The notes beneath the pieces were generated by a model. The model had not been told where the DNA came from. It worked only from the letters and a program-made list of their open reading frames with translations, and made no database searches. A stretch of 64,000 bases of DNA. Origin: Sphingopyxis yananensis (GTDB taxonomy: Bacteria; Pseudomonadota; Alphaproteobacteria; Sphingomonadales; Sphingomonadaceae). Both the position numbers and the translations under genes were made by a program. Of the stretch, positions 1 through 64,000 are shown one piece after another (position 1 is the first letter of the stretch; every line of letters begins with the position of its first letter). The stretch lies in the NCBI RefSeq assembly GCF_020687785.1, contig NZ_JAJEWI010000005.1:62001-126000 (forward strand), read 5' to 3'.

Positions 1-2
1 CA

Positions 3-359
3 TCAAACTATATAAATCGACTCGCCATTTTGTTAGAAAATGGTGTGGCGCTGTGGGACGTCATCGAAAGCGCCCAGCGGCACTCGAGTTTAGACAGCGA
101 TATCAAGGCCGTAGCGCCGCAGGATTTGCGGACGATACTCCCTGCCCTGCCCGCGCTGCGGGCCATTGCCTTTAATGGCAAAAAAGCCAGTGCCTTGGGG
201 CGGCGTATTTTACACGCGCGCGGTGATTGGTTGCAGGATGGTGGTTCTTACCCCATCCGCTTGCTCGACTTGCCGAGCAGCAGCGCCGCCAATACCCAGC
301 GCTTTGATGATAAGGCGGCGGCCTGGTCCGCCCTTGCACCTTATGCCCGCCCCGCATAG
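3..359 (+). CDS. DNA-deoxyinosine (hypoxanthine) glycosylase, 5'-truncated by window edge
   Basis: The reading frame is open from the window start, so the gene is cut at its 5' end; a TTG at position 30 is internal rather than a start. The remaining ~118 residues resemble the C-terminal half of uracil-DNA-glycosylase-fold proteins of the DNA-deoxyinosine glycosylase group: ALWDV near the cut, AIAFNGKKA in the middle, and the LPSSSAAN active-site loop before a tryptophan-containing tail. Family members remove hypoxanthine (deaminated adenine) from DNA in base-excision repair. It lies 9 bases upstream of the next gene and probably shares its transcript. The glycosylase assignment rests on a partial protein, so substrate specificity is inferred. 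Confidence 0.7.
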   Translation, partial: SNYINRLAILLENGVALWDVIESAQRHSSLDSDIKAVAPQDLRTILPALPALRAIAFNGKKASALGRRILHARGDWLQDGGSYPIRLLDLPSSSAANTQRFDDKAAAWSALAPYARPA

Positions 360-368
360 GCAGGGGCC

Positions 369-1034
369 ATGACTCCATCGCTAGACCATATCACCCATTG
401 GATTTTCGATCTCGACAACACGCTATATCCGCCATCGACGCGGTTATTTGATCTGATCGACATCCGGATGCGCACTTTCATCATGCGCTTGCTGGATGTG
501 AGTGAAAGCGAAGCCCATGATGTGCAAAAAGATTATTTTCACCGCTATGGCACCACCATGGCCGGCTTGATGCAGCATCATGGCGTGCCGCCCGAAGATT
601 TTCTGCTGGACGTTCATAATATCGAATTGGACCGGCTGAGCATCGACGAACGGCTGCGCGAAACTTTGAAGCGTCTGCCCGGTGAACGCTATATATATAC
701 CAATGCCGACGCCGATTATGCCGCCCGCGTGCTTGAGGCACGTGGGCTGAGCGACCTATTTTCCGGCATTTGCGATATTCGCGCGACGGATTATCAACCT
801 AAGCCTGTGGCCAGCGCCTATGATGTGATGGTCCAACATCTGGGCGTCGATCCCACGCGCAGCCTGTTTTTCGAAGATATGGCGCGGAATCTGACCCCCG
901 CAAAAGCCTTGGGCATGACCACGGTGTGGCTGGACAATGGCAGCGAAAGCGGCCATCGCGACCATGTGCCTGCCCATGTCGATTTTCATATCCATGAATT
1001 GACCGACTGGCTGGAATCGCTGCCTTTCAATTGA
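369..1034 (+). CDS. HAD-family pyrimidine 5'-nucleotidase
   Basis: A 221-residue haloacid-dehalogenase-type phosphatase. Motif I is FDLDNTLYP with nucleophile D14 and acid/base D16; motif II is in YTNAD, the motif III lysine in QPKP, and motif IV is FFEDMARN. The helical cap between motifs I and II and the overall length fit the pyrimidine 5'-nucleotidase group (SDT1/YjjG-like), which dephosphorylates UMP/CMP-type nucleotides in the cytosol. The ATG at 369 follows the upstream stop by 9 bases. Its stop TGA (1032-1034) lies in the ribosome-binding region of dapD, so the two are probably translated from one message. Exact substrate is inferred from family membership. Confidence 0.85.
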
Positions 1035-1042
1035 GGAATATC

Positions 1043-1885
1043 ATGAGCACCGATCTGCAATCGACCATTGAATCCGCGTGGGAATTCCGCGAAACGCTGG
1101 GTCTGGATACCCAAGGCGAAGTCCGTGATGCTGTAAATGCCGCACTCGCTGGTCTGGATGACGGCAGCCTGCGCGTGGCCGAACGTGACGCCGACGGCAA
1201 TTGGAACGTCAATCAATGGCTGAAGAAAGCGGTTCTGCTGTCCTTCCGCATCAACGATATGGAACCCATGTCGGGCGCGCCCAATGGTTCATCATGGTGG
1301 GATAAAGTTCCAACCAAATTCGAAGGCTGGACCGAAGAAGAGTTTCGCGCCGCTGGTTTCCGCGCTGTTCCCGGTGCCGTCGTTCGCCGCGGCGCACATG
1401 TCGCCAAGGGCGCGGTGTTGATGCCCAGTTTCCTGAACATCGGTGCCCGCGTTGGCGAAGGCACAATGGTGGACACATGGGCAACCGTGGGCAGTTGCGC
1501 ACAAATTGGCGCGAACGTCCATATTTCGGGCGGCGCTGGCATTGGCGGCGTATTGGAACCCTTGCAGGCTGGCCCTGTGATCATCGAAGATGGCGCGTTC
1601 ATCGGGGCCCGTTCGGAAGTGGCCGAAGGCGTGATCGTGCGCGAGGGCGCAGTTCTGTCGATGGGTGTGTTCCTCGGCGCATCCACCAAGATTGTGGACC
1701 GCGCAACCGGCGAAGTGTTCATCGGCGAAGTGCCCGCTTATTCGGTCGTCGTCCCCGGCTCCCTGCCCGGCAAGCCCCTGCCCGACGGCACCCCTGGTCC
1801 ATCGCTCTATTGCGCCGTGATCGTAAAGCGCGTGGACGCACAAACCCGCAGCAAGACCGGCATCAACGAATTGCTGCGCGATTAA
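1043..1885 (+). CDS. dapD: 2,3,4,5-tetrahydropyridine-2,6-dicarboxylate N-succinyltransferase
   Basis: A 280-residue protein of the usual DapD length. It catalyses succinylation of tetrahydrodipicolinate in the succinylase branch of lysine/meso-diaminopimelate synthesis. The N-terminal helical domain is followed by a left-handed beta-helix of hexapeptide repeats from about residue 105 to 230 ([39 protein letters not shown]). A TTG at 1031 is in frame, but ATG 1043 is preferred because GAGGA at 1033-1037 is correctly spaced and [10 protein letters not shown] is a typical N-terminus. A rho-independent terminator follows directly. Confidence 0.97.
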
Positions 1886-1911
1886 TCTTCGCCGCATTTG
1901 GCTTCGAAAAT

Positions 1912-1950
1912 AAAAAGGGGGCTGGTTCATCACGAACCAGCCCCCTTTTC
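1912..1950. terminator. Bidirectional rho-independent terminator between dapD and gpmA
   Basis: A run of A is followed by GGGGGCTGGTTC, the loop ATCAC, then GAACCAGCCCCC and a run of T. The symmetrical A-tract/hairpin/T-tract serves both converging genes. Confidence 0.92.
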
Positions 1951-1976
1951 TTATAATCAACTTGAAGCAGAAGCGA

Positions 1977-2663
1977 TCAACGCTCGCTCAGATAATAGCG
2001 TTCACCCGCCGTCAAATCATCGGCCAGATCATAAACAATTGGCTGCCCCGTTGGGATTTCAAGGCTGGTGATTTCATCGTCCGAAATGTTCGACAAATGC
2101 TTGACCAGCGCGCGCAAACTGTTGCCATGGGCCGAGATCAGCACGGTCTTGCCGGCCTTCAATTCGGGCACAATATGCGCTTCATAATAAGGAAGCACGC
2201 GCGCGATGGTGTCTTTCAAACTTTCGGTCGCAGGCACGTCGATGCCAGCATAACGTGGATCCGACGCCAGATCGAATTCCGAACCCGCGTCCAGTGGCGG
2301 CGGCGGAATGTCAAAGCTGCGGCGCCAGATCTTCACCTGATCTTCGCCATGCTTGGCGGCCGTTTCCGCCTTATCAAGGCCGGTCAGGCCGCCATAATGG
2401 CGTTCATTCAAATGCCAATCCTTGGTCACCGGAACCCACAAACGGCCCAAAGCTTCCAACGCCAAGTTCAGCGTCTTGATCGCGCGGGTCTGCAAAGAGG
2501 TGAAGGCAACGTCAGGCGTGATGCCCTTTTCCTTCATCAATTCGCCAGCGGCGCGGGCTTCGGCGGCGCCCTTTTCGGTGACATCCACGTCCCACCAACC
2601 CGTGAAACGATTTTCCAGATTCCATTGCGATTGGCCGTGGCGGATTAAGATGAGCTTTGGCAT
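1977..2663 (-). CDS. gpmA: 2,3-bisphosphoglycerate-dependent phosphoglycerate mutase
   Basis: A 228-residue cofactor-dependent phosphoglycerate mutase that interconverts 3- and 2-phosphoglycerate in glycolysis and gluconeogenesis. The phosphohistidine motif [10 protein letters not shown] places the catalytic H at residue 9, and the second histidine is in [11 protein letters not shown]. The characteristic NLENRFTGW and [13 protein letters not shown] segments are present. The open frame extends upstream to 2699, but the ATG at 2663 gives the standard [10 protein letters not shown] start. It converges on dapD across a shared terminator. Confidence 0.96.
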
Positions 2664-2772
2664 CGATATTCCTTCCTCTGTGCAAGCCCCTATGGGCAAG
2701 GATTGGCCGCGCCATAGCGCGCCTTACCCAAAAGGGCCAAGGCCCTTTGACCCAGCTACATAAAAGTTTCTG

Positions 2773-2805
2773 CCCCTTGAAAGGGCCATCGGGCTTCCCA
2801 AATCT
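2773..2805 (+). promoter_or_regulatory. Heat-shock (RpoH, sigma-32 type) promoter for hsp20
   Basis: The -35 element CCCCTTGAA (2773-2781) is followed after 15 bases by CCCAAATCT (2797-2805). This closely resembles the sigma-32 consensus CCCTTGAA-N13-17-CCCATNT. It lies about 60 bases before the thermometer-like leader hairpins of the hsp20 gene. Seen by eye; no expression data. Confidence 0.75.
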
Positions 2806-2834
2806 CCATCATCCGGTCGCCACATGGGGCCGGT

Positions 2835-2885
2835 CAGCGGGCCGACATGGCCGCTGCAAGACAGACTTCGCTTGGAATAAGGAAG
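2835..2885 (+). promoter_or_regulatory. ROSE-like RNA thermometer in the hsp20 leader
   Basis: The terminal hairpin pairs CTTC-G-CTT (2866-2873) with AAGGAAG (2879-2885) around the loop GGAAT. It buries the Shine-Dalgarno sequence and leaves one bulged G (2870) in the anti-SD strand. The anti-SD strand reads UUCGCU, matching the UYGCU signature of ROSE elements. An upstream GC-rich hairpin (CAGCGG 2835-2840 with CCGCTG 2851-2856) completes the typical multi-stem layout. ROSE elements melt at high temperature to release translation of small heat-shock genes. Confidence 0.75.
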
Positions 2886-2892
2886 AATGAAG

Positions 2893-3354
2893 ATGCGTAA
2901 CGCTTTTGACTGGACCCCCTATCGCCGCTCGACCGTGGGTTTTGATCGCTTATTTGAATTTTTGGAAAATAGCGGTTCGGGCGCGGAAAATTATCCACCC
3001 TTTGATATTGAACAATTGTCGGACGACCAATTCCGCATCACCATTGCGGTGGCTGGATTCAAGCAAGACGAAATTGACATCACCGCCCAGCAAAATCTGT
3101 TGTTGGTATCGGGCCGCAAGGCCGCGCCAAAGGATGGAACGGAACGCAACTTGCTGTACAGCGGCATTGCCACCCGTGCCTTTGAACGGCGATTCCAATT
3201 GGCCGATTTCGTGCGCGTCCAACATGCCGATCTAGCCGATGGCTTGCTGAGCATTGATCTGGTGCGCGAAGTTCCCGAAGCGATGAAGCCGCACAAGATT
3301 GCCATCGGGGCAGCCACACCGACTTTGGTCGGCACCGACCGCGACGCCGCATAA
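2893..3354 (+). CDS. Hsp20-family small heat-shock protein (IbpA-like)
   Basis: A 153-residue ATP-independent holdase that binds unfolding proteins in the cytosol. An N-terminal arm (RRSTVGFDRLFEFL) precedes an alpha-crystallin domain (about residues 33-130: PPFDIEQLSDDQFRITIAVAGF, LLVSGRK, FERRFQLADFV, GLLSIDLVREVP). A short tail ends in an I-x-I-type segment (HKIAIG). Two ATGs are possible, at 2887 and 2893. The AAGGAAG at 2879-2885 is 7 bases before 2893 but only 1 before 2887, so 2893 is chosen. Control by an RpoH promoter and a ROSE-like leader is visible upstream. Confidence 0.93.
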   Translation: MRNAFDWTPYRRSTVGFDRLFEFLENSGSGAENYPPFDIEQLSDDQFRITIAVAGFKQDEIDITAQQNLLLVSGRKAAPKDGTERNLLYSGIATRAFERRFQLADFVRVQHADLADGLLSIDLVREVPEAMKPHKIAIGAATPTLVGTDRDAA

Positions 3355-3369
3355 GCGCGCGCATCCCCC

Positions 3370-3420
3370 TACAATAAAAAAGGGTCCGGCCTGTTACAGG
3401 TCGGACCCTTTTTTATTGTA
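3370..3420. terminator. Bidirectional terminator between hsp20 and the M14 peptidase gene
   Basis: A near-perfect inverted repeat: TACAATAAAAAAGGGTCCG on the left, CGGACCCTTTTTTATTGTA on the right, with an inner CCTG/CAGG stem. It serves both converging genes. Confidence 0.92.
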
Positions 3421-3436
3421 GAGGAATAGTCGGCAA

Positions 3437-4558
3437 TCAGATCATCTGATTCAAGGTCGCCAAACAAGCATGGGCCAACAGCTTGGACCGTTCCGGCGAC
3501 CAACCCTGTTCTGGGTCGGGCAAATCGCGATTATCCTTGAACGGCATTTCCAACGTCATCGCTACCGCGCCAAAACGCTGGGCGACTTGGGTGGTCGACA
3601 GCGTCAAATTGGCCTGACCGGGGCCAGATTTTTCATAGCCAAGCTCTGTTTGGAAATCAGGGCTGTTTTTGGCCAGCAATTGTTCAAAAGCTTCATAAGC
3701 CTCCATCTGTCCTTCGCGGATATGGGGGATCCCCTCAAACCCAGCCAAGAAAACAGCGGGAATGGCTTCATCACCGTGAACGTCCATCGCCCAATCCACG
3801 CCCGTTTCGTCCATCGCCGCCAATACCGCTTTGACCTCGGGGCTGCGTTCGTCGGTTGGGTTTGCCCATTCGCGATTCAGATTCACGCCCGCATAATTGC
3901 TGCGCAAATGGCCCATGCGCGAACCATCGGGATTCATATTTGGCACAATATGGAAACGGCATTTTTGACGCAGCGCGCGGGCGTTGGGGTCGGCGGGGTC
4001 GGTCAGCATTTCCAATGCCCCTTCCATCCACCATTCTGCCATGGATTCACCAGGGTGCTGGCGGCCATAGAGCCACACCTGCTTGTCCCCTGTCCCCAAG
4101 GACAAACAGTCGATCGGCTGACCATCCAAGCTTTCGCCCAAGCAGCGATAGCTGACACCGTCCATCAAGCTGACGGTCGATACCAGATGGTGATGACGCT
4201 CCATCGAATAAGGGGCAAAATAGGCCACCCACAGAAGCGGACCTTCGGCGGTATGACGAATGGTCAAGGTGCCATTGTCGAGCCCTGCGTCATAATCGGT
4301 TTCCAGACGGAACCAATGTTCGCGGTCATAGCTGGCGGCGGCGGCATAGCCGTCCCATCCTTCGGGAAAAGCGGACGCCGCCAGATCGCTTATCGACAAT
4401 TCCAGCGCATCCCCAATGTCGCAGGCGACGCGGAAGTGGAACCATTGATAAAAATCAGACTCGCGGTCTTTGTGAATCGTCAGGCGTGCACTCGTTCCCG
4501 AAATGCTGCTGACAGCGATGTTGCCGCTGTCAAAGGCGGCGTTGATGCTGATGCTCAT
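3437..4558 (-). CDS. M14-family zinc carboxypeptidase (cytosolic carboxypeptidase-like)
   Basis: A 373-residue protein with a beta-sandwich N-terminal domain (about 1-115) and a metallocarboxypeptidase domain. The zinc ligands are visible as the HxxE in RQHPGES and the later histidine in [17 protein letters not shown] corresponds to the substrate-carboxylate region and TLEMPFKD carries the probable catalytic Glu. This arrangement matches bacterial members of the M14 cytosolic carboxypeptidase group (AGBL/CCP-like); no signal peptide is seen. It overlaps the upstream lipoprotein gene by 4 bases (ATGA), so the two are likely co-translated. The physiological substrate is unknown. Confidence 0.85.
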
Positions 4559-5181
4559 GGAACGGTAATAGTCCGTCCGGATTGGCCAGGAAAGTCCTTG
4601 AATAAGGCTTCGGCCAATTTTGCGGCGGCCAAACTTGGTTGCGATGCCGGAGCTTTAGAGGGCATAGCTGTGATCGCGCGCCCTTCCCACACAGCTTGAC
4701 CTGTGTTGGCATCATCCAGACGTACGAACAGGCTTAATTCTTGGGTTGGTTTTGGACCGCCGCCCAAATTAAACCCAATACCAAGGCCCACGCCGGAACC
4801 ATAGCCGCCCGTGGAACCGCCAACGCCCACCGATACCGGAGAGCGTTTTCCAGCGGCAGTGCGTTCATAACGATCAAAGCCAATGCGCAGTTTCAGCGGC
4901 GCTGATGCGCCATCGGGTGCCGCTGCCAAGCCCTGCAATTGCAACTGACGTTCCACCGCCGCGCGATAGCTGTTCCACTCGAGCGAAGACGCAGAGGCAC
5001 CGACGCTTTGGGACGGGTCCGTCAAAGGCACCGTATCGACCACATAACGCGATCCCGCCTGCCATGCAGCCGGTTGGTTGGTGTGAAAGCGGGTTACCTC
5101 GACAGGGGGAACCGCAGTGGCACAGGCACCAAGCATCAGACTGGCCGAGCCTAGCAGCACAAAAGAGAGAGAGCGCATCAT
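4555..5181 (-). CDS. DUF4136 domain lipoprotein
   Basis: A 208-residue envelope protein. The N-terminal signal sequence ends in a lipobox (LMLGAC, Cys about residue 19), so it should be lipidated. The body matches the DUF4136 pattern: an N-terminal strand region, a central Gly-rich stretch ([18 protein letters not shown]) and the C-terminal VWEGRAI segment. Function is unknown; family members are exported proteins of Gram-negative bacteria. It is the first gene of a two-gene unit with the M14 peptidase. Start could be either of two adjacent ATGs (5181 or 5178). Confidence 0.85.
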
Positions 5182-5312
5182 CCGCCCATCATGCGCTATC
5201 CCATCTCAAATGGCAATTAGCCCCTGCGCGCCCCATTCACAGATGCCACCGCCTTGCATAGATCATCACCACGATCCCCAATGACATGGGTAGCGATGAT
5301 CATCAGCATGAA

Positions 5313-5978
5313 TCAGCGATAGAAAATGTGATTGTCGATTTGCGCAATCCGCTTCTTACCCCAATTGGGCGACACATGACGGGCATGAAAATATAATGCC
5401 CCGCTGGCGTGACTTTTCCAACTATCGTCCATCGCGATCTGGGCAATGGCCAAGGCATTGGACCATTGGCGGCCTTCGCGCACGCGCGGCATTTTTCCGC
5501 TGCGGATAAAGCTGAACTGGCTGGGCTGATAGACCACGCCGCACAGGCTGGCAGGAAAGCGGCCTGACTCTGAGCGGTTGATAACCACATGAGCGACGGC
5601 CAACTGGCCCCGCAACGATTCACCACGTGCTTCGAAATAGACCGTGCTGGCTAAGCAGCGCAGTTCCGCATCAATGCGTGAAGGAATGCTGGTTTGTGAT
5701 ACCAATTCGGCCAAGGAAGACGCAGACACCAATGGTTCAACATCAGCCTGCTCATCGGCAGTCCCATCAAGGATGGGGGTTTGCGCTGGGGCCAAATCCG
5801 TCTGGGTTGTTTCCATAACGGTCGCATCATCCAAAATCTCTGTTTCGGAAATCAGCAGCTTTGGCGCGGCAATATCGGCACCTAAATCCGTTGCGAAGCC
5901 TGGCTCCGCGACAAAAACCGTTGTGGCGGCAACCATGGCAATGGCAGCCACACCGGCAGCACTATAAAAACGACTCAT
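5313..5978 (-). CDS. SleB-family cell wall hydrolase
   Basis: A 221-residue exported protein. The N-terminal hydrophobic segment (SAAGVAAIAMVAATTVFVA) acts as signal peptide or anchor, followed by an acidic linker. The C-terminal Hydrolase_2 domain (about residues 105-221) contains the typical ASTVYFEARGES start with the probable catalytic Glu, VAHVVINR, and a conserved tail (GALYFHA). Such proteins cleave peptidoglycan; many alphaproteobacteria carry several. ATG 5978 is preferred over an in-frame TTG at 5990. It stands alone, with about 200 non-coding bases upstream. Confidence 0.88.
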   Translation of the reverse strand: MSRFYSAAGVAAIAMVAATTVFVAEPGFATDLGADIAAPKLLISETEILDDATVMETTQTDLAPAQTPILDGTADEQADVEPLVSASSLAELVSQTSIPSRIDAELRCLASTVYFEARGESLRGQLAVAHVVINRSESGRFPASLCGVVYQPSQFSFIRSGKMPRVREGRQWSNALAIAQIAMDDSWKSHASGALYFHARHVSPNWGKKRIAQIDNHIFYR

Positions 5979-6181
5979 ATAGTCCGTCAAAAGGGCGGCT
6001 GATGGACCAAATCAAAACAAACAGGTGGTGGGGGCATATCGCAAAACCCAAAACCACCTGCGGCCATCATCCGACTGCGTGTCCAGACTGGTCATAGAGT
6101 TTTTTCGGATATCCGATGGAACTCACAGCCCGACCTACGCGTTAAAAAGCTGTGCGCCCTTTATTGCGCATAGTCGTCGTG

Positions 6182-6520
6182 TCAAGCATTACTTAACCAT
6201 GTCACGACGAGTTGCGCAGCATTTGGGATGTCTAGTTCGACGACCCACAAGTCTGGATCATTACGCAATCGCTTGGCGATATATTCATTTTGCTGTTCTT
6301 CGCTGGTCGATTCCAACGGGCCGACAGCATCCCAAATCACGCCTCCAACCATCGTCCAGCGCCGTTCCATCAAGGCAGAAATTTGGCCGCGATCACGGCA
6401 TTGCACCATCAACCCACCGCCATGTTCATCGCCTTTGTGGACGATCGTGGCAAAGCCGCCTTCGGCCTGCGCCTGCCGTAACAGCAGGTCGACCTGAAAA
6501 CGGCTGGTCAGCCGTGCCAT
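6182..6520 (-). CDS. DUF1491 family protein
   Basis: A 112-residue conserved alphaproteobacterial protein of unknown function. The family pattern is clear: N-terminal RLTSRFQVDLLLRQAQAEGGFATIVHKGD, then GGLMVQ, and a C-terminal DPDLWVVELD. It is soluble, with no signal peptide or membrane segment. It lies 45 bases downstream of ptsN on the same strand and may be co-transcribed with it. Confidence 0.85.
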   Translation of the reverse strand: MARLTSRFQVDLLLRQAQAEGGFATIVHKGDEHGGGLMVQCRDRGQISALMERRWTMVGGVIWDAVGPLESTSEEQQNEYIAKRLRNDPDLWVVELDIPNAAQLVVTWLSNA

Positions 6521-6565
6521 TTTAGACAGATCATATTGAGGCAGCCCATAGAGGCCCGCACTATA

Positions 6566-7030
6566 TTAAGCAGCGTCGCGGGCGTCGCTGTCCGACAGCA
6601 AGGCATATAAAGCCTCATCTGATTTGGCGCCGCGCAGGCGGTCCGAAAAGCTTTCGTTGCGCAGCATCCGCGACACACCCGCTAAAGCTTTCAGATGGTC
6701 GGCGCCAGCGTCCAAAGGCGACAAAAGCACGAACAGCAAATCAACGGGCAAGCCATCCACGGCATTAAAGTCGATGGGACGCGCCAATTGCAAAAAGATA
6801 CCGCGCACACCGGTCAGCCCAGGCAATTTGGCATGGGGAAGCGCAATACCGCGCCCAAAACCCGTCGAACCCAAACGTTCCCGCTCCAGCAACGCTTCGC
6901 TCACTTCATGGGCATTCAGACCCAAAGCTTGGCTGGCAATGTCGCCAACCAGCGGGAATAGCGCCTTTTTGGCATCAAGTGCCACATGACCACGAACGGT
7001 TGCGGGATAAAGGAGGTTGGTCAAGTTCAT
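6566..7030 (-). CDS. ptsN: PTS IIA-like nitrogen regulatory protein
   Basis: A 154-residue EIIA(Ntr) protein. The phosphorylatable histidine H66 is in the GIALPHAKL motif, and the C-terminal FVLLSPLDAGADHLKALA segment is typical. In the nitrogen PTS it receives phosphate from NPr and signals to potassium, nitrogen and stress pathways. A TTG at 7042 is in frame, but ATG 7030 gives the family-typical start MNLTNLLYP. It follows hpf as in the widespread rpoN-hpf-ptsN arrangement; rpoN itself is not in this window. Confidence 0.94.
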   Translation of the reverse strand: MNLTNLLYPATVRGHVALDAKKALFPLVGDIASQALGLNAHEVSEALLERERLGSTGFGRGIALPHAKLPGLTGVRGIFLQLARPIDFNAVDGLPVDLLFVLLSPLDAGADHLKALAGVSRMLRNESFSDRLRGAKSDEALYALLSDSDARDAA

Positions 7031-7111
7031 CGTTTCATTCAAATCTGGTTTGCCGTCGGACGCTTACTCAGCGGTCCGTCAGCGATGACGATGCTATAGG
7101 GGAATACCAGT

Positions 7112-7167
7112 CCCCGCAAACCGGCATAAAATAGCTTTGGGCGCGCCCAATAGGCCGGATTGCGGGG
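7112..7167. repeat. Nested inverted repeat between hpf and ptsN
   Basis: Outer arms CCCCGCAAACCGGC (7112-7125) and GCCGGATTGCGGGG (7154-7167) enclose the perfect palindrome TTGGGCGCGCCCAA (7137-7150). Transcribed from the minus strand it would fold into a long two-part hairpin. It could attenuate or process the hpf-ptsN message. No U-run follows, so simple termination is not supported. Confidence 0.6.
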
Positions 7168-7179
7168 AAAATCTAGTCT

Positions 7180-7752
7180 TTATTGCGGCTCCACCCAGCC
7201 GATGGTGCCATCATAGCGGCGATACACCATATTATGGGCTTGGGTTTTGCTGTTCACAAACAGCAACGCATTGGTATCGCGCAGATCCAACATCATCACC
7301 GCGTCAGACACGCTGCTTTCCGGAATATCAACGCGCGTTTCCGCCACAATCAGCGGTGCATCGCCCACGTCTTCTTCCTCGGCGGCGACGTTAAACACCG
7401 TATAGCTGGCATTGTCGGGCACGCTGGCGTCATAGGCTTGTTGTTCCACAACATTGTTGCGGTCCTTCAAGCGGCGCATATAGCGGCGCAATTGCTTTTC
7501 AATGCGATCGGATGCGGCCTGAAATGCGGCGGGTGCTTCTTGGGCTTGACCATGGCCTTTCAGGATCAGGCCCTGCATCACATGGGCCACAATATCGCAC
7601 TTGAAACTGTCGTGCGGCCCTTTGCTAAACACCACATTGGCCCCAATAGCGCGGGAAAAATATTTATCCGCGATCGCGTTCATCCGGTCGGCTACACGCT
7701 CTTGCAGAGCTTCACCGGTTTCGATCTGGTGACCAGAGACGCGAATTTCCAT
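7180..7752 (-). CDS. hpf: Long-form ribosome hibernation promoting factor
   Basis: A 190-residue protein with an N-terminal S30AE domain (about 1-105: MEIRVSGHQIETGEALQERV, VVFSKGPHDSFKCDI) and a C-terminal dimerisation domain (about 130-190: IVAETRVDI, MMLDLRDTNALLF, IGWVEP). Long HPF binds the 30S decoding region and pairs ribosomes into 100S dimers in stationary phase. The frame runs upstream to 7818, but ATG 7752 has a good AAGGAG site and the standard MEIRVSG start. It is followed by ptsN. Confidence 0.95.
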   Translation of the reverse strand: MEIRVSGHQIETGEALQERVADRMNAIADKYFSRAIGANVVFSKGPHDSFKCDIVAHVMQGLILKGHGQAQEAPAAFQAASDRIEKQLRRYMRRLKDRNNVVEQQAYDASVPDNASYTVFNVAAEEEDVGDAPLIVAETRVDIPESSVSDAVMMLDLRDTNALLFVNSKTQAHNMVYRRYDGTIGWVEPQ

Positions 7753-7782
7753 CTGTCTTACTCCTTCCAGAATGTGAACGCT

Positions 7783-7799
7783 GGCGGGAATATCCCGCC
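7783..7799. repeat. Short hairpin between dnaQ and hpf
   Basis: Perfect inverted repeat GGCGGGA-ATA-TCCCGCC in the 47-base gap after the dnaQ stop. No T-tract follows on either strand, so it is more likely an mRNA stabilising or processing hairpin than a terminator. Confidence 0.5.
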
Positions 7800-8501
7800 T
7801 TACGCCCCTTCGAGCCAAATCGCCTGATTGAGACTGGCTACGAATTCATTGTGACGCGCCAATTCCGCCGGTGTGGCGGCATGGGCCCGTGGTTCACGAT
7901 ACGCACGCTGCGATGCCCCATCGCCGCCGGTGACGAATGAAGGGCTGGGCTGCGCGACCTCGCGGTTGCCGGTCAGCCCCAATCCAATTTGGCGGCCGCC
8001 CGTCATCTCAATATACAGGTGCATCAACAGCTCTGCGTCCAGCAAAGCGCCATGTTTCACGCGGTGGCTGCGATCAATACCATAGCGGGTGCACAGGGCA
8101 TCCAGCGTATGCTTGGCACCGGGGTGCATTTTGCGCGCCATGTCCTGTGTACAGATCATGCGATCCATACTGATTCCGGCGCGCCCAGCACGGGCCATTT
8201 CCGCGTTCAAGAAGCTGAAGTCGAAACGCGCATTATGCGCGACCAATTGGGCATCCCCAACAAAGGCCAAAATCTCATCCGCTTTGTCTGCAAACAAAGG
8301 TTTGTCGGACAAAAATTGGATGGACAGCCCATGCACAGCCTCGGCCTGAGCGGGCATGTCGCGTTCTGGGTTGAAATAAATGTGCAGGGTGTTTCCGGTT
8401 TCCCGCCGGTCCACCAACTCCACGCAGCCGATCTCCACCATTCGATCGCCGCTTTTTGGATCAAAGCCCGTGGTTTCCGTATCGAAAATAATCTCTCTCA
8501 T
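7800..8501 (-). CDS. dnaQ: DNA polymerase III epsilon subunit (proofreading exonuclease)
   Basis: A 233-residue DEDDh 3'-5' exonuclease that proofreads for the replicative polymerase. ExoI motif IIFDTETTGFDP supplies D7 and E9. ExoII is HNARFDFSFLN and ExoIII is the HRVKHGALLDAELL segment with the catalytic His/Asp. The C-terminal tail (HNEFVASLNQAIW) would contact the polymerase alpha subunit. It follows coaE with a 19-base gap in the coaE-dnaQ order common in alphaproteobacteria. Confidence 0.95.
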   Translation of the reverse strand: MREIIFDTETTGFDPKSGDRMVEIGCVELVDRRETGNTLHIYFNPERDMPAQAEAVHGLSIQFLSDKPLFADKADEILAFVGDAQLVAHNARFDFSFLNAEMARAGRAGISMDRMICTQDMARKMHPGAKHTLDALCTRYGIDRSHRVKHGALLDAELLMHLYIEMTGGRQIGLGLTGNREVAQPSPSFVTGGDGASQRAYREPRAHAATPAELARHNEFVASLNQAIWLEGA

Positions 8502-8520
8502 ACAACACCTAATCTGGACC

Positions 8521-9168
8521 CTATTGCTGGCCGAGACAAGTGGTGATCCGTCTTATTTGACGGAGCGTGATGCTTTTCGGGCGGCCGGTGTCGATGATGA
8601 AATCGGCTAAAGCGCGCTTCACATGGTCATCGACCTGCAAATTGCGAATCTCTTTTAATTTCCGCGCCGTCATATTGGGGCGGCGCATGACGCGCTTTCC
8701 CTGCATCCATATCGGCGCGGACACCACCGCAATCGCCCCGACTCGGCGCCATCCGCCTTTTTCAAACAACAAAGGAATGTCCAGAATCACAAAAGGACGG
8801 GCGCGGTGGCGCAGCAGAAATTGCTTTTGCGCGCGGCCAACGGCGGGGTGAATCAACCGCTCCAGCGCCTTTAACTCTTCGGGTTTCCCCAAGACCAGCG
8901 GACCCAATTTTTGGCGATCCACGCCGTGCGGGCCGGTGGTGCCGGGAAAGCGCGCTTCAATGGCGGGAACCAGCGCCCCTTTTGGCCCTTGTAATTTATG
9001 AACCTCTGCATCCGCATCAAAAACGGGAACACCCATTTGGCGGAACATCGCCGCGACGGTGCTTTTGCCCATTCCGATCGAGCCCGTCAGGCCCAAGATA
9101 AAGGGGGTGCGCTGCCGTAAAAATGGACGATGTGCGGGACGTTTTCCGGCTTTCAACACCTGTTTCAT
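8521..9168 (-). CDS. coaE: Dephospho-CoA kinase
   Basis: A 215-residue P-loop kinase that phosphorylates dephospho-CoA in the last step of coenzyme A synthesis. The Walker A motif LTGSIGMGKST starts near residue 27, preceded by a basic N-terminal extension of about 22 residues (MKQVLKAGKRPAHRP) longer than usual. FDADAEVHKL and VILDIPLLFEKGG are the substrate-binding motifs. The extension may be real or may reflect a wrong start, but no good internal ATG precedes the P-loop. It lies in the aroE-coaE-dnaQ minus-strand run. Confidence 0.95.
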   Translation of the reverse strand: MKQVLKAGKRPAHRPFLRQRTPFILGLTGSIGMGKSTVAAMFRQMGVPVFDADAEVHKLQGPKGALVPAIEARFPGTTGPHGVDRQKLGPLVLGKPEELKALERLIHPAVGRAQKQFLLRHRARPFVILDIPLLFEKGGWRRVGAIAVVSAPIWMQGKRVMRRPNMTARKLKEIRNLQVDDHVKRALADFIIDTGRPKSITLRQIRRITTCLGQQ

Positions 9169-9224
9169 TCCCCCTTATATATTGTCCGTCAAATGAAGTT
9201 TTGAATCAGGGCCAAATAGCCAAA

Positions 9225-10043
9225 TCAGGCGGTCAGCAGCGCGCGCAGTTCATCATCTTTGTCGGAAGGCGGCGGCGCGCCAAAAAATAATTCAAAGGCC
9301 ATCGCGGCTTGGCCGATCAACATGTCCAGCCCATCAATCGTCGCCAAATTGCGGGCGGCAGCGGCGCGGAGCAAGCCGGTTTCCAGCGGCGCATAAACCA
9401 GATCATACACAATCGCATCATCGGGCAGGGGGGACAGATCAACCTCTAGGGCCGGTTGGCCCTTCATGCCCAAGCTGCTGCTATTCACCAACAAAGCGGC
9501 GGGCGGCAAGGCGGCGTCCAGCGCCAACACATTGCCCTTGAGCCCGAATTTGGCCAGCAAACCCATGGCTTTCAGCGGGCTGCGATTCAATATCGTTACC
9601 TCGCCCACACCAGCCCGCGCCAAGGCAAAAAGCACCGCACGACAGGCCCCGCCTGCGCCAATCACGACCACCGGTGCGCCATCCAGATTCACGTCGGAAA
9701 TGGGCGCAAAAAAGCCTGCCGCATCGGTGTTGGTGCCGATTAATTCCCCATCGGGTTGGCGGATGATAGTGTTCATCGCGCCAATGCTATCTTTCACCCC
9801 GCCGGGATCACAGACATGATCCATCACCGCCACTTTATGCGGAATGGTAACATTACACCCCCGCCATTGGAGGTTTTCCTGACGCTCTGCGATAAAGGCG
9901 GGCAGGGCATCGCTCGTTACATGGGCCAAGCGGTAATCGGCATCCATGCCCAAGGATTTCAACCAGAAATTGTGAATCAAGGGCGATTTGCTATGGGCAA
10001 TCGGGTCGCCGATCACTTCGGCGAAAGGACGCGAATCGTTCAT
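9225..10043 (-). CDS. aroE: Shikimate dehydrogenase
   Basis: A 272-residue NADP-dependent enzyme that reduces 3-dehydroshikimate in aromatic amino acid synthesis. Seen: VIGDPIAHSKSPLIHNFW (substrate-binding serines), NVTIPHKVAV with the catalytic lysine, NTDAAGF, and the nucleotide-binding GAGGACRAV. The frame extends to 10112, but ATG 10043 overlaps the maf stop by 4 bases and gives the family-typical N-terminus, so it is preferred. Confidence 0.96.
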   Translation of the reverse strand: MNDSRPFAEVIGDPIAHSKSPLIHNFWLKSLGMDADYRLAHVTSDALPAFIAERQENLQWRGCNVTIPHKVAVMDHVCDPGGVKDSIGAMNTIIRQPDGELIGTNTDAAGFFAPISDVNLDGAPVVVIGAGGACRAVLFALARAGVGEVTILNRSPLKAMGLLAKFGLKGNVLALDAALPPAALLVNSSSLGMKGQPALEVDLSPLPDDAIVYDLVYAPLETGLLRAAAARNLATIDGLDMLIGQAAMAFELFFGAPPPSDKDDELRALLTA

Positions 10044-10645
10044 ATTTTGGCACTTCCTATTGTCCGAAGCCATTGCAGCAAAGGCAGCATGGGCAAACCA
10101 ATGATTGTCCACGGATCCCCTTCGACCCGATCGAACAATTGCACACCCGCGCCTTCGATTTCATAGCATCCCACGGTCCAGCGGATGCTGTCCCAATTTT
10201 GTTCCACATAGGCGTCGATGAAGCTGTCGGACAAGGCGCGCATCGACAATTTGGCGACATCGACATGTCGCCAAATGGCTTGTCCGTCCCGCGCTGCGAC
10301 GACCGCGCTGAACAAACGATGGCGTCGCCCCGCCATGGTCCGCAGCTGTGCCTTGGCGTCGTCCTTGTCGTCCGGCTTGGCCAGCATGACGCCGTCATCC
10401 AGTGCCAACACGCTGTCGGCGCCCAGCACAATCACTCCCGGCAGACGCGATGATATTTTAATCGCCTTGGCCTCCGCGAGCGCATCCGCAATGTTGCGCG
10501 GGCTTTGCCCTTCGGCTTGCAGGGCCGCTGTCAGCCCCTCTTCGTCGATATGCGCAGGGGATGTTTCAAAGCTCAGCCCCGCCGCCCGCAACATATTGGC
10601 GCGCCCCGCGCTTTGGGACGCCAGCAACAAATGAATATCAGCCAT
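10040..10645 (-). CDS. maf: Maf-family nucleoside triphosphate pyrophosphatase
   Basis: A 201-residue Maf protein. The N-terminal LLLASQSAGRANML matches the family's ASxSPRR loop, with Ala-Gly in place of the usual Pro-Arg. GADSVLALDD and AKPDDKDDAKAQL are the metal and substrate motifs, and YEIEGAGVQLFDRVEGD is the C-terminal signature. Maf enzymes hydrolyse non-canonical nucleotides such as 7-methyl-GTP or dTTP/UTP. It directly abuts ppsR and overlaps aroE by 4 bases. The altered N-terminal loop means substrate preference cannot be stated. Confidence 0.92.
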   Translation of the reverse strand: MADIHLLLASQSAGRANMLRAAGLSFETSPAHIDEEGLTAALQAEGQSPRNIADALAEAKAIKISSRLPGVIVLGADSVLALDDGVMLAKPDDKDDAKAQLRTMAGRRHRLFSAVVAARDGQAIWRHVDVAKLSMRALSDSFIDAYVEQNWDSIRWTVGCYEIEGAGVQLFDRVEGDPWTIIGLPMLPLLQWLRTIGSAKI

Positions 10646-11454
10646 TATGCGGTGCGATCCTCGAAAAAGCGAATAACCGCGGCGGCCGTTTCTTCAATGC
10701 TGCGGCGGGTAACATCGATCACCGGCCAATCATTGTCCGCAAACATCCGCCGTGCATAGGCCAGTTCCGCCTTCACATGGCCTTCCTCAATATAAGATGT
10801 TTCAGCCTGTTGATTCAGCGACAATAAGCGATTGCGCCGCACCTGAACCAGCCGGTCAAAGGAGGTTGTTAACCCCACCACCAAAGGCTTTTTCAAACGG
10901 AACAACAGGTCGGGCGGCGGCGATTCCGGCACGATCGGGATATTGGCTGTCTTGAACCCACGATTGGCCAGATAAATGCTGGTCGGGGTTTTCGAAGTGC
11001 GCGATACGCCTGCCAGAACAATATCAGCCTGTTCCCAATTTTCCCACGCAATGCCATCGTCATGCGCCACGGTGAATTGAATCGCATCGACGCGCGCAAA
11101 ATAAGCGGCATCCAACACATGCTGCCGCCCTGGGCGCGCTTTGGCTTGTTGACCCAGCACCCGTTCCAATGCGTCAGATACGGCATCAAGGGCAGGGACC
11201 AGCGGCAATTTCAGCTCTTCGGCGCGGCGTTCCAAGCTAGCGCGGAGTTCACCGGATACCAAGGTGAACAAGATCATGCCGGGGCTGGCCTCGACTTCTT
11301 TCATAATGCGGTTGAGGTGGGATTCCGAACGCACCATCGGCCAAAAATGCCGGATAAGCTCAACATCATCAAATTGCGCGATGGCGGCTTTGGCAATATT
11401 TTCCAACGTCTCGCCGGTTGAATCGGAAATCAAATGAAGATGTAAACGAACCAT
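10645..11454 (-). CDS. ppsR: Pyruvate, phosphate/water dikinase regulatory protein (DUF299)
   Basis: A 269-residue bifunctional kinase/phosphorylase that controls PEP synthase or pyruvate phosphate dikinase. Seen: N-terminal HLHLISDSTGETLENIA and the P-loop-like GVSRTSKTPTSIYLANRG, both diagnostic. The ATG at 11454 is preceded by AAGGAAGGCGG; the longer frame to 11529 would run into the DnaA-box region and is rejected. It flanks the replication origin, and the ppsR-maf-aroE-coaE-dnaQ run points away from it. Confidence 0.94.
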   Translation of the reverse strand: MVRLHLHLISDSTGETLENIAKAAIAQFDDVELIRHFWPMVRSESHLNRIMKEVEASPGMILFTLVSGELRASLERRAEELKLPLVPALDAVSDALERVLGQQAKARPGRQHVLDAAYFARVDAIQFTVAHDDGIAWENWEQADIVLAGVSRTSKTPTSIYLANRGFKTANIPIVPESPPPDLLFRLKKPLVVGLTTSFDRLVQVRRNRLLSLNQQAETSYIEEGHVKAELAYARRMFADNDWPVIDVTRRSIEETAAAVIRFFEDRTA

Positions 11455-11504
11455 CCGCCTTCCTTCTCTTGCCCCCACAAAAAAGGCAAGCAAACAAGCG
11501 CGCT

Positions 11505-11790
11505 CATGCCTGTGGATAAGTTTGTGCATAACCTATGGGATAAGATCGGGACAGAAAATCCATCCCCATCATCACCGATTCCACTCTGTCGCTTATCCAC
11601 ATGGGATAAAAGTTATGCACAGACTGTGGATAATCAGGATAAGTTTTCACGACTCTTTAGGAAATGGCGGAATCTGGGGAGTCAATCTGTTGGCAAATCA
11701 GGCAGCCACGCCTAGAACCCCGCTATTCACAGACCAACAAACAACCACTATTTTTATAAATATTTATAATAGTAGATAGAAAGAGGCGCT
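11505..11790. other. Probable chromosomal replication origin (oriC)
   Basis: The non-coding gap between ppsR and hemE (11455-11794) holds eight DnaA-box-like 9-mers. Exact TTATCCACA or its complement occurs at 11511-11519, 11593-11601 and 11625-11633. Exact TTATGCACA occurs at 11523-11531 and 11613-11621. Near matches are TTATCCCAT at 11535-11543 and 11601-11609, and TTATCCTGA at 11634-11642. An AT-rich tract at 11749-11780 could be the unwinding element. Transcription diverges on both sides. Position beside hemE matches the alphaproteobacterial origin (Caulobacter Cori). No TTAA-N7-TTAA CtrA site is visible in the gap. Confidence 0.88.
11765..11770 (+). promoter_or_regulatory. Candidate -10 element of the hemE promoter
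   Basis: An exact TATAAT lies 25 bases before the hemE ATG inside the AT-rich tract. No convincing TTGACA-like -35 is seen 16-18 bases upstream, so the promoter call is tentative. Transcription here could help open the origin. Confidence 0.4.
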
Positions 11791-11794
11791 GCTC

Positions 11795-12817
11795 ATGGGC
11801 TCACCGAAACACCTGCTCGCTACGTTGCAAGGGGCTAAGCAGGATCGTCCGCCCTTGTGGATGATGCGTCAGGCGGGACGCTATCTGCCCGAATATCGCG
11901 CCTTGCGGGAAACCAAGGGTGGGTTTCTGGAGCTATGCTATGACAGTGATGCCGCCGCTGAAGTGACATTGCAGCCCATCCGCCGCTTTGATTTTGATGG
12001 CGCTATTTTATTTTCCGACATTTTGGTCGTGCCCCATGCCTTGGGCCAAGATTTATGGTTTGAGGCGGGCGAGGGTCCGCGCTTGGCTCCCACATTGATC
12101 GATACGAGCCTATCTGCCCTAGAAGCGGCGCCACAGCGGCTAAACCCGATTTATGATACCGTGGCTAAGGTTGCAGCGGCTTTGCCGTCCCACACCACCT
12201 TTCTGGGCTTTATCGGCAGTCCGTGGACCGTGGCGACCTATATGGTGGCGGGGCAGGGGTCGAAGGACCAAAGCTTGGCTCGCCGCTTGGCCTATCGTGA
12301 CCCCAAAGCCTTTCAGGAAATCATCGACGCGATCATCGATGTCAGCGTCACCTATGTGTCCGGCCAGATTCAACAGGGTGTTGAGGCGGTTCAACTATTC
12401 GATAGCTGGGCCGGCAGTCTGTCCCCCGCCCAATTTGACCAATGGGTGATCGCCCCGAACGCAGAAATTATTCGCCGCGTAAAGGCGTTGTATCCCGACA
12501 CGCCGATTATCGGCTTTCCAAAGGGGGCAGGCAGCAAATTATTGTCCTATGCTGCCCAGACGGGGGCCGACGCGATTGGGCTGGATGAAACGGTGGATCC
12601 CCATTGGGCCCATGCCAATTTGCCAGCTGAATTGCCGGTGCAGGGGAATCTAGACCCATTGGCCTTGGTGACGGGCGGCGACGCGCTGGACCAAGCCGTG
12701 GATCATATTTTGGCGGCTTTTCCTGACCGCCCGCATGTGTTTAATCTGGGCCACGGCATTGTGCCCGATGCGCCTATCGCGCATGTGGAACAATTGATCA
12801 GGCGTGTTCGCGGTTAA
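11795..12817 (+). CDS. hemE: Uroporphyrinogen decarboxylase
   Basis: A 340-residue enzyme that decarboxylates the four acetate groups of uroporphyrinogen III to give coproporphyrinogen III in heme synthesis. The signature WMMRQAGRYLPEYR is at residues 22-35, followed by FSDILVVPHALG with the catalytic aspartate, FIGSPWTVATYM, and the C-terminal FNLGHGIVP. AGAGG precedes the ATG. It is the first gene rightward of the origin; hemJ follows 12 bases after its stop. Confidence 0.97.
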   Translation: MGSPKHLLATLQGAKQDRPPLWMMRQAGRYLPEYRALRETKGGFLELCYDSDAAAEVTLQPIRRFDFDGAILFSDILVVPHALGQDLWFEAGEGPRLAPTLIDTSLSALEAAPQRLNPIYDTVAKVAAALPSHTTFLGFIGSPWTVATYMVAGQGSKDQSLARRLAYRDPKAFQEIIDAIIDVSVTYVSGQIQQGVEAVQLFDSWAGSLSPAQFDQWVIAPNAEIIRRVKALYPDTPIIGFPKGAGSKLLSYAAQTGADAIGLDETVDPHWAHANLPAELPVQGNLDPLALVTGGDALDQAVDHILAAFPDRPHVFNLGHGIVPDAPIAHVEQLIRRVRG

Positions 12818-12829
12818 GCGAGGTGCAAG

Positions 12830-13276
12830 ATGATAGGATTTTTGGGAGTCACTATGCTGTGGGTTAAGGCAGGACATATTATTTTCGCCATTTTCTTGAT
12901 GGCGGGATTGTTCATGATGCCGCGTTTCTTTGTCTATCATCATCAATGTGCGGTGGGGTCGGATGAAGACCGTAAATGGATAGAACGCGAAGATCGTTTA
13001 CGCCGGATCATCTTAAATCCGTCCCTGGTTATCATTTGGGTGTTGGGGTTGATGCTGGCCGTCAATGGCGGTTTTTTTTCACAAGGATGGTTCCACGGAA
13101 AATTTTTGCTGTTGATCCTGTTGTCCGGCTATCATGGTTGGACGATCAGCTACTGCAAGAAATTGGCCAAAGGCTTGCGCCCCATGACGGAAAAGCGTTT
13201 GCGATTGGTCAATGAAATTCCTGGTGTTTTGGCGGCGATGATTGTGATTTTGGCTGTCGTGCGTCCGGGTTTTTAA
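12830..13276 (+). CDS. hemJ: Protoporphyrinogen oxidase HemJ
   Basis: A 148-residue integral membrane protein with about four hydrophobic helices. WVKAGHIIFAIFLMAGLFMMPRFFVYH carries the conserved histidine near the N-terminus, and GWFHGKFLLLILLSGYHG and RLVNEIPGVLAAMIVILAVV follow. HemJ oxidises protoporphyrinogen IX to protoporphyrin IX in bacteria lacking HemG and HemY. Its place directly after hemE supports a heme role. ATG 12830 follows GCGAGG; an internal ATG at 12854 would also give a plausible start. Confidence 0.92.
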   Translation: MIGFLGVTMLWVKAGHIIFAIFLMAGLFMMPRFFVYHHQCAVGSDEDRKWIEREDRLRRIILNPSLVIIWVLGLMLAVNGGFFSQGWFHGKFLLLILLSGYHGWTISYCKKLAKGLRPMTEKRLRLVNEIPGVLAAMIVILAVVRPGF

Positions 13277-13311
13277 ACTTAGCACATCCTAATTTTCGCC
13301 CGATAATATCC

Positions 13312-13342
13312 AAAGGGTCGTCACGTCTGACGGCCCTTTTTC
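13312..13342 (+). terminator. Rho-independent terminator after hemJ
   Basis: AAAGGGTCGTC pairs with GACGGCCCTTT across a short loop, followed by T residues. It separates the hemE-hemJ unit from rho. Confidence 0.75.
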
Positions 13343-13365
13343 ATGGGGTTGCTTCCTGCAATTTC

Positions 13366-13394
13366 TTGACGCTTTCCCGCATTTCGCGTAAAAG
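13366..13394 (+). promoter_or_regulatory. Candidate promoter for rho
   Basis: TTGACG (13366-13371), a 17-base spacer, then TAAAAG (13389-13394). This would give a leader of about 165 bases before the rho ATG, room for the autoregulation common in rho genes. Apart from this and the hemJ terminator, the 291-base gap shows nothing recognisable. Confidence 0.45.
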
Positions 13395-13567
13395 CATGTC
13401 ACACCCGTTTCTTCGGGGACGGCGCATATTTGGCGCCGACACTATCAAAGCGATCCATGGCGGGCATAAATTGCAGCTGTGGATTGGTGAAACAGTCTTC
13501 CCCAGACTGGATAGGCACCGACCGGTGCGGCCTTATTTCCCAGATATATTCATGATTTGGATATCCC

Positions 13568-14824
13568 ATGCATCTTAAAGAACTTAAACGTAAGTCGCCT
13601 GCTCAACTGGTCGAAATGGCCGAAGAATTGGGCGTTGAAAGCGCGTCGACGCTGCGTAAGCAGGATCTTATGTTTTCCATCCTCAAGGAATTGGCCGAAG
13701 AGGGTGAAGAAATTATCGGTTCGGGCACCATTGAAGTGTTGCCGGACAGCTTTGGCTTTTTGCGCAGCCCCGAGGCCAATTATCTGGCTGGTCCCGATGA
13801 TATTTACGTGTCCCCCAATCAGGTCCGCAAATATGGCCTGCGCACCGGCGACACGGTCGAAGGCGAAATTCGCGCCCCCAAGGATGGCGAGCGTTATTTC
13901 GCGCTGACCAAGCTGATCAGCGTGAACTTCGACAGCCCCGAGGTTGTTCGCCACCGCGTGAATTTTGACAATCTCACGCCGCTATATCCGAACCAAAAAT
14001 TGTCGTTGGATACGCTGGATGCGGCCAGCAAGGACAAGTCGGCCCGTGTGATCGATTTGGTCAGCCCGCAAGGCAAGGGCCAACGTGCCCTGATTGTCGC
14101 GCCGCCGCGCACGGGTAAGACCGTATTGTTGCAAAATATTGCCAAGGCGATCACCGACAATCACCCCGAAGTTTATTTGATCGTCCTGTTGATCGACGAA
14201 CGCCCCGAAGAAGTCACGGACATGCAGCGCAGCGTGAACGGCGAAGTGGTGTCGTCAACCTTTGATGAACCCGCGACCCGCCACGTGCAGGTGGCCGAAA
14301 TGGTCATCGAAAAGGCCAAGCGTTTGGTGGAACATAAAAAGGATGTGGTCATCCTGCTGGACTCCATCACCCGTCTGGGCCGCGCTTATAACACCGTTGT
14401 TCCGTCATCGGGCAAGGTGCTGACGGGTGGTGTGGATGCCAACGCCCTTCAACGCCCCAAGCGCTTCTTTGGTGCGGCGCGTAACATAGAAGAGGGTGGT
14501 TCGCTGTCGATTATCGCCACGGCCCTGATCGATACGGGCAGCCGTATGGACGAAGTGATCTTCGAAGAATTTAAGGGCACCGGTAACAGCGAAATCGTTC
14601 TGGACCGCAAGGTTGCGGACAAGCGCATCTTCCCTGCCTTGGATGTTGGCAAGTCCGGCACCCGTAAGGAAGAATTGCTGGTCGAGAAGAACAAGCTGTC
14701 CAAGATGTGGGTGCTGCGCCGCATCCTCATGCAAATGGGCACGGTCGACGCGATGGAATTCTTGCTCGACAAGATTAAGGACAGCAAAACCAACGAAGAT
14801 TTCTTTGATTCTATGAATCAATAA
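13568..14824 (+). CDS. rho: Transcription termination factor Rho
   Basis: A 418-residue hexameric RNA helicase. It has an N-terminal Rho-N domain (about 1-45, [22 protein letters not shown]), an RNA-binding cold-shock-like domain (about 50-118) and a RecA-like ATPase core. Visible are Walker A ([12 protein letters not shown]), Walker B ([16 protein letters not shown]), the Q-loop region [11 protein letters not shown] and the R-loop. Length is standard. It is monocistronic between a candidate promoter and a strong terminator. Confidence 0.98.
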
Positions 14825-14846
14825 TCTTGGCAGGCTAATGGAAAAT

Positions 14847-14882
14847 GAGGCTGGTCCTGAACATTCAGGGCTGGCCTTTTTT
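14847..14882 (+). terminator. Rho-independent terminator after the rho gene
   Basis: AGGCTGGTCCTGA pairs with TCAGGGCTGGCCT around ACAT, followed by six T. It lies 23 bases after the rho stop. Confidence 0.88.
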
Positions 14883-14905
14883 CTTGGCCTTCCCATTTAG
14901 GGTGG

Positions 14906-15310
14906 ATGACACGCCTGAACCTAACCCGACCCGCGGTCGGCTGTGCAGATTATCCTGCTTTGGCCGAGCGGTTGAAATTTCTGAGCAATGATGCGGGGGA
15001 GATTGCCATTCCCACCCGCAATCGGCCCAAACAAGCCGAGCAGTTGATTGGCGGCGGCCTATATTTCATCATCAAACATATGCTGATGGGCAGGGTGGAG
15101 ATATTGCGCTTTGACGACCGCCCCGACGGACGGATCGACATTGTCTGTCGTTTGCCGCTTCAGCGCGTCCGTGCGACGCCAAAAAGGGCGCATCAGGGTT
15201 GGCGATACCTGTCGGCGTGTGATGCGCCTCCTGTGATCGCTGAGGGCGATATGGGCGATGAATTCCCACCCCAATTGCTTAAGGAATTATCGGCCCTGAT
15301 GCTGATTTAG
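14906..15310 (+). CDS. DUF1489 family protein
   Basis: A 134-residue conserved alphaproteobacterial protein of unknown function. The family pattern is clear: VGCADYPALAERL near the start, RPKQAEQLIGGGLYFIIK, ILRF, and the C-terminal KRAHQGWRYLSACDAPP. It is soluble and without a signal peptide. ATG 14906 is preceded by AGGGTGG. It often sits near rho in sphingomonads, which fits here. Confidence 0.85.
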   Translation: MTRLNLTRPAVGCADYPALAERLKFLSNDAGEIAIPTRNRPKQAEQLIGGGLYFIIKHMLMGRVEILRFDDRPDGRIDIVCRLPLQRVRATPKRAHQGWRYLSACDAPPVIAEGDMGDEFPPQLLKELSALMLI

Positions 15311-15329
15311 GTTAATATGGTTTTTACGG

Positions 15330-15361
15330 CCATCCATTGTTCCACGCGAAACAATGGATGG
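15330..15361. repeat. 32-base palindrome containing a parS-like core
   Basis: Arms CCATCCATTGTT (15330-15341) and AACAATGGATGG (15350-15361) are exact complements. The core TGTTCCACGCGAAACA (15338-15353) differs from the ParB site TGTTCCACGTGGAACA at only two positions (10 and 12). It lies between converging genes and could act as an outlying parS, as a bidirectional transcription barrier, or both. Confidence 0.6.
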
Positions 15362-15413
15362 CAGTTTTTACGATGGGGCAGGGACCGCTTGCCAGCACCT
15401 GTCACGACGGCCG

Positions 15414-15815
15414 TTAAGCCTGTGTCTGGCTCGCCAACATAGCGGCCATTTTTTCCCACACTTTGTTGATCGCTTTCAGCGGGCGCACCATGACCTTGAA
15501 ATCGTCGATCAGGCCGTCGTCGTTCCAGCGAATAATATCGACGCCATTGATGTGTATGTCGTCAACTTTGCAGCTAAACTCGAGCATCGCCTGCTGCCCA
15601 TCCACCAATTCGCGGACATATCGAAAATCATCGCCGCCCAGAACATGGCTGGCAGCGAACAAATAAGCGAAGACTTTGTCTTTGCCTATTTGCGGGCTGT
15701 GGACGACCGGTGAATGAAAAACCGCATCCTCAGCCAACATGGCTTTCAGGGCAGCGGGATCGCTACCCTGAGACATGAAGTCATGCCATGCGGTGATACC
15801 CGCCGAGGCGCTCAC
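15414..15815 (-). CDS. SnoaL/NTF2-like fold protein
   Basis: A 133-residue protein of the nuclear transport factor 2 superfamily: an N-terminal helix (GITAWHDFMSQG), LKAMLAEDAVFHSPVVH, and beta strands ending in WNDDGLIDDFKVMVRPLKAI. This fold covers small-molecule isomerases, epoxide hydrolases and ligand-binding proteins, so the reaction cannot be deduced. It overlaps the upstream dienelactone-hydrolase-like gene by 4 bases (ATGA), which implies a shared pathway. Confidence 0.8.
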   Translation of the reverse strand: MSASAGITAWHDFMSQGSDPAALKAMLAEDAVFHSPVVHSPQIGKDKVFAYLFAASHVLGGDDFRYVRELVDGQQAMLEFSCKVDDIHINGVDIIRWNDDGLIDDFKVMVRPLKAINKVWEKMAAMLASQTQA

Positions 15816-16510
15816 CCCAGATGATCCGCAAAGAAGGTACGGGTGCGTTCGTCGGCCAATTGGGCGCCTGCTTCATCACGGCGGTGGCCCATGGTAGCGG
15901 CAAAGCCATGATCCAGACCCTGATAGTCGTGAAGGGTCACTTTGCTATTGCCGTCCAACGCTTCGTGAATCTGCTTTTGTGCGGCATGGTCGACGAAATG
16001 ATCTTCGGTCGGAATGTGCAGCATTAGCGGGTTGGCGATGGCATGGGATTCATCCAGCATGGTGTTGATCATCACGCCATAATAGCCAACCGAGGCATCA
16101 ATGTCGGTGCGGGTCGCGGCCATATAAGCGAGGCGCCCACCCAGACAGAAACCGACGCAGCCAATCTTTTCCGCACCTTCGCTACGCAGCCAGCGGATGC
16201 TGGCTTCCAAATCCCTGACGCCGGCGTCGGCATCATATTGACCGAAATATCCCAAGGCTGTTTGAAATTCCGATTCAATGTCGGGGTTCAGTTCAACGCC
16301 CGGTGCAAAGCGCCAGAAAATATCTGGGGCCACCGCCAAATATCCCAGTGCAGCCCAGTCATCGACTTTTTTGCGGATACCGCCGTTCACACCGAAAATT
16401 TCTGGAATGACGATGATGGCTCCTTTGACGTCGCCAGCGGGGCGCGCCGCATAGGCGGGAATCTGTCCTTCGTCATTCAGGGCCTGAATTACTACATTGG
16501 TCGCCGACAT
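15812..16510 (-). CDS. Dienelactone hydrolase family protein
   Basis: A 232-residue alpha/beta hydrolase. The nucleophile is the cysteine in GCVGFCLGGRLAY, the dienelactone-hydrolase form of the G-x-C-x-G elbow. The oxyanion region is VIPEIFGVN and the C-terminal HDYQGLDHGFA carries the catalytic histidine. Such enzymes open lactone rings, for example in chloroaromatic degradation, but many have other ester substrates. It forms an operon with the SnoaL-like gene; no aromatic degradation genes are adjacent. Confidence 0.88.
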   Translation of the reverse strand: MSATNVVIQALNDEGQIPAYAARPAGDVKGAIIVIPEIFGVNGGIRKKVDDWAALGYLAVAPDIFWRFAPGVELNPDIESEFQTALGYFGQYDADAGVRDLEASIRWLRSEGAEKIGCVGFCLGGRLAYMAATRTDIDASVGYYGVMINTMLDESHAIANPLMLHIPTEDHFVDHAAQKQIHEALDGNSKVTLHDYQGLDHGFAATMGHRRDEAGAQLADERTRTFFADHLG

Positions 16511-16600
16511 TGAGCGTCTCTCCTGACTCTTGCTTATTACCGTTTAAAAAGCGAAGTTAGCGGTGGTTGCCTACAGGCTCAAGTCTGGGAGGAGAGTAAG

Positions 16601-16876
16601 ATGAAATTCCATATCGAGATTGACTGCACCCCCGAAGAGGTCCGGCGCTTTATGGGCTTGCCGGACATGGCATCTGTGCATGAAAGCTATCAAAGCCAAA
16701 TGAAGGATATGATGGGCAAAGGCATAACACCGGACATGGTGGAAACTATGGTGAAAAGCTGGTCGCCATTGGGACAAAATGGTTTGGATTTGCTGCGTTC
16801 TGTCATGTCTCCCTTCGCCGAGGGGAAAGAAGGCGGGGCAAAGGATAAGACGCAGCGGCCCGATCGAAAGAGTTGA
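16601..16876 (+). CDS. DUF6489-like conserved hypothetical protein
   Basis: A 91-residue protein starting MKFHIEIDCTPEEVRRFMGLPDM, with GITPDMVETMVKSW in the middle and a basic, Lys/Arg-rich tail. This small family sits just before mnmE in sphingomonads; I recognise the pattern but know no function. GGAGAG precedes the ATG, and mnmE starts 11 bases after its stop, so the two are probably one transcript. Confidence 0.75.
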   Translation: MKFHIEIDCTPEEVRRFMGLPDMASVHESYQSQMKDMMGKGITPDMVETMVKSWSPLGQNGLDLLRSVMSPFAEGKEGGAKDKTQRPDRKS

Positions 16877-16887
16877 ATTAGGATTTT

Positions 16888-18204
16888 ATGAACGAGACTA
16901 TTTTTGCATTATCCAGTGGCATGCCACCGGCGGCCATTGCGGTAATACGGATTAGCGGACCATCAGCGGGCGTTGCTTTACAAGCTTTGGCTGGACGTAT
17001 GCCAAAGCCCCGTCAGGCGTCTTTGGCGCTTTTGAAGGATCAAGATGGTCAGGCCTTGGATCATGCACTGATCCTGTGGTTCCCAGGTCCTGCGACCGCA
17101 ACTGGCGAAGATTTGGCAGAACTTCATCTTCATGGTGGCCGCGCGGTTGTGGCGGCTGTTGAACGGCGTTTGGAGGAAATGGATGGGCTGAGGCCTGCAC
17201 TGGCAGGCGAATTTACGCGTCGTTCTTTCATGAATGGCCGCATCGATTTGGCAGAGGCGGAGGGGCTGGCGGATCTGTTATCCGCTGAGACGGAGAGCCA
17301 AAGGGTGCAAGCGTTGGCGATGGCAAGCGGGCATATATCTCGCGCGGTCGAACAGTGGCAGGACAGGCTGTTGATGCTGATGGCCTATGCCGAAGCGGAG
17401 TTGAATTTTTCGGACGAAGACGATGTTGATGGTGGTGACATTGTCTCGACTAAGATCGTCCATGGTATGAAGGATCTGGCTTCTGAATGGAATGCTTGGC
17501 TGTCGCGACCTGTCGCGGAGATTATCTCCGAAGGTTTATCGGTGGTCATAGCAGGACCACCCAATGCCGGAAAATCGACATTGATCAATGCTTTGGCGCA
17601 GCGTGAACTGGCGATTGTATCGCCAATCGCAGGCACCACGCGGGACGTTGTGGAAACCACTTTGTCACTGGGCGGTATTGCGATGCGCTTTTCGGATACG
17701 GCGGGAATCCGTGCTGAGGCCGCAGATGCGATTGAGACCATCGGTATTGACCGTGCAAAGGCAGCGGTGGAGCGTGCCGATATTTTGCTGTGGCTTGGGG
17801 ACGGTGGAGACGCACCAGCCCACGACCAATTGGTGCGCGTTGCGGCGCAATCGGATCGGCGCAGCAAGCAGGAAAATTGGAGCGAGATAGAAGCCCAAGC
17901 GGACATTGTGATTTCAGCAGCGACGGGTGAGGGGCTGGAGATGCTGCATGACCATATCGTCGCACTCGCCCGCAATATATTGCCCAACGAAGGGGAGGCG
18001 TCCCTTCGGCGGCGGCAACGAGCGGCATTGCTTCAAGCGCGGCAATGGTTGCAAGTACCCAGCGATAGTCGCGAGTCCAATGACCTGATTTTGCTTGCGG
18101 AGCGCCTGAGACTTGCATCGGTCAGCCTCAGCGAATTGACGGGCGGAAATGGTGTCGAAGCGATGCTGGATGCATTATTTGGTCGCTTTTGTATCGGAAA
18201 ATGA
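16888..18204 (+). CDS. mnmE: tRNA uridine-5-carboxymethylaminomethyl modification GTPase
   Basis: A 438-residue protein with an N-terminal tetrahydrofolate-binding domain (about 1-115), a helical domain, and an inserted G domain. G1 is GPPNAGKSTLINAL, G2 is GTTRD and G3 is DTAGIR. The invariant C-terminal C-x-G-K is present as FCIGK at the very end. With MnmG it modifies wobble uridine U34 of several tRNAs. It begins the conserved mnmE-mnmG-rsmG-parA-parB block. Confidence 0.97.
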   Translation: MNETIFALSSGMPPAAIAVIRISGPSAGVALQALAGRMPKPRQASLALLKDQDGQALDHALILWFPGPATATGEDLAELHLHGGRAVVAAVERRLEEMDGLRPALAGEFTRRSFMNGRIDLAEAEGLADLLSAETESQRVQALAMASGHISRAVEQWQDRLLMLMAYAEAELNFSDEDDVDGGDIVSTKIVHGMKDLASEWNAWLSRPVAEIISEGLSVVIAGPPNAGKSTLINALAQRELAIVSPIAGTTRDVVETTLSLGGIAMRFSDTAGIRAEAADAIETIGIDRAKAAVERADILLWLGDGGDAPAHDQLVRVAAQSDRRSKQENWSEIEAQADIVISAATGEGLEMLHDHIVALARNILPNEGEASLRRRQRAALLQARQWLQVPSDSRESNDLILLAERLRLASVSLSELTGGNGVEAMLDALFGRFCIGK

Positions 18205-18221
18205 AGCATCAGTTGCCGTGA

Positions 18222-18237
18222 TGTTCCACGTGAAACA
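18222..18237. other. parS site (ParB-binding palindrome) between mnmE and mnmG
   Basis: TGTTCCACGTGAAACA, a near-exact match to the bacterial parS consensus with one asymmetric position. Flanking bases extend the palindrome (GATG...CATC). It lies in the 66- to 81-base gap between mnmE and mnmG, about 2.6 kb before parA. Confidence 0.9.
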
Positions 18238-18285
18238 TCGCGGCAGTAGACCAATGGGTCGACATCGGATATGGGCGATGTTGAG

Positions 18286-20148
18286 ATGAACAAACCCCAA
18301 AATTATGATGTGATCGTCGTTGGCGGTGGTCACGCCGGAACCGAAGCTGCCGCCGCCGCTGCCCGCTTGGGTGTGCGCGTTGCGTTGGTCAGCTTTGACC
18401 CCCAGGTCATTGGTGCCATGTCTTGCAACCCTGCAATCGGAGGGCTTGGCAAAGGGCATTTGGTCAGGGAAATCGATGCGCTTGATGGCATGATGGCGCG
18501 GGCTTCCGATGACGCGGCTATACATTATCGGATGCTCAATGCGTCCAAGGGAGCGGCGGTTCAAGGACCACGTATCCAAGCCGATCGCAGTCTGTATCGC
18601 GATAGCATCCAGCGACAGCTCGCAGCCTATAGCAATTTGGATATCGTGGCTGGTGAAGCGGCGGCGCTTCACTTGGATGAGACTGACCAGATTGTTGAGG
18701 GAATTATTCTGGCCGACGGGCGTAGCTTGCTAGCGCCCAACGTCATTCTGGCAACTGGTACTTTCTTGGGCGCGCGTATGTTCCGAGGGGAGGAGCAGCA
18801 TGATGGCGGCCGTGTTAATGAAGCAAGCTCGCATCGTTTGGCTGAGCAACTACGGGAAAAAAATCTGCCGATGGCACGGCTGAAAACGGGCACGCCACCA
18901 CGTCTGGATGGGCGAACCATCGATTGGGCGCGGCTGGAGGTTCAGCCATCGGACGGCGAGCACTGGACATGTTCCACGTGGAACAGTGAGCGGACGGTTC
19001 CGCAAATTTTCTGCGCAATAACCCGTACCAACCCACGCTCCCACCAGATTATCCGCGATAATTTGCATCGGTCGCCCTTATTCACGGGAGCGATTGGCGC
19101 AAAAGGGCCGCGCTATTGTCCGTCATTGGAAGATAAGATTCATCGCTTCGCGGATAGGGACAGCCATCAAATATTCTTGGAGCCAGAGGGGCTGGATACA
19201 CATCTTGTTTATCCCAATGGCGTATCGACATCGTTGCCCCATGAGGTTCAGGTTGAACTTTTGCGGACGATGGAGGGGTTAGAAAAGGTTGATATTGTGG
19301 TGGCGGGTTACGCTGTCGAATATGACCATATTGATCCGCGCGCCCTCGATCGGACGTTGCAACTTCGTGCCATTGATGGGCTTTATTGTGCGGGCCAGAT
19401 TAACGGAACCACTGGATATGAAGAAGCGGCCGCGCAAGGTTTGATCGCCGGAACAAATGCTGCCTTGCGAGCCATGGGTCGGAGTCCTTTTGTTCTTGAC
19501 CGCTCCATCAGCTATATTGGTGTCATGATCGACGATCTGGTCTTGCAAGGGGTGACCGAACCTTATCGCATGTTGACGGCCAGAGCCGAATATCGTTTGC
19601 GTTTGCGTGCCGACAATGCGGCCACCCGATTGACCAATATCGGCATTGCCGTGGGCTTGGTTGGACCGGAGATTGCGTCGGTGCATCAGGCCCGCCAAGC
19701 GCAGCGGGCTGCTATTATTCGCTTATTAGAGGTGCCCGTTTCGACGGCGGATTATCGCACCTTGAATCTGACACTTCCGGCAGACGGAGTTGTTCGCAAG
19801 CGAGTCGAGCTTTTGCGGTTTCCGAATATGACGATGGACATGCTTGTTCAAATTGCGCCGGAGTTGGCGGAGATGGATAAGTTTCTGTTGGCGGAGGCAA
19901 TAGAGGATGCGCATTACGCACCCTATATTGCGCGGCAGGAAGCCGAGCTGCGTTCACTGGCCGCCAATGAAGCTGTGATGTTGGATGCCGCAATGGATTA
20001 TAATGAAATCGGGGGCTTATCTCGCGAGATGGTAGAGCGTTTGACAATGGCCAAGCCAGAGACATTGGGGCAGGCGGCCCGTATCGAAGGGGTCACGCCA
20101 GCGGCGTTGACAGCGATTATGGTCCACAGCAAGCGTCGTGCAGCATGA
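18286..20148 (+). CDS. mnmG: tRNA uridine-5-carboxymethylaminomethyl modification enzyme, FAD subunit
   Basis: A 620-residue flavoprotein, partner of MnmE in U34 tRNA modification. The FAD-binding motif [12 protein letters not shown] is at the N-terminus. [24 protein letters not shown] and [21 protein letters not shown] are diagnostic GidA segments, and the C-terminal helical domain contacts MnmE. ATG 18271 is also in frame; 18286 (MNKPQNYDV) is preferred by comparison with the family, though neither has a strong ribosome-binding site. A perfect parS lies inside the gene. Its stop overlaps the rsmG start by 4 bases. Confidence 0.96.
18970..18985. other. parS site inside mnmG
   Basis: TGTTCCACGTGGAACA, a perfect 16-base palindrome identical to the parS consensus, within the mnmG coding sequence. 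The flanks CACTG/CAGTG also mirror each other. Confidence 0.93.
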
Positions 20149-20798
20149 CTGACATTTTAGGCAGCGAGGAATCTGCGCAGCAATGGTTTCGGGATCGATT
20201 TGCGCTGGCGCCGGAGCGCTGGGGCCAGTTGGAAGAATATGGGCGGCTGCTGACCGAAGAGAATGAACGGCAAAATTTGGTCGCTGCGTCAACGCTGCCC
20301 AATTTATGGGTGCGACATTTGGCGGATAGTGCTCAATTGCTGAATCATGTGAACGGGCCGATCCATTCTTGGATGGACTTGGGAAGTGGCGCTGGCTTGC
20401 CAGGCCTCGTCATTGCTATTTTGAGTGATGCACCAGTCTATTTGGTTGAGTCCCGTAAGCTGCGCTGCCAGTTTTTACGGGATGTCGCTGAAAAGCTGAA
20501 TCTGCCCAACGTTCATGTTATGGAATCACGGCTAGAGCTAGTTCCATCACAGCCGATCTCGGTCATTAGTGCTCGTGCTTTCGCGCCGTTGGACAAGTTG
20601 ATGGGTCTGGCGCGCCGTTTTGCTACGGAAGAGACCGTCTGGTTGTTGCCAAAAGGGCGAAATGCCCAAATCGAGCTAGCCACAATGCCGCAACGCTGGC
20701 AGACTATGTTTCACGTGGAACAAAGCCTAACGGACGCTGACAGCCGGATATTAGTGGGACGGGGGCAGTTTCCGACAACGAAGCGAGAAAAGAAATGA
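20145..20798 (+). CDS. rsmG: 16S rRNA (guanine-527-N7)-methyltransferase
   Basis: A 217-residue SAM-dependent methyltransferase that modifies G527 of 16S rRNA; loss gives low-level streptomycin resistance in other bacteria. The SAM motif [16 protein letters not shown] is clear, followed by [15 protein letters not shown] and [11 protein letters not shown]. It overlaps mnmG and parA by 4 bases each, showing translational coupling. A parS site lies near its 3' end. Confidence 0.95.
20707..20722. other. parS site inside rsmG
   Basis: TGTTTCACGTGGAACA, one mismatch in symmetry from the consensus palindrome, located 73 bases before parA. Confidence 0.9.
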
Positions 20799-21577
20799 TA
20801 CGCATCGCTGTAGCGAACCAAAAAGGCGGGGTAGGGAAGACAACGACGGCGATCAACCTAGCCACAGCCTTGGCTGCCACGGGCTGGCGGACGTTGATTA
20901 TCGATCTGGACCCGCAAGGAAATGCCTCAACGGGATTGGGCATTACCAAAGCCCAGCGCGAATTGACCAGCTATGAATTGCTTCGCCGTGAAGTTAGCTT
21001 GAGCGAAGCCTTTGTTCGCACCGCTGTTCCGCGTCTCGATATCATTCCGGCGACCGTTGACTTGTCTGGTGCAGAGATTGAGTTGGTTGAATTTGGTGAC
21101 CGTCTTCACCGTTTGCAACAGGCGTTAACCGAAGCAGATTCTGCACAATGGGACATATGTTTGATCGACTGCCCGCCATCCTTGGGTATGTTAACACTGA
21201 ACGCATTGATCGCGGCAGAGGCATTGGTCGTCCCACTGCAATGTGAATTTTTTGCGCTGGAAGGGCTGAGCCAGTTGCTGACCACCGTGGAACGGGTACG
21301 GGCGCGGTTTAACCCAGAATTGACGATTTTGGGTGTCGCGTTGACGATGTTTGATCGCCGCAATCGATTGACCGATCAAGTAGCGGACGATGTTAGGGAA
21401 TGTTTGGGCCCTGTGGTGTTCGAAACGGTTATTCCCCGTAATGTGCGCTTGTCAGAAGCCCCTAGTCACGGCCTGCCCGCGCTAATTTATGATCATCGTT
21501 GCCCCGGCTCGGCGGCCTATATTGCATTGGCGCGTGAACTGATTGATCGCCTTCCCAGCTTAAGTGAGGCTGCATGA
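20795..21577 (+). CDS. parA: Chromosome partitioning ATPase ParA (Soj)
   Basis: A 260-residue deviant-Walker ATPase. KGGVGKTTTAINLA carries the signature lysine, and DLDPQGNASTGLG and LIDCPPSLGML are the other nucleotide motifs. ParA forms an ATP-dependent gradient on the nucleoid that pulls ParB-parS complexes apart. There is no N-terminal DNA-binding extension, so it is the chromosomal type. It overlaps rsmG and parB by 4 bases. Confidence 0.97.
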   Translation: MIRIAVANQKGGVGKTTTAINLATALAATGWRTLIIDLDPQGNASTGLGITKAQRELTSYELLRREVSLSEAFVRTAVPRLDIIPATVDLSGAEIELVEFGDRLHRLQQALTEADSAQWDICLIDCPPSLGMLTLNALIAAEALVVPLQCEFFALEGLSQLLTTVERVRARFNPELTILGVALTMFDRRNRLTDQVADDVRECLGPVVFETVIPRNVRLSEAPSHGLPALIYDHRCPGSAAYIALARELIDRLPSLSEAA

Positions 21578-22563
21578 TGTCTGACACGGAAAAGAACACA
21601 GCATCCGTTGTTCCACGTAAGCGCCCATCGGGTTTGGGACGTGGGCTGAGCGCCTTGTTTGGCGACGCTGCGGTGGAATCCCCGGTACAGCCTGTCTCCA
21701 CCCCGCAAGTGAGTACGGGATATGTCGAACGGCCCGCCACTGCTGAAAATAATAGAGCGACGGGGGATAGTGTTCAGCATGTTCCGGTGAATGCTATTCA
21801 TCCATTACCCGGTCAGCCCCGCCGAAAATTTGATGAAACCGCCATTTCTGAATTGGCTGAGTCTATCAAACTGCGTGGTGTCCTCCAGCCGATTATCGTG
21901 CGGCGTTCACCGGATGGCGATGGGTATCAGTTGGTGGCCGGTGAACGGCGTTGGCGGGCATCGCAAAGTGCGGGCTTGGACCATGTACCTGCATTGGTTC
22001 GCGATCTTGACGATGCGGCGACCTATGAAATTGCGTTGGTTGAAAATATTCAACGCCAAGATTTAAATGCCATCGAAGAAGCCAGTGCTTACCGTAAGCT
22101 GATCGAGGATTTCGGTCATAATCAAGAAGCGCTGGCGCGATTGGTGGGGAAATCACGCAGTCATGTCGCTAATTTGATGCGCTTGTTGGACTTGCCAGAT
22201 TCGGTTCAAACATTGGTAGGCGACGGCGCATTGGCCATGGGCCATGCACGCGCGCTCATTGGTGTTGAATCCGCGGCTGATATTGCCCAGCGTGTGGTCA
22301 AAGAGGGGCTGTCTGTTCGGGCCGTTGAAACATTGGTTCGTGAAGGCAAAGGTGCGTCCACGACCAAGGCCCCGCGTGCCGAAACTATTCCAGCGGAACG
22401 GGACGCCGATATTCAGGCTGTAGAATGCCATTTGTCGGAGTTGCTGGGCATTGCGGCGAGCATTCAATATTTTGGTGACGGCAAAGGTGCCCTGACCTTA
22501 AAATTTGGGACACTGGATCAACTGGATATGATTTGTCAGCGATTGTCTGGGGAATCGATCTAA
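21574..22563 (+). CDS. parB: Chromosome partitioning protein ParB (Spo0J)
   Basis: A 329-residue CTPase clamp that loads at parS. The N-terminus begins with the ParA-stimulating segment (KRPSGLGRGLSALFGD). The ParB/Srx domain (about 68-165) has QPRRKFDETAISELAESI, LVAGERRWRA and ENIQRQDLNAIEEA. An HTH (about 170-215: KSRSHVANLMRLLDLP) and a C-terminal dimerisation region follow. The C-terminal box is followed by a terminator. An incomplete parS-like half site is found in its own 5' end. Confidence 0.97.
   Translation: MMSDTEKNTASVVPRKRPSGLGRGLSALFGDAAVESPVQPVSTPQVSTGYVERPATAENNRATGDSVQHVPVNAIHPLPGQPRRKFDETAISELAESIKLRGVLQPIIVRRSPDGDGYQLVAGERRWRASQSAGLDHVPALVRDLDDAATYEIALVENIQRQDLNAIEEASAYRKLIEDFGHNQEALARLVGKSRSHVANLMRLLDLPDSVQTLVGDGALAMGHARALIGVESAADIAQRVVKEGLSVRAVETLVREGKGASTTKAPRAETIPAERDADIQAVECHLSELLGIAASIQYFGDGKGALTLKFGTLDQLDMICQRLSGESI
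21609..21624. other. Degenerate parS-like half site at the 5' end of parB
   Basis: TGTTCCACGTAAGCGC: the left ten bases match parS exactly, while the right half has lost symmetry. It could be a weak ParB site for autoregulation or chance. Confidence 0.3.
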
Positions 22564-22591
22564 GTTTCGGGCGTTCAGCAGTAGAATATAT

Positions 22592-22629
22592 AAAAAGGGG
22601 GCAGAGCATCACAGCACTGCCCCCTTTTT
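22592..22629. terminator. Bidirectional terminator between parB and the P450 gene
   Basis: AAAAAGGGGGCAG pairs with CTGCCCCCTTTTT around a GC-capped loop. It serves both convergent genes. Confidence 0.92.
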
Positions 22630-22644
22630 GTTTCACGCGAAGCG
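22629..22644. other. Degenerate parS-like site after parB
   Basis: TGTTTCACGCGAAGCG, sharing TGTTTCACG with parS and the CGCGAA variant with the 15.3-kb site. It starts in the T-tract of the parB terminator and ends at the P450 stop. Weak but in the right neighbourhood. Confidence 0.35.
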
Positions 22645-22648
22645 CTGA

Positions 22649-23905
22649 TTAATAGCGTTCAAGCTGAACCGGCAAAGATTTATATCCATGCACAAAGCAA
22701 GCATGAACCCGTACAGGTTCACCCACAACATGGGCACGCAGGCGCAGGCGCTGCATTTCGGAAATCAGCGTGGTTAGTTGAAGTTCGGCAATACGCGCGC
22801 CCACACAGCGGTGAATGCCATAGCCAAAGGCCAAGTGACGGCGTGCATTATGGCGATCGACGATGATCTTATCGCCTTCGGGAAAAATACTCTCATCCCG
22901 ATTGCCAGAGGCGTACCACAAAGCCAATTTGTCGCGTTTGCGAATTTGGTGACCGAAGAGCTCGACATCTTCGGTTGCAGTGCGGCGCATATGGGCCAAT
23001 GGGGTTTGCCAACGAATGATTTCGTGCATGGCATTAACCGCCAGATCGGGTGCGTGATTTTCCTCTAATTTACGGCGTTCGTCAGGGAATTGGTCCAAGC
23101 CATAGACAAAGGCCGACATGCTGTTGCGCGTGGTGTCATTGCCGCCCACAATCAACAAGGTCAGATTGCCCATAAATTCTTGTTCGCTCATATGCTTCAT
23201 CGCGTCCGAGCGTAACATCATGGAAATCAGGTCATGTTCGCCTGGCTTTTGAATCTTTTCTTCCCATAACTGGCGAAAGGCCGCGCCCATTTCAAAGGCC
23301 TGAAGAAGGCGCGCATGACGTTCTTCGTCGCTATGCATCGTTTCCACATCGCCCAAAGCGTCCGACCAGTTGGTGAGATTATGGCGCGTTTCCCATGGAA
23401 AATCGAACAAGATGGCCAACATCTGTGTGGCCAATTCTTTGGAAACAAGTTCGACCCAATCGAAGGTTTCGCCCAAGGGCAGAGATTCCAGCAACTCGCG
23501 TGTTCGCATCAATGTGTTGCTACGCAGGCGTTCAATTTCTGCTGGGCCAAATGCTGGTGCCACGGTGCGGCGCTGGGCGCTATGTTGCGGCGGGTCCATC
23601 GCAATGAACATGGGCATGGCGATATCGCCTTCCTTCATATGTTCAATGCCATCGCCAGCCACCGTAATGCCGCCATATTCCCAAGAGGATGAGAAGATTT
23701 TTGGCAAAGCTTCGACATGCTGAATCGGTTGATAGGTTGTGACGGACCAATAAGGCCCAAATTTTGATTCAGGCGTGTAGTGAATGGGGCTGTTGGCGCG
23801 TAGATGCGCCATAGGTTCTTGCCAGCGATCCTCGCTCCACAATTCGGCTCTACTGACGTCAAGGGGATCTAGAACGGGGGATTCTACACGATATTGGGTC
23901 GCCAT
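22649..23905 (-). CDS. Cytochrome P450, CYP153-like alkane hydroxylase
   Basis: A 418-residue soluble P450. The I-helix oxygen-binding motif reads GGNDTTRNSM, which is characteristic of CYP153. The ExxR is in NAMHEIIRWQTP, and the heme-binding loop is FGYGIHRCVGAR with ligand Cys367. CYP153 enzymes hydroxylate medium-chain alkanes at the terminal carbon. GGAGAGGAG precedes the ATG. The usual 2Fe-2S ferredoxin and ferredoxin reductase genes are not adjacent, so electron partners must be elsewhere. Subfamily is inferred from motifs, not from alignment. Confidence 0.88.
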   Translation of the reverse strand: MATQYRVESPVLDPLDVSRAELWSEDRWQEPMAHLRANSPIHYTPESKFGPYWSVTTYQPIQHVEALPKIFSSSWEYGGITVAGDGIEHMKEGDIAMPMFIAMDPPQHSAQRRTVAPAFGPAEIERLRSNTLMRTRELLESLPLGETFDWVELVSKELATQMLAILFDFPWETRHNLTNWSDALGDVETMHSDEERHARLLQAFEMGAAFRQLWEEKIQKPGEHDLISMMLRSDAMKHMSEQEFMGNLTLLIVGGNDTTRNSMSAFVYGLDQFPDERRKLEENHAPDLAVNAMHEIIRWQTPLAHMRRTATEDVELFGHQIRKRDKLALWYASGNRDESIFPEGDKIIVDRHNARRHLAFGYGIHRCVGARIAELQLTTLISEMQRLRLRAHVVGEPVRVHACFVHGYKSLPVQLERY

Positions 23906-24022
23906 AGGGGCACTCCTCTCCTTTGCCGTCTTGTGCGGCCGATAGGTTTTAGAATGCCACTATTTACAATTTTGTCAACGGCGCTCGCAATGGAATATAA
24001 ATTGTCATGAATAGCAGGGAAA

Positions 24023-25312
24023 TCAGCGGGATACAGCCCGCCAAAACCGCCAATCCCCGCTTCCCAGCACCCCACGACGGAACAAGCGGACAGACAAGTT
24101 GATCATCACGCCAATCCAGATCATTTGCCACATAAGGGCGAGTCCATGGACCCATAAATTGCTGTCCACCGCTGCGCGCCCCAGCATGGCATAGGGTGTG
24201 GTAAAGGGGATAATCTGGGCCAACAGACCCATATGTCCGTCCATGCCGCCAGCCACGCTGGATGCGGCCAACATAAAGGCCATCATTTGCAAAATGACGA
24301 GTGGAAAGCTGAGCATCTGGACCTCGCGGGGGGAGGAGGCGAGGCCGCCCATGCCCAGAAATAGCGATCCGTAGAGCAAGAAGGTGCATATGGTATAAGC
24401 CATAGCCAAGAGGGAATAGACCGCCCAGCCAACCGCTGGTGCGACATTTTGTGTCAAAGAGTGTTCATGTGTCAGTGGGGCTTGCAGCGCGGCGCCTTGC
24501 AATGCTGCGCCGTCGCCGCTGAGGATCTGGGAAAAGGCAAAGGCCGTGCCGCCCAAACTGCCTAGCAACCCCCAAAAGACAACAAAGATGACCCCAACCC
24601 CCATCATCGCCAATAATTTTCCCAGAAACACGCTTTCCAGCGGAACTGCGGCGGCCAAAATTTCGATGACTTTATTGGCCTTTTCTTCGGCGATGCCGCT
24701 GGTGGCTTGGGACACAATGAGCAGCGTCAGCATGAAAATGGCCGTGATGCTGAGCATGGCGATCATTTTCGCACTATTGAAATCATGCCCATTTTTGGCA
24801 GAGGCTGGAAAGGGGACAACGCGCAATTCTGCCGTGGGTGTTTTTACTGCCCCTAGGCCGCGTTCCAGCACCGCTTGTCGGGCCAGCAACCGCAGATATT
24901 CACCAGAACGCGAATCCCTGCGGCGATCGAGAATCTGGGGCTTGTCCAAACTGCCATACAGCATGGCAGTGCGCTCACGGCCAGATTGGTTGAATATGGC
25001 ATCATAATTCGGCTGAGCGGAGGGGGGAACCCGATATTCGATGCGGAGCGGCTGCGAATCTGCTGCCATATTGGCGCGCAGCAGATCGTCTGATCGCTTG
25101 GCCAACATCAACTCTTGATGCGGCAAGACCACTGCCAGCATCTCCTTGTTGCGTTCGGCTTGCATGATGCTGGAACTGCCAAGAGTGGAAAATAAGCCCA
25201 ATCCCATGAAGAATAAGGGCGCGAGCAGGAAAAGAAGGAAGCTGGGCGTGGCAACAATGGCCATGAAGTCGCGCCGCGCCACGGTAATGCTGTTCCAGAA
25301 AAACATCTTCAT
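24023..25312 (-). CDS. ABC-2 family exporter permease (NatB-like)
   Basis: A 429-residue membrane protein. One N-terminal helix (SFLLFLLAPLFFMGLGLF) is followed by a large extracytoplasmic domain (about 45-185) and then about five helices (IAMLSITAIFMLTLLIVSQ, LLAMMGVGVIFVVFWGLLGS and others). This is the layout of NatB-type ABC-2 permeases. SGIAEEKANKVIEILAAAVP is the typical cytoplasmic coupling segment. It overlaps the ATPase gene by 4 bases. The substrate is unknown; sodium or drug export is known for relatives. Confidence 0.88.
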   Translation of the reverse strand: MKMFFWNSITVARRDFMAIVATPSFLLFLLAPLFFMGLGLFSTLGSSSIMQAERNKEMLAVVLPHQELMLAKRSDDLLRANMAADSQPLRIEYRVPPSAQPNYDAIFNQSGRERTAMLYGSLDKPQILDRRRDSRSGEYLRLLARQAVLERGLGAVKTPTAELRVVPFPASAKNGHDFNSAKMIAMLSITAIFMLTLLIVSQATSGIAEEKANKVIEILAAAVPLESVFLGKLLAMMGVGVIFVVFWGLLGSLGGTAFAFSQILSGDGAALQGAALQAPLTHEHSLTQNVAPAVGWAVYSLLAMAYTICTFLLYGSLFLGMGGLASSPREVQMLSFPLVILQMMAFMLAASSVAGGMDGHMGLLAQIIPFTTPYAMLGRAAVDSNLWVHGLALMWQMIWIGVMINLSVRLFRRGVLGSGDWRFWRAVSR

Positions 25313-26244
25313 GCGCGAAGATTCCCATCATCAGTTTCGGCTTGTTGGACAATATGCACAAAGGCTTCATGCAGCGCAGGGTGATCGATCGACAGTCCGG
25401 CTATGCCAAAGGGCGTGGCCAATAATCGGGTAAGCAGTGGCTCAATATCGGCTTCTGCCATGGTAAAATGCCAGCGGTCGGAGCGCCATATGGCACCTTG
25501 TGGTAACAGCGCCTCTTGTTCCGCCAGCCTGTCCTTCATGCGGGGGGCATAGCTGAGCTGCATGGGCAGCAAAGCGCGGGCCTGATCCACGCTGCCCTGA
25601 AAACGGAGGCGCGACTTGGCGATAATGCTGATTTGGTCGCACAAACGCTCGGCATGGGCCATGACATGGGTGGAAAATAAGATCGTCGCGCCGCGTTGCT
25701 GTTCGCGCAAGACCAAGGATTCCAGCCGGCCTTGGTTGATGGGGTCCAGACCCGAAAAAGGCTCGTCCAGCACGATCAATTCCGGCTGGTGGACAATCGC
25801 CCCTAGCAATTGCACCATTTGCGCCATGCCTTTGGACATGTTTTTGATTTTCAGATCAATGGCGTGATCCAGCCCTACCTCGTCCATCAAAGCGGCACCG
25901 CGTCGGCGACCTTCCTTCCATGGCAAACCGCGCAGGGCGCCTAGAAAGCCAATGATATCGCGCGCCTTCATATTGGCATACAGGCCTCGCTCCTCCGGCA
26001 AATAGCCAACCGCATGGCGCACGGACGCTGGATTCTGGCCGCCCAACAGGGTGGATGATCCCTGATCTGGGTCAATGATACCCAAGGTCATGCGAATGCT
26101 GGTGGTTTTACCCGCACCATTGGGGCCAAGCAGGCCGTAAATACTGCCGCGTGGAACTTGCAGGCTGAAATCATCAACCACCGTTTTGCCATTGAATATT
26201 TTCGTCAAACCGCTGGTTTCGATACTGAAATCCTGCAATGCCAT
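25309..26244 (-). CDS. ABC transporter ATP-binding protein (NatA-like)
   Basis: A 311-residue ATPase. Walker A is GPNGAGKTTSIRM, the ABC signature is MSKGMAQMVQL (variant of LSGGQ), and Walker B with the catalytic Glu is LIVLDEPFSGLDP. A His switch follows in FSTHVMAHAE. The C-terminal 80 residues form the DUF4162-type extension of this exporter class. It pairs with the downstream permease. The start lies 117 bases from the divergent queG start. Confidence 0.93.
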   Translation of the reverse strand: MALQDFSIETSGLTKIFNGKTVVDDFSLQVPRGSIYGLLGPNGAGKTTSIRMTLGIIDPDQGSSTLLGGQNPASVRHAVGYLPEERGLYANMKARDIIGFLGALRGLPWKEGRRRGAALMDEVGLDHAIDLKIKNMSKGMAQMVQLLGAIVHQPELIVLDEPFSGLDPINQGRLESLVLREQQRGATILFSTHVMAHAERLCDQISIIAKSRLRFQGSVDQARALLPMQLSYAPRMKDRLAEQEALLPQGAIWRSDRWHFTMAEADIEPLLTRLLATPFGIAGLSIDHPALHEAFVHIVQQAETDDGNLRA

Positions 26245-26361
26245 GCTCTCGCCCTAAATGGTTCTGACGTCGGTAACGATCAGTTGCGGGTACTGGCGGA
26301 TTACCAGTTTCATGACGGCAAATATGGCACAGCCGCAAAGCTGCTGTATAGGACGAAGATC

Positions 26362-27429
26362 ATGTCGACTTCATCCCAAACCATCATGACGCCTTCGCTC
26401 GAGAGCCGTCTAGAAAGCGCAGCGCGTGACCTCGGCTTTGTCGCCTTTGGGATAGCCGATGCGGATGCTGCGCCGCATACGGTCAAACGCTTGGCGCAAT
26501 GGCTGGCTGATGGTTGCCATGGCGACATGATCTGGATGGAAAGCCGAGCGGAACAACGCGGTTCGCCCAAGGGACTATGGCCCGATGTGCAATCGGTCAT
26601 CAGTCTGGGCATGAGCTATGCGCCCACTGAGGACCCTATGGCATTGGCGCAACATGCGGATATTGGGCGTATTTCTGTTTATGCGCAGGGCGCCGACTAT
26701 CATGACATTGTCAAAAAGGCGCTGAAAGCCTTGGCGCGCTGGATGGTGACGGAGATTCCCGATCTGCAACTCAAGCTGTTTGTCGATACCGCGCCCGTCA
26801 TGGAAAAACCGTTGGCCGAGGCGGCGGGTTTGGGATGGCAAGGCAAGCATAGCAATTTGGTCAGCCGAGACCATGGCAGTTGGCTGTTTTTGGGGGCGAT
26901 TTATGTCAGTGTGGCGCTGAAGCCCTCTGTGGCCGGGCGCGACCGCTGCGGCAGCTGTGATGCGTGTCAGCGCATTTGCCCAACCAACGCCTTTCCCGCG
27001 CCTTATCAGGTCGATGCACGGCGCTGTATTTCCTATCTGACCATCGAACATGACGGCCCGATTCCTGAAGAATTGCGCCAAGGCATTGGCAATCATATTT
27101 ATGGCTGTGACGACTGCCTGAGTGTGTGCCCGTGGAATAAATTTGCCCAAAGCGCCCATCGGCACCGTGCCTTTTTGCCGCGCGCCGAATTAAGTGCGCC
27201 GGAATTGGGTGATATTTTACCCTTGGATGACCCAAGCTTTCGCCAGATTTTCGCCGGATCACCGATTAAGCGCATTGGCCGCAATCGCATGGTGCGCAAT
27301 GCGGCCATCGCGGCCGGAAACAGCGGGAATAATAGCTATATCCCGATTTTGACGCAATTATGCGGCGATGAATCGGCGATGGTCGCGGACGCCGCGACAT
27401 GGGCCTTGGCGCAATTGCGGCGTCGTTAA
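26362..27429 (+). CDS. queG: Epoxyqueuosine reductase
   Basis: A 355-residue cobalamin-dependent iron-sulfur enzyme catalysing the last step of queuosine formation in tRNA. The catalytic aspartate is in VDTAPVMEKP. Two 4Fe-4S clusters are indicated by CGSCDACQRICP (C196, C199, C202, C206) and CDDCLSVCPWNKF with C222 upstream. A short HEAT-like C-terminal tail completes it. The frame is open to 26158, but that would overlap the divergent ABC gene. ATG 26362 has GGACGAAG before it and gives the normal length. Confidence 0.94.
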   Translation: MSTSSQTIMTPSLESRLESAARDLGFVAFGIADADAAPHTVKRLAQWLADGCHGDMIWMESRAEQRGSPKGLWPDVQSVISLGMSYAPTEDPMALAQHADIGRISVYAQGADYHDIVKKALKALARWMVTEIPDLQLKLFVDTAPVMEKPLAEAAGLGWQGKHSNLVSRDHGSWLFLGAIYVSVALKPSVAGRDRCGSCDACQRICPTNAFPAPYQVDARRCISYLTIEHDGPIPEELRQGIGNHIYGCDDCLSVCPWNKFAQSAHRHRAFLPRAELSAPELGDILPLDDPSFRQIFAGSPIKRIGRNRMVRNAAIAAGNSGNNSYIPILTQLCGDESAMVADAATWALAQLRRR

Positions 27430-27455
27430 GTCGTTAGGCGGCCGCCTGCGCCGGT

Positions 27456-27872
27456 TCAGCGCCGCTGAAGCGATTGGGCGCAGCGATTGATATCGGCATC
27501 GCGGCCATCGGGGCTGCGGGCATCGACATGAGTTGCCACGGGGGCGGCACCATTGCTGGGGGGATAGATATAGACATCCATCACGCAGGCCGCGCCAACA
27601 AATTGCATTTTCCGGCCTGCGCCTTCTGTTACGTCCAAACGGGGGCGTCCCATGGATCGGCTGAGGGCATCGGCGCTTTGACCAATCAGCATATTATGCT
27701 GGACGGGGCGTACCACGGGCACTGGGGTGGGCGTGGTCACCACTGGGCGCGGCGGAATTTTCCCCGTGTGGCCGCCCGAACGGGGAATCGCGGGGCCAGC
27801 ACAGCCCGCCAGAATCACGGATAGCAAGGCAAGGGACAGGCTGGTCCGGATGGTGGGACGGTTCATAATCAT
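27456..27872 (-). CDS. Small putative lipoprotein
   Basis: A 138-residue secreted protein of unknown function. A signal sequence ends in the lipobox VILAGCAGP. A Pro/Thr-rich stretch (PPRPVVTTPTPVPVVRP) follows, then a globular part with ALSRSMGRPRLDVTEGAGRKMQFVGAACVMDVYIYP that contains two cysteines with CAQSLQ near the end. This resembles small exported sphingomonad proteins. The ATG at 27872 overlaps the preceding stop by 4 bases (ATGA), supporting this start and translational coupling with the EI24 gene. Confidence 0.72.
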   Translation of the reverse strand: MIMNRPTIRTSLSLALLSVILAGCAGPAIPRSGGHTGKIPPRPVVTTPTPVPVVRPVQHNMLIGQSADALSRSMGRPRLDVTEGAGRKMQFVGAACVMDVYIYPPSNGAAPVATHVDARSPDGRDADINRCAQSLQRR

Positions 27873-28543
27873 GCCTCGTGACGCAGGTGGAAGAGATGGG
27901 TTGCCATAGCCGCGCTCATCAGCGGGGCCAAGAAGTTGACGACAGGAATAGAGAGGCTTGCGGCAGATAACAGACCAAGCCCCCACCGTGCTGGCGCAGC
28001 CAAGGGTTTCGCATGGGGGTGGCGTGCGCGCACCATGGCTTCCAAATCATGGCCCAGCAGCCATGCGTTGACCAGCAAGACCAGAATCGGTGTTCCTACG
28101 CCCGTTGGTAATAAAATCAGATAAGCGGGCAGGGCGATAATATTGACCCCCAAGAATCGCCCCGCAGACCGCAAACCCAATATTATGCTGCGCCGATAGC
28201 CCACCGGAACGGCAGTCATGCGGGCGGCGGGGTAATGGCGGTCCTCGACATCTTCGACAATTTGGTCGGTAAACAGGCCGATGACAAAAATGGCGATACC
28301 GCGAAACAGCAGCCACATGACGAATATCGCCGCCAAGACCATCAGTATCTCGGCCATATTTTGGGTGTTATGATCCAATAATCCGCTATGCAGCGTCAAT
28401 TGCCGGAGGCCCCAAAAGAGCATCGCCCCTACCATCACAAGGATTAACATGGTCAGCGCGATGCTGCGTAACAATAAGCGAACAATATGCGGGCGCGGCA
28501 AATCGCGCAGCGCCAGCAACAGAGCTTTAAGAACAGGGACCAT
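27869..28543 (-). CDS. EI24 domain-containing membrane protein (CysZ-like)
   Basis: A 224-residue integral membrane protein with about four to five hydrophobic segments (SIALTMLILVMVGAMLFWGL, ILMVLAAIFVMWLLFRGIA, ALPAYLILLPTGVG and a C-terminal pair). The end NFLAPLMSAAMATHLFH is typical of the EI24/CysZ fold. CysZ moves sulfate, but assignment to sulfate is not supported by neighbours here. ATG 28543 is preferred over an in-frame TTG at 28549. Confidence 0.8.
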   Translation of the reverse strand: MVPVLKALLLALRDLPRPHIVRLLLRSIALTMLILVMVGAMLFWGLRQLTLHSGLLDHNTQNMAEILMVLAAIFVMWLLFRGIAIFVIGLFTDQIVEDVEDRHYPAARMTAVPVGYRRSIILGLRSAGRFLGVNIIALPAYLILLPTGVGTPILVLLVNAWLLGHDLEAMVRARHPHAKPLAAPARWGLGLLSAASLSIPVVNFLAPLMSAAMATHLFHLRHEA

Positions 28544-28660
28544 CCCCAAGAAATGAATCGATAAAGCTCGCTGGTCAAGCGCGGCGCTTGCGTAACGGAC
28601 AGGCGGCCATTATGGGCTGGGGGCAAGAACTCCCCCATATTCCCATATATAGGATACCAT

Positions 28661-29662
28661 ATGTCTGCGTCCGCCCGTTTTGACGTCTTGGCGATAGGCA
28701 ATGCGATTGTCGATGTGATCGCCCGCGCCAGCGATGAAGTCATTGAATCCGAAGGTTTGCTCAAGGGCGGTATGCGCCTGATTGATGCGGACGAAGCCGA
28801 TCGCCTTTATGGCTTGATGGGCCCTGCCATTGAAATGTCGGGCGGATCGGCGGCCAATACTTTGGCAGGCATGGCGGCATTGGGCCGCAAGACCGCCTTT
28901 ATTGGCCAAGTTGCCCAAGACCAATTGGGCGAGGTGTTCACCCATGATCTGCGCGCTTTGGGTGTTTCTTATGAAACACCCGCCTTGAGCGAAGGCGCGC
29001 CAACCGCGCGTTGCTTGATTCTGGTGACGCCGGATGGCCAGCGCACGATGAACACCTTCTTGGGTGCCAGCCATTTGCTGGACCAAGCGATGATTAAGGA
29101 AGAATGGATCGCAGACGCCGCCATATTATATCTGGAAGGCTATTTGTGGGATCCCCCACTGTCGCGTGCCGCGATGCGCCGTGCCATTGATGTGTCGCGT
29201 TCCGCAGGCCGCAAAGTGGCCTTCACCTTGTCCGACGCCTTTATCATCGACCGTCATGGCGATGATTTGCGCGGCCTGATCCGCGAAGGGCTGTTTGACA
29301 TTTTGTTCGCCAATGAAGTCGAAATCTGCGCCTTGGCTGGCAGCGATGATTTTGACGCAGCGGTGGCGTCGGTGGCGGGCCAAGTGCCGTTGCTGGTGGT
29401 CACACGCGGCGAAAAGGGCGCGATTGCGGTGGTCAATGGCACCGAGGATATCAGCGTGGTAGCCGAAGCCATTGACGATGTGGTCGACACCACGGGTGCG
29501 GGCGATTTGTTCGCTGCCGGTTTCTTGTCGGGGCAAGCCGAAGGCCGTAGCATAGCGGATTGTTTGAAAATGGGTGCGATTTGCGCCCGTGAAATCATCG
29601 CGCAGGTCGGCCCGCGCGCCCAATGCGATTTGAAGGCAGAGGTTGCCGCCAAGCTGGCTTAA
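28661..29662 (+). CDS. Adenosine kinase (PfkB family)
   Basis: A 333-residue sugar/nucleoside kinase of the ribokinase fold. The N-terminal half has GNAIVDVIA and SGGSAANTLAGMAALG (substrate lid and GG switch). The catalytic anion-hole motif DTTGAGDLFAAGFL is near residue 275. Overall resemblance is to alphaproteobacterial adenosine kinases that convert adenosine to AMP in purine salvage. Other PfkB substrates cannot be excluded from sequence alone. Monocistronic, followed by a strong terminator. Confidence 0.85.
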   Translation: MSASARFDVLAIGNAIVDVIARASDEVIESEGLLKGGMRLIDADEADRLYGLMGPAIEMSGGSAANTLAGMAALGRKTAFIGQVAQDQLGEVFTHDLRALGVSYETPALSEGAPTARCLILVTPDGQRTMNTFLGASHLLDQAMIKEEWIADAAILYLEGYLWDPPLSRAAMRRAIDVSRSAGRKVAFTLSDAFIIDRHGDDLRGLIREGLFDILFANEVEICALAGSDDFDAAVASVAGQVPLLVVTRGEKGAIAVVNGTEDISVVAEAIDDVVDTTGAGDLFAAGFLSGQAEGRSIADCLKMGAICAREIIAQVGPRAQCDLKAEVAAKLA

Positions 29663-29690
29663 GCGGCCGCGTCAAAATATCGACATTCCC

Positions 29691-29730
29691 AAAAAAGGCC
29701 CTGTTCGACCAATCGAACAGGGCCTTTTTT
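29691..29730. terminator. Bidirectional terminator between the kinase and flippase genes
   Basis: AAAAAAGGCCCTGTTCG pairs exactly with CGAACAGGGCCTTTTTT around ACCAAT. It serves both converging genes. Confidence 0.93.
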
Positions 29731-29763
29731 ATGCGTTTCCGGTGCATGATGACCGCGCGGATA

Positions 29764-31281
29764 TTAGGTGGCAGTTTGACCGTTGGGTTGCTTTCGGAAC
29801 AATTCGCGGTCTGCCGGACCAAAGCCGCGTGTCCAAATCAGCCATGCATAAATGGCAAGAATGATTGGAACGCCGATCAGCAATTCCGCCCATTCGGGCA
29901 ATTTGGTCGCGCCCCAGCCCAGAATCGCGGCCCCAGCGGTCGCCCACACCAAGGCCCAGCGCAGGCTGTTGACCGGCGCATTCAGCAGGCGCGACAGCAA
30001 GCGTGATTTGACGACAGATGCGAAGCCCAGCGCCAGCATCAAGCCCAGCGCCACAGCGGCGGCATAAGTGATTTCGGGCAAATCGGCCCATTTGCAGGCC
30101 AATACCAACAAGATGCTGAAAAGGGCTTGAACGGCCAAGGTGCTGATGCTGACCAACAAATTTCGGATGCGGGCGATATAGACCAAGGCGGCTTCGCTGA
30201 CGACGGCGGTGGCCGCGACCACTTCGGCGGCCAGCAAAAAGCCAAGCGCAGCGGCACCGACGACAAATTCTGGCCCTACCAGACCCATGATCGCTTGGCC
30301 CGGAATGCCCAAGGCGAGCGCGACGCCCGCTTGCGCCGCGATAATCCAAAAACCGACTTGGCTGACCTGCGCCGCGACCGCGCCCAAGCGGTTTTCAGCC
30401 AAATTGCGGGTGATGACCGGACCCAAAATCGGTTCAAAACTGGTTTTCAGCTTTTGCGGAAGCGACGCCACCTGCTGGGCCATATAATAAATGCCGCAGG
30501 TCGAGGTGGATGCAAATTGCCCCAGAATCAATAGGTCCAGACGGCGCGTGCCCCATTCAATGGCGTCCGCCGCCGCCAAAGGGGCGTTGCGGCGTGCCAC
30601 TGCGATGAGGGTCGCCGGACGGGGGCGCCAGCCACGTGGACCGCCATAGTGGCGCACCATGGGCACCAAGGCCGTCAAAAAGGTGCAGATCATCGCTGCG
30701 GCATAGGACAGCATCAATCCATCGCGCACCGATACATACCAGAATCCGGCCGCCGCCCCGCTGATCACCCATGGTTCCACCACGGCGCGGGCGCGAACAC
30801 TGGCGCCAATGTCATATTTATAGGCGCAGGCCGCCAAGGATATTTCGGTGCCCGCAATAAAGAACACCAAAAAGGCCAGCCAGCGGTCGACGCCGCCAAT
30901 CTCAGCATTGGGGAACATCAGTTGCGGCACAAAAAACAACAAAGTGGATCCGATGGCCGACGCCAACAGGGCAACGAACATGCCGTCCCACACCACGGTG
31001 CGGTGATCGGCATTGGGCACGCTTAATTGTTCGGCCAAACCACGTTTCAGCCCCAAAGTCGCCAATTGCGCGACCAATTCGATGACCAGCACCGCAAAGG
31101 CAAAGCGCCCGACCGAGTCGGGGCCATACCAACGCCCTGCAAAATAGAGGAAGGGCATACGCGCGACCAAACGCAGCACAAATCCGAACACATTGGTCCG
31201 GCCGCCCTTGGCCAAGGTTGCTGTGTCGTTGTTGGTACGCGCAGCGTCATCAGCATGGCTTGTGGCATCGGTAGAGTCCAT
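29764..31281 (-). CDS. Polysaccharide flippase / lipid-linked oligosaccharide translocase (MOP superfamily)
   Basis: A 505-residue polytopic membrane protein with roughly 12-14 hydrophobic helices and no soluble domain. The N-terminal FGFVLRLVARMPFLYFAGRWYGPDSVGRFAFA matches Wzx-type flippases. Such proteins move lipid-linked glycans across the inner membrane for exopolysaccharide or O-antigen synthesis. No glycosyltransferases are adjacent, so the substrate is open. A TTG at 31326 with a GAAGG site would add 15 polar residues; ATG 31281 has a poor site, so the start is uncertain. Confidence 0.82.
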   Translation of the reverse strand: MDSTDATSHADDAARTNNDTATLAKGGRTNVFGFVLRLVARMPFLYFAGRWYGPDSVGRFAFAVLVIELVAQLATLGLKRGLAEQLSVPNADHRTVVWDGMFVALLASAIGSTLLFFVPQLMFPNAEIGGVDRWLAFLVFFIAGTEISLAACAYKYDIGASVRARAVVEPWVISGAAAGFWYVSVRDGLMLSYAAAMICTFLTALVPMVRHYGGPRGWRPRPATLIAVARRNAPLAAADAIEWGTRRLDLLILGQFASTSTCGIYYMAQQVASLPQKLKTSFEPILGPVITRNLAENRLGAVAAQVSQVGFWIIAAQAGVALALGIPGQAIMGLVGPEFVVGAAALGFLLAAEVVAATAVVSEAALVYIARIRNLLVSISTLAVQALFSILLVLACKWADLPEITYAAAVALGLMLALGFASVVKSRLLSRLLNAPVNSLRWALVWATAGAAILGWGATKLPEWAELLIGVPIILAIYAWLIWTRGFGPADRELFRKQPNGQTAT

Positions 31282-31421
31282 GATGCCAGAACCGCTGGGG
31301 TGCGCATGATCGGGATTGTTCGTCAAGCAAGCGGCCCTTCGTTCGCACCAACCCCGTAAAGGCTAGTCGATTTCGATGACATGGCAAGCTTTCTGGTCAC
31401 GAAGCTGATGCTGCCCATGGG

Positions 31422-32423
31422 TTAGCGTCCCTCTGCTCGCAGCGGGCGATTCAGTAGGTCTTGAATGGCGTCGGCAACACTGATCTTGCCCGCCACCAAA
31501 TCGGCCACGGCAGCGGTAATCGGCATATCAATGCCTTGGGCCTTGGCGGCGGCCGCGACCACAGGGGCACTGTGCGCGCCTTCGGCAATGGTGCGGCGGT
31601 CGGCCAGCAGGCTGTCGGCGCTGACCCCGCGTCCCAAGCCTTCACCCAGTGAAAAATTGCGCGAGTTGGACGAGGTGCAGGTCAGCACTAAATCGCCAAG
31701 GCCGGCCAGTCCTGCCAATGTTTCGGCCTGCGCGCCCCGCGTCATGCCAAAGCGAGTCATTTCGGCAAATCCCCGGCTGATCAATGCGGCGCGCGCGTTG
31801 AGGCCCAGTCCGGCCCCCTCGACGATACCGCACGCAATGGCCAAGATATTTTTAACTGCGCCTCCAATTTCGGCGCCCATCACGTCGGTGGAAATATAGG
31901 GGCGGAAATGCGGACGGGCGATGGCCTGTGCCAGCGCTTGCGCCAAATCGGCTTGTTCTGCGGCCAATGTCACAGCCGTGGGCAGGCCCGCTGCCACTTC
32001 ATGGGCGAAGGTTGGCCCCGACAGCACTGCACAGGGGCGCTGCGGGAAAATATCCCGCGCAATATCGACTGGGAAAGCAAAACTGCCGGTTTCCATGCCC
32101 TTGCTGCACAATATCAACGGGGCGGGACTGTCTGGCAGCATGGCCAATGTAGAGCGCATGAACGGAACGGGAACGACGATCAGCAGCGCGTCCAAATCAA
32201 CCATATCCGCCAAATTATCGATGGCGCTAAGCGATGGTGACAATTGGCTGTCTGGCAAAAACAGGGGGTTGCGATGGTCGGCGTTGATGGCGCTCACCAC
32301 CTCTGTCTCGCGCGCCCATAAACGAACGGGGTCGCCCTCGGCGGCTAGCAATTGCGCCAAGGCGGTGCCCCATGCGCCGCCGCCCACCACACCAAAGCGA
32401 GAAAAATTCATACTCATGTTCAT
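31422..32423 (-). CDS. gpsA: Glycerol-3-phosphate dehydrogenase [NAD(P)+]
   Basis: A 333-residue enzyme that makes sn-glycerol-3-phosphate for phospholipids. The dinucleotide motif [15 protein letters not shown] is at the N-terminus, LCSKGME is in the middle, and [13 protein letters not shown] carries the catalytic lysine. The frame runs upstream to 32573 inside tsaD. ATG 32423 overlaps the tsaD stop by 4 bases and is chosen; ATGs at 32417 and 32411 are also possible. Confidence 0.95.
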
Positions 32424-33454
32424 GCTTTGACTCCCGCGCCGCGTACGGTTTCGGCATTGGGGTCCAAGGGCCAGCGAGGACGCGCCGCGACGTCCAGTTC
32501 GTTGGTCAGGCCCTTGGCGAAACGCTCTGCGCCAGCCCATGCGATCATGGCGCCATTGTCGGTGCACAGCCACAAGGGCGGCGCGACAAAATCCTTGCCA
32601 TATTCGGCAGCCAAGGCCGTCAAACCGGTTCGTATGGCTTGATTGGCCGCAACACCGCCCGCCACCACAAAGGCGGTGGCTTCAGGGCACGCGGCCAACG
32701 CCATGCGGCTGCGGTCGATCAGACAATCCACCACTGCTTGCTGAAAGGATGCCGCCAAATCTGCGGGGCTATGCTCCCCTGCGGCGACCGCGCGGGCGAC
32801 GGCGCTTTTCAGTCCGGCAAAGGAAAAATGCGGTTCTTTGCTGCCCAGCAAGGGGCGGGGGAAGGGCACCGCCTTGGGGTTGCCGCCTTTGGCCAATGCT
32901 TCCACCGCTGGACCACCGGGATAGTCCAGCCCCAATAATTTGGCGGTTTTGTCAAAGGCTTCACCGGCCGCATCGTCAATGGTGGTTGCCAGACGGCGAT
33001 AATCATCCACGCCGTTCACCAACAATAATTGGCAATGACCGCCCGACACCAGCAACAACAAATATGGAAAGGCCAGATTTTCATTGTCCAAACGGGGGCT
33101 GAGGGCATGACCTTCCAAATGATTGACCGCAATCAACGGCTTATTGGCGGCATGGGCCAAAGCTTTGCCCGTAACCAGCCCCACCATCACGCCGCCAATC
33201 AAGCCGGGGCCAGCGGTGGCGGCAATGGCGTCTACATCATCCAGCGTTAAACCTGCGTCGGCCAACACCCCTTGGACCAGCGGCGTCAGGCGGTCGACAT
33301 GGGCGCGGGCGGCAATTTCCGGAACCACACCGCCAAAGGGGCGATGTTCTTCCTCTTGCCCCGCAACACGATGGGCTAAAATGCGTCGATTGCTGTCGAC
33401 AAGTGCGGCTGCGGTTTCGTCGCAGCTTGATTCCAGGCCTAGGATAATAGTCAT
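32420..33454 (-). CDS. tsaD: tRNA N6-adenosine threonylcarbamoyltransferase
   Basis: A 344-residue ASKHA-fold enzyme that transfers threonylcarbamoyl to A37 of ANN-decoding tRNAs. It begins [17 protein letters not shown]. The metal-binding histidines are in [11 protein letters not shown] and a further conserved segment is [10 protein letters not shown]. It is translationally coupled to gpsA and divergent from hemC, an order common in alphaproteobacteria. Confidence 0.97.
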
Positions 33455-33515
33455 AATATAAGGCTTCCTTTACCCGCCCCTTTATCGAGAGAGCAAGTCA
33501 CGCTAGCAGCATGGC

Positions 33516-34463
33516 ATGATGCAATTGCCGAATCCCGAAAATCCGCTGCGTATTGGGACCCGCGCTTCCCCTTTGGCGATGGCTCAGGCCAATATGACGG
33601 TGGCGGCACTTATCGCAGCCCATGGATTGACGCCAGAGTCTTTGCAAATTGTGCCGATGACGGCAACGGGCGACCGGATTTTGGATCGCGCCTTGGCCGA
33701 GGTGGGCGGCAAAGCCTTGTGGACGCGGGAATTGGATTTCGCGCTGGACGGGCACCAGATTGATATTGCCGTGCACAGCCTGAAGGACGTCGAAACCGAA
33801 CGCGATGCCCGCTTTGCCTTGGGTGCGATGCTGGAACGTGCCGATCCACGCGACCGTTTGGTTGTGCCAGCCGGTCAGACGGCGGCATCGATTCTAGATT
33901 TGTCGGCCGGAACACGTCTTGGCACCAGCAGCCCGCGCCGCGCCGCGCAGGTGCGCCGGATTCGCCCTGATATTCAAACCAAATTGCTGCGCGGCAATGT
34001 CGCCACCCGTTTGTCGCGTTTGGCAGAAGGAGATGTGGACGCCACCTTGCTGGCGGCTGCGGGGTTGGACCGTTTGGGTATGTATGGTGTCGGCCATGTA
34101 CAAGAACGGCAGTTGCTGCTGCCTGCGGCGTCGCAGGGCGCGATTGGTATTGAATGCCGCTCGGACGACAGCGACACTTTGGCGTTGATCCATGCCATCA
34201 ACCATCAACCCACTTATGCCGCCGTCGCTGCCGAGCGCGCCTTTTTGGCGGGGCTGGGCGGTGATTGCCGATCACCTGTGGCGGCGCACGCGCATTTTAT
34301 GGACAATGGGGCGTTGTGGTTGGACGCCGAAATTTACGCCGCGGATGGTAGCGACTGCGTTGCCAACAGCACAGTGGTGCAAGATGAGAATAGCGCCAAG
34401 GATTTGGCACGGCAGATGTTGGACGCCGCATCGACTGATATTCGCGCGCTATTTGGGGGCTGA
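33516..34463 (+). CDS. hemC: Hydroxymethylbilane synthase (porphobilinogen deaminase)
   Basis: A 315-residue enzyme that polymerises four porphobilinogens for tetrapyrrole synthesis. IGTRASPLAMAQA is the N-terminal signature, VHSLKDVETE carries the catalytic aspartate region, and GTSSPRRAAQ the substrate arginines. The dipyrromethane-cofactor cysteine is in AGLGGDCRSPVAAHA. The 61-base gap to divergent tsaD must contain both promoters. hemD follows 4 bases after the stop. Confidence 0.96.
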   Translation: MMQLPNPENPLRIGTRASPLAMAQANMTVAALIAAHGLTPESLQIVPMTATGDRILDRALAEVGGKALWTRELDFALDGHQIDIAVHSLKDVETERDARFALGAMLERADPRDRLVVPAGQTAASILDLSAGTRLGTSSPRRAAQVRRIRPDIQTKLLRGNVATRLSRLAEGDVDATLLAAAGLDRLGMYGVGHVQERQLLLPAASQGAIGIECRSDDSDTLALIHAINHQPTYAAVAAERAFLAGLGGDCRSPVAAHAHFMDNGALWLDAEIYAADGSDCVANSTVVQDENSAKDLARQMLDAASTDIRALFGG

Positions 34464-34467
34464 CGTC

Positions 34468-35172
34468 ATGGCCCCCATCTTGTCTGCGCCCTCCCTGCCT
34501 TTGCTGATCATCCGTCCGCAACCCGTCGCAGAGCAAAGCTGCCAGCGCGCTCAGGCTTTGGGACTGGATGCCCACAGCCTGCCATTATTTGCCGCACAGG
34601 CGATACGGTGGGCGGTGCCAGATATCGCGCCCTATGACGCATTATTGGTGACCAGCGCCCAAGCCATGCGCTTGGGCGGTGCTGGTTTGCAGCAATTGCT
34701 GCCGCTGCCTGTCTATGCGGTGGGTGCGGCGTCTGCCGATGCAGCGCGCGCCAAAGGTTTTCGCGTGGAACAAGTGGGCGACAGCGATGGTCAAACCTTG
34801 TTGGGCGAGATGCAGACCAAGGGAATTCGCACGATTCTATGGTTGAACGGGCGGGACCATAGCGTCTTGGATGGTGGATTGGCGCAATTGCACCGTCTGC
34901 CTTGCTATGCGGTGGACCGTATCGCGCCGCCGCCGCAATGGCATGATTTGGTGAAGAACGAGGCGGTGCTGATGGCCCATTCGACACGGGCTGCGGAATA
35001 TCTGAATGATCTTGTCCCAAGCCCGCGTGATCACCTAACTTTGATCGCGATCAGCAGCAAAGTTGCGGCTGCCGCAGGGGCAGGATGGGGACAAATGCTC
35101 GTCGCTGATCATCCCACCGATGCGGCAATGTTGGCAGTGGCGGCGAAATTATGCCACAAGCAGCCCCATTAA
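34468..35172 (+). CDS. hemD: Uroporphyrinogen-III synthase
   Basis: A 234-residue protein matching the poorly conserved HemD fold. LLIIRPQPVAEQS opens the first domain, ALLVTSAQAMRLGG is typical, and the second domain ends LTLIAISSKVAAAAGAGWG. It cyclises hydroxymethylbilane to uroporphyrinogen III. The frame is open back into hemC (34192), but ATG 34468 starts just after the hemC stop. Position strongly supports the call. Confidence 0.9.
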   Translation: MAPILSAPSLPLLIIRPQPVAEQSCQRAQALGLDAHSLPLFAAQAIRWAVPDIAPYDALLVTSAQAMRLGGAGLQQLLPLPVYAVGAASADAARAKGFRVEQVGDSDGQTLLGEMQTKGIRTILWLNGRDHSVLDGGLAQLHRLPCYAVDRIAPPPQWHDLVKNEAVLMAHSTRAAEYLNDLVPSPRDHLTLIAISSKVAAAAGAGWGQMLVADHPTDAAMLAVAAKLCHKQPH

Positions 35173-35191
35173 GGTCGCTTGAAAGTCATGC

Positions 35192-36127
35192 ATGTCCGTT
35201 GAACCTTTAGAAACACCAACTCCGCAAACCCCGCCGCCGCCGCGGGGCCTTTCCGCACGGACCGTCGCTTTTGGATCTTTGCTGATCTTGCTGCTCGGCG
35301 TCTTTGGCGGCGGTTGGGCGGTGAATTATTTGGTCAATGACGGCAAAATGCCCGATGTGACCAGCGATATTTTGGGCCAAACCCCTACGTCCGACACGGC
35401 TGCGCCCACACCGTCGATGGTGATGCCGGTGGCCAATGGTACGGCATCCCCCAATGATGAAGCCGCATTGGCTGCGCGGGTGAATGATTTAGAACATCGT
35501 CTGGCGCGTATCAGCTTGGAAGCACAATCGGCATCGGGCAATGCCACGCGTGCCGAAGGGTTGCTGGTGGCGTTTGCAGCGCGCCGTGCCCTCGATCGCG
35601 GATTGCCGCTGGGCTATTTGGACCCGCAATTGCGTCTGCGCTTTGGGGATGCCCAGCCGAATGCGGTCAAAACCATCATTGATGCGGCGCGTGACCCGAT
35701 CACCATCGAGCAATTGCGCGGCGAGCTGGAGGCCTTGGTTCCCCAGTTGATGGGGCAGGTCGGCGGCAATAGCGAAAGCTTTTGGACGGCTGTACGCCGC
35801 GAATTTGGCGAATTGGCCATTTTGCGTAGCGCCAACAGCGTACCGACCAGCGGCAAAGAGCGGTTGGAACGCGCCCGTCGCTATCTGACGGCGGCGCAGG
35901 TTGATAAAGCCATTGCCGAAGTGGAAGCGATGCCGGGGGCCAAGGCGGCCAGCGAGTGGCTGATCGACGCCCGCCGCTATCATGAAGCGCGCCGTGCACT
36001 GGATTTGGTGGAAACGGCGGCGATTCTGGAACCACGCGAAAGTACCTCTGTGTCCGCTGCGGCAGCGGACGAAGGCACAGATCCCGCTGGGGCCGATGGC
36101 GTTTCTGCGCGGGCCGCAAGACCTTGA
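35192..36127 (+). CDS. Mitofilin (Mic60)-like inner-membrane protein
   Basis: A 311-residue protein with a Pro-rich cytoplasmic N-terminus, one transmembrane helix (about 27-50, FGSLLILLLGVFGGGWAVNYL), a linker with a probable coiled coil (NDEAALAARVNDLEHRLARI), and a helical C-terminal domain ending WLIDARRYHEARRALDLVET. Topology and position after hemC-hemD match alphaproteobacterial Mic60/mitofilin homologues, which bend inner membranes in phototrophic relatives. Sequence identity cannot be measured here, so Mic60 identity is an inference; it could be a HemX-like protein. Confidence 0.6.
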   Translation: MSVEPLETPTPQTPPPPRGLSARTVAFGSLLILLLGVFGGGWAVNYLVNDGKMPDVTSDILGQTPTSDTAAPTPSMVMPVANGTASPNDEAALAARVNDLEHRLARISLEAQSASGNATRAEGLLVAFAARRALDRGLPLGYLDPQLRLRFGDAQPNAVKTIIDAARDPITIEQLRGELEALVPQLMGQVGGNSESFWTAVRREFGELAILRSANSVPTSGKERLERARRYLTAAQVDKAIAEVEAMPGAKAASEWLIDARRYHEARRALDLVETAAILEPRESTSVSAAAADEGTDPAGADGVSARAARP

Positions 36128-36154
36128 AGATCGATAAAGTGCAAAGGCATAGAT

Positions 36155-36197
36155 AAAAAAAAGGGGGCAGGGACATCTAATCCCTGCCCCTTTTTTT
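36155..36197. terminator. Bidirectional terminator between the mitofilin-like and oligopeptidase genes
   Basis: A run of A, then GGGGCAGGGA, loop CATCTAA, TCCCTGCCCC and seven T. It serves both converging genes. Confidence 0.92.
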
Positions 36198-36203
36198 AAT
36201 GGC

Positions 36204-38357
36204 TTATTGTTCCACCCCCAATTGGGACAGGATGAAGGCATAGCTTTCTGCGGTTTCACGCAGCGATGACCAGCGACCTGATTTGCCGCCATGGCCCGCG
36301 CCCATGTTGGTGCGCAAAAGCAGCGTGGAGTCGTTGGTGCGGGTTGCGCGCAGCTTGGCTACCCATTTCGCGGGTTCCCAATAGGTTACGCGGGGATCGT
36401 TCAGTCCTGCGGTCACCAGCATTGGCGGATAGGCCTTGGCCGTCACATTTTCATAAGGGCTGTAGGAGCGGATATAGTCATAAGCCGCTTTGTCGGTGAT
36501 CGGGTTGCCCCATTCGGGCCATTCCCCGGGGGTCAAAGGCAGGTCTTTGTCGATCATCGTGTTGACCACATCGACAAAGGGCACATCGGCCAGCACCGCG
36601 CCCCATAATTCGGGCGCTTCATTATATACCACGCCCATCACCTGACCGCCAGCGCTGCCGCCTTCGATCGAGATTTTGCCCGCGCTGCTATATTTGCGGT
36701 CAATCAAACCGCGCGCTGCGTCGATGAAATCGTTGAAGGTGTTTTTGCGTTGGTTGGTCTTGCCCGCCAGATACCAACGCCGACCCAAATCATCGCCGCC
36801 GCGCACATGGGCGATGGCATAGATCATGCCGCGATCCAGCAACGACAGGCGCGTTGTCGAAAAGCCTGGCGATACGCGATACCCATAGCTGCCATAGGTA
36901 TAAAGGTGCAGCGGCGCGCTGCCGTCCAATTTTGTGTCTTTGTGATAGACCAAGGACACGGGAATGGTCGCACCATCGCGGGCGGGGATGCTAACCCATT
37001 CGGTTCGATATTGTTCGGAATTGTAACCGGATGGGATTTCCTGAACCTTCAGCGTTTCCAGCTTTTGCGTTGCCAAATCATAATCATAGACCGTATCGGG
37101 CGTGATCATCGATTCATAACCGATGCGCAATTTATCCTGATGATATTCGGGATTGTCGCCCAGACCCGCGACATAGGTTGCTTCGGGAAAGGCGATGCGG
37201 CCTGGCGTCAGCGGTGTTTCATAGCGGCGGATATCAATTTGATCCAAGCCGCCTTCGCGGGTCTCCAGCACGAAATAATCGCGGAAAATTGCCAAATCTG
37301 TGATGTAGACATCATCCGATCCGGCAATCAACGTGCTCCAATCATTCGGCTTGTCGATGCTGGCTGTGGCGACGCGGAAATTATCATGGTCATCATTGGT
37401 CAGAATATACAGACGGCCATCGCGTTCATCGACGCTATATTCGCGGCCTTTCTTGCGGGCCGACACCAGCATCGGCTTGGCGGTCACATCATTGGCGGGC
37501 AATAAATAGGCTTCGCTGGTTTCATTATCGCCTGTTGCGATGACGATATAATTATCCGCGGCTGTTTGCCCAATACCCACCGCAAAGCCGATATCCTGTT
37601 CTTGGAACAACAGCTTATCTTCGCTGACTGGTGTTCCCAATTTGTGCATCCGCACATTGTCGGTGCGCCAATTTTCATTGGCCAGACCATAAAGAACCGT
37701 ATCATTTTGTGCATTCCACACAATGGCAGACAAGGTTCCGGGAATGACGTCGGGCAGCAATTCTCCGCTTTCCAGATCGCGGAAGCGCACCTCAAAGCGT
37801 TCGGAGCCATTATCGTCATAACCATAGGCCAAAATTCGCCCATTGGGGGAAATAGACGCCTGACCCAGACGGAAATATTCTTTGCCATCCGCCAAGGCGA
37901 CTTCGTCCAATATCAACTGGGTGTCACCGCCCGCGACGGGTTTGCGGTACCATTTCTTATATTCCGCACCCTCTTCATATTCGATCCAATAAAGCCAATC
38001 GCCATCCTTTTGCGGAACGCTGCTGTCCGCTTCTTTGATGCGGCCCTTCATTTCCTGAAACAGCGTTTCCACCAAGGGCTGATGCGGCTTCATGACGGAG
38101 TCATAATAGGAATTTTCGGCGTTCACATAGGCCAGCACATCTTTGTCATCTACGGTGGGATAGCTTTGATCGCGCAGCCAATGCCATGGGTCTGACACGG
38201 ACTGGCCATGCAGTTCAAATTGATAGGGGCGCTGTTCGGCGACGGGTGCCGCAGGCAGGGTGGTCAATTTTGATTCTTTCTCATGGGCATTTGCGCCCGT
38301 TGTTATGACAAGCGGGGTAGCAATTGCGGCTAAAAACATCCAAATAGGCAGCATCAT
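36204..38357 (-). CDS. Oligopeptidase B-like S9A serine peptidase with signal sequence
   Basis: A 717-residue prolyl-oligopeptidase-family enzyme. An N-terminal hydrophobic segment (MMLPIWMFLAAIATPLVI) looks like a signal peptide or anchor. A beta-propeller domain (about 100-430) and a C-terminal alpha/beta hydrolase domain follow. The nucleophile is in EGGSAGGQVMG, the catalytic His in GAGHGGKSGR, and VTAGLNDPRV carries the probable Asp. Members cleave after basic residues in short peptides. Start is 38357 or 38354, after GGGAG. Divergent from aminopeptidase P. Confidence 0.9.
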   Translation of the reverse strand: MMLPIWMFLAAIATPLVITTGANAHEKESKLTTLPAAPVAEQRPYQFELHGQSVSDPWHWLRDQSYPTVDDKDVLAYVNAENSYYDSVMKPHQPLVETLFQEMKGRIKEADSSVPQKDGDWLYWIEYEEGAEYKKWYRKPVAGGDTQLILDEVALADGKEYFRLGQASISPNGRILAYGYDDNGSERFEVRFRDLESGELLPDVIPGTLSAIVWNAQNDTVLYGLANENWRTDNVRMHKLGTPVSEDKLLFQEQDIGFAVGIGQTAADNYIVIATGDNETSEAYLLPANDVTAKPMLVSARKKGREYSVDERDGRLYILTNDDHDNFRVATASIDKPNDWSTLIAGSDDVYITDLAIFRDYFVLETREGGLDQIDIRRYETPLTPGRIAFPEATYVAGLGDNPEYHQDKLRIGYESMITPDTVYDYDLATQKLETLKVQEIPSGYNSEQYRTEWVSIPARDGATIPVSLVYHKDTKLDGSAPLHLYTYGSYGYRVSPGFSTTRLSLLDRGMIYAIAHVRGGDDLGRRWYLAGKTNQRKNTFNDFIDAARGLIDRKYSSAGKISIEGGSAGGQVMGVVYNEAPELWGAVLADVPFVDVVNTMIDKDLPLTPGEWPEWGNPITDKAAYDYIRSYSPYENVTAKAYPPMLVTAGLNDPRVTYWEPAKWVAKLRATRTNDSTLLLRTNMGAGHGGKSGRWSSLRETAESYAFILSQLGVEQ

Positions 38358-38417
38358 TGTCACTCCCGCATTCACGGTCAATGGTGGTTGAGTGAGCTTA
38401 GGAACAAGGAAGTCCGC

Positions 38418-40244
38418 ATGTCTAGCCCCGTTCACGCCCAGCGCCTTGCTGCATTGCGATCAAATCTGCACGCAAAAGGCCTTGACGGTTTCATTGTCCC
38501 GATCAGCGACGAGCATATGAGCGAATATGTCGGCGACTATGCCCAGCGTTTGGCATGGTTGACCAATTTCGGCGGTTCGGCGGGAAGCGCGGCGATTTTG
38601 CCTGAAAATGCCGCCGTTTTCGTGGATGGGCGCTATGCCGTGCAAGTACGCGAACAGGTTGATGGCACCCTATATGACCATGTCGATGTGCCCGCATCCA
38701 ATATGGGGCTATGGTTGGCGGCGCATGTTCAGGCAGGACAGCGCATTGCCTATGACCCTTGGCTGCATGGCGCCGACTGGGCGGCCCAAATTTCGGCTAT
38801 TTTGGCCAGCAAAGGCGCGAGTCTTGTCGCGGTGGATGAAAATCCGATTGATGCCATTTGGGATGACCAGCCCGAACGCAGCCTGATTCCGCTGCGCGTT
38901 CATGACCTGTCGTTGGCGGGGCAAGCCGCCGTCGACAAGCGCCAGATGATTGCCGATTGGCTGAGCGATGAGGGGCTGGATTGCACGGTGATGACCGCGT
39001 TGGACAGCATTGCATGGACGTTTAACATTCGCGGCAGCGACGTCGATTGCACGCCGGTCGGCCTGTCTTTCGCGATTTTGCATAAGGATGCCACGGCCGA
39101 CCTCTATGTGGCGCTGGAAAAAATGACCGACGACGTGCGCGCGCATTTGGGCAACAGCGTCCGTGTTCATGATCGCGCCGATCTGGATGCCGCTTTGGCT
39201 GCGCTGGGCGGGCAAAAGGTGGCGGTGGACCCCGAACGGGCCGTCGCCGCAATCTTCGTCGCGCTGGACGCGGCGGGTGCGCATATTGTGCGCCGCCGTG
39301 ACCCTGCTGTGCTGCCCAAGGCGATTAAAAATGATGCGGAACTGGCGGGCACACGCGCGGCCCATGTCCGCGACGGTGTGGCGGTATCACGCTATTTAAA
39401 GTGGATGGACGACACGGCGCATTTGGGCGGCTTGGATGAACTGTCGGCTGCGGCCCAGCTCAAGCGCTTTCGCGAGGACAGCGGCTTGCTGCTCGACCTC
39501 AGCTTTGAAACCATCTCGGCGGCCGGTCCCAATGGGGCTTTGCCGCATTATAAGGTGGATGAGCGCAGCAACCGCGCCATTGAAAGCGGAACGCTCTATT
39601 TGGTCGACAGTGGCGGCCAATATGCGGACGGGACAACCGACATCACCCGCACCATAGCCATTGGCGAACCAACCGCCGAAATGCGCCGCCGGTTCACCCA
39701 AGTCCTTAAAGGGCATATCGCCTTGGCACAGGCCCGATTTCCATTGGGCACGCGGGGCAGCCAGTTGGATATTTTGGCCCGCCAATATTTGTGGGCCGAT
39801 GGTGTCGATTTTGCGCATGGCACTGGGCACGGCGTGGGCAGCTATTTGTCCGTTCACGAAGGGCCACAGCGCATTGCCAAGCCATCGGGTGGCCAAGCTG
39901 GCACCGAAGAGCCTTTGCATGCGGGTATGATCCTGTCGAACGAGCCGGGCTATTATAAAGCGGGCAGCTTTGGCATCCGGATTGAGAATCTTGTGGTTGT
40001 GGTCCCTGTCGACATTGCGGATGGCGAACAACCGATATTGGGATTTGAAACCATTACTTTTGTGCCCATTGCGCAAAACCTTATCGATCACACCATCCTG
40101 ACCGACAGCGAACGGACATGGCTGAACGACTATCATGCTGCGGTATACGACAAATTGTCCCCGACAATGACTGGCGATGATTTGGCATGGCTGGCGACGG
40201 CTTGCGCGCCCTTGGACGCGACCATCGCTGTGGCGGCGGAATAG
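38418..40244 (+). CDS. pepP: Xaa-Pro aminopeptidase (M24B)
   Basis: A 608-residue three-domain aminopeptidase P of the larger (eukaryotic-like) type. Two creatinase-like N-terminal domains precede the pita-bread catalytic domain. Metal ligands are visible in VDSGGQYADGTTDITRT (two Asp), GHGVGSYLSVHEGP, ILSNEPGYY and GFETITFVPI (two Glu). It removes N-terminal residues next to proline. ATG 38418 follows AAGGAAG. It is divergent from another peptidase gene. Confidence 0.94.
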   Translation: MSSPVHAQRLAALRSNLHAKGLDGFIVPISDEHMSEYVGDYAQRLAWLTNFGGSAGSAAILPENAAVFVDGRYAVQVREQVDGTLYDHVDVPASNMGLWLAAHVQAGQRIAYDPWLHGADWAAQISAILASKGASLVAVDENPIDAIWDDQPERSLIPLRVHDLSLAGQAAVDKRQMIADWLSDEGLDCTVMTALDSIAWTFNIRGSDVDCTPVGLSFAILHKDATADLYVALEKMTDDVRAHLGNSVRVHDRADLDAALAALGGQKVAVDPERAVAAIFVALDAAGAHIVRRRDPAVLPKAIKNDAELAGTRAAHVRDGVAVSRYLKWMDDTAHLGGLDELSAAAQLKRFREDSGLLLDLSFETISAAGPNGALPHYKVDERSNRAIESGTLYLVDSGGQYADGTTDITRTIAIGEPTAEMRRRFTQVLKGHIALAQARFPLGTRGSQLDILARQYLWADGVDFAHGTGHGVGSYLSVHEGPQRIAKPSGGQAGTEEPLHAGMILSNEPGYYKAGSFGIRIENLVVVVPVDIADGEQPILGFETITFVPIAQNLIDHTILTDSERTWLNDYHAAVYDKLSPTMTGDDLAWLATACAPLDATIAVAAE

Positions 40245-40254
40245 GGCGGGGCGC

Positions 40255-40713
40255 ATGAATCCAGATTATCTTACCGTCCCCCGCGATGCCTTTCGGGTTC
40301 ATGAGCTCATCCGTGTCCGGTTCAACGAGATTGATGGGCAGAATATCGTCTTTAATGGCAATTATCTGATCTACGCAGATATTGGCATTACGGAATATTT
40401 TCGTGCGTTGGGTAATGTCCAGCCGGGACCGTATTTTCACCAATATGGTACAGACATTCGCGAGCAGCATTGCGAGATTGTTTATCATGCATATGCAACC
40501 TTAGATGACCAAATCACCATAGCAGCCCGTGTTGCGGAATTTGGGCAGGCCCATTTCACGCTGCATTGTGCGATGTTTCGGGGGGATGATCGGCTGACGG
40601 ATGTGGCTATTCGTTATGGTCACATGGATTTGGACACGCAGCGCGAAGCGATTCTGCCAGGCAGTTTTATCGCAGAAGTGCGCCGATTCGAGCGAATTAC
40701 GCCGGATCAATAA
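40255..40713 (+). CDS. Acyl-CoA thioesterase, hot-dog fold (4HBT)
   Basis: A 152-residue hot-dog fold protein: RVRFNEIDGQNIVFNGNYLIYADIGITEYFRAL is the YbgC/4-hydroxybenzoyl-CoA thioesterase pattern with the Asp in the active-site loop. YHAYATLDD and FTLHCAMFRGD follow. Substrate unknown. ATG 40255 lies 10 bases after the pepP stop behind GGGCGGGGCG, so it is probably co-transcribed. Confidence 0.85.
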   Translation: MNPDYLTVPRDAFRVHELIRVRFNEIDGQNIVFNGNYLIYADIGITEYFRALGNVQPGPYFHQYGTDIREQHCEIVYHAYATLDDQITIAARVAEFGQAHFTLHCAMFRGDDRLTDVAIRYGHMDLDTQREAILPGSFIAEVRRFERITPDQ

Positions 40714-40767
40714 TTTGGAAATATCATAGGAATGGCGGTTTTCCGTCATTCCTAACCAAATTAGTCG

Positions 40768-40829
40768 AAAAAAAGGGCCACCCGAGGGTGGCCCGTGAAA
40801 GTTTTGGGAGAGGATGCCTAAAAGGCAAG
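40768..40829 (-). ncRNA. Candidate small RNA with CU-rich anti-SD-like motif
   Basis: On the minus strand a promoter-like pair (TTGCGA at 40861-40856 and AATATC at 40838-40833, spacer 17) is followed by a 5' hairpin TGCC-TTTTA-GGCA (40827-40815). An unpaired CATCCTCTCCCAAAAC comes next, then a strong hairpin GGGCCACCC/GGGTGGCCC with seven U after it (ending about 40768). This layout is that of alphaproteobacterial trans-acting sRNAs with CUCC motifs, such as the suhB/MmgR group. No coding gene on the minus strand needs the terminator. Confidence 0.5.
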
Positions 40830-40974
40830 TGTGATATTGCACTGCACAATGATTTTCGCAAGTAGTAAATTGCTATTTGAAGTTGCAGTTTTTGCAATCG
40901 TGCATCCAAACTGGCACGAAGATCATGGCAATCCTTCTCTCGCATATTCCATGGAATTGGCTTAGGCAGCGTAT

Positions 40975-41493
40975 ATGAAGATGTTTGGCAAAGTGGATAT
41001 CGGCGGCGGTCTGTCTGATTTTTGGACCTATATACGCCAGCCTAGGCCCCATCGCTGGCCGCTGATTGGCGTGTCAGCCGCGTTGGTATTTGTCATTTTC
41101 TATGGTTTTTCCAAATATTTAATCCCTGTCGAGCGGCCCAAGACGGATATCATCTATTTCGACAATTGGGCCGAGAACCGCGATGATAGCGCCGCCCGCG
41201 AAGCATGGGTGGAACGAGCGAAGGAAACGACTCGTCGCAACGCTTTGCGCCGCGCGGAATATCAAAAGCTCGCGAAGCTGTTGGGCGTGGAATATGATAG
41301 CAGCGAAGCGGACAAAGTGACGCGGGAAACATTGGGCGATGCCGCCGACGACCTGAACAAGCCGGTCGAACGTCCACGTTCGACGCTGGCAGAGCGCGCA
41401 GCGGGTAAGGCGAAGACCGAATCGCATAGCGAGTCGGCGGCGAATCCGTTGACCGATACCGCTGGCACCAAAACATCCGCCACCGCGCAATAA
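40975..41493 (+). CDS. Conserved hypothetical single-pass membrane protein
   Basis: A 172-residue protein with no family I can name. A short cytoplasmic start is followed by one transmembrane helix (about 28-48, WPLIGVSAALVFVIFYGFSKYL). A charged, Arg/Glu-rich helical region (REAWVERAKETTRRNALRRAEY) and a low-complexity Ala/Ser/Thr tail follow. It ends 10 bases before ribD and shares its strand, so it may be the first gene of the ribD-ribE transcript. A role in riboflavin synthesis is not implied. Confidence 0.7.
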   Translation: MKMFGKVDIGGGLSDFWTYIRQPRPHRWPLIGVSAALVFVIFYGFSKYLIPVERPKTDIIYFDNWAENRDDSAAREAWVERAKETTRRNALRRAEYQKLAKLLGVEYDSSEADKVTRETLGDAADDLNKPVERPRSTLAERAAGKAKTESHSESAANPLTDTAGTKTSATAQ

Positions 41494-41503
41494 GGGGCAG
41501 GCG

Positions 41504-42517
41504 ATGCAAATCGGTCATGAAGAATCGCCGAGTCCTGAGATATTGAAACGCGATCGGCTGTGGATGGCGGCCTGTATTGCTTTGTCCCAGCGTGCGCGCC
41601 CTGACAGCGCACCCAACCCCAATGTTGGCTGTCTGATAGTCAGGGACGGGCATGTTGTGGGCCGTGGCTGGACACAGGCGGGTGGACGCCCCCATGCCGA
41701 GGCTATGGCCCTGCAACAAGCGGGCAGGCGGGCGCAGCGCGCTACCGTTTATGCGAGCTTGGAACCATGCGCCCATATCAGCGCACGCGGACCAAGCTGT
41801 GCCGATTTGCTGATACAGGCTGGCGTTGGGGAAGTGGTGATTGCCACCCAAGACCCAGACCCCCGCACCAACGGACAGGGCATTGCACGGTTGCGGGCGG
41901 CGGGCATCCTGGTGCGCCTGTCCTGTATGCCGGACGAAGCACGTCGGGCCATGGCACCATGGTGGACCCGCCAACTGCGCCAGCGCCCCTATATCAGCTT
42001 GAAATTGGCGACATCGCTGGATGGCTGCATCGCTATGGCGGATGGTAGCAGCCGCTGGATTACCGGCGATCGCGCCCGCGCCCATGGCCATTTGGAACGG
42101 GCGCGGCATCAGGCGATTTTGGTAGGGCGCGGAACCTATGACGCGGACGCGCCGACATTGGATGTCCGCTTGGCGGGCATGGAACAACGTAGCCCCAAGC
42201 GCCTGATGCTGACCAGCCAGCCTGCGCCAGATGGATGGACCGCGCTGGCATCGCCTGACGCTCTACGTGACCTAGAAGGCGTGGATTCGCTGTTGATCGA
42301 GGGGGGTGCCAAAGCGGCGGCTGCCTTTTTACAGGCGGATATGGTGGACCGGCTGCTGCTATATCGCGCACCGATTTTGCTGGGCGGGGGGCGGCCTTGT
42401 CTGGCGGATATCGGCCTTGAGCAATTGGCTGACGCGCATGGATGGTGGCAGCATCGCAGCCAGCACAGGCTTGGCAGCGATCAGTTGGACGTTTATGAAC
42501 GGATCAGGAAGGATTAA
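41504..42517 (+). CDS. ribD: Bifunctional riboflavin deaminase/reductase
   Basis: A 337-residue enzyme for the second and third steps from GTP in riboflavin synthesis. The N-terminal zinc deaminase has PNPNVGCLIV, HAEAMAL and the PCAHISARGPSC zinc motif (about 55-105). The C-terminal reductase domain has RPYISLKLATSLDGCIA and ILVGRGTYDADAP. It precedes ribE by 5 bases. Confidence 0.95.
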   Translation: MQIGHEESPSPEILKRDRLWMAACIALSQRARPDSAPNPNVGCLIVRDGHVVGRGWTQAGGRPHAEAMALQQAGRRAQRATVYASLEPCAHISARGPSCADLLIQAGVGEVVIATQDPDPRTNGQGIARLRAAGILVRLSCMPDEARRAMAPWWTRQLRQRPYISLKLATSLDGCIAMADGSSRWITGDRARAHGHLERARHQAILVGRGTYDADAPTLDVRLAGMEQRSPKRLMLTSQPAPDGWTALASPDALRDLEGVDSLLIEGGAKAAAAFLQADMVDRLLLYRAPILLGGGRPCLADIGLEQLADAHGWWQHRSQHRLGSDQLDVYERIRKD

Positions 42518-42522
42518 GCGCC

Positions 42523-43164
42523 ATGTTTACAGGAATCATCACCGATATCGGCCGGATTCGTAGCCGCGAAGATCGTGGGGATACGCGATTGGTGATTGCC
42601 ACCGTTTATGACCCTGCAACCATCGATATGGGCGCTTCCATTGCGTGTTCCGGCGCCTGCCTGACGGTGGTCGACAAGGGCACGGACGATAAAGGACATT
42701 GGTTCGCCATTGACGCCAGCGCCGAAACCTTGGCCTGCACCGCCGAGGGCATGTGGGATGCGGGCCGCCGGTTGAATCTGGAACGGGCGATGAAAATTGG
42801 CGACGAATTGGGCGGCCATATTGTGACCGGCCATGTCGATGGCGTGGGCCAAATGGTGTCGGTGACCCCCAGCGGCGATTCCGTCATCATCACCATCGCT
42901 GCGCCTGCCAGCCTAGCGCCCTATATTGCGGCCAAAGGGTCTATTACGGTGAATGGCGTGTCATTGACCGTCAACAGCGTGAGCGATCAAGCCAATGGGG
43001 ACGCGCATTTCACACTGAATATCATTCCTCACACCCAAGAAATGACCACGCTGGACGAAGCGGCAGCGGGCGTTTTGGTGAATTTGGAAATTGATATTTT
43101 GGCCCGCTACCTCAGCCGGATGAAAGATCGTTTTGCCGGCGGTTCCCTATCGCTAGCAGCCTGA
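42523..43164 (+). CDS. ribE: Riboflavin synthase alpha chain
   Basis: A 213-residue protein with two lumazine-binding repeats: MFTGIITDIGRI starts the first and GGHIVTGHVDGVGQM the second. SGACLTVV and VNGVSLTVNSV are the paired ligand loops. It dismutates two dimethylribityllumazines to riboflavin. The substrate-forming enzymes RibB and RibH are encoded 6 kb away on the other strand. Confidence 0.96.
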   Translation: MFTGIITDIGRIRSREDRGDTRLVIATVYDPATIDMGASIACSGACLTVVDKGTDDKGHWFAIDASAETLACTAEGMWDAGRRLNLERAMKIGDELGGHIVTGHVDGVGQMVSVTPSGDSVIITIAAPASLAPYIAAKGSITVNGVSLTVNSVSDQANGDAHFTLNIIPHTQEMTTLDEAAAGVLVNLEIDILARYLSRMKDRFAGGSLSLAA

Positions 43165-43194
43165 CGCCCCGAAAGCGGACGAACAGGCCGTTCA

Positions 43195-43662
43195 TTATAT
43201 ATCGCTAAGTGGCGGCACCAGCGTAGGGTTGATGACCTGCATGTGCCGCCGCATGGCTGTGCGGGCCAAGCGTAGCCACTCGGCCTTGCGCCGTGCAGCC
43301 GGCAGGGGATGCAGCGTGGCTGGGCGAACAATCGCCGCTTCATAAGTATTGGCGACAATCAGGCCAGATCGGCTGGGCAGATAGGCTTCGCTATCCAATA
43401 TGTCGGCGTTCAGGCCAGCGGGCAGGGCCCAGTAAAATTTGTCGCAATAGTCCAGATATTCGGGCCATTTTTTGTCCGAATGCAGGTCCGCTCGGCTGAC
43501 CTTAATTTCCACGATGATGATTTGCCCCTTGGAATCCAGCGCCGTGATGTCGCTGCGCCGCCCGTTGGGCAAGGGCACTTCGGGTAAAATGACCATGTCG
43601 TGAAGGGCGAATAGCCGGCCAACCCCGCGGGCAACATCGGCGGCTGTTAACCGGCTATCCAT
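43195..43662 (-). CDS. mmcB: MmcB family DNA repair protein
   Basis: A 155-residue protein with the restriction-like PD-(D/E)xK pattern of MmcB (DUF1052): GRRSDITALDSKGQIIIVEIKVSRADLHSDKKWPEYLDYCDKFYWA. Catalytic-type residues D and ExK are intact. MmcB was named in Caulobacter as a DNA-damage-associated gene. It begins 17 bases after the ssb stop, so it is likely co-transcribed with ssb. No canonical GTTC-N7-GTTC LexA box was seen upstream of the pair. Confidence 0.85.
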   Translation of the reverse strand: MDSRLTAADVARGVGRLFALHDMVILPEVPLPNGRRSDITALDSKGQIIIVEIKVSRADLHSDKKWPEYLDYCDKFYWALPAGLNADILDSEAYLPSRSGLIVANTYEAAIVRPATLHPLPAARRKAEWLRLARTAMRRHMQVINPTLVPPLSDI

Positions 43663-43679
43663 TTATCATATCTTGATGA

Positions 43680-44261
43680 TCAGAAGGGCACATCATCATC
43701 CAAGTCGGAATCAAATGGCGCACGGCCGCCGCCGTTGCCGCCGCTCGATCCGCCACCTTGGTTCCAGCTGCTGCCGCCGCCGCCTTGGTTCCAGCCGCCG
43801 CCGCTATTGCCGCTGCTGCTGCCCCAATCGTCACCGCCGCCGCCGGTGTTGCCCCAGTCCGAACCGCCACGATCCCCGCCGCGCGAGCCACCGCCGCTGC
43901 CGCCGCCCGATGGGCCGTCCAACATGGTCAGCGATCCGCCCATGCCAGCGACCACCACTTCGGTGGTGTAACGGTCATTGCCGTCGCGGTCTTGCCATTT
44001 GCGGGTGCGCAAATTGCCTTCGATATAGACTTTGCTGCCCTTTTTCAAAAAGCGTTCCACCACGCCGACCAAGCCGTCACCATTGATGACGACGCTGTGC
44101 CATTCGGTGCGCTCCTTGCGCTCGCCAGACATGCGGTCTTTCCACTGTTCCGACGTGGCAATGCGCAAATTGGCGATTTTACCGCCGTTTTGGAAAGACT
44201 TAATTTCAGGATCGGCGCCAAGATTGCCGATCAAAATGACCTTGTTGACGCTGCCAGCCAT
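43680..44261 (-). CDS. ssb: Single-stranded DNA-binding protein
   Basis: A 193-residue SSB. The OB-fold (about 1-108) has [29 protein letters not shown] and [17 protein letters not shown] Gly/Asn/Gln/Trp-rich linker with short WNQGGG-type repeats runs from about 120 to 180. The acidic C-terminal tip ends DDDVPF, the site that binds partner repair and replication proteins. It heads the ssb-mmcB pair. Confidence 0.97.
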
Positions 44262-44387
44262 TGCCGCTTCGCTCCGTTCAAAATGCCCGAATGGGAAAAT
44301 ATAGGGCCGCGAGCATAAAGCGCACGACCATATATTAAAGACTTGTCTGCCCTAAACGGGAAAGCGCGAATAGCCAAGAAATTTGGC

Positions 44388-46268
44388 TTAGCCCAAACCG
44401 AAGCTGATCGCCGTCCAATACGTGATGCCCGCAGCAATATAGGCCAACGCGAACAAATAGCCGACCATGAACATCGGCCATTTCCAGCCATTGGTTTCGC
44501 GGCGCGTGATGGCGATGGTCGACACGCATTGCGGGGCAAAGATAAACCAAGCCAAAAAGGCAAGGGCGGTGGCCAGCGACCATTTGCTTTGCAACCGTTC
44601 ACCCAGCGATTGCGCCAAGGCTTCTTCGTCGTCGCCAACCTCAATCGCATTGGCGGTGGCCATGGCCGAAACGGCGACTTCGCGGGCGGCCATGGCGGGT
44701 ATCAGGGCCAAAGCAATGTCATGGTTAAAGCCGATGGGGGCGACGACCACTTCGATACCAGAGGCGATGCGCCCTGCTACGCTATATTCCACTTGGCTGA
44801 CATCCGCGCCCTCTGGGGCCTTGGGATAGGATAGCAGCAACCACAAAGCGACAGTGGTGGCGAAAATGATGGTGCCAGCGCGGCGCAGGAACAGCCATGC
44901 GCGTTGCCACAGGGCAAGCAGGACGTCGGCCATGCGCGGCCATTGGTAACGCGGCATTTCCATCATGAAGCCAGTATTATTGCCCTTGGCCAGCGTGCGG
45001 CGTAGCACCAGCGCCACCAACAATGCGCCGACGATGCCCGCAATATACAGGCAAAAGAGCACAAAGCCTTGCAAGCCAATGATCGTGCCGCCAACGGGAC
45101 GCGCCGGAATGAAGGCGCCGATGATCAATGTATAAACGGGCAAGCGCGCCGAACAGGTCATCAGCGGGGCGATGAGAATGGTCGTCAGACGGTCCTTGGG
45201 GTCAGGAATAGCGCGGGTCGCCATAATGCCCGGAACCGCGCAAGCAAAGCTGGACAGCAGCGGAATGAAGCCACGGCCCGACAAGCCGACCTTGGACATT
45301 AAACCGTCCATCAAAAAGGCGGCGCGGGTCATATAACCCGTCGATTCCAAAAGCAAAATGAACAGGAATAGGATCAGAATCTGGGGCAAAAAGACGATTA
45401 CGGAACCGACGCCGCCCAAGGCACCCTCGATGATCAAATCTTGCAGGAATCCGGCTGGCATATTTCCAGCCACCCATGTTTGGGCAGCGGCAAAGCCATC
45501 CTCAATCCAGCCAATGGGCGCTTCGGACCATGCGTAAACGGCTTGGAACATCAGGAACATCAGTCCCAATAATATTGTCAATCCCGCCACGGGGTGCAGG
45601 AAAATAGCATCAAACCGCTGGGTCCAACGCCGCACGGGCGTTTCCGAAATAATCGCGGCTTTGGCAATGTCGCGCGCGCGGCGGCGAACATTTGCATCCG
45701 ATGAATGAAGTTGGGGTGCCACCAGATCGGGCTGTGCGGATGGGGTCTGTGCGGCGCGCGTAGCGGCATCCACCGCCTCTAGCAAATCATCCAGACCGCG
45801 CTTTCGCACAGCGACGGTCGACACCACCGGAACGCCCAAATCAGCGGACAGCTTGGCTGGGTCCAGCATCAATCCGTCGCGTTCAGCCAGATCCAGCATG
45901 TTCAGCGCGACGATGGTGGGCAGGCCAAGGTCGATCAGTTCCAACGCAAAGCACAGGTGATTTTCCAAATTGGCCGCGTCGACGACGACAACCAGTGCGT
46001 CGGGCCGCGCTTCACCCGCTTGGCGGCCCAAAATCACATCGCGTGTGACTTGTTCATCGGGGCTGCTGGGGTCCAGACTATAGGTGCCGGGCAAGTCGAT
46101 CAGTTTGACCATGCGGCCGTCGGCCAAGGCCGCCATGCCAGCTTTGCGTTCCACCGTGACGCCAGGATAATTGGCGATTTTTTGGCGTGCGCCAGTCAGT
46201 GCATTGAATAGGCTTGATTTTCCGGCGTTGGGGTTGCCCGTCAACGCGACGATAGGGGCGCTGTTCAT
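44388..46268 (-). CDS. feoB: Ferrous iron transporter FeoB
   Basis: A 626-residue inner-membrane Fe(II) transporter with a cytosolic G domain. G1 is GNPNAGKSSLFNALTG, G3 is DLPGTYSLDP and G4 is LNMLD. A helical spacer follows, then about ten membrane helices with two Gate regions around GFIPLLSSFACAVPGIMATR and the later GTIIFATTVALWLL segment. It overlaps feoA by 4 bases. No feoC is visible. Confidence 0.96.
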   Translation of the reverse strand: MNSAPIVALTGNPNAGKSSLFNALTGARQKIANYPGVTVERKAGMAALADGRMVKLIDLPGTYSLDPSSPDEQVTRDVILGRQAGEARPDALVVVVDAANLENHLCFALELIDLGLPTIVALNMLDLAERDGLMLDPAKLSADLGVPVVSTVAVRKRGLDDLLEAVDAATRAAQTPSAQPDLVAPQLHSSDANVRRRARDIAKAAIISETPVRRWTQRFDAIFLHPVAGLTILLGLMFLMFQAVYAWSEAPIGWIEDGFAAAQTWVAGNMPAGFLQDLIIEGALGGVGSVIVFLPQILILFLFILLLESTGYMTRAAFLMDGLMSKVGLSGRGFIPLLSSFACAVPGIMATRAIPDPKDRLTTILIAPLMTCSARLPVYTLIIGAFIPARPVGGTIIGLQGFVLFCLYIAGIVGALLVALVLRRTLAKGNNTGFMMEMPRYQWPRMADVLLALWQRAWLFLRRAGTIIFATTVALWLLLSYPKAPEGADVSQVEYSVAGRIASGIEVVVAPIGFNHDIALALIPAMAAREVAVSAMATANAIEVGDDEEALAQSLGERLQSKWSLATALAFLAWFIFAPQCVSTIAITRRETNGWKWPMFMVGYLFALAYIAAGITYWTAISFGLG

Positions 46269-46513
46269 GTGGCGGGCACCACTTCGATGGCAGCGGCTTG
46301 ACCCGCACGGATGATGACTTGCATGCGGCCAATCGTCAGCGCCAACGGGTCCCGCGAAAAGATGCTACCCCGATGGGCGGGGGTGACGGTGACCCCTTCG
46401 TCCAAGCCAAATTCGCGCAAACGGCGGCCTTCTTCGTTGGACAAAATATCCCAATGAACGCGGGTGATGCGGAAAGCGTGGCCCAAAGGCACCTGATCAA
46501 GCCGGATAGTCAT
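46265..46513 (-). CDS. feoA: FeoA-type SH3-like regulatory protein
   Basis: An 82-residue protein with the FeoA pattern: PLGHAFRITRV, RRLREFGLDEGVTVTPAHRG, DPLALTIGRMQVIIRAGQAAAIEV. FeoA binds FeoB and is needed for Fe(II) uptake. There is little or no ribosome-binding site, and a Fur-like palindrome begins 2 bases upstream of the ATG, so the message may be leaderless or the start may lie elsewhere. Confidence 0.93.
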   Translation of the reverse strand: MTIRLDQVPLGHAFRITRVHWDILSNEEGRRLREFGLDEGVTVTPAHRGSIFSRDPLALTIGRMQVIIRAGQAAAIEVVPAT

Positions 46514-46514
46514 T

Positions 46515-46539
46515 GCGAGCGATTATCAATATCGTTCGC
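46515..46539. promoter_or_regulatory. Fur-like operator at feoA
   Basis: GCGAGCGAT (46515-46523) and ATCGTTCGC (46531-46539) form an imperfect inverted repeat around TATCAAT. The core GATTATCAATATC resembles part of a Fur box. Position directly before feoA fits iron-responsive repression. Confidence 0.5.
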
Positions 46540-46618
46540 TTTGCGCTACCCCTCTGCTCATTTTCGATTAAACTTTTTATGGGGATGGGGTCTGGGACAG
46601 ATTTATACGCCCCAAAAA

Positions 46619-47281
46619 TCAGCTCGGATAGCGCAAACGCCCAATAAAACGGACCAAACTGGGGCGCTCTGGTCGATTGGCGGCGCGGCGGTGCTTCCAT
46701 GTTTCAAACCGCATAACCTGATCGATGCGGCGCGCCAGAAATGCCTTGGTATCAGCGAAATCATCGCTGTCGTCGTTCAAAAATACCGACATGGTAGCGG
46801 CGTAAACACTGCCCAAAATCATACGCTTGCTGTAATGATTATAATCGGTCGCCGTGTCGCCTGCGAGCCGCCACATATGATCGGCGGCGCGCCACGTTAA
46901 TTTGGCTGCAAAGGCGGCGTTTTGCGGCATGGCCAAGATGGACAAGGCGCGGCGCAGGGCCTCACGGTCTTTGGCGACCAAGGCGATGCGCTTTTCGACC
47001 AAAGCAGTAATTCGCTGGCGGATTTTCATGCTCGCCAAAATTTCGGGTGTCAGTTCGGCTTCCATTTGGATGTCGATGGCAGCGAACCATTCGGCGATCA
47101 TGCCGCGCGGCCCATCCGGAAAGGCGATGCGCGCAACGTCGACGTCCAAACCAAGCTTGTTGGCGGCATCGTCCAAGGCCCGCTGACTGAAACCGTCAAA
47201 GGCCGCAGATGCGGCAATATGCGGCGCCAAAGCAGCGCGAATTTCGTCGATGGTCGGATCAGCAGGAAGAAGCATGGCCAT
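46619..47281 (-). CDS. COQ9 family protein (ubiquinone biosynthesis)
   Basis: A 220-residue protein of the COQ9 family, with a TetR-like helical fold that binds isoprenoid lipids and assists the COQ7 hydroxylation step in ubiquinone synthesis. Seen: LDVDVARIAFPDGPRGMIAEW, KIRQRITALVEKRI and WRAADHMWRLAGDTATDYNHYSKR in two parts, which is the family core. The frame extends to 47362, but ATG 47281 (MAMLLPAD) or 47275 is a more normal start. Confidence 0.9.
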   Translation of the reverse strand: MAMLLPADPTIDEIRAALAPHIAASAAFDGFSQRALDDAANKLGLDVDVARIAFPDGPRGMIAEWFAAIDIQMEAELTPEILASMKIRQRITALVEKRIALVAKDREALRRALSILAMPQNAAFAAKLTWRAADHMWRLAGDTATDYNHYSKRMILGSVYAATMSVFLNDDSDDFADTKAFLARRIDQVMRFETWKHRRAANRPERPSLVRFIGRLRYPS

Positions 47282-47632
47282 GACCCCTAGATAGGCGAGG
47301 GGGCACGGTTCGGCAACTGCTTCGCGGACGGTAGGCGCAAAAGGCGCGGCGCTTGGACACACGGACCACCTGGGGCAGGGTGACGGGACTGTTTGCTGCG
47401 GCGATGATCATTGCTGTAAGCCGCAAGGCGTGGCGGCCCCATGGGGTGGATCATTAAAAATAGTAGCAAAAAAAGACTTATTCCTTGCGAAGAAAAACTA
47501 GCGACTCTAGCCATTGTGGGGAGGGGGACGGCTGCATAGCTTGTCCAATATGTTCGGGGGCGGATGCTTGGGCGCTTTGGACCCGAATTATGACTAGATC
47601 ATATCCATTCAGAACGAACGGAGCGGAAAAGC
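47282..47632. other. Divergent intergenic region between COQ9 and the Old Yellow Enzyme gene
   Basis: A 351-base gap without a convincing gene. It must hold both promoters. A short palindrome CCCCATGGGG is at 47437-47446. The last 30 bases before the OYE ATG are purine-rich with a GGAGCGGAAAAG ribosome-binding site. No tRNA, repeat or clear operator was recognised. Confidence 0.5.
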
Positions 47633-48718
47633 ATGATGAACAATACATTGTTAGAACCCATAAAATTGGGCGCGATTGATGCCCCCAACCGCATTTTGAT
47701 GGCCCCGCTGACACGCGGACGGGCAGGGGCTCGCTTTGTTCCCAATGAACTGGCGGTCGAATATTATCGTCAACGGGCCTCGTCGGGCCTGATCATTTCC
47801 GAGGCAACGGGCATTTCACAAGAAGGCTTGGGTTGGCCCTCGGCCCCCGGTCTGTGGACCGACGAACAGGTGGAAGGGTGGAAGCCTGTGACCGCTGCTG
47901 TGCACGCGGCAGGAGGGCGCATCGTTGCGCAATTGTGGCATATGGGCCGACTGGTCCACAGCGTCTTTAATGATGGGAAAGCCCCAGTTTCGGCATCGGC
48001 CACCAAAGCCGAGGGACGGGCCCATACCCCCGTCGGACGCAAAGATTTGGAAGTGGCGCGCCCGCTGGATGTCGCCGAAATGCCGCGCATTGTGACGGAT
48101 TATGTCCATGCGGCACAAAATGCCAAACGCGCCGGATTTGACGGTGTGCAACTGCATGGGGCCAATGGATATTTGATCGACCAATTTTTGCGCGATGGCA
48201 CCAACCAGCGCACCGATGATTATGGCGGCGCACCCGAGAATCGCATTCGCTTGCTGCGCGAAGTCACTGAGGCGCTGATTGGCGTGTGGGGCGCGGACCG
48301 CGTGTCTGTCCGCTTGTCGCCCAATGGTGAGTCGCAGGGCGTGGATGACAGTGCGCCCGAAACCGTCTTTCCTTTGGCCGCAAAAATGCTCAGCGATTTG
48401 GGCATCAGCTTTTTGGAACTGCGCGAACCCGGACCAGAGGGGACCTTTGGGTCAACGGATGTGCCCAAGCTCAGCCCCGCTATTCGCAAGGCTTTTGCTG
48501 GCCCCTTGGTTTTGAACAGCGATTATGACCTTGCGCGCGCGCAGGCCGATCTGGACAGCGGATTGGCGGATGCCATCAGCTTTGGTCGGCCCTTTATTTC
48601 CAATCCCGATTTGGTGGAACGCATTGCGCAGGGCGCGGAATGGGCGCCCAATGATATGGCCCGCTGGTATACGCCGGGGCCAGAGGGATATATTGATTAT
48701 CCGACCTTGAAAGGGTGA
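47633..48718 (+). CDS. Old Yellow Enzyme family alkene reductase
   Basis: A 361-residue FMN-dependent TIM-barrel ene-reductase. Seen: PNRILMAPLTRGRAG, AQLWHMGR, GFDGVQLHGANGYLIDQFLRDGTNQRTDDYGG in sections, and SFGRPFISNPDL at the phosphate-binding end. H and N of the LHGANG segment are the substrate-binding pair. It resembles N-ethylmaleimide reductase/xenobiotic reductase. It reduces activated C=C bonds or nitro groups; the natural substrate is unknown. Monocistronic. Confidence 0.9.
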   Translation: MMNNTLLEPIKLGAIDAPNRILMAPLTRGRAGARFVPNELAVEYYRQRASSGLIISEATGISQEGLGWPSAPGLWTDEQVEGWKPVTAAVHAAGGRIVAQLWHMGRLVHSVFNDGKAPVSASATKAEGRAHTPVGRKDLEVARPLDVAEMPRIVTDYVHAAQNAKRAGFDGVQLHGANGYLIDQFLRDGTNQRTDDYGGAPENRIRLLREVTEALIGVWGADRVSVRLSPNGESQGVDDSAPETVFPLAAKMLSDLGISFLELREPGPEGTFGSTDVPKLSPAIRKAFAGPLVLNSDYDLARAQADLDSGLADAISFGRPFISNPDLVERIAQGAEWAPNDMARWYTPGPEGYIDYPTLKG

Positions 48719-48739
48719 TGAAATGGAACAGAGCCGGTG

Positions 48740-49402
48740 TTATCGCTGGCTCTGTTCATCCAGCGCGACCAGTTGGTCCACTATGCGCCGCCCGATTTCC
48801 GCCCGCTGACCCCATAAAATGGCAACCAGTAACGCATGAACCAGCACCGCTGATCCGGCGTCCTGCGACCAAATGAATATTTCGAAGATAATCAAACCAA
48901 TGAGGGTGATGAACAGTATTTTTGACACATGCTGACGTCCAACCTCGCCCAAACGGATATTGCGCGGTCCCTTGCTGTCCCACGCGGTGTTGGTGGTGAA
49001 CGCGGCGGCCTGATTGGCACGCAGCATAGCGGCTGTTTGTGGGTTGGCTAGGGTTCCGTTCTGCGACCCTTTTGCATGAGATTGCGGCTGGGGCGTTGAT
49101 TTTGCTGCAACCGCCGCGCCGTCCCATGGCGTTTGAGACTTGCGCTGCGTTTGCTCGGTGCGCGGCGAGCCTTTATATGACGGCGGCGTGTCGCCGGTTG
49201 GGAGCGCTGCAAAATGCGATGGATTTCCGCTGCGCGTCGTGGGCGCGGTGGCAGGGCGATGCCCTGCTTGTTCGTCCAACAAGGCCATACGCTCCGCTGC
49301 GCTGAGCGGCGGAGCGCCGGTTTCATTGTCAAACACCACCAGTCGACCTTTGATCTCTTTGATCGTCCATCGACTGGGAGGGGGTTTGTCAAGCAACGCC
49401 AA
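48740..49402 (-). CDS. Hypothetical protein with C-terminal membrane segments
   Basis: A 220-residue protein I do not recognise. The N-terminal 45 residues ([19 protein letters not shown]) look folded and basic. A long Pro/Ser/Thr/Gln-rich low-complexity linker runs from about 45 to 140. One or two hydrophobic helices follow ([17 protein letters not shown] and [14 protein letters not shown]), then a charged tail. It overlaps ribH by 14 bases, so it is co-transcribed with the ribBA-ribH unit, but no riboflavin role can be deduced. Confidence 0.65.
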
Positions 49403-49814
49403 ATTGTTCCTTTAACTGAAACATAGCCAGTGCAGCCTTGGCCGCTTCGCCGCCCTTATCCTTGCGTGTTTTATCCGCGCGGGCAAGGGCCTGTTCTTCA
49501 TTTTCGACGGTCAAAATACCATTGCCAATGGCCAAACCGTCCAGCGTCAGGGCCATGATGCCGCGCGCGCTTTCATTCGATACCACTTCGAAATGATAGG
49601 TTTCACCGCGAATGATCACGCCCAGCGCAACAAAGGCATCAAAACGTTGGGTTTGATCGCCCAGTCCAATGGCCGCAGGCACTTCCAATGCACCGGGCAC
49701 GGTGACGGTTTCATGGCTATGGCCTTCGGCTTCCAAGCTACTACGCACGCCGTCCAGCAGCATGTCGTTCAGATGGTCGTAAAAACGGGCTTCAACAATT
49801 AGGACGTGCGCCAT
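49389..49814 (-). CDS. ribH: 6,7-dimethyl-8-ribityllumazine synthase
   Basis: A 141-residue lumazine synthase: [48 protein letters not shown] with the catalytic His, and [18 protein letters not shown]. It condenses RibB and RibD products. It abuts the ribBA stop by one base. Confidence 0.96.
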
Positions 49815-51103
49815 TATTCAGTTTCCCCAGGGATAGAGCGTTCCGCGACGACCGATAGGCCATAGCCTTCCAATCCCACAAGATTGTTATGGGATGGGGT
49901 CAGCAATTCCATGGAACTGATTCCCAAATCCACCAAGATTTGCGCGCCAATACCATAGGTGCGCAGGTCCATGGTCGTGCCAGGGGCCGCAGGGGGCAGG
50001 GTGTCGATGTCCAGCGCACCAGGCAGGGGGCGCATCAGCATGACAATCACACCAGCGCCAGCATTGCCAATCGCCTCCATCGACCGTTGCAAACGGCGCT
50101 TTTTGGGGCCGGGGCGGCCCATGATATCATCCAGCATCGATACCGGATGCATACGGACCAATGTGGGCTGATCCGGAATAACATGGCCCTTTTGCAGCAC
50201 CAAATTGATCGTGCCATCGACCTTGTTCCGATAGGATTTCAAGCGCCAGTCGCCGCCATAATCCGATTCAAAAGGTTCTTCCGACACCAGTTCCACCAAA
50301 CGGTCGGTGCGGTTGCGATAGGCGATCAGGTCGGCGATCGTGCCAATTTTGAGGCCATGTTTGCGGGCAAAGGGAATCAGGTCATCAAGGCGCGCCATCG
50401 TGCCGTCATCATTCATGATTTCGCAAATGACGCCCGATGGGTTGAGCCCTGCCAGACGCGAAATGTCAACGCTGGCCTCGGTGTGTCCGGCGCGAACCAA
50501 AACACCGCCATCGCGCGCGATCAGGGGAAAGACATGGCCGGGGGTGACGATATCGTCCACGGTTTTTGATGCATCCACGGCAACCGCGATGGTGCGCGCG
50601 CGGTCGGCGGCGGAAATGCCGGTGGTCACGCCTTCGCGGGCTTCGATGGATACGGTGAAGGCCGTTTCATGGCGGGTGCCATTTTTACGGCTCATCAATT
50701 CCAAGCCCAATTCGTCGACGCGCGCCTTGGCGAGCGTCAGGCAGATCAGGCCGCGACCATGGGTGGCCATGAAATTAACGGCATCGGGGGTGGCCATTTG
50801 CGCTGGAATGACCAGATCGCCTTCATTTTCACGGTCTTCATCGTCGACCAAAATGAACATACGGCCATTGCGCGCTTCGGCGATAATTTCTTCGGCAGAG
50901 GCCATGGGCGAGACATCGCTGCCATGCTCCAGCCATTGTTCCAGCTTGCGCAGCGTTTCCGCCGTGGGATTCCAACTGGGGGAATCTAGGTCGCGCAGGC
51001 TGTTGGCATGAAGGCCCGCCGCACGGGCCAGACCGGAACGAGACACGCTGCCGTCGTCGACGATGGAGCGGATGCGATCAATGAGCTGTGTAGACATGCG
51101 CAT
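49814..51103 (-). CDS. ribBA: HTH-fused 3,4-dihydroxy-2-butanone 4-phosphate synthase with degenerate GTP cyclohydrolase II domain
   Basis: A 429-residue three-part protein. Residues about 15-58 form an XRE-like helix-turn-helix ([34 protein letters not shown]) not found in standard RibBA. Residues 68-268 are an intact RibB domain ([29 protein letters not shown]). Residues 285-428 resemble GTP cyclohydrolase II. However, the zinc region at 317-340 ([15 protein letters not shown]) lacks all three cysteines, so this half should not open GTP. A true RibA must be encoded elsewhere. Several inverted repeats flank the start. ATG 51103 or 51097. Confidence 0.9.
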
Positions 51104-51109
51104 GATGTC

Positions 51110-51145
51110 TCACATCAAAATGTGATCGTCAATAATTTATCACAT
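51110..51145. promoter_or_regulatory. Operator-like overlapping palindromes at the ribBA start
   Basis: TCACAT-CAAA-ATGTGA (51110-51125) is a perfect palindrome ending 7 bases before the ribBA ATG. Its right arm also pairs with ATCACAT at 51139-51145 (ATGTGAT at 51120-51126). Three copies of the ATGTGA half-site in 36 bases suggest a regulator-binding site covering the ribosome-binding region. Confidence 0.55.
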
Positions 51146-51179
51146 TAGATTGATCGCTCTGTGTGAGTGATCAATCTAA
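51145..51179. repeat. Long inverted repeat between ribBA and the ankyrin gene
   Basis: TTAGATTGATCGCTC (51145-51159) pairs with GAGTGATCAATCTAA (51165-51179) around TGTGT, with one G-T wobble. As minus-strand RNA it would fold into a 15-bp hairpin in the ribBA leader or just after the ankyrin gene stop. No T-tract follows. Confidence 0.7.
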
Positions 51180-51185
51180 ACCCTT

Positions 51186-51806
51186 TTATTGTGGTCCAAA
51201 AACGGCGCTACCGTCGCGCACGGCTACGTCAGATTTTGCATCCAAAGCCGATAAAATGCTGCCCGTGCGGTCGTCGCGCTGGGCATAACCACGGGCGGAC
51301 AAGCCCGCGACATGGTCGGATTTATCGGGATTCGCACCATTGCGCACCAACAAGCTGACCAAGGCCGTGTTGCGCGCCTGAACCGCCAAAATCAGCGCCG
51401 TTTCCCCCCGACGGTTGCTTTGATCAACAGGGGCTTTGCTACCCAGCAATTCTGTCGCACCATCCGTGAAATTCAACAAAGCGGCGTGCATTAATGGCGT
51501 CACGCCCTGACGGTCCGCAATGGCGGGGTCTGCGCCCTTGCCCAACAAGAAACGCACCCATGTGAGGTCCCGCCTTTTGGTGGCAATGGCCAGCGCGGTT
51601 TCGCCATTGTCGGGGTGGCGTGAATTGATCAACGTGCTGTCATTTTGCAATGCTTCGGTGGCTTTGGTGCCGTCGCGGCTTTCCACGGCCTTTAGGAAGG
51701 CATAGCCGCCACGAAATTGCGCTTGGGCGCTAGATGGGGCCAAAGTGGTGACGGCGGTCGCCAAGGCGATGGCCCATAGGGCATAGCGAAACTTCAAAAA
51801 CATCAT
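51186..51806 (-). CDS. Exported ankyrin-repeat protein
   Basis: A 206-residue protein with a signal peptide (LWAIALATAVTTLAPSSAQA, cleavage after AQA near residue 29). About four ankyrin repeats follow (GETALAIATKRRDLTWVRFLLGKGAD, GVTPLMHAALLNFTDGATELL, GETALILAVQARNTALVSLLVRNGAN, each in the usual 33-residue rhythm). Periplasmic location is inferred; partner unknown. Start may be 51806 or 51803. Confidence 0.87.
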   Translation of the reverse strand: MMFLKFRYALWAIALATAVTTLAPSSAQAQFRGGYAFLKAVESRDGTKATEALQNDSTLINSRHPDNGETALAIATKRRDLTWVRFLLGKGADPAIADRQGVTPLMHAALLNFTDGATELLGSKAPVDQSNRRGETALILAVQARNTALVSLLVRNGANPDKSDHVAGLSARGYAQRDDRTGSILSALDAKSDVAVRDGSAVFGPQ

Positions 51807-51918
51807 TGACCGACCCCAAGGCGCTTTACCGCAATATTGCGACGCAAAACTTGATTTTCAGTGCCCAGCCTCGCAAGGCTGAACGCAGTGATTTCCAATA
51901 TTATGAGGATAAAGGCCT

Positions 51919-52530
51919 GTGCGTTCAACCCTTGTGCTGATCTTGGCGGCTTTGTTGGCGGGATGTTCGTCGCCATCATCCGATGATGTGGGTTCACCGC
52001 CATTGGAAAATGCGCGCATTGGCGGGCCATTCACCTTGACCGATCAAAATGGCAAAAGCGTGAAGGACACAGATTTTGCGGGTCAATATCGCATGGTCTA
52101 TTTTGGCTATACCTATTGTCCCGATATCTGCCCCATTGACGCGCAAAAGCTGATGCGCGGCTTGGCGCAATTTGAAAAAGCGGACGCTGCGCGCGGCGCA
52201 AAAATCCAACCTTTGTTCATCACAGTGGACCCGGAGCGCGATACGGCGGAAACGCTGAAAAGCTTTGTTGAACGCTATCATCCACGCTTGATTGGCTTGA
52301 CCGGCAGCAAGGAACAAATCGCGGATGTCGCGAAATCCTATGCTGTGACCTATCATAAGCAAGCGGGGTCTGCGCCGGACCGTTATTTGGTCGCGCACAG
52401 CCAATTGGCCTTTTTGATGGACCCTGAAGGCAAGCCTTTGGCTTTGTTGCCGCTGGACGACGTCATGACCGACGCCGACGAAGGCAAGCCCGAATTGGTC
52501 GCCGCTGAACTGACAAAGTGGGTCAAGTGA
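51919..52530 (+). CDS. SCO-family copper-binding lipoprotein
   Basis: A 203-residue thioredoxin-fold protein that delivers copper to cytochrome c oxidase. The lipobox LAALLAGC places it in the envelope. The copper ligands are C67 and C71 in YCPDICP and H160 in LVAHSQLAF. The GTG start at 51919 follows AGGATAAAGG; no better ATG exists before the signal sequence. It overlaps the next gene by 4 bases. Confidence 0.94.
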   Translation: MRSTLVLILAALLAGCSSPSSDDVGSPPLENARIGGPFTLTDQNGKSVKDTDFAGQYRMVYFGYTYCPDICPIDAQKLMRGLAQFEKADAARGAKIQPLFITVDPERDTAETLKSFVERYHPRLIGLTGSKEQIADVAKSYAVTYHKQAGSAPDRYLVAHSQLAFLMDPEGKPLALLPLDDVMTDADEGKPELVAAELTKWVK

Positions 52531-52970
52531 CCAACAAAAACGCACAGCCATTTTGGGAAGCCCCGCTGAACAGTTTGGATGCTGGTCAGTGGGAGGCGTT
52601 GTGCGATGGCTGCGGCAAATGCTGTCTGCACAAGCTGGAGGATGAGGACACCGGCCGAATCTATCCGACCAATGTGGCCTGCCGATTGCTGGATTTGGAA
52701 ACAGGACAGTGCAGCAATTATAAGCATCGCCGCCGTCATGTGCCCGACTGTCTGACACTGACCAAAGCCAAGGTGGCCGATATCGAATGGCTGCCGCAGA
52801 CTTGCGCCTATCGTTTGCGGGCCGAAGGCCTGCCGTTGCCCGATTGGCATTATCTGATCAGCGGCGACTGCAATGCCGTGCACCGTGCGGGCGAATCGAT
52901 TGTCGGTTGGACGGTGGGTGAGGATTATGCCGGACCGCTGGAAAATCACCTTGTTGAGCGGGTGGTTTAA
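52527..52970 (+). CDS. YcgN/UPF0260 cysteine-cluster protein
   Basis: A 147-residue protein with the family cysteine motif CDGCGKCCLHKLED and further cysteines in VACRLLD, QCSNY, PDCLTL and TCAYRL, probably binding a metal cluster. No function is established. The GTG at 52527 overlaps the SCO stop (GTGA); a second GTG at 52518 is in frame but would overlap further. Confidence 0.87.
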   Translation: MTNKNAQPFWEAPLNSLDAGQWEALCDGCGKCCLHKLEDEDTGRIYPTNVACRLLDLETGQCSNYKHRRRHVPDCLTLTKAKVADIEWLPQTCAYRLRAEGLPLPDWHYLISGDCNAVHRAGESIVGWTVGEDYAGPLENHLVERVV

Positions 52971-53691
52971 ACCCAAAACCGAAGCCGCCCCGCCTGTGAT
53001 ACAGGTGGGGACGGATATTTGGCCGGTGCGGATTGTTCGCCACGCTCGTTCCCGCCGTTATCGCTTGGTTTTTGATGCGGTGCGTGCGGAATTGCGACTG
53101 ACCATGCCGCAGCGCGGGCAAGCGGACAAAGCGCTGAAATGGGCGGCGCAGCAGCAAGATTGGATCGCGGGTCAAACCGCCAAGGCGGAACGGCCTGTGG
53201 TCGCCGCGCCAGACACATGCTTTCCCTATTTGGGCGATATGCTGACGATCAAATGGGATTCCACCGCTCCGCGCACGCCGGTGCTGGACGATGGATGTTT
53301 ATATATGGGCGGCGGCGTGGAAAATGTCGGCGCGCGCACACAGCGCTGGCTGCGGACCAAAGCCTTGGCGGTGATGACCGAGGAAAGCCAGATTTTGGCA
53401 GCGCAGGCGGGCCTCCCTTTGCGCCGCGTCGGCATTGGCGACCCGCGCAGCCGTTGGGGCAGCTGCACCGCCCAAGGGGACATCCGTTATAGTTGGCGTT
53501 TAATCATGGCCCCCAGCCATGTACGCCGTGCGACCGTGGCGCATGAAGTGGCCCATTTGCGTCATATGGACCATAGCCCTGCCTTTCATGCCTTTGTGGA
53601 CCAATTATATGACGGGGACGTAGCATCATCGCGCCAGTGGTTGCGCGCCCATGGTCGCCACCTGCACCGCTATCGCTTTGATAAAAAATAG
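52927..53691 (+). CDS. YgjP-like (DUF45) zinc metallopeptidase
   Basis: A 254-residue SprT/YgjP-type protein. The zinc motif HEVAHLRHMDHSPAF supplies the HExxH and third His, preceded by GDPRSRWGSC and RYSWRLIMAP, all diagnostic of M48/DUF45 YgjP proteins. Start is uncertain: ATG 52927 with GGTGAGG overlaps the previous gene by 44 bases; a TTG nearer 52954 is possible. Confidence 0.85.
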   Translation: MPDRWKITLLSGWFKPKTEAAPPVIQVGTDIWPVRIVRHARSRRYRLVFDAVRAELRLTMPQRGQADKALKWAAQQQDWIAGQTAKAERPVVAAPDTCFPYLGDMLTIKWDSTAPRTPVLDDGCLYMGGGVENVGARTQRWLRTKALAVMTEESQILAAQAGLPLRRVGIGDPRSRWGSCTAQGDIRYSWRLIMAPSHVRRATVAHEVAHLRHMDHSPAFHAFVDQLYDGDVASSRQWLRAHGRHLHRYRFDKK

Positions 53692-53716
53692 GGTGAAGGA
53701 TCGCGGCTTGGCTCGT

Positions 53717-54895
53717 TTAGGCGTCCGCTGCGTCCTGTTTTCGTCCCAACCAACGCTCCAGAATCTCCGCGGTGTCTTGGCCAATGCTTTGGGGGGCAGG
53801 GCGGCGGATGCTGCCAGGGGTAGCAGATAATTTGGGGAAAACCCCTTGCATGGTGACGGGGCCTAAGTCGGGGTCGTCCATGGTAACCAAGGCCTCGCGT
53901 GCGGCAAAATGGGGGTCGCGCATCATATCTTCGGGGTCGAAAATCCGCCCCGATGGGACGGCGGCATCCAACATTTTCTGTTCCAATTCGGCGACCGTCC
54001 ATTGGCTGGTCCAGCGGCCAATTATCGCGTCCAATTCGGCCTGATTCTCGCCGCGCGCCACATGGGTGGCATAGCGCGGGTCGCTGGCCAATTCGCTTTG
54101 ACCCATGGCGGCTGCCAGACGGGCGAACACCGTATCGCCATTGCCCCCGATTAAATATTCACCATCTTTGCACGGATAGACATTGGACGGCGCGATTTTG
54201 GGAAGGATTGAACCCGTGCGTTGGCGCTTCGTGCCGCTGACGCTATAATCGGCGATGCTGGATTCCATGACTTGCAGCACCGCCTCATAAAGCGCGCTAT
54301 CGACAATTTGCCCCTGACCCGTTTTGTGGCGATGATGCAGGGCGGTCAACGCCCCCATGCAGCCATAGGTAGCGGCCAGCGTATCGCCAATTGACACGCC
54401 CATGCGCGCGGGCGGTCGGTCGGGATCGCCGACGATGCCGCGCCAACCGCCCATGGCCTCGCCAATGCCGCCATAGCCGGGGCGCTGGCTGTAAGGCCCT
54501 GTCTGGCCATAGCCGGACATACGAACGACGATTAATTTCGGATTGGCGGACAGCAAATCTTGGGGATTAAGATTCCATTTTTCCAATGTGCCGGGGCGGA
54601 AATTCTCGATCAAAATATCCGCTTTTACAATCAGATCGCGGGCAATATCTTGTCCCTCTTTGCTCCGCAAATCCAGCCCAACGCTATATTTGTTGCGGGC
54701 GATGACCCGCCACCAACTGGGCGTGTCGCCTTGGCCCCATTGGCGCATCGGGCCGCCGGTTTCTGGTGGTTCGATCTTGACGATTTCAGCGCCCATATCG
54801 CCCAGCAATTGCCCACAAAATGGACCGGCGATCAGTTGCCCCATTTCCACCACGCGTATATCATTCAGGGCACCGGCGTTGGAAATGGCTGTCAT
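53717..54895 (-). CDS. CaiB/BaiF family CoA-transferase
   Basis: A 392-residue family III CoA-transferase. RVVEMGQLIAGPFCGQLLGDMGAEIVKIEPP is the N-terminal signature, FRPGTLEKWNL and MSGYGQTGPYSQRPGYGGIGEAMGG follow, and the nucleophilic Asp is in MGVSIGDTLAATYG. It moves CoA between acyl acids; substrate unknown. GGAGG precedes the ATG. Lies beside the leucine catabolic genes and could activate a related branched acid. Confidence 0.9.
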   Translation of the reverse strand: MTAISNAGALNDIRVVEMGQLIAGPFCGQLLGDMGAEIVKIEPPETGGPMRQWGQGDTPSWWRVIARNKYSVGLDLRSKEGQDIARDLIVKADILIENFRPGTLEKWNLNPQDLLSANPKLIVVRMSGYGQTGPYSQRPGYGGIGEAMGGWRGIVGDPDRPPARMGVSIGDTLAATYGCMGALTALHHRHKTGQGQIVDSALYEAVLQVMESSIADYSVSGTKRQRTGSILPKIAPSNVYPCKDGEYLIGGNGDTVFARLAAAMGQSELASDPRYATHVARGENQAELDAIIGRWTSQWTVAELEQKMLDAAVPSGRIFDPEDMMRDPHFAAREALVTMDDPDLGPVTMQGVFPKLSATPGSIRRPAPQSIGQDTAEILERWLGRKQDAADA

Positions 54896-55025
54896 TTTTC
54901 CTCCGAAATCGTCAACTTAATTGACTGAATAGATAAGGGCCGCCATCACGATATAAACTGCGGTAGGGAAATAAATGGTTCGGACCGCAAGCAGCGCAAG
55001 GGTTAGGATGCCCATCAGGTGAAGC

Positions 55026-55940
55026 ATGGAAAAAATCAAGAAGATTGAATTGGTCGAAGTATGTCCGCGTGATGGACTGCAAAATGAGAAAAATCTGATC
55101 TCGACGCCCGATAAGCTGCGCCTGATTGAACAGGCCATTGCCTATGGCGCGCGGCGGATTGAAGTGACCAGCTTTGTGAACCCGCGCCGTGTGCCGCAAT
55201 TGGCGGACGCCGACGAATTGGCCGCTCTGCTGCCCCAGCGGGACGATGTCACCTATATCGGGTTGGTGCTGAATCAGCGCGGGGCAGAGCGGGCGATAGC
55301 GGCCGGACTGGATGAATTGGGCGCGGTATGCGTCGCCAGCGACAGTTTTGGGGTGCGCAACCAAGGGCAAAATAGCGCGGAATCGCTGGATGTGGCGCGG
55401 TCGATTGTGGATATGGCCAAATCATCGGGGCGCGGCGGGCAGATCACCATTGCCACAGCCTTTGGCTGCCCCTTTGAAGGCGAGGTTCGCCATGACCATG
55501 TCCTTGAGATGGCCAAGCGCGCCGCCGACAGCCAGCCACGCGAAATTGCCTTGGCGGATACCATTGGCGTTGCGACCCCCGGCGAAGTGGCCGATTTGGT
55601 GGGCCGCGTGGCGGAAGCGGTGGCGGGCCTGCCTGTGCGGGTGCATTTTCACAACACGCGGGGCACGGGGCTGGCCAATGTTTGGGCCGCGATTGGAGCG
55701 GGCGCACGCACGGTGGATGCGGCGCTGGGCGGTATTGGGGGATGCCCCTTTGCCCCTGGCGCGGCCGGAAATGTCGCCAGCGAAGATGTGGCCTATATGT
55801 TGGAACGCAGCGGAATCGCGACCGGATATAACCTGCCGCAGATGGTGGCGGCGGCCCAGTGGCTGGGCGGGGTGATGGAACGCTCACTGCCCGCGATGGT
55901 CAGCAAAGCGCCGCTTTTTCCCCAGCAATTGGCGGAGTAA
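55026..55940 (+). CDS. mvaB: Hydroxymethylglutaryl-CoA lyase
   Basis: A 304-residue TIM-barrel lyase that splits HMG-CoA to acetyl-CoA and acetoacetate, the last step of leucine catabolism. It begins VEVCPRDGLQNEKN. The metal ligands are in RVHFHNTRGTGLANV, and the catalytic loop GIGGCPFAPGAAGNVASED contains the conserved Cys. It converges on the mccA end, facing the mcc-ivd operon. Length is standard. Confidence 0.94.
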   Translation: MEKIKKIELVEVCPRDGLQNEKNLISTPDKLRLIEQAIAYGARRIEVTSFVNPRRVPQLADADELAALLPQRDDVTYIGLVLNQRGAERAIAAGLDELGAVCVASDSFGVRNQGQNSAESLDVARSIVDMAKSSGRGGQITIATAFGCPFEGEVRHDHVLEMAKRAADSQPREIALADTIGVATPGEVADLVGRVAEAVAGLPVRVHFHNTRGTGLANVWAAIGAGARTVDAALGGIGGCPFAPGAAGNVASEDVAYMLERSGIATGYNLPQMVAAAQWLGGVMERSLPAMVSKAPLFPQQLAE

Positions 55941-55997
55941 AGTGCCGATAAGGGGCGTCGGGCCATATCAGCTGACGCCGCTTATATGTCGTTGCCT

Positions 55998-57839
55998 TCA
56001 TTCCGCTGCGGGTTCGATGCGGACCAGCAAGGCTTCTACGGCGACTTGCGCGCCTGTGACGGCGTTGAGTTCGGCCACCACCCCATCAAAGGGCGCGGTC
56101 AAACTATGTTCCATTTTCATCGCCTCTAGGGTCAGCAATTTCTGCCCCTTGGTCACGTTGTCGCCCGGTACCACATCCACGGCGATGATTTTGCCGGGCA
56201 TGGGCGACAAAATCGTGCCGTCACCGCCGCCCGCCGCGCCGGTGCTATCCATGCGCCATGGCCGCAATTGCCACACCGACCCTTGTTCCGCGACCAACAT
56301 GGCGGGGGCCAGATCGTCGCTGCCGGGGCCGTGCAGCGGCGCTTCCACCACTTTGCCGTCCAGCAAAAATGGCGCGCTGCGTACTGCTGGGGCGTTCAGG
56401 CGAAAGCCTGCGAAATGTGATTTGGGCACCAAGGCCATGGCGGCACGGCCCAAGGCTTCGGGACTGGGCATCGCTTCGGCGGCCATGGCGTCACCATCGC
56501 GGCCGATCAGGCCGGTATCCACCGTGCCTGCCACAAAATCGGGGTGCTCCAAGGCGCGGATCAGAAAGGCGCTGTTGGTTTTGACGGGCCATACCGCGCA
56601 ATCGCCGATCATCGATGCCAGCACTTCCCGCGCTTCATTACGGTCGTCGCCATGCGCGATCAGCTTGGCGATCATCGGGTCATAAAAGGGCGAAACCTCT
56701 GCCCCTTCATAGACGCCCGTATCCACCCGCCCGTCATATTGCGGCATTTGAAACAGGTCGAGCCGGCCTGTGGAGGGTAAGAAGCCCTTGGCCGGATCTT
56801 CGGCATAGAGGCGCGCCTCCATCGCCCAGCCTTGAATCTCCAGCTCCTCTTGGTCCAACGGCAAAGTTTCTCCGCTGGCGATGCGCAATTGCCATTCCAC
56901 CAGATCGACGCCGGTGATCGCTTCGGTCACCGGATGTTCTACCTGCAGGCGGGTGTTCATTTCCATGAACCAAATGCGATCGGCGCGCAGGCCGTCGCTG
57001 GCGTCGGCGATGAATTCGATGGTGCCAGCGCCCACATAATCCACCGCTTTGGCGGCGCGAACGGCGGCGGCGCACAAGGCGGTGCGCGTTTCCGCGTCCA
57101 TGCCGGGGGCGGGGGCTTCTTCGATCACCTTTTGGTGGCGGCGCTGCAGCGAACAGTCGCGTTCAAACAAATGGACCACATCGCCGTGGGCGTCGCCAAA
57201 AATTTGAACCTCGATATGGCGCGGTGTCAGAATATATTTTTCGATCAACACATGGTCATTGCCAAAGCTGGCCGCCGCTTCGCGCTGGCATGACGCCAAG
57301 GCGTCGGCGAAATCTGCGCTGCTATCGACCTTGCGCATGCCCTTGCCGCCGCCGCCTGCCACAGCTTTGATCAGCACGGGATAGCCAATGCTTGCGGCTT
57401 GCTCGGCCAAATAGGAAGGGTCTTGATCTTCCCCCATATAGCCGGGGGTGACGGGCACACCCGCCGCTTGCATCAGCTTTTTGGCGGCGTCTTTCAAACC
57501 CATCGCGGTGATGGAGGCGGGTTTTGGTCCGACCCAAATCAGGCCCGCGTCAATCACGCTTTGGGCAAATTCGGCGTTTTCGGATAAAAAGCCATAGCCG
57601 GGGTGGATGGCCTCCGCCCCGCTGGCTTTCGCAGCGGCGATGATGCGTTCACCCACCAAATAGGATTCTCGCGCAGGCGATGGGCCGATATGCACAGCGG
57701 TGTCCGCCTCGCGCACATGCAGGGCGTTGGCGTCGGCGTCGGAATAGACGGCCACGGTTTTAATGCCCATGTCCCGCGCAGTGCGGATGATACGGCAAGC
57801 GATTTCGCCGCGATTGGCGATGAGAAGGGACTGGATCAT
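55998..57839 (-). CDS. mccA: Methylcrotonyl-CoA carboxylase alpha subunit (biotin carboxylase and BCCP)
   Basis: A 613-residue biotin-dependent carboxylase subunit. The biotin carboxylase domain (about 1-445) has LIANRGEIACRIIRTA, GGGGKGMRKV, FMEMNTRLQVEHPVTE; a linker domain follows. The C-terminal biotinyl domain has EAMKMEHS with the biotin lysine near residue 575. A GTG at 57848 overlaps the mccB stop, but ATG 57839 gives the standard start. Operon order implies the 3-methylcrotonyl-CoA substrate. Confidence 0.93.
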   Translation of the reverse strand: MIQSLLIANRGEIACRIIRTARDMGIKTVAVYSDADANALHVREADTAVHIGPSPARESYLVGERIIAAAKASGAEAIHPGYGFLSENAEFAQSVIDAGLIWVGPKPASITAMGLKDAAKKLMQAAGVPVTPGYMGEDQDPSYLAEQAASIGYPVLIKAVAGGGGKGMRKVDSSADFADALASCQREAAASFGNDHVLIEKYILTPRHIEVQIFGDAHGDVVHLFERDCSLQRRHQKVIEEAPAPGMDAETRTALCAAAVRAAKAVDYVGAGTIEFIADASDGLRADRIWFMEMNTRLQVEHPVTEAITGVDLVEWQLRIASGETLPLDQEELEIQGWAMEARLYAEDPAKGFLPSTGRLDLFQMPQYDGRVDTGVYEGAEVSPFYDPMIAKLIAHGDDRNEAREVLASMIGDCAVWPVKTNSAFLIRALEHPDFVAGTVDTGLIGRDGDAMAAEAMPSPEALGRAAMALVPKSHFAGFRLNAPAVRSAPFLLDGKVVEAPLHGPGSDDLAPAMLVAEQGSVWQLRPWRMDSTGAAGGGDGTILSPMPGKIIAVDVVPGDNVTKGQKLLTLEAMKMEHSLTAPFDGVVAELNAVTGAQVAVEALLVRIEPAAE

Positions 57840-57844
57840 AGGGC

Positions 57845-59443
57845 TCACATCCTAAACACGCCAAAGCCGCGCTCGACAATTGGGGCGTTGAGCGTGGCCG
57901 AAAAAGCTATGCCCAGCACGTCGCGGGTCTGGGCGGGGTCGATGATGCCATCGTCCCACAAACGGGCGGTGGCATAATAGGGGTTGCCTTCATCTTCATA
58001 TTTTTGGCGAACAGGGGCTTTGAATTCCTCTGCTTGTTCCGCCGTCCAATTATCGGCGTCGCGGTGAACCGTGGCCAGCACGCTGGCGGCTTGTTCCCCG
58101 CCCATCACCGAAATGCGGGCATTGGGCCATGTGAATAAGAAGCGCGGGCTGTAAGCGCGGCCACACATGCCATAATTGCCTGCGCCAAAGCTGCCACCGA
58201 TTAACACGGTGATTTTGGGGACGGTGGCGGTGGCAACGGCGGTGACCAGCTTTGCGCCATGTTTGGCGATACCCTCTGCCTCAAATTTTCCGCCGACCAT
58301 GAAGCCGGAGATATTTTGCAAGAACAACAAAGGAATGCGGCGTTGCTGTGCCAATTCAATGAAATGCGCGCCCTTGACCGCGCTTTCGCTGAACAACACG
58401 CCATTATTGGCCAATATGGCAACGGGGATGCCCCAAATATGCGCAAAGCCGCAGACCAGCGAACTGCCATAAAGCGGCTTAAATTCGTGAAATTCCGACC
58501 CATCGACAATGCGGGCGATGATTTCATGCACATCATATGGTGCGCGGACATCATCGGGAATAATGCCATAAAGGTCCTGCGGATCATATTTGGGCGGGCG
58601 CGGCTCGCGCTGTTCCACCTTAAATCCATCGTGCGGGCCAAGGTGGGATAGGATGTCGCGCACTATGGTCAGCGCATGTTCGTCATTTTCGGCCAGATGG
58701 TCGACCACGCCGCTTTTGCGGGCGTGCAGATCGCCGCCGCCCAAATCTTCGGCGCTAATTTCTTCGCCCGTCGCCGCCTTCACCAAGGGCGGGCCTGCCA
58801 AGAAGATGGTGCCTTGCTCTTTTACAATCACCGTTTCGTCGGACATGGCGGGCACATAGGCTCCGCCCGCCGTGCAACTGCCCATCACACAGGCGATTTG
58901 CGGAATGCGCTTGGCCGACATAGTGGCTTGATTGAAAAAGATGCGGCCAAAATGGTCGCGGTCGGGAAAAACCTCGGCTTGGTGCGGCAGGTTGGCACCG
59001 CCGCTGTCCACCAAATAGACGCAGGGCAAATGATTGGCTTCCGCGATTTCTTGGGCGCGCAGATGCTTTTTCACCGTCATCGGATAATAGGTGCCGCCTT
59101 TGACCGTCGCGTCATTGCAGACGATCATCGTCGTGCGGCCCGACACCTGACCAATGCCGGTAATCACGCCCGCGCCAGCGATATCATCCTCGTAGAGGCC
59201 ATTGGCCGCCAATTGGCCGATTTCCAAAAAGGGGGACCCTGCATCCAGCAGACGTTCCACCCGTTCACGGGGTAGCAGCTTGCCGCGCGATCTGTGCCGT
59301 TCGCGCGATTTCTCATTGCCGCCTAGCGCGGCTTTGGCCACTTGCTCCATCAGCGCATCGCGCAGCGCGATATTATGGGCGGCGCGTTTTTGGCTGGTGG
59401 GATCGTCGGCCAGATAGCGGCTTTGGATGACGGGCGCGCTCAT
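57845..59443 (-). CDS. mccB: Methylcrotonyl-CoA carboxylase beta subunit (carboxyltransferase)
   Basis: A 532-residue carboxyltransferase with two crotonase-like halves. Seen: [47 protein letters not shown] in sections, [16 protein letters not shown], and [16 protein letters not shown] with the second oxyanion hole. It carboxylates 3-methylcrotonyl-CoA in leucine breakdown. It overlaps ivd by 4 bases. Confidence 0.94.
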
Positions 59444-60609
59444 GACCGCGCACCGATCAATTCACGGCCAATTAACATGCGGCGAATCTCATTGGTGCCA
59501 GCGCCAATGTCCAATAACTTGCTATCACGCCAAAAACGCTCCACCGGCCAATCGCGGGTATAGCCCGCGCCGCCCAAGGCCTGAATCGCTTCGCCGGCCA
59601 CGCGCACGGCATTTTCGCTGGCCAGCAAAATCGCACCTGCTGCGTCGAAACGGGTGGTTTGCCCTGCATCGCACGCCTTGGCGACTTGATAAACATAGGC
59701 CCGCGCCGATTGCAGCGCGACATACATGTCCGCCACCTTGGCCTGCATCAATTGGAATGACCCAATGGCTTGACCAAATTGCGTGCGTTCGCGCACATAG
59801 GGAATCACCACGTCGAGGCAGCCTTGCATGATGCCCAATTGCAGACCCGCCAGCACGACGCGTTCATAATCAAGGCCCGACATCAGCACGCCAACGCCGC
59901 CATTTTCCGGTCCCATAATCTGTTCGGCGGGCACATAGCAGTCGGTAAACACCAATTCCGCCGTGGGGCTGCCCCGCATTCCGACCTTGTCAATTTTCTG
60001 ACCAATGGCGAAACCCGCCATATCTTTCTCGATCAAAAAGGCCGTGATGCCGCGCGATCCAGCTTCGGGGCTGGTTTTGGCGTAAACCACCAACGTATCG
60101 GCATGGCTGGCGTTGGTGATCCAAAATTTGGTGCCATTCAGCACATAGCCGTCGCCCTTACGCTCGGCCTTCAGCTTCATCGAGACGACATCGCTGCCCG
60201 CGCTGGCTTCGGACATCGCCAAGCTGCCGACATGTTCGCCGCTGATCAGCTTGGGCAGATATTTGGCCTTTTGCGCCTCATTGCCCCAGCGGCGGATTTG
60301 GTTGACGCATAAATTGCTGTGCGCGCCATAACTCAGGCCAATGGCGCCTGACACGCGGCTGACTTCTTCGACCGCGATCACATGTTCTAAATAGCCAAGG
60401 CCCAATCCACCCCATTCTTCCTCGACGGTGATGCCGTGCAGGCCCAATTCGCCCATGGCGGTCCATAGTTCGTCGCGGGGGAACCAGTCGTCGCGGTCTG
60501 CACGGTCGGCCAGCGGTGCGATTTTATCATCGGCAAAACTTCCGGCGCTATCGCGGATCATGTCCGCCGTTTCCCCAAGGTTGAAATCAAAATCCGGTGT
60601 CGCGCGCAT
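59440..60609 (-). CDS. ivd: Isovaleryl-CoA dehydrogenase
   Basis: A 389-residue acyl-CoA dehydrogenase. [19 protein letters not shown] is the FAD-side signature, and [17 protein letters not shown] carries the catalytic Glu at the position specific to isovaleryl-CoA dehydrogenases. It ends with [19 protein letters not shown]. It oxidises isovaleryl-CoA to 3-methylcrotonyl-CoA. ATG 60609 follows AGAGG; it heads the ivd-mccB-mccA operon. Confidence 0.94.
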
Positions 60610-60742
60610 GATAAACCTCTTCCAAATTTCTTTTGGAGCGCGGGACAATGTCCGCTCTCACCCCAAGTCTGGCCGATAATCTGACAGAGGAGGCGAATAA
60701 TGAAAAATTGAATTTGCCATGATGTTGGCATAGGTTTTTTTT

Positions 60743-61645
60743 ATGATAAAACGTTCTCATATTCGCCAATTTTTGGCTGTCGTCGATGCGGGCAGTTTTA
60801 CACAGGCCGCCATGCGCCTGCGCGTGACTCAGCCGACCTTGTCGACGGGCGTGGCGGAATTGGAACGCTTGCTGTCGACCATCTTGTTCCTGCGCGAACG
60901 GCGACAATTGCGCCTAACCGAGGCGGGCGGTCGATTCTTGCCCATTGCGCGGGAATTGGAACGCGGCTTTCGCGCGGCTGATTCCTTTGGCGCGGGACCA
61001 CAGCATGATTGGCCCGAATTGAAATTGGGGGTCCTACGATCTGTTTCTGATGATCACCTGCAACGCCTGATTCAGCTTTTATCGGCACAGTTTGAAATAG
61101 AGTTGATTGAGGGCAGCGATACCGAACTGCGGGCCGCATTAAAAAGCGGGCGGGCCAATATGATCCTGACCTTGCTGCGCGACAGCGAGAAAGGCCCCAA
61201 TATTTTACCCTTGTTGGACGAACCTTATCTGATGTTGCTGCCCAAAGATCATGCAATGGCTGGTCAGGATGAACTGATTGCCGAGGAGCTGGCCGCAGAA
61301 ATTATGATCGCGCGCCGATCTTGTGAGCTTTTGGACGCGACCAGCCGATTCTTTTCCCAGCGCGGTGTGCGGCCGCGCTTTTCGCTGCGCAGTGCCAGCG
61401 ATGATCGCTGCGTCCGTATGGTGGCAGCGGGCTTGGGGATTACCACGGCGCCCCTGTCGCTTGCATATTTATCGTCCGTTCGGGGCGAAATTGTCGCGCG
61501 GACCGTGCGGGAATATGACTATCATCGCCAGCTTGGCTTAATATTAGATCCATCATGGTTGAATCACCCCCATCACTATGAAGTTGTGATAGGGATAGCG
61601 GCGATATTACAGCCAATTTGGCAAGCACAGTTGTGCGAGGTTTGA
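60743..61645 (+). CDS. LysR family transcriptional regulator
   Basis: A 300-residue LysR protein: N-terminal winged HTH (about 1-60, HIRQFLAVVDAGSFTQAAMRLRVTQPTLSTGVAELERLL) and a periplasmic-binding-protein-like effector domain. Divergent from ivd with a 133-base gap, the classic placement for the regulator of the adjacent operon. The effector is not visible; control of ivd-mcc is inferred. Confidence 0.92.
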   Translation: MIKRSHIRQFLAVVDAGSFTQAAMRLRVTQPTLSTGVAELERLLSTILFLRERRQLRLTEAGGRFLPIARELERGFRAADSFGAGPQHDWPELKLGVLRSVSDDHLQRLIQLLSAQFEIELIEGSDTELRAALKSGRANMILTLLRDSEKGPNILPLLDEPYLMLLPKDHAMAGQDELIAEELAAEIMIARRSCELLDATSRFFSQRGVRPRFSLRSASDDRCVRMVAAGLGITTAPLSLAYLSSVRGEIVARTVREYDYHRQLGLILDPSWLNHPHHYEVVIGIAAILQPIWQAQLCEV

Positions 61646-61664
61646 CCGCATAGCAAACTATATT

Positions 61665-62177
61665 ATGTTATATGACATGACTGAACTAGCGCAGCATAAA
61701 CTGGACCGATTAACCAGCGAACAGGTGGAAACCCTGCGCCTTGTCTATGACCATAAAGGGTCTAAGGAAATCGCGCGGATCATGGGGGTTTCTCCCCATA
61801 CTGTCGATCAGCGGATGCGCCGAGCCTTGAAGATATTGGGCGTCAGCAGCCGAGTGGATGCGGCCCAGTTACTGGCTTCTCACGGTGTATTTCAGAATGT
61901 TACCCCATATCAATCATTGAGATATCAACCGGATAATCTAGCCGATGTGGTTGCATTTGCAGATGTTGCTCTTCGTTCAGCCGATACAGTGGTTCCGTCC
62001 GTTTCCAGCCATCAGGATGAGGAAAGTTCAACAGACTCCTCTACTCCTGCGCCGCTGCAGGGGGGGGAGCCAGTGATGGGGCCGAAAATATGGATGCTGT
62101 GGCTGGTCCTGATTACCTTGCTAGGGACCGGTGCTGTCGCAATCCTATATTTTCTGCTGCAAACACTGGCGACATGA
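61665..62177 (+). CDS. LuxR-type HTH protein with C-terminal transmembrane anchor
   Basis: A 170-residue protein. The LuxR/GerE HTH is at about 15-60 (LTSEQVETLRLVYDHKGSKEIARIMGVSPHTVDQRMRRALKILGV). A variable linker with an acidic Ser-rich stretch follows, then one C-terminal hydrophobic helix (WMLWLVLITLLGTGAVAILYFLLQ). There is no receiver or autoinducer domain. The layout suggests a membrane-tethered regulator. ATG 61665 or 61677. Confidence 0.8.
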   Translation: MLYDMTELAQHKLDRLTSEQVETLRLVYDHKGSKEIARIMGVSPHTVDQRMRRALKILGVSSRVDAAQLLASHGVFQNVTPYQSLRYQPDNLADVVAFADVALRSADTVVPSVSSHQDEESSTDSSTPAPLQGGEPVMGPKIWMLWLVLITLLGTGAVAILYFLLQTLAT

Positions 62178-62525
62178 TGAGTGGGTGGCATGCTGTCACC
62201 GCGACGGGTTGAGTGAGGAGGGGGCTGCTTTTCGCAGTTAAGAAAGTGTTGGATATCCTTGCTTATAGGTGCCGCGTGTATCGGTTGTTTTAGATTATAG
62301 TAAATATCACATTGTTTTTATGTGTTTAATATTGCTGAATTGATGTTGTAAACCAAAATTATGTATTTGAAGAATGGCCATTGATATTGATCGCAATTTA
62401 ATGTCATTATTTCACTTATATCGCGCGGATAGAGTGAAGTGATTTCACCGGTGACAGGATAGATTTGCAGATAATAAAGGCCCGAGCTTCGTCTATGCAA
62501 TTTTGGCTGCTTAGGGGGTACGGAT
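62178..62525. other. AT-rich intergenic region
   Basis: A 348-base gap markedly richer in A and T than its surroundings. It contains the palindrome TCACCGGTGA near 62446 and several short inverted repeats (GTGAA/TTCAC). A 60-codon minus-strand frame at 62318-62500 is present but not convincing. The MarR-type gene has a TTAGGGGGT ribosome-binding site at its end. Confidence 0.6.
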
Positions 62526-63035
62526 ATGCAGCAGTTTTCAAATAAAGAGATTGCCGAGCTTAAATCCCGTGTCGATCAAATTCACCAACTTCTCGCTAGT
62601 CGCGGCGATGAGGTCGGCGTGAATGAAATACATGGGGAAGCTATGGAACAATTGCAGTCTCATCGACCCAATCCGCTGGTTCATCATCTGATGTACAGCA
62701 TTCAAATTCAGAAATTGCGAAAGGCTCATTTTACCGAATTGGACATGAGCGGTCCTTGTTGGGATATGATGCTGGACTTGATGTTGGCGGAACGTAGCGG
62801 ACGCGAATTGAGCGCCAGCGACCTTGCCACCGGTGCAGCGGTACCGCTGTCGTCTGGGCTGCGCATGATTGCTGCGATGGAAAAGGCATCGTTGGTGCTG
62901 CGTTATCTCGATCATCGCGATCGCCGGCGCACTTTGGTCCGCATGACCGAAACTGGGCGTCAGAAAATGGTTAGTTTTTTCGAAAAAAGCGACGCTGCAT
63001 GGGGGCAGAATGCGCGCATGATCGGTAGGATATAA
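62526..63035 (+). CDS. MarR-type winged-helix transcriptional regulator
   Basis: A 169-residue winged-helix protein. A long N-terminal helix precedes the DNA-binding core (CWDMMLDLMLAERSGRELSASDLATGAAVPLSSGLRMIAAMEKASLVLRYLDHRDRRRTLVRMTETG, about 75-145). The DHRDRR wing and RMTETGR segment are typical of MarR proteins. Ligand unknown. Adjacent regulators (LysR, LuxR, sigma) are independent by spacing. Confidence 0.82.
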   Translation: MQQFSNKEIAELKSRVDQIHQLLASRGDEVGVNEIHGEAMEQLQSHRPNPLVHHLMYSIQIQKLRKAHFTELDMSGPCWDMMLDLMLAERSGRELSASDLATGAAVPLSSGLRMIAAMEKASLVLRYLDHRDRRRTLVRMTETGRQKMVSFFEKSDAAWGQNARMIGRI

Positions 63036-63216
63036 ACGAGCGGCGCGTTTCTGCGGCCTGCCTTGCGCCTAATCCGCGCAGGCCTTTGTTGGCTCATTGG
63101 AAAGGAATGCCGGACGTAAGCGGAGGATTGCGGCCTTCCGCCGAGGCGAACGACAGCGCGTCATTTCAGGACATGATGGAACTGCGCCTATGCAGCCCGC
63201 ATTTGTTGACGCGCCG

Positions 63217-63963
63217 TCAATCCAATTCCGTCATTTCTAACATCAGTTTTTCGATTGTTGCCATGGCGCTGCGCTTAATTTGACAGATGCGCGCCGCGCT
63301 GACGTCCATCGCCATTCCAATTTCCTGCAAGTTGAGGTCCTCGGTGAAATAAAGCTGAAGCACCAATTGCTCGCGTTCCGGCAATTGCACAATCGCCTTG
63401 ATCAAGGCTTGCTTCATATCTGCGTCTTCAATGGCGGCAAAGCCACCTTCATTCTCATCGGCGACCATGAAATGATCAAACTCCATCAGCTCATCCAAGC
63501 TGGTGGAGCGGCCTTGCTGGGCATTTTGTTCATAGTCAAAAAAGGCTTCGGCGGACATATTCATCGCTTCTGCCATTTCGCGGCTGGTCGGGCCGCGCAT
63601 CAATTGTTGCTCCAACTTTGCACGGGTGCCCTGTATCCGGCGATTTGCGGCCATGGCAGAACGGCCCACATCGGCATCGCGCCGCAATTGGTCGATCATC
63701 GCGCCCCGAATGCGGGTGGTGGCATAGGTGGAAAAGGCATAGCCGCGATCCTGATATTGGCGCTTGGCTTCGATCAGCGCGATCAGCCCCGTTTGAATCA
63801 GATCATCCAAATCATGGGTGCGCGACACTTTGGAATAGACCTGCCACGCAATTTTGCGGACCAGCGGGCTATATTCGGCGATCAGGGCATCCGCGCTGTC
63901 GGCGGCGGCATAGGATTGTGCGGCCCGCATCTGTTTCAACTGTTCGGCGGTGTCGGCCCTCAT
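63217..63963 (-). CDS. fliA: FliA/WhiG-family RNA polymerase sigma factor
   Basis: A 248-residue sigma-70 group 3 factor. Region 2 has LIAEYSPLVRKIAWQVY and HDLDDLIQTGLIALIEAKRQYQDRGYAFSTYATTRIRGAMIDQLRRD in sections, region 3 has LMRGPTSREMAEAMNM, and region 4 has LPEREQLVLQLYFTEDLNLQEIGMAMDVSAARICQIK. FliA directs class III flagellar genes. It faces away from the window end, and the flagellar genes it would serve are probably just beyond. Confidence 0.92.
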   Translation of the reverse strand: MRADTAEQLKQMRAAQSYAAADSADALIAEYSPLVRKIAWQVYSKVSRTHDLDDLIQTGLIALIEAKRQYQDRGYAFSTYATTRIRGAMIDQLRRDADVGRSAMAANRRIQGTRAKLEQQLMRGPTSREMAEAMNMSAEAFFDYEQNAQQGRSTSLDELMEFDHFMVADENEGGFAAIEDADMKQALIKAIVQLPEREQLVLQLYFTEDLNLQEIGMAMDVSAARICQIKRSAMATIEKLMLEMTELD

Positions 63964-64000
63964 GGCAGCTGACCCTCCATATATTGGTCCGAATCATGGC

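Follow-up and report, generated by a model that had tools for sequence, protein, structure and literature searches.

The window analysed here is a stretch of 64,000 nucleotides from Sphingopyxis yananensis, a member of the Sphingomonadaceae. On its minus strand, an open reading frame of 429 amino acids (49814..51103) was verified. In agreement with the original prediction of a 429-residue protein with a complete RibB domain, Pfam recognises an intact DHBP_synthase domain at residues 71-262 (283 bits), and the RibB signature segments, including GHTE, are intact when aligned to E. coli RibB (1g57). Pfam also detects a GTP_cyclohydro2-like C-terminal domain (residues 275-421), which that prediction did not include. 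In this X domain the zinc cysteines are replaced: the segment HSECLTGDVFGSRRCDCG of the solved RibBA 4i14 aligns with one gap to a stretch of 17 residues. A second, intact RibA, carrying HSECLTGDVLGSLKCDCG, is encoded in the same genome (C1:360628-361116). An intact RibB, an X domain that lacks the cysteine segment and a separate intact RibA together identify the protein, by its sequence, as a RibBX, that is, a RibB with a degenerate RibA-like domain, here fused to an HTH-like head of about 60 residues (Table 1). No riboflavin kinase domain was found in the window protein, for which Pfam gives DHBP_synthase and GTP_cyclohydro2 only. The full-length AlphaFold model was too poor to use (pLDDT 55.8).

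Table 1. Features at the ribBX locus, in window coordinates.
Feature	Position	Strand	Basis
HTH-RibBX coding sequence	49814..51097	-	ORF; start moved to 51097 (MSTQLIDR...) by homologues and the ATG position in the promoter profile
N-terminal HTH-like head (residues 3-62 of the 429-aa ORF)	50918..51097	-	Weak profile and fold scores
Putative recognition stretch LHANSLR	50993..51013	-	L, H, N, L and R unchanged across 22 diverse members; role suggested by HTH layout
RibB (3,4-dihydroxy-2-butanone-4-phosphate synthase) domain	50318..50893	-	Pfam, alignment; GHTE segment present
Degenerate GTP cyclohydrolase II-like (X) domain	49841..50281	-	Pfam; alignment to RibBA 4i14; zinc cysteines replaced
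ribH (lumazine synthase)	49389..49814	-	Downstream of ribBX, Pfam; co-transcription suggested by overlap
Candidate operator half-site 1, ATGTGA	51140..51145	-	Sequence
Candidate operator half-site 2, TCACAT on gene strand	51120..51125	-	Sequence
Candidate operator half-site 3, ATGTGA	51110..51115	-	Together with half-site 2, makes up the core palindrome 51110-51125
Putative -35 box TTGACG (family consensus TTGACA)	51127..51132	-	Profile of 144 upstreams
Putative -10 position GACATC (family tendency TAnnT)	51104..51109	-	Profile; spacer of 17 nt is the core operator plus one base

The ribH gene overlaps the end of ribBX and is probably co-transcribed with it. The ribE gene lies apart, on the opposite strand (42523-43164), and the open reading frame before it (41504-42517) was taken by eye for ribD. 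Near the ribE region, a suhB/mmgR-type sRNA is matched on the minus strand (40760-40833) with 52.5 bits against an Rfam cut-off of 41.

The first part of the protein had been described as an XRE-like HTH of 45 residues. An HTH-like head of about 60 residues is plausible, at scores that stay below threshold in Pfam. Up to E 1, Pfam has no match for residues 1-62 of the window protein; at E <= 1, HTH_3 was matched by 10 and HTH_26 by 14 of 22 family members, with a best value of 1.5e-4 (HTH_3). No lambda-repressor-like/XRE HTH profile matched the head above its curated cut-off, either in the window protein or in the 22 members. A model of the head, made from 29 members (pLDDT 79.9), aligns with modest scores to lambda-repressor-like and POU-type DNA-binding domains, including HipB, SinR, P22 c2, C-proteins and HNF-1A/POU. 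DSSP assigns only three helices to this model (2-15, 20-27, and 46-59), and the expected recognition stretch is left without an assigned helix. Foldseek returned nothing at E <= 0.001 with the same model, and a profile search of solved structures gave nothing convincing for the head, the best hit being a T4 lysozyme (E 0.091). Residues A26, G30, L31, H32, N34, L36, and R37, together with a WNPT motif, are invariant across 22 diverse members.

With the N-terminal 73 residues as query, the head was matched in 239 of the 298 genomes of a Sphingomonadaceae sample, representing 75 of 96 genera; the 80 named loci include Sphingopyxis, Sphingorhabdus, Sphingomonas, Novosphingobium, Chakrabartia, and Aquisediminimonas. 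Not every one of the 59 family genomes that lack a head match carries a head-less RibBX: eight have no RibBX match, G361 has a weak RibA-like match only, and G324, G325, and G373 have a partial head in broken or contig-edge copies. Among these genomes 30 loci were read, of which 28 are complete without the head and two are cut by a contig end.

Upstream of the gene, three ATGTGA half-sites had been reported within 51110-51145, and all three were located. The distance from the palindrome to the gene had been given as 7 bases before the ATG, a value that changes with the start codon. Homologues start with MSTQ or an equivalent of it; in the window this is the ATG at 51097, six bases into the reading frame as called. 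Both the homologues and the promoter spacing indicate that the true start codon is probably 51097 rather than 51103, and this places the palindrome 12 bp from the start codon, not 6. By chance, 0.01 copies of the 16-bp core TCACAY-N4-RTGTGA would be expected per window (one of 100 shuffles contained it), and the pattern of three half-sites was found in none of 100 shuffles.

When 144 upstream regions were anchored on the exact core, a -35-like consensus appeared just before it (T.78 T.91 G.76 A.65 C.74 A.62). Just after the core there is a weaker TAnnT (T.43 A.79, T.49), at a gap of 17 nt and followed by 6 nt to the ATG. The operator is thus predicted to occupy the RNA polymerase site between the -35 and -10 boxes. 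The usual promoter spacing puts the transcript start at or beside the A of ATG 51097, and a leaderless ribBX mRNA is therefore predicted; the first ATG (51103) would then probably lie upstream of the transcript start. The -10 hexamer of the window itself is poor, and a simple consensus promoter scan found no promoter on the ribBX strand. Between an ankyrin-repeat gene and the operator lies a strong inverted repeat, TTAGATTGATC...GATCAATCTAA (51145-51179), which is terminator-like on the plus strand and may insulate ribBX from its upstream neighbor.

In 124 of the 298 family genomes, from 44 of the 96 genera, the strict three-half-site pattern is present; the reversed control gave none. Among 150 listed genomes of the 239 that bear the head, 96 of 97 pattern matches precede the head by 4-48 bp, the remaining one overlapping it; counted by genome, 94 have the pattern at this distance and one (G156) has it overlapping the head. 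The 56 genomes of the 150 outside these 94 were also entered as loci (5 + 51). The loci numbered 198 and, with duplicates and short ones left out, yielded 172 distinct head-bearing upstream regions for scoring. The core was present with at most two mismatches in 12 positions in 171 of these 172 regions vs. none of the 28 from head-less relatives. In the head-bearing set, 145 cores are exact, 22 have one mismatch, four have two and one has three (L150). The best cores upstream of the 28 head-less RibBX have three to six mismatches, and shuffled upstream regions reach two or fewer in about 1%. The comparison of homologues suggested in the original prediction thus yields an HTH without its palindrome in at most one of 172 upstream regions.

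A wider scoring found the operator in 95 of 96 loci with the head and in none of 51 without it, and among the latter are 10 order-level outgroups, G260 and two contig-truncated loci; this scoring missed L137 and L148, both of which show the head and an exact core. Among the 80 named loci, 75 have three half-sites, three have two, and two have neither according to the script, one of these (L223) being scored so only because the script used an upstream start. Arrays of more half-sites were seen in G389, G298, G378, and G269, in which the three-half-site pattern occurs on both strands, and 10 of 96 pattern matches near ribBX read on the opposite strand. In one genome, the only such case among the 59 without a head match, a full three-half-site match lies away from ribBX (G146:C52:3633-3669), and the RibBX of this genome is head-less.

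The gene neighborhood also differs with the head. In every one of the 28 loci lacking the head, ribE ends directly before ribBX, with the ribE stop codon no more than about 40 bp from the approximate ribBX start. By the same motif, ribE was found within 260 bp at 32 of 88 loci with the head, where the gap is mostly wider. The head therefore goes with a promoter of its own. A rapidly built tree of 142 proteins, computed with a simple model and with its long branches flagged, implies seven changes of the head, of which at least four are forced, and eight of the operator. Across four supported independent transitions, the operator follows the head in 3.9 on average. Because only four independent pairs are available, significance is out of reach (sign test, p 0.125), and the evidence is therefore mainly that of conservation. 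In addition, the operator adjoins the code for the head, so that one event can remove both and their joint loss is not independent proof.

Within the genus, the exact core is found in 58 of 60 genomes, in 61 copies, and the reversed control in 2 of 60. Of these copies, 58 lie 6-19 bp before a ribBX match; conversely, 58 of the 59 listed ribBX loci have the exact core, the one without it being that of G041. Two copies of the exact core are present in the genome of the window itself, one at ribBX and the other at C3:358696 (L062, around 1501); judged by eye, none of the reading frames around the latter is a riboflavin gene. If one mismatch is allowed, this genome has 8 sites vs. 2 in the reversed control. 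A regulon beyond ribBX-ribH is unsupported: three of the 61 genus sites lie elsewhere, and the second core of the window's own genome is away from riboflavin genes.

Control of riboflavin genes in bacteria is commonly ascribed to FMN riboswitches (RF00050). None had been seen in the original prediction, and covariance searches of the leader, the window and the rest of the genome likewise gave no match at the cut-off. In the family sample, searched with strict filters by which weak matches are lost, one of 298 genomes (G260) has an FMN riboswitch over the cut-off, and this genome has neither head nor operator. A head-bearing genome, G359, gave a match of 25.8 bits against a cut-off of 66.2. In G260 (L151, L066) a RibBA that is 48% identical lies about 1.7 kb downstream of the riboswitch, and its congeners G106 and G199 keep the head, which is suggestive of a local swap of control systems in this single case. 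In other families of the order, riboswitches were found in 5 of 39 genomes: in G063, G075, and G091 a RibB-only match is some 100-300 bp away, in G073 a contig-edge RibB match, possibly a cut-off RibBX, is about 1.8 kb away, and the fifth is that of G082. The replacement of a riboswitch by the HTH as an ancestral event is unsupported.

From these comparisons, it is highly probable that HTH-RibBX combines a riboflavin enzyme with a dedicated repressor of its own near-leaderless promoter. Self-regulation is well supported by the comparative evidence: the operator is kept wherever the head is, stands between promoter-like boxes and occurs almost only at ribBX. RibB is a dimer, and such a dimer would display two HTH heads. 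These would bind the TCACAT-N4-ATGTGA operator, with the third half-site about two helical turns upstream. The operator fills the stretch between the -35- and -10-like boxes, so that bound heads would shut RNA polymerase out of a promoter that drives a near-leaderless ribBX-ribH mRNA. Such a loop would set how much DHBP synthase and lumazine synthase is made, no FMN riboswitch being involved.

The palindrome could instead be the operator of a separate, stand-alone transcription factor, with the head of RibBX doing another job or being a relic. The weak scores of the head in Pfam, in the solved-structure profile search and in Foldseek are compatible with this explanation, as is the position of operator and head as neighbors, whose joint presence could be hitch-hiking. 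It is nevertheless unlikely, because about one site per genome, nearly always at ribBX, would be unusual for a separate regulator, the putative recognition stretch has residues that do not vary among diverse members and the operator accompanies the head almost without exception. It is also conceivable that HTH-RibBX activates its promoter rather than represses it, given that half-site 1 is upstream of the -35 box and the -10 boxes are weak. However, the best conserved core is located in the spacer between the two boxes, the classical operator position for steric repression, and we regard activation as very unlikely. An action of the inverted repeats as RNA, in the form of a leader hairpin or an attenuator, would be in line with the folding of the 131 nt at 51060-51190, which is better than that of shuffles (z -2.86), although the separate hairpin at 51145-51179 contributes to this value. 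All half-sites are upstream of the predicted transcript start, conservation is seen in the short half-sites while the gaps between them vary, and no Rfam match was found in 51060-51190, all of which makes an RNA element scarcely credible.

As for sensing, the original prediction held that the HTH may bind the palindromes and couple flux or FMN level to ribBA-ribH expression. The part on self-regulation fits the conserved operator and its promoter-like layout, but the coupling to flux or FMN finds little echo in the enzyme domains. Conservation is similar with and without the head, at 0.88 and 0.91 for RibB and 0.64 and 0.67 for X (91 and 38 proteins, respectively). A search for sensor residues specific to the head-bearing group returned position 322 alone (S 0.92 vs. 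0.58), and positions 247 and 265 are conserved in the head-less group only. With hardly any residue specific to the head-bearing group, metabolite sensing is therefore unsupported. The X domain is degenerate in outgroups as well, and is therefore independent of the head. We put forward only tentatively, as somewhat improbable, a flavin thermostat in which the X domain or the RibB active site would sense a flavin or pathway metabolite and signal to the head, which would open or close a leaderless promoter with the operator as its spacer, in a family largely without FMN riboswitches. If this were true, the X domain of RibBX proteins would be an allosteric sensor.

Proteins that join a metabolic enzyme to a DNA-binding domain are known from other systems. 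The archaeal bifunctional regulator RbkR unites a riboflavin enzyme and a DNA-binding HTH in one protein, as HTH-RibBX appears to do; the enzyme is riboflavin kinase in RbkR and DHBP synthase here. The trigger enzymes BirA, PutA, and NadR are metabolic enzymes with a DNA-binding domain that repress genes of their own pathways. HTH-RibBX, which has a conserved operator-like site at its own promoter, would resemble these enzyme-repressors but differs from them in the enzyme and in the DNA-binding domain, and the only conserved target found for it is its own gene. An actinobacterial RibR, which had been cited as a further enzyme-repressor, could not be confirmed: the RibR described in print is an RNA-binding flavokinase of B. 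subtilis (PMC7693651).

The closest relatives by architecture are the RibBX proteins described in the gamma-proteobacteria Shewanella oneidensis and Aeromonas salmonicida (PMC10012899). They likewise have a functional RibB and a GTP-cyclohydrolase-II-like domain without the catalytic residues, a separate RibA carrying out that step. For the X domain of S. oneidensis, a regulatory effect on RibB activity has been reported, its mechanism being unknown, and in contrast to the protein studied here, the available text on these two species describes neither an HTH head nor an operator of its own (PMC10012899).

No account of an HTH-RibB was found in the open PMC literature, which accords with the original prediction, whose author knew of no such description in sphingomonads. 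Judged by sequence, what appears to be new is the type of enzyme, the layout with the operator in the spacer and the family-wide use, while the working of an enzyme-repressor is known. In the Sphingomonadaceae sample, the riboswitch is nearly absent (1/298) and an enzyme with a repressor-like head is the rule (239/298). If confirmed, a single-target feedback loop at the DNA level would join the short list of enzyme-repressors, offer a concrete idea of what the puzzling X domain of RibBX might do and provide a compact regulated promoter for sphingomonad work.

Outside the family, no fusion of the head to RibB was recognised in the order and class samples. In other families of the order, the full protein was matched in 37 of 39 genomes, and the RibBA-length matches begin at residue 56-74, without the head. 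Two head-only matches in this sample fall in other reading frames, of 498 aa (G088) and 94 aa (G070). Twelve non-family genomes were matched in the class sample (385 genomes), at E 2.9e-11 or weaker and with no RibB in the frames shown, and 18 in the phylum sample (398 genomes), at E 1.3e-6 or weaker; in the class and phylum samples, members of the family score E 1.5e-29 or better and all others 2.9e-11 or weaker. Two small stand-alone proteins from other alphaproteobacteria (L244 and L245, frames of 78 and 110 aa) have the WNPT motif in common with the RibBX head, and small proteins of this kind are a possible source of the head domain. Finally, one genome of the same genus has, besides its head-bearing form, a second, head-less RibBX (G002:C2:61254-62324).
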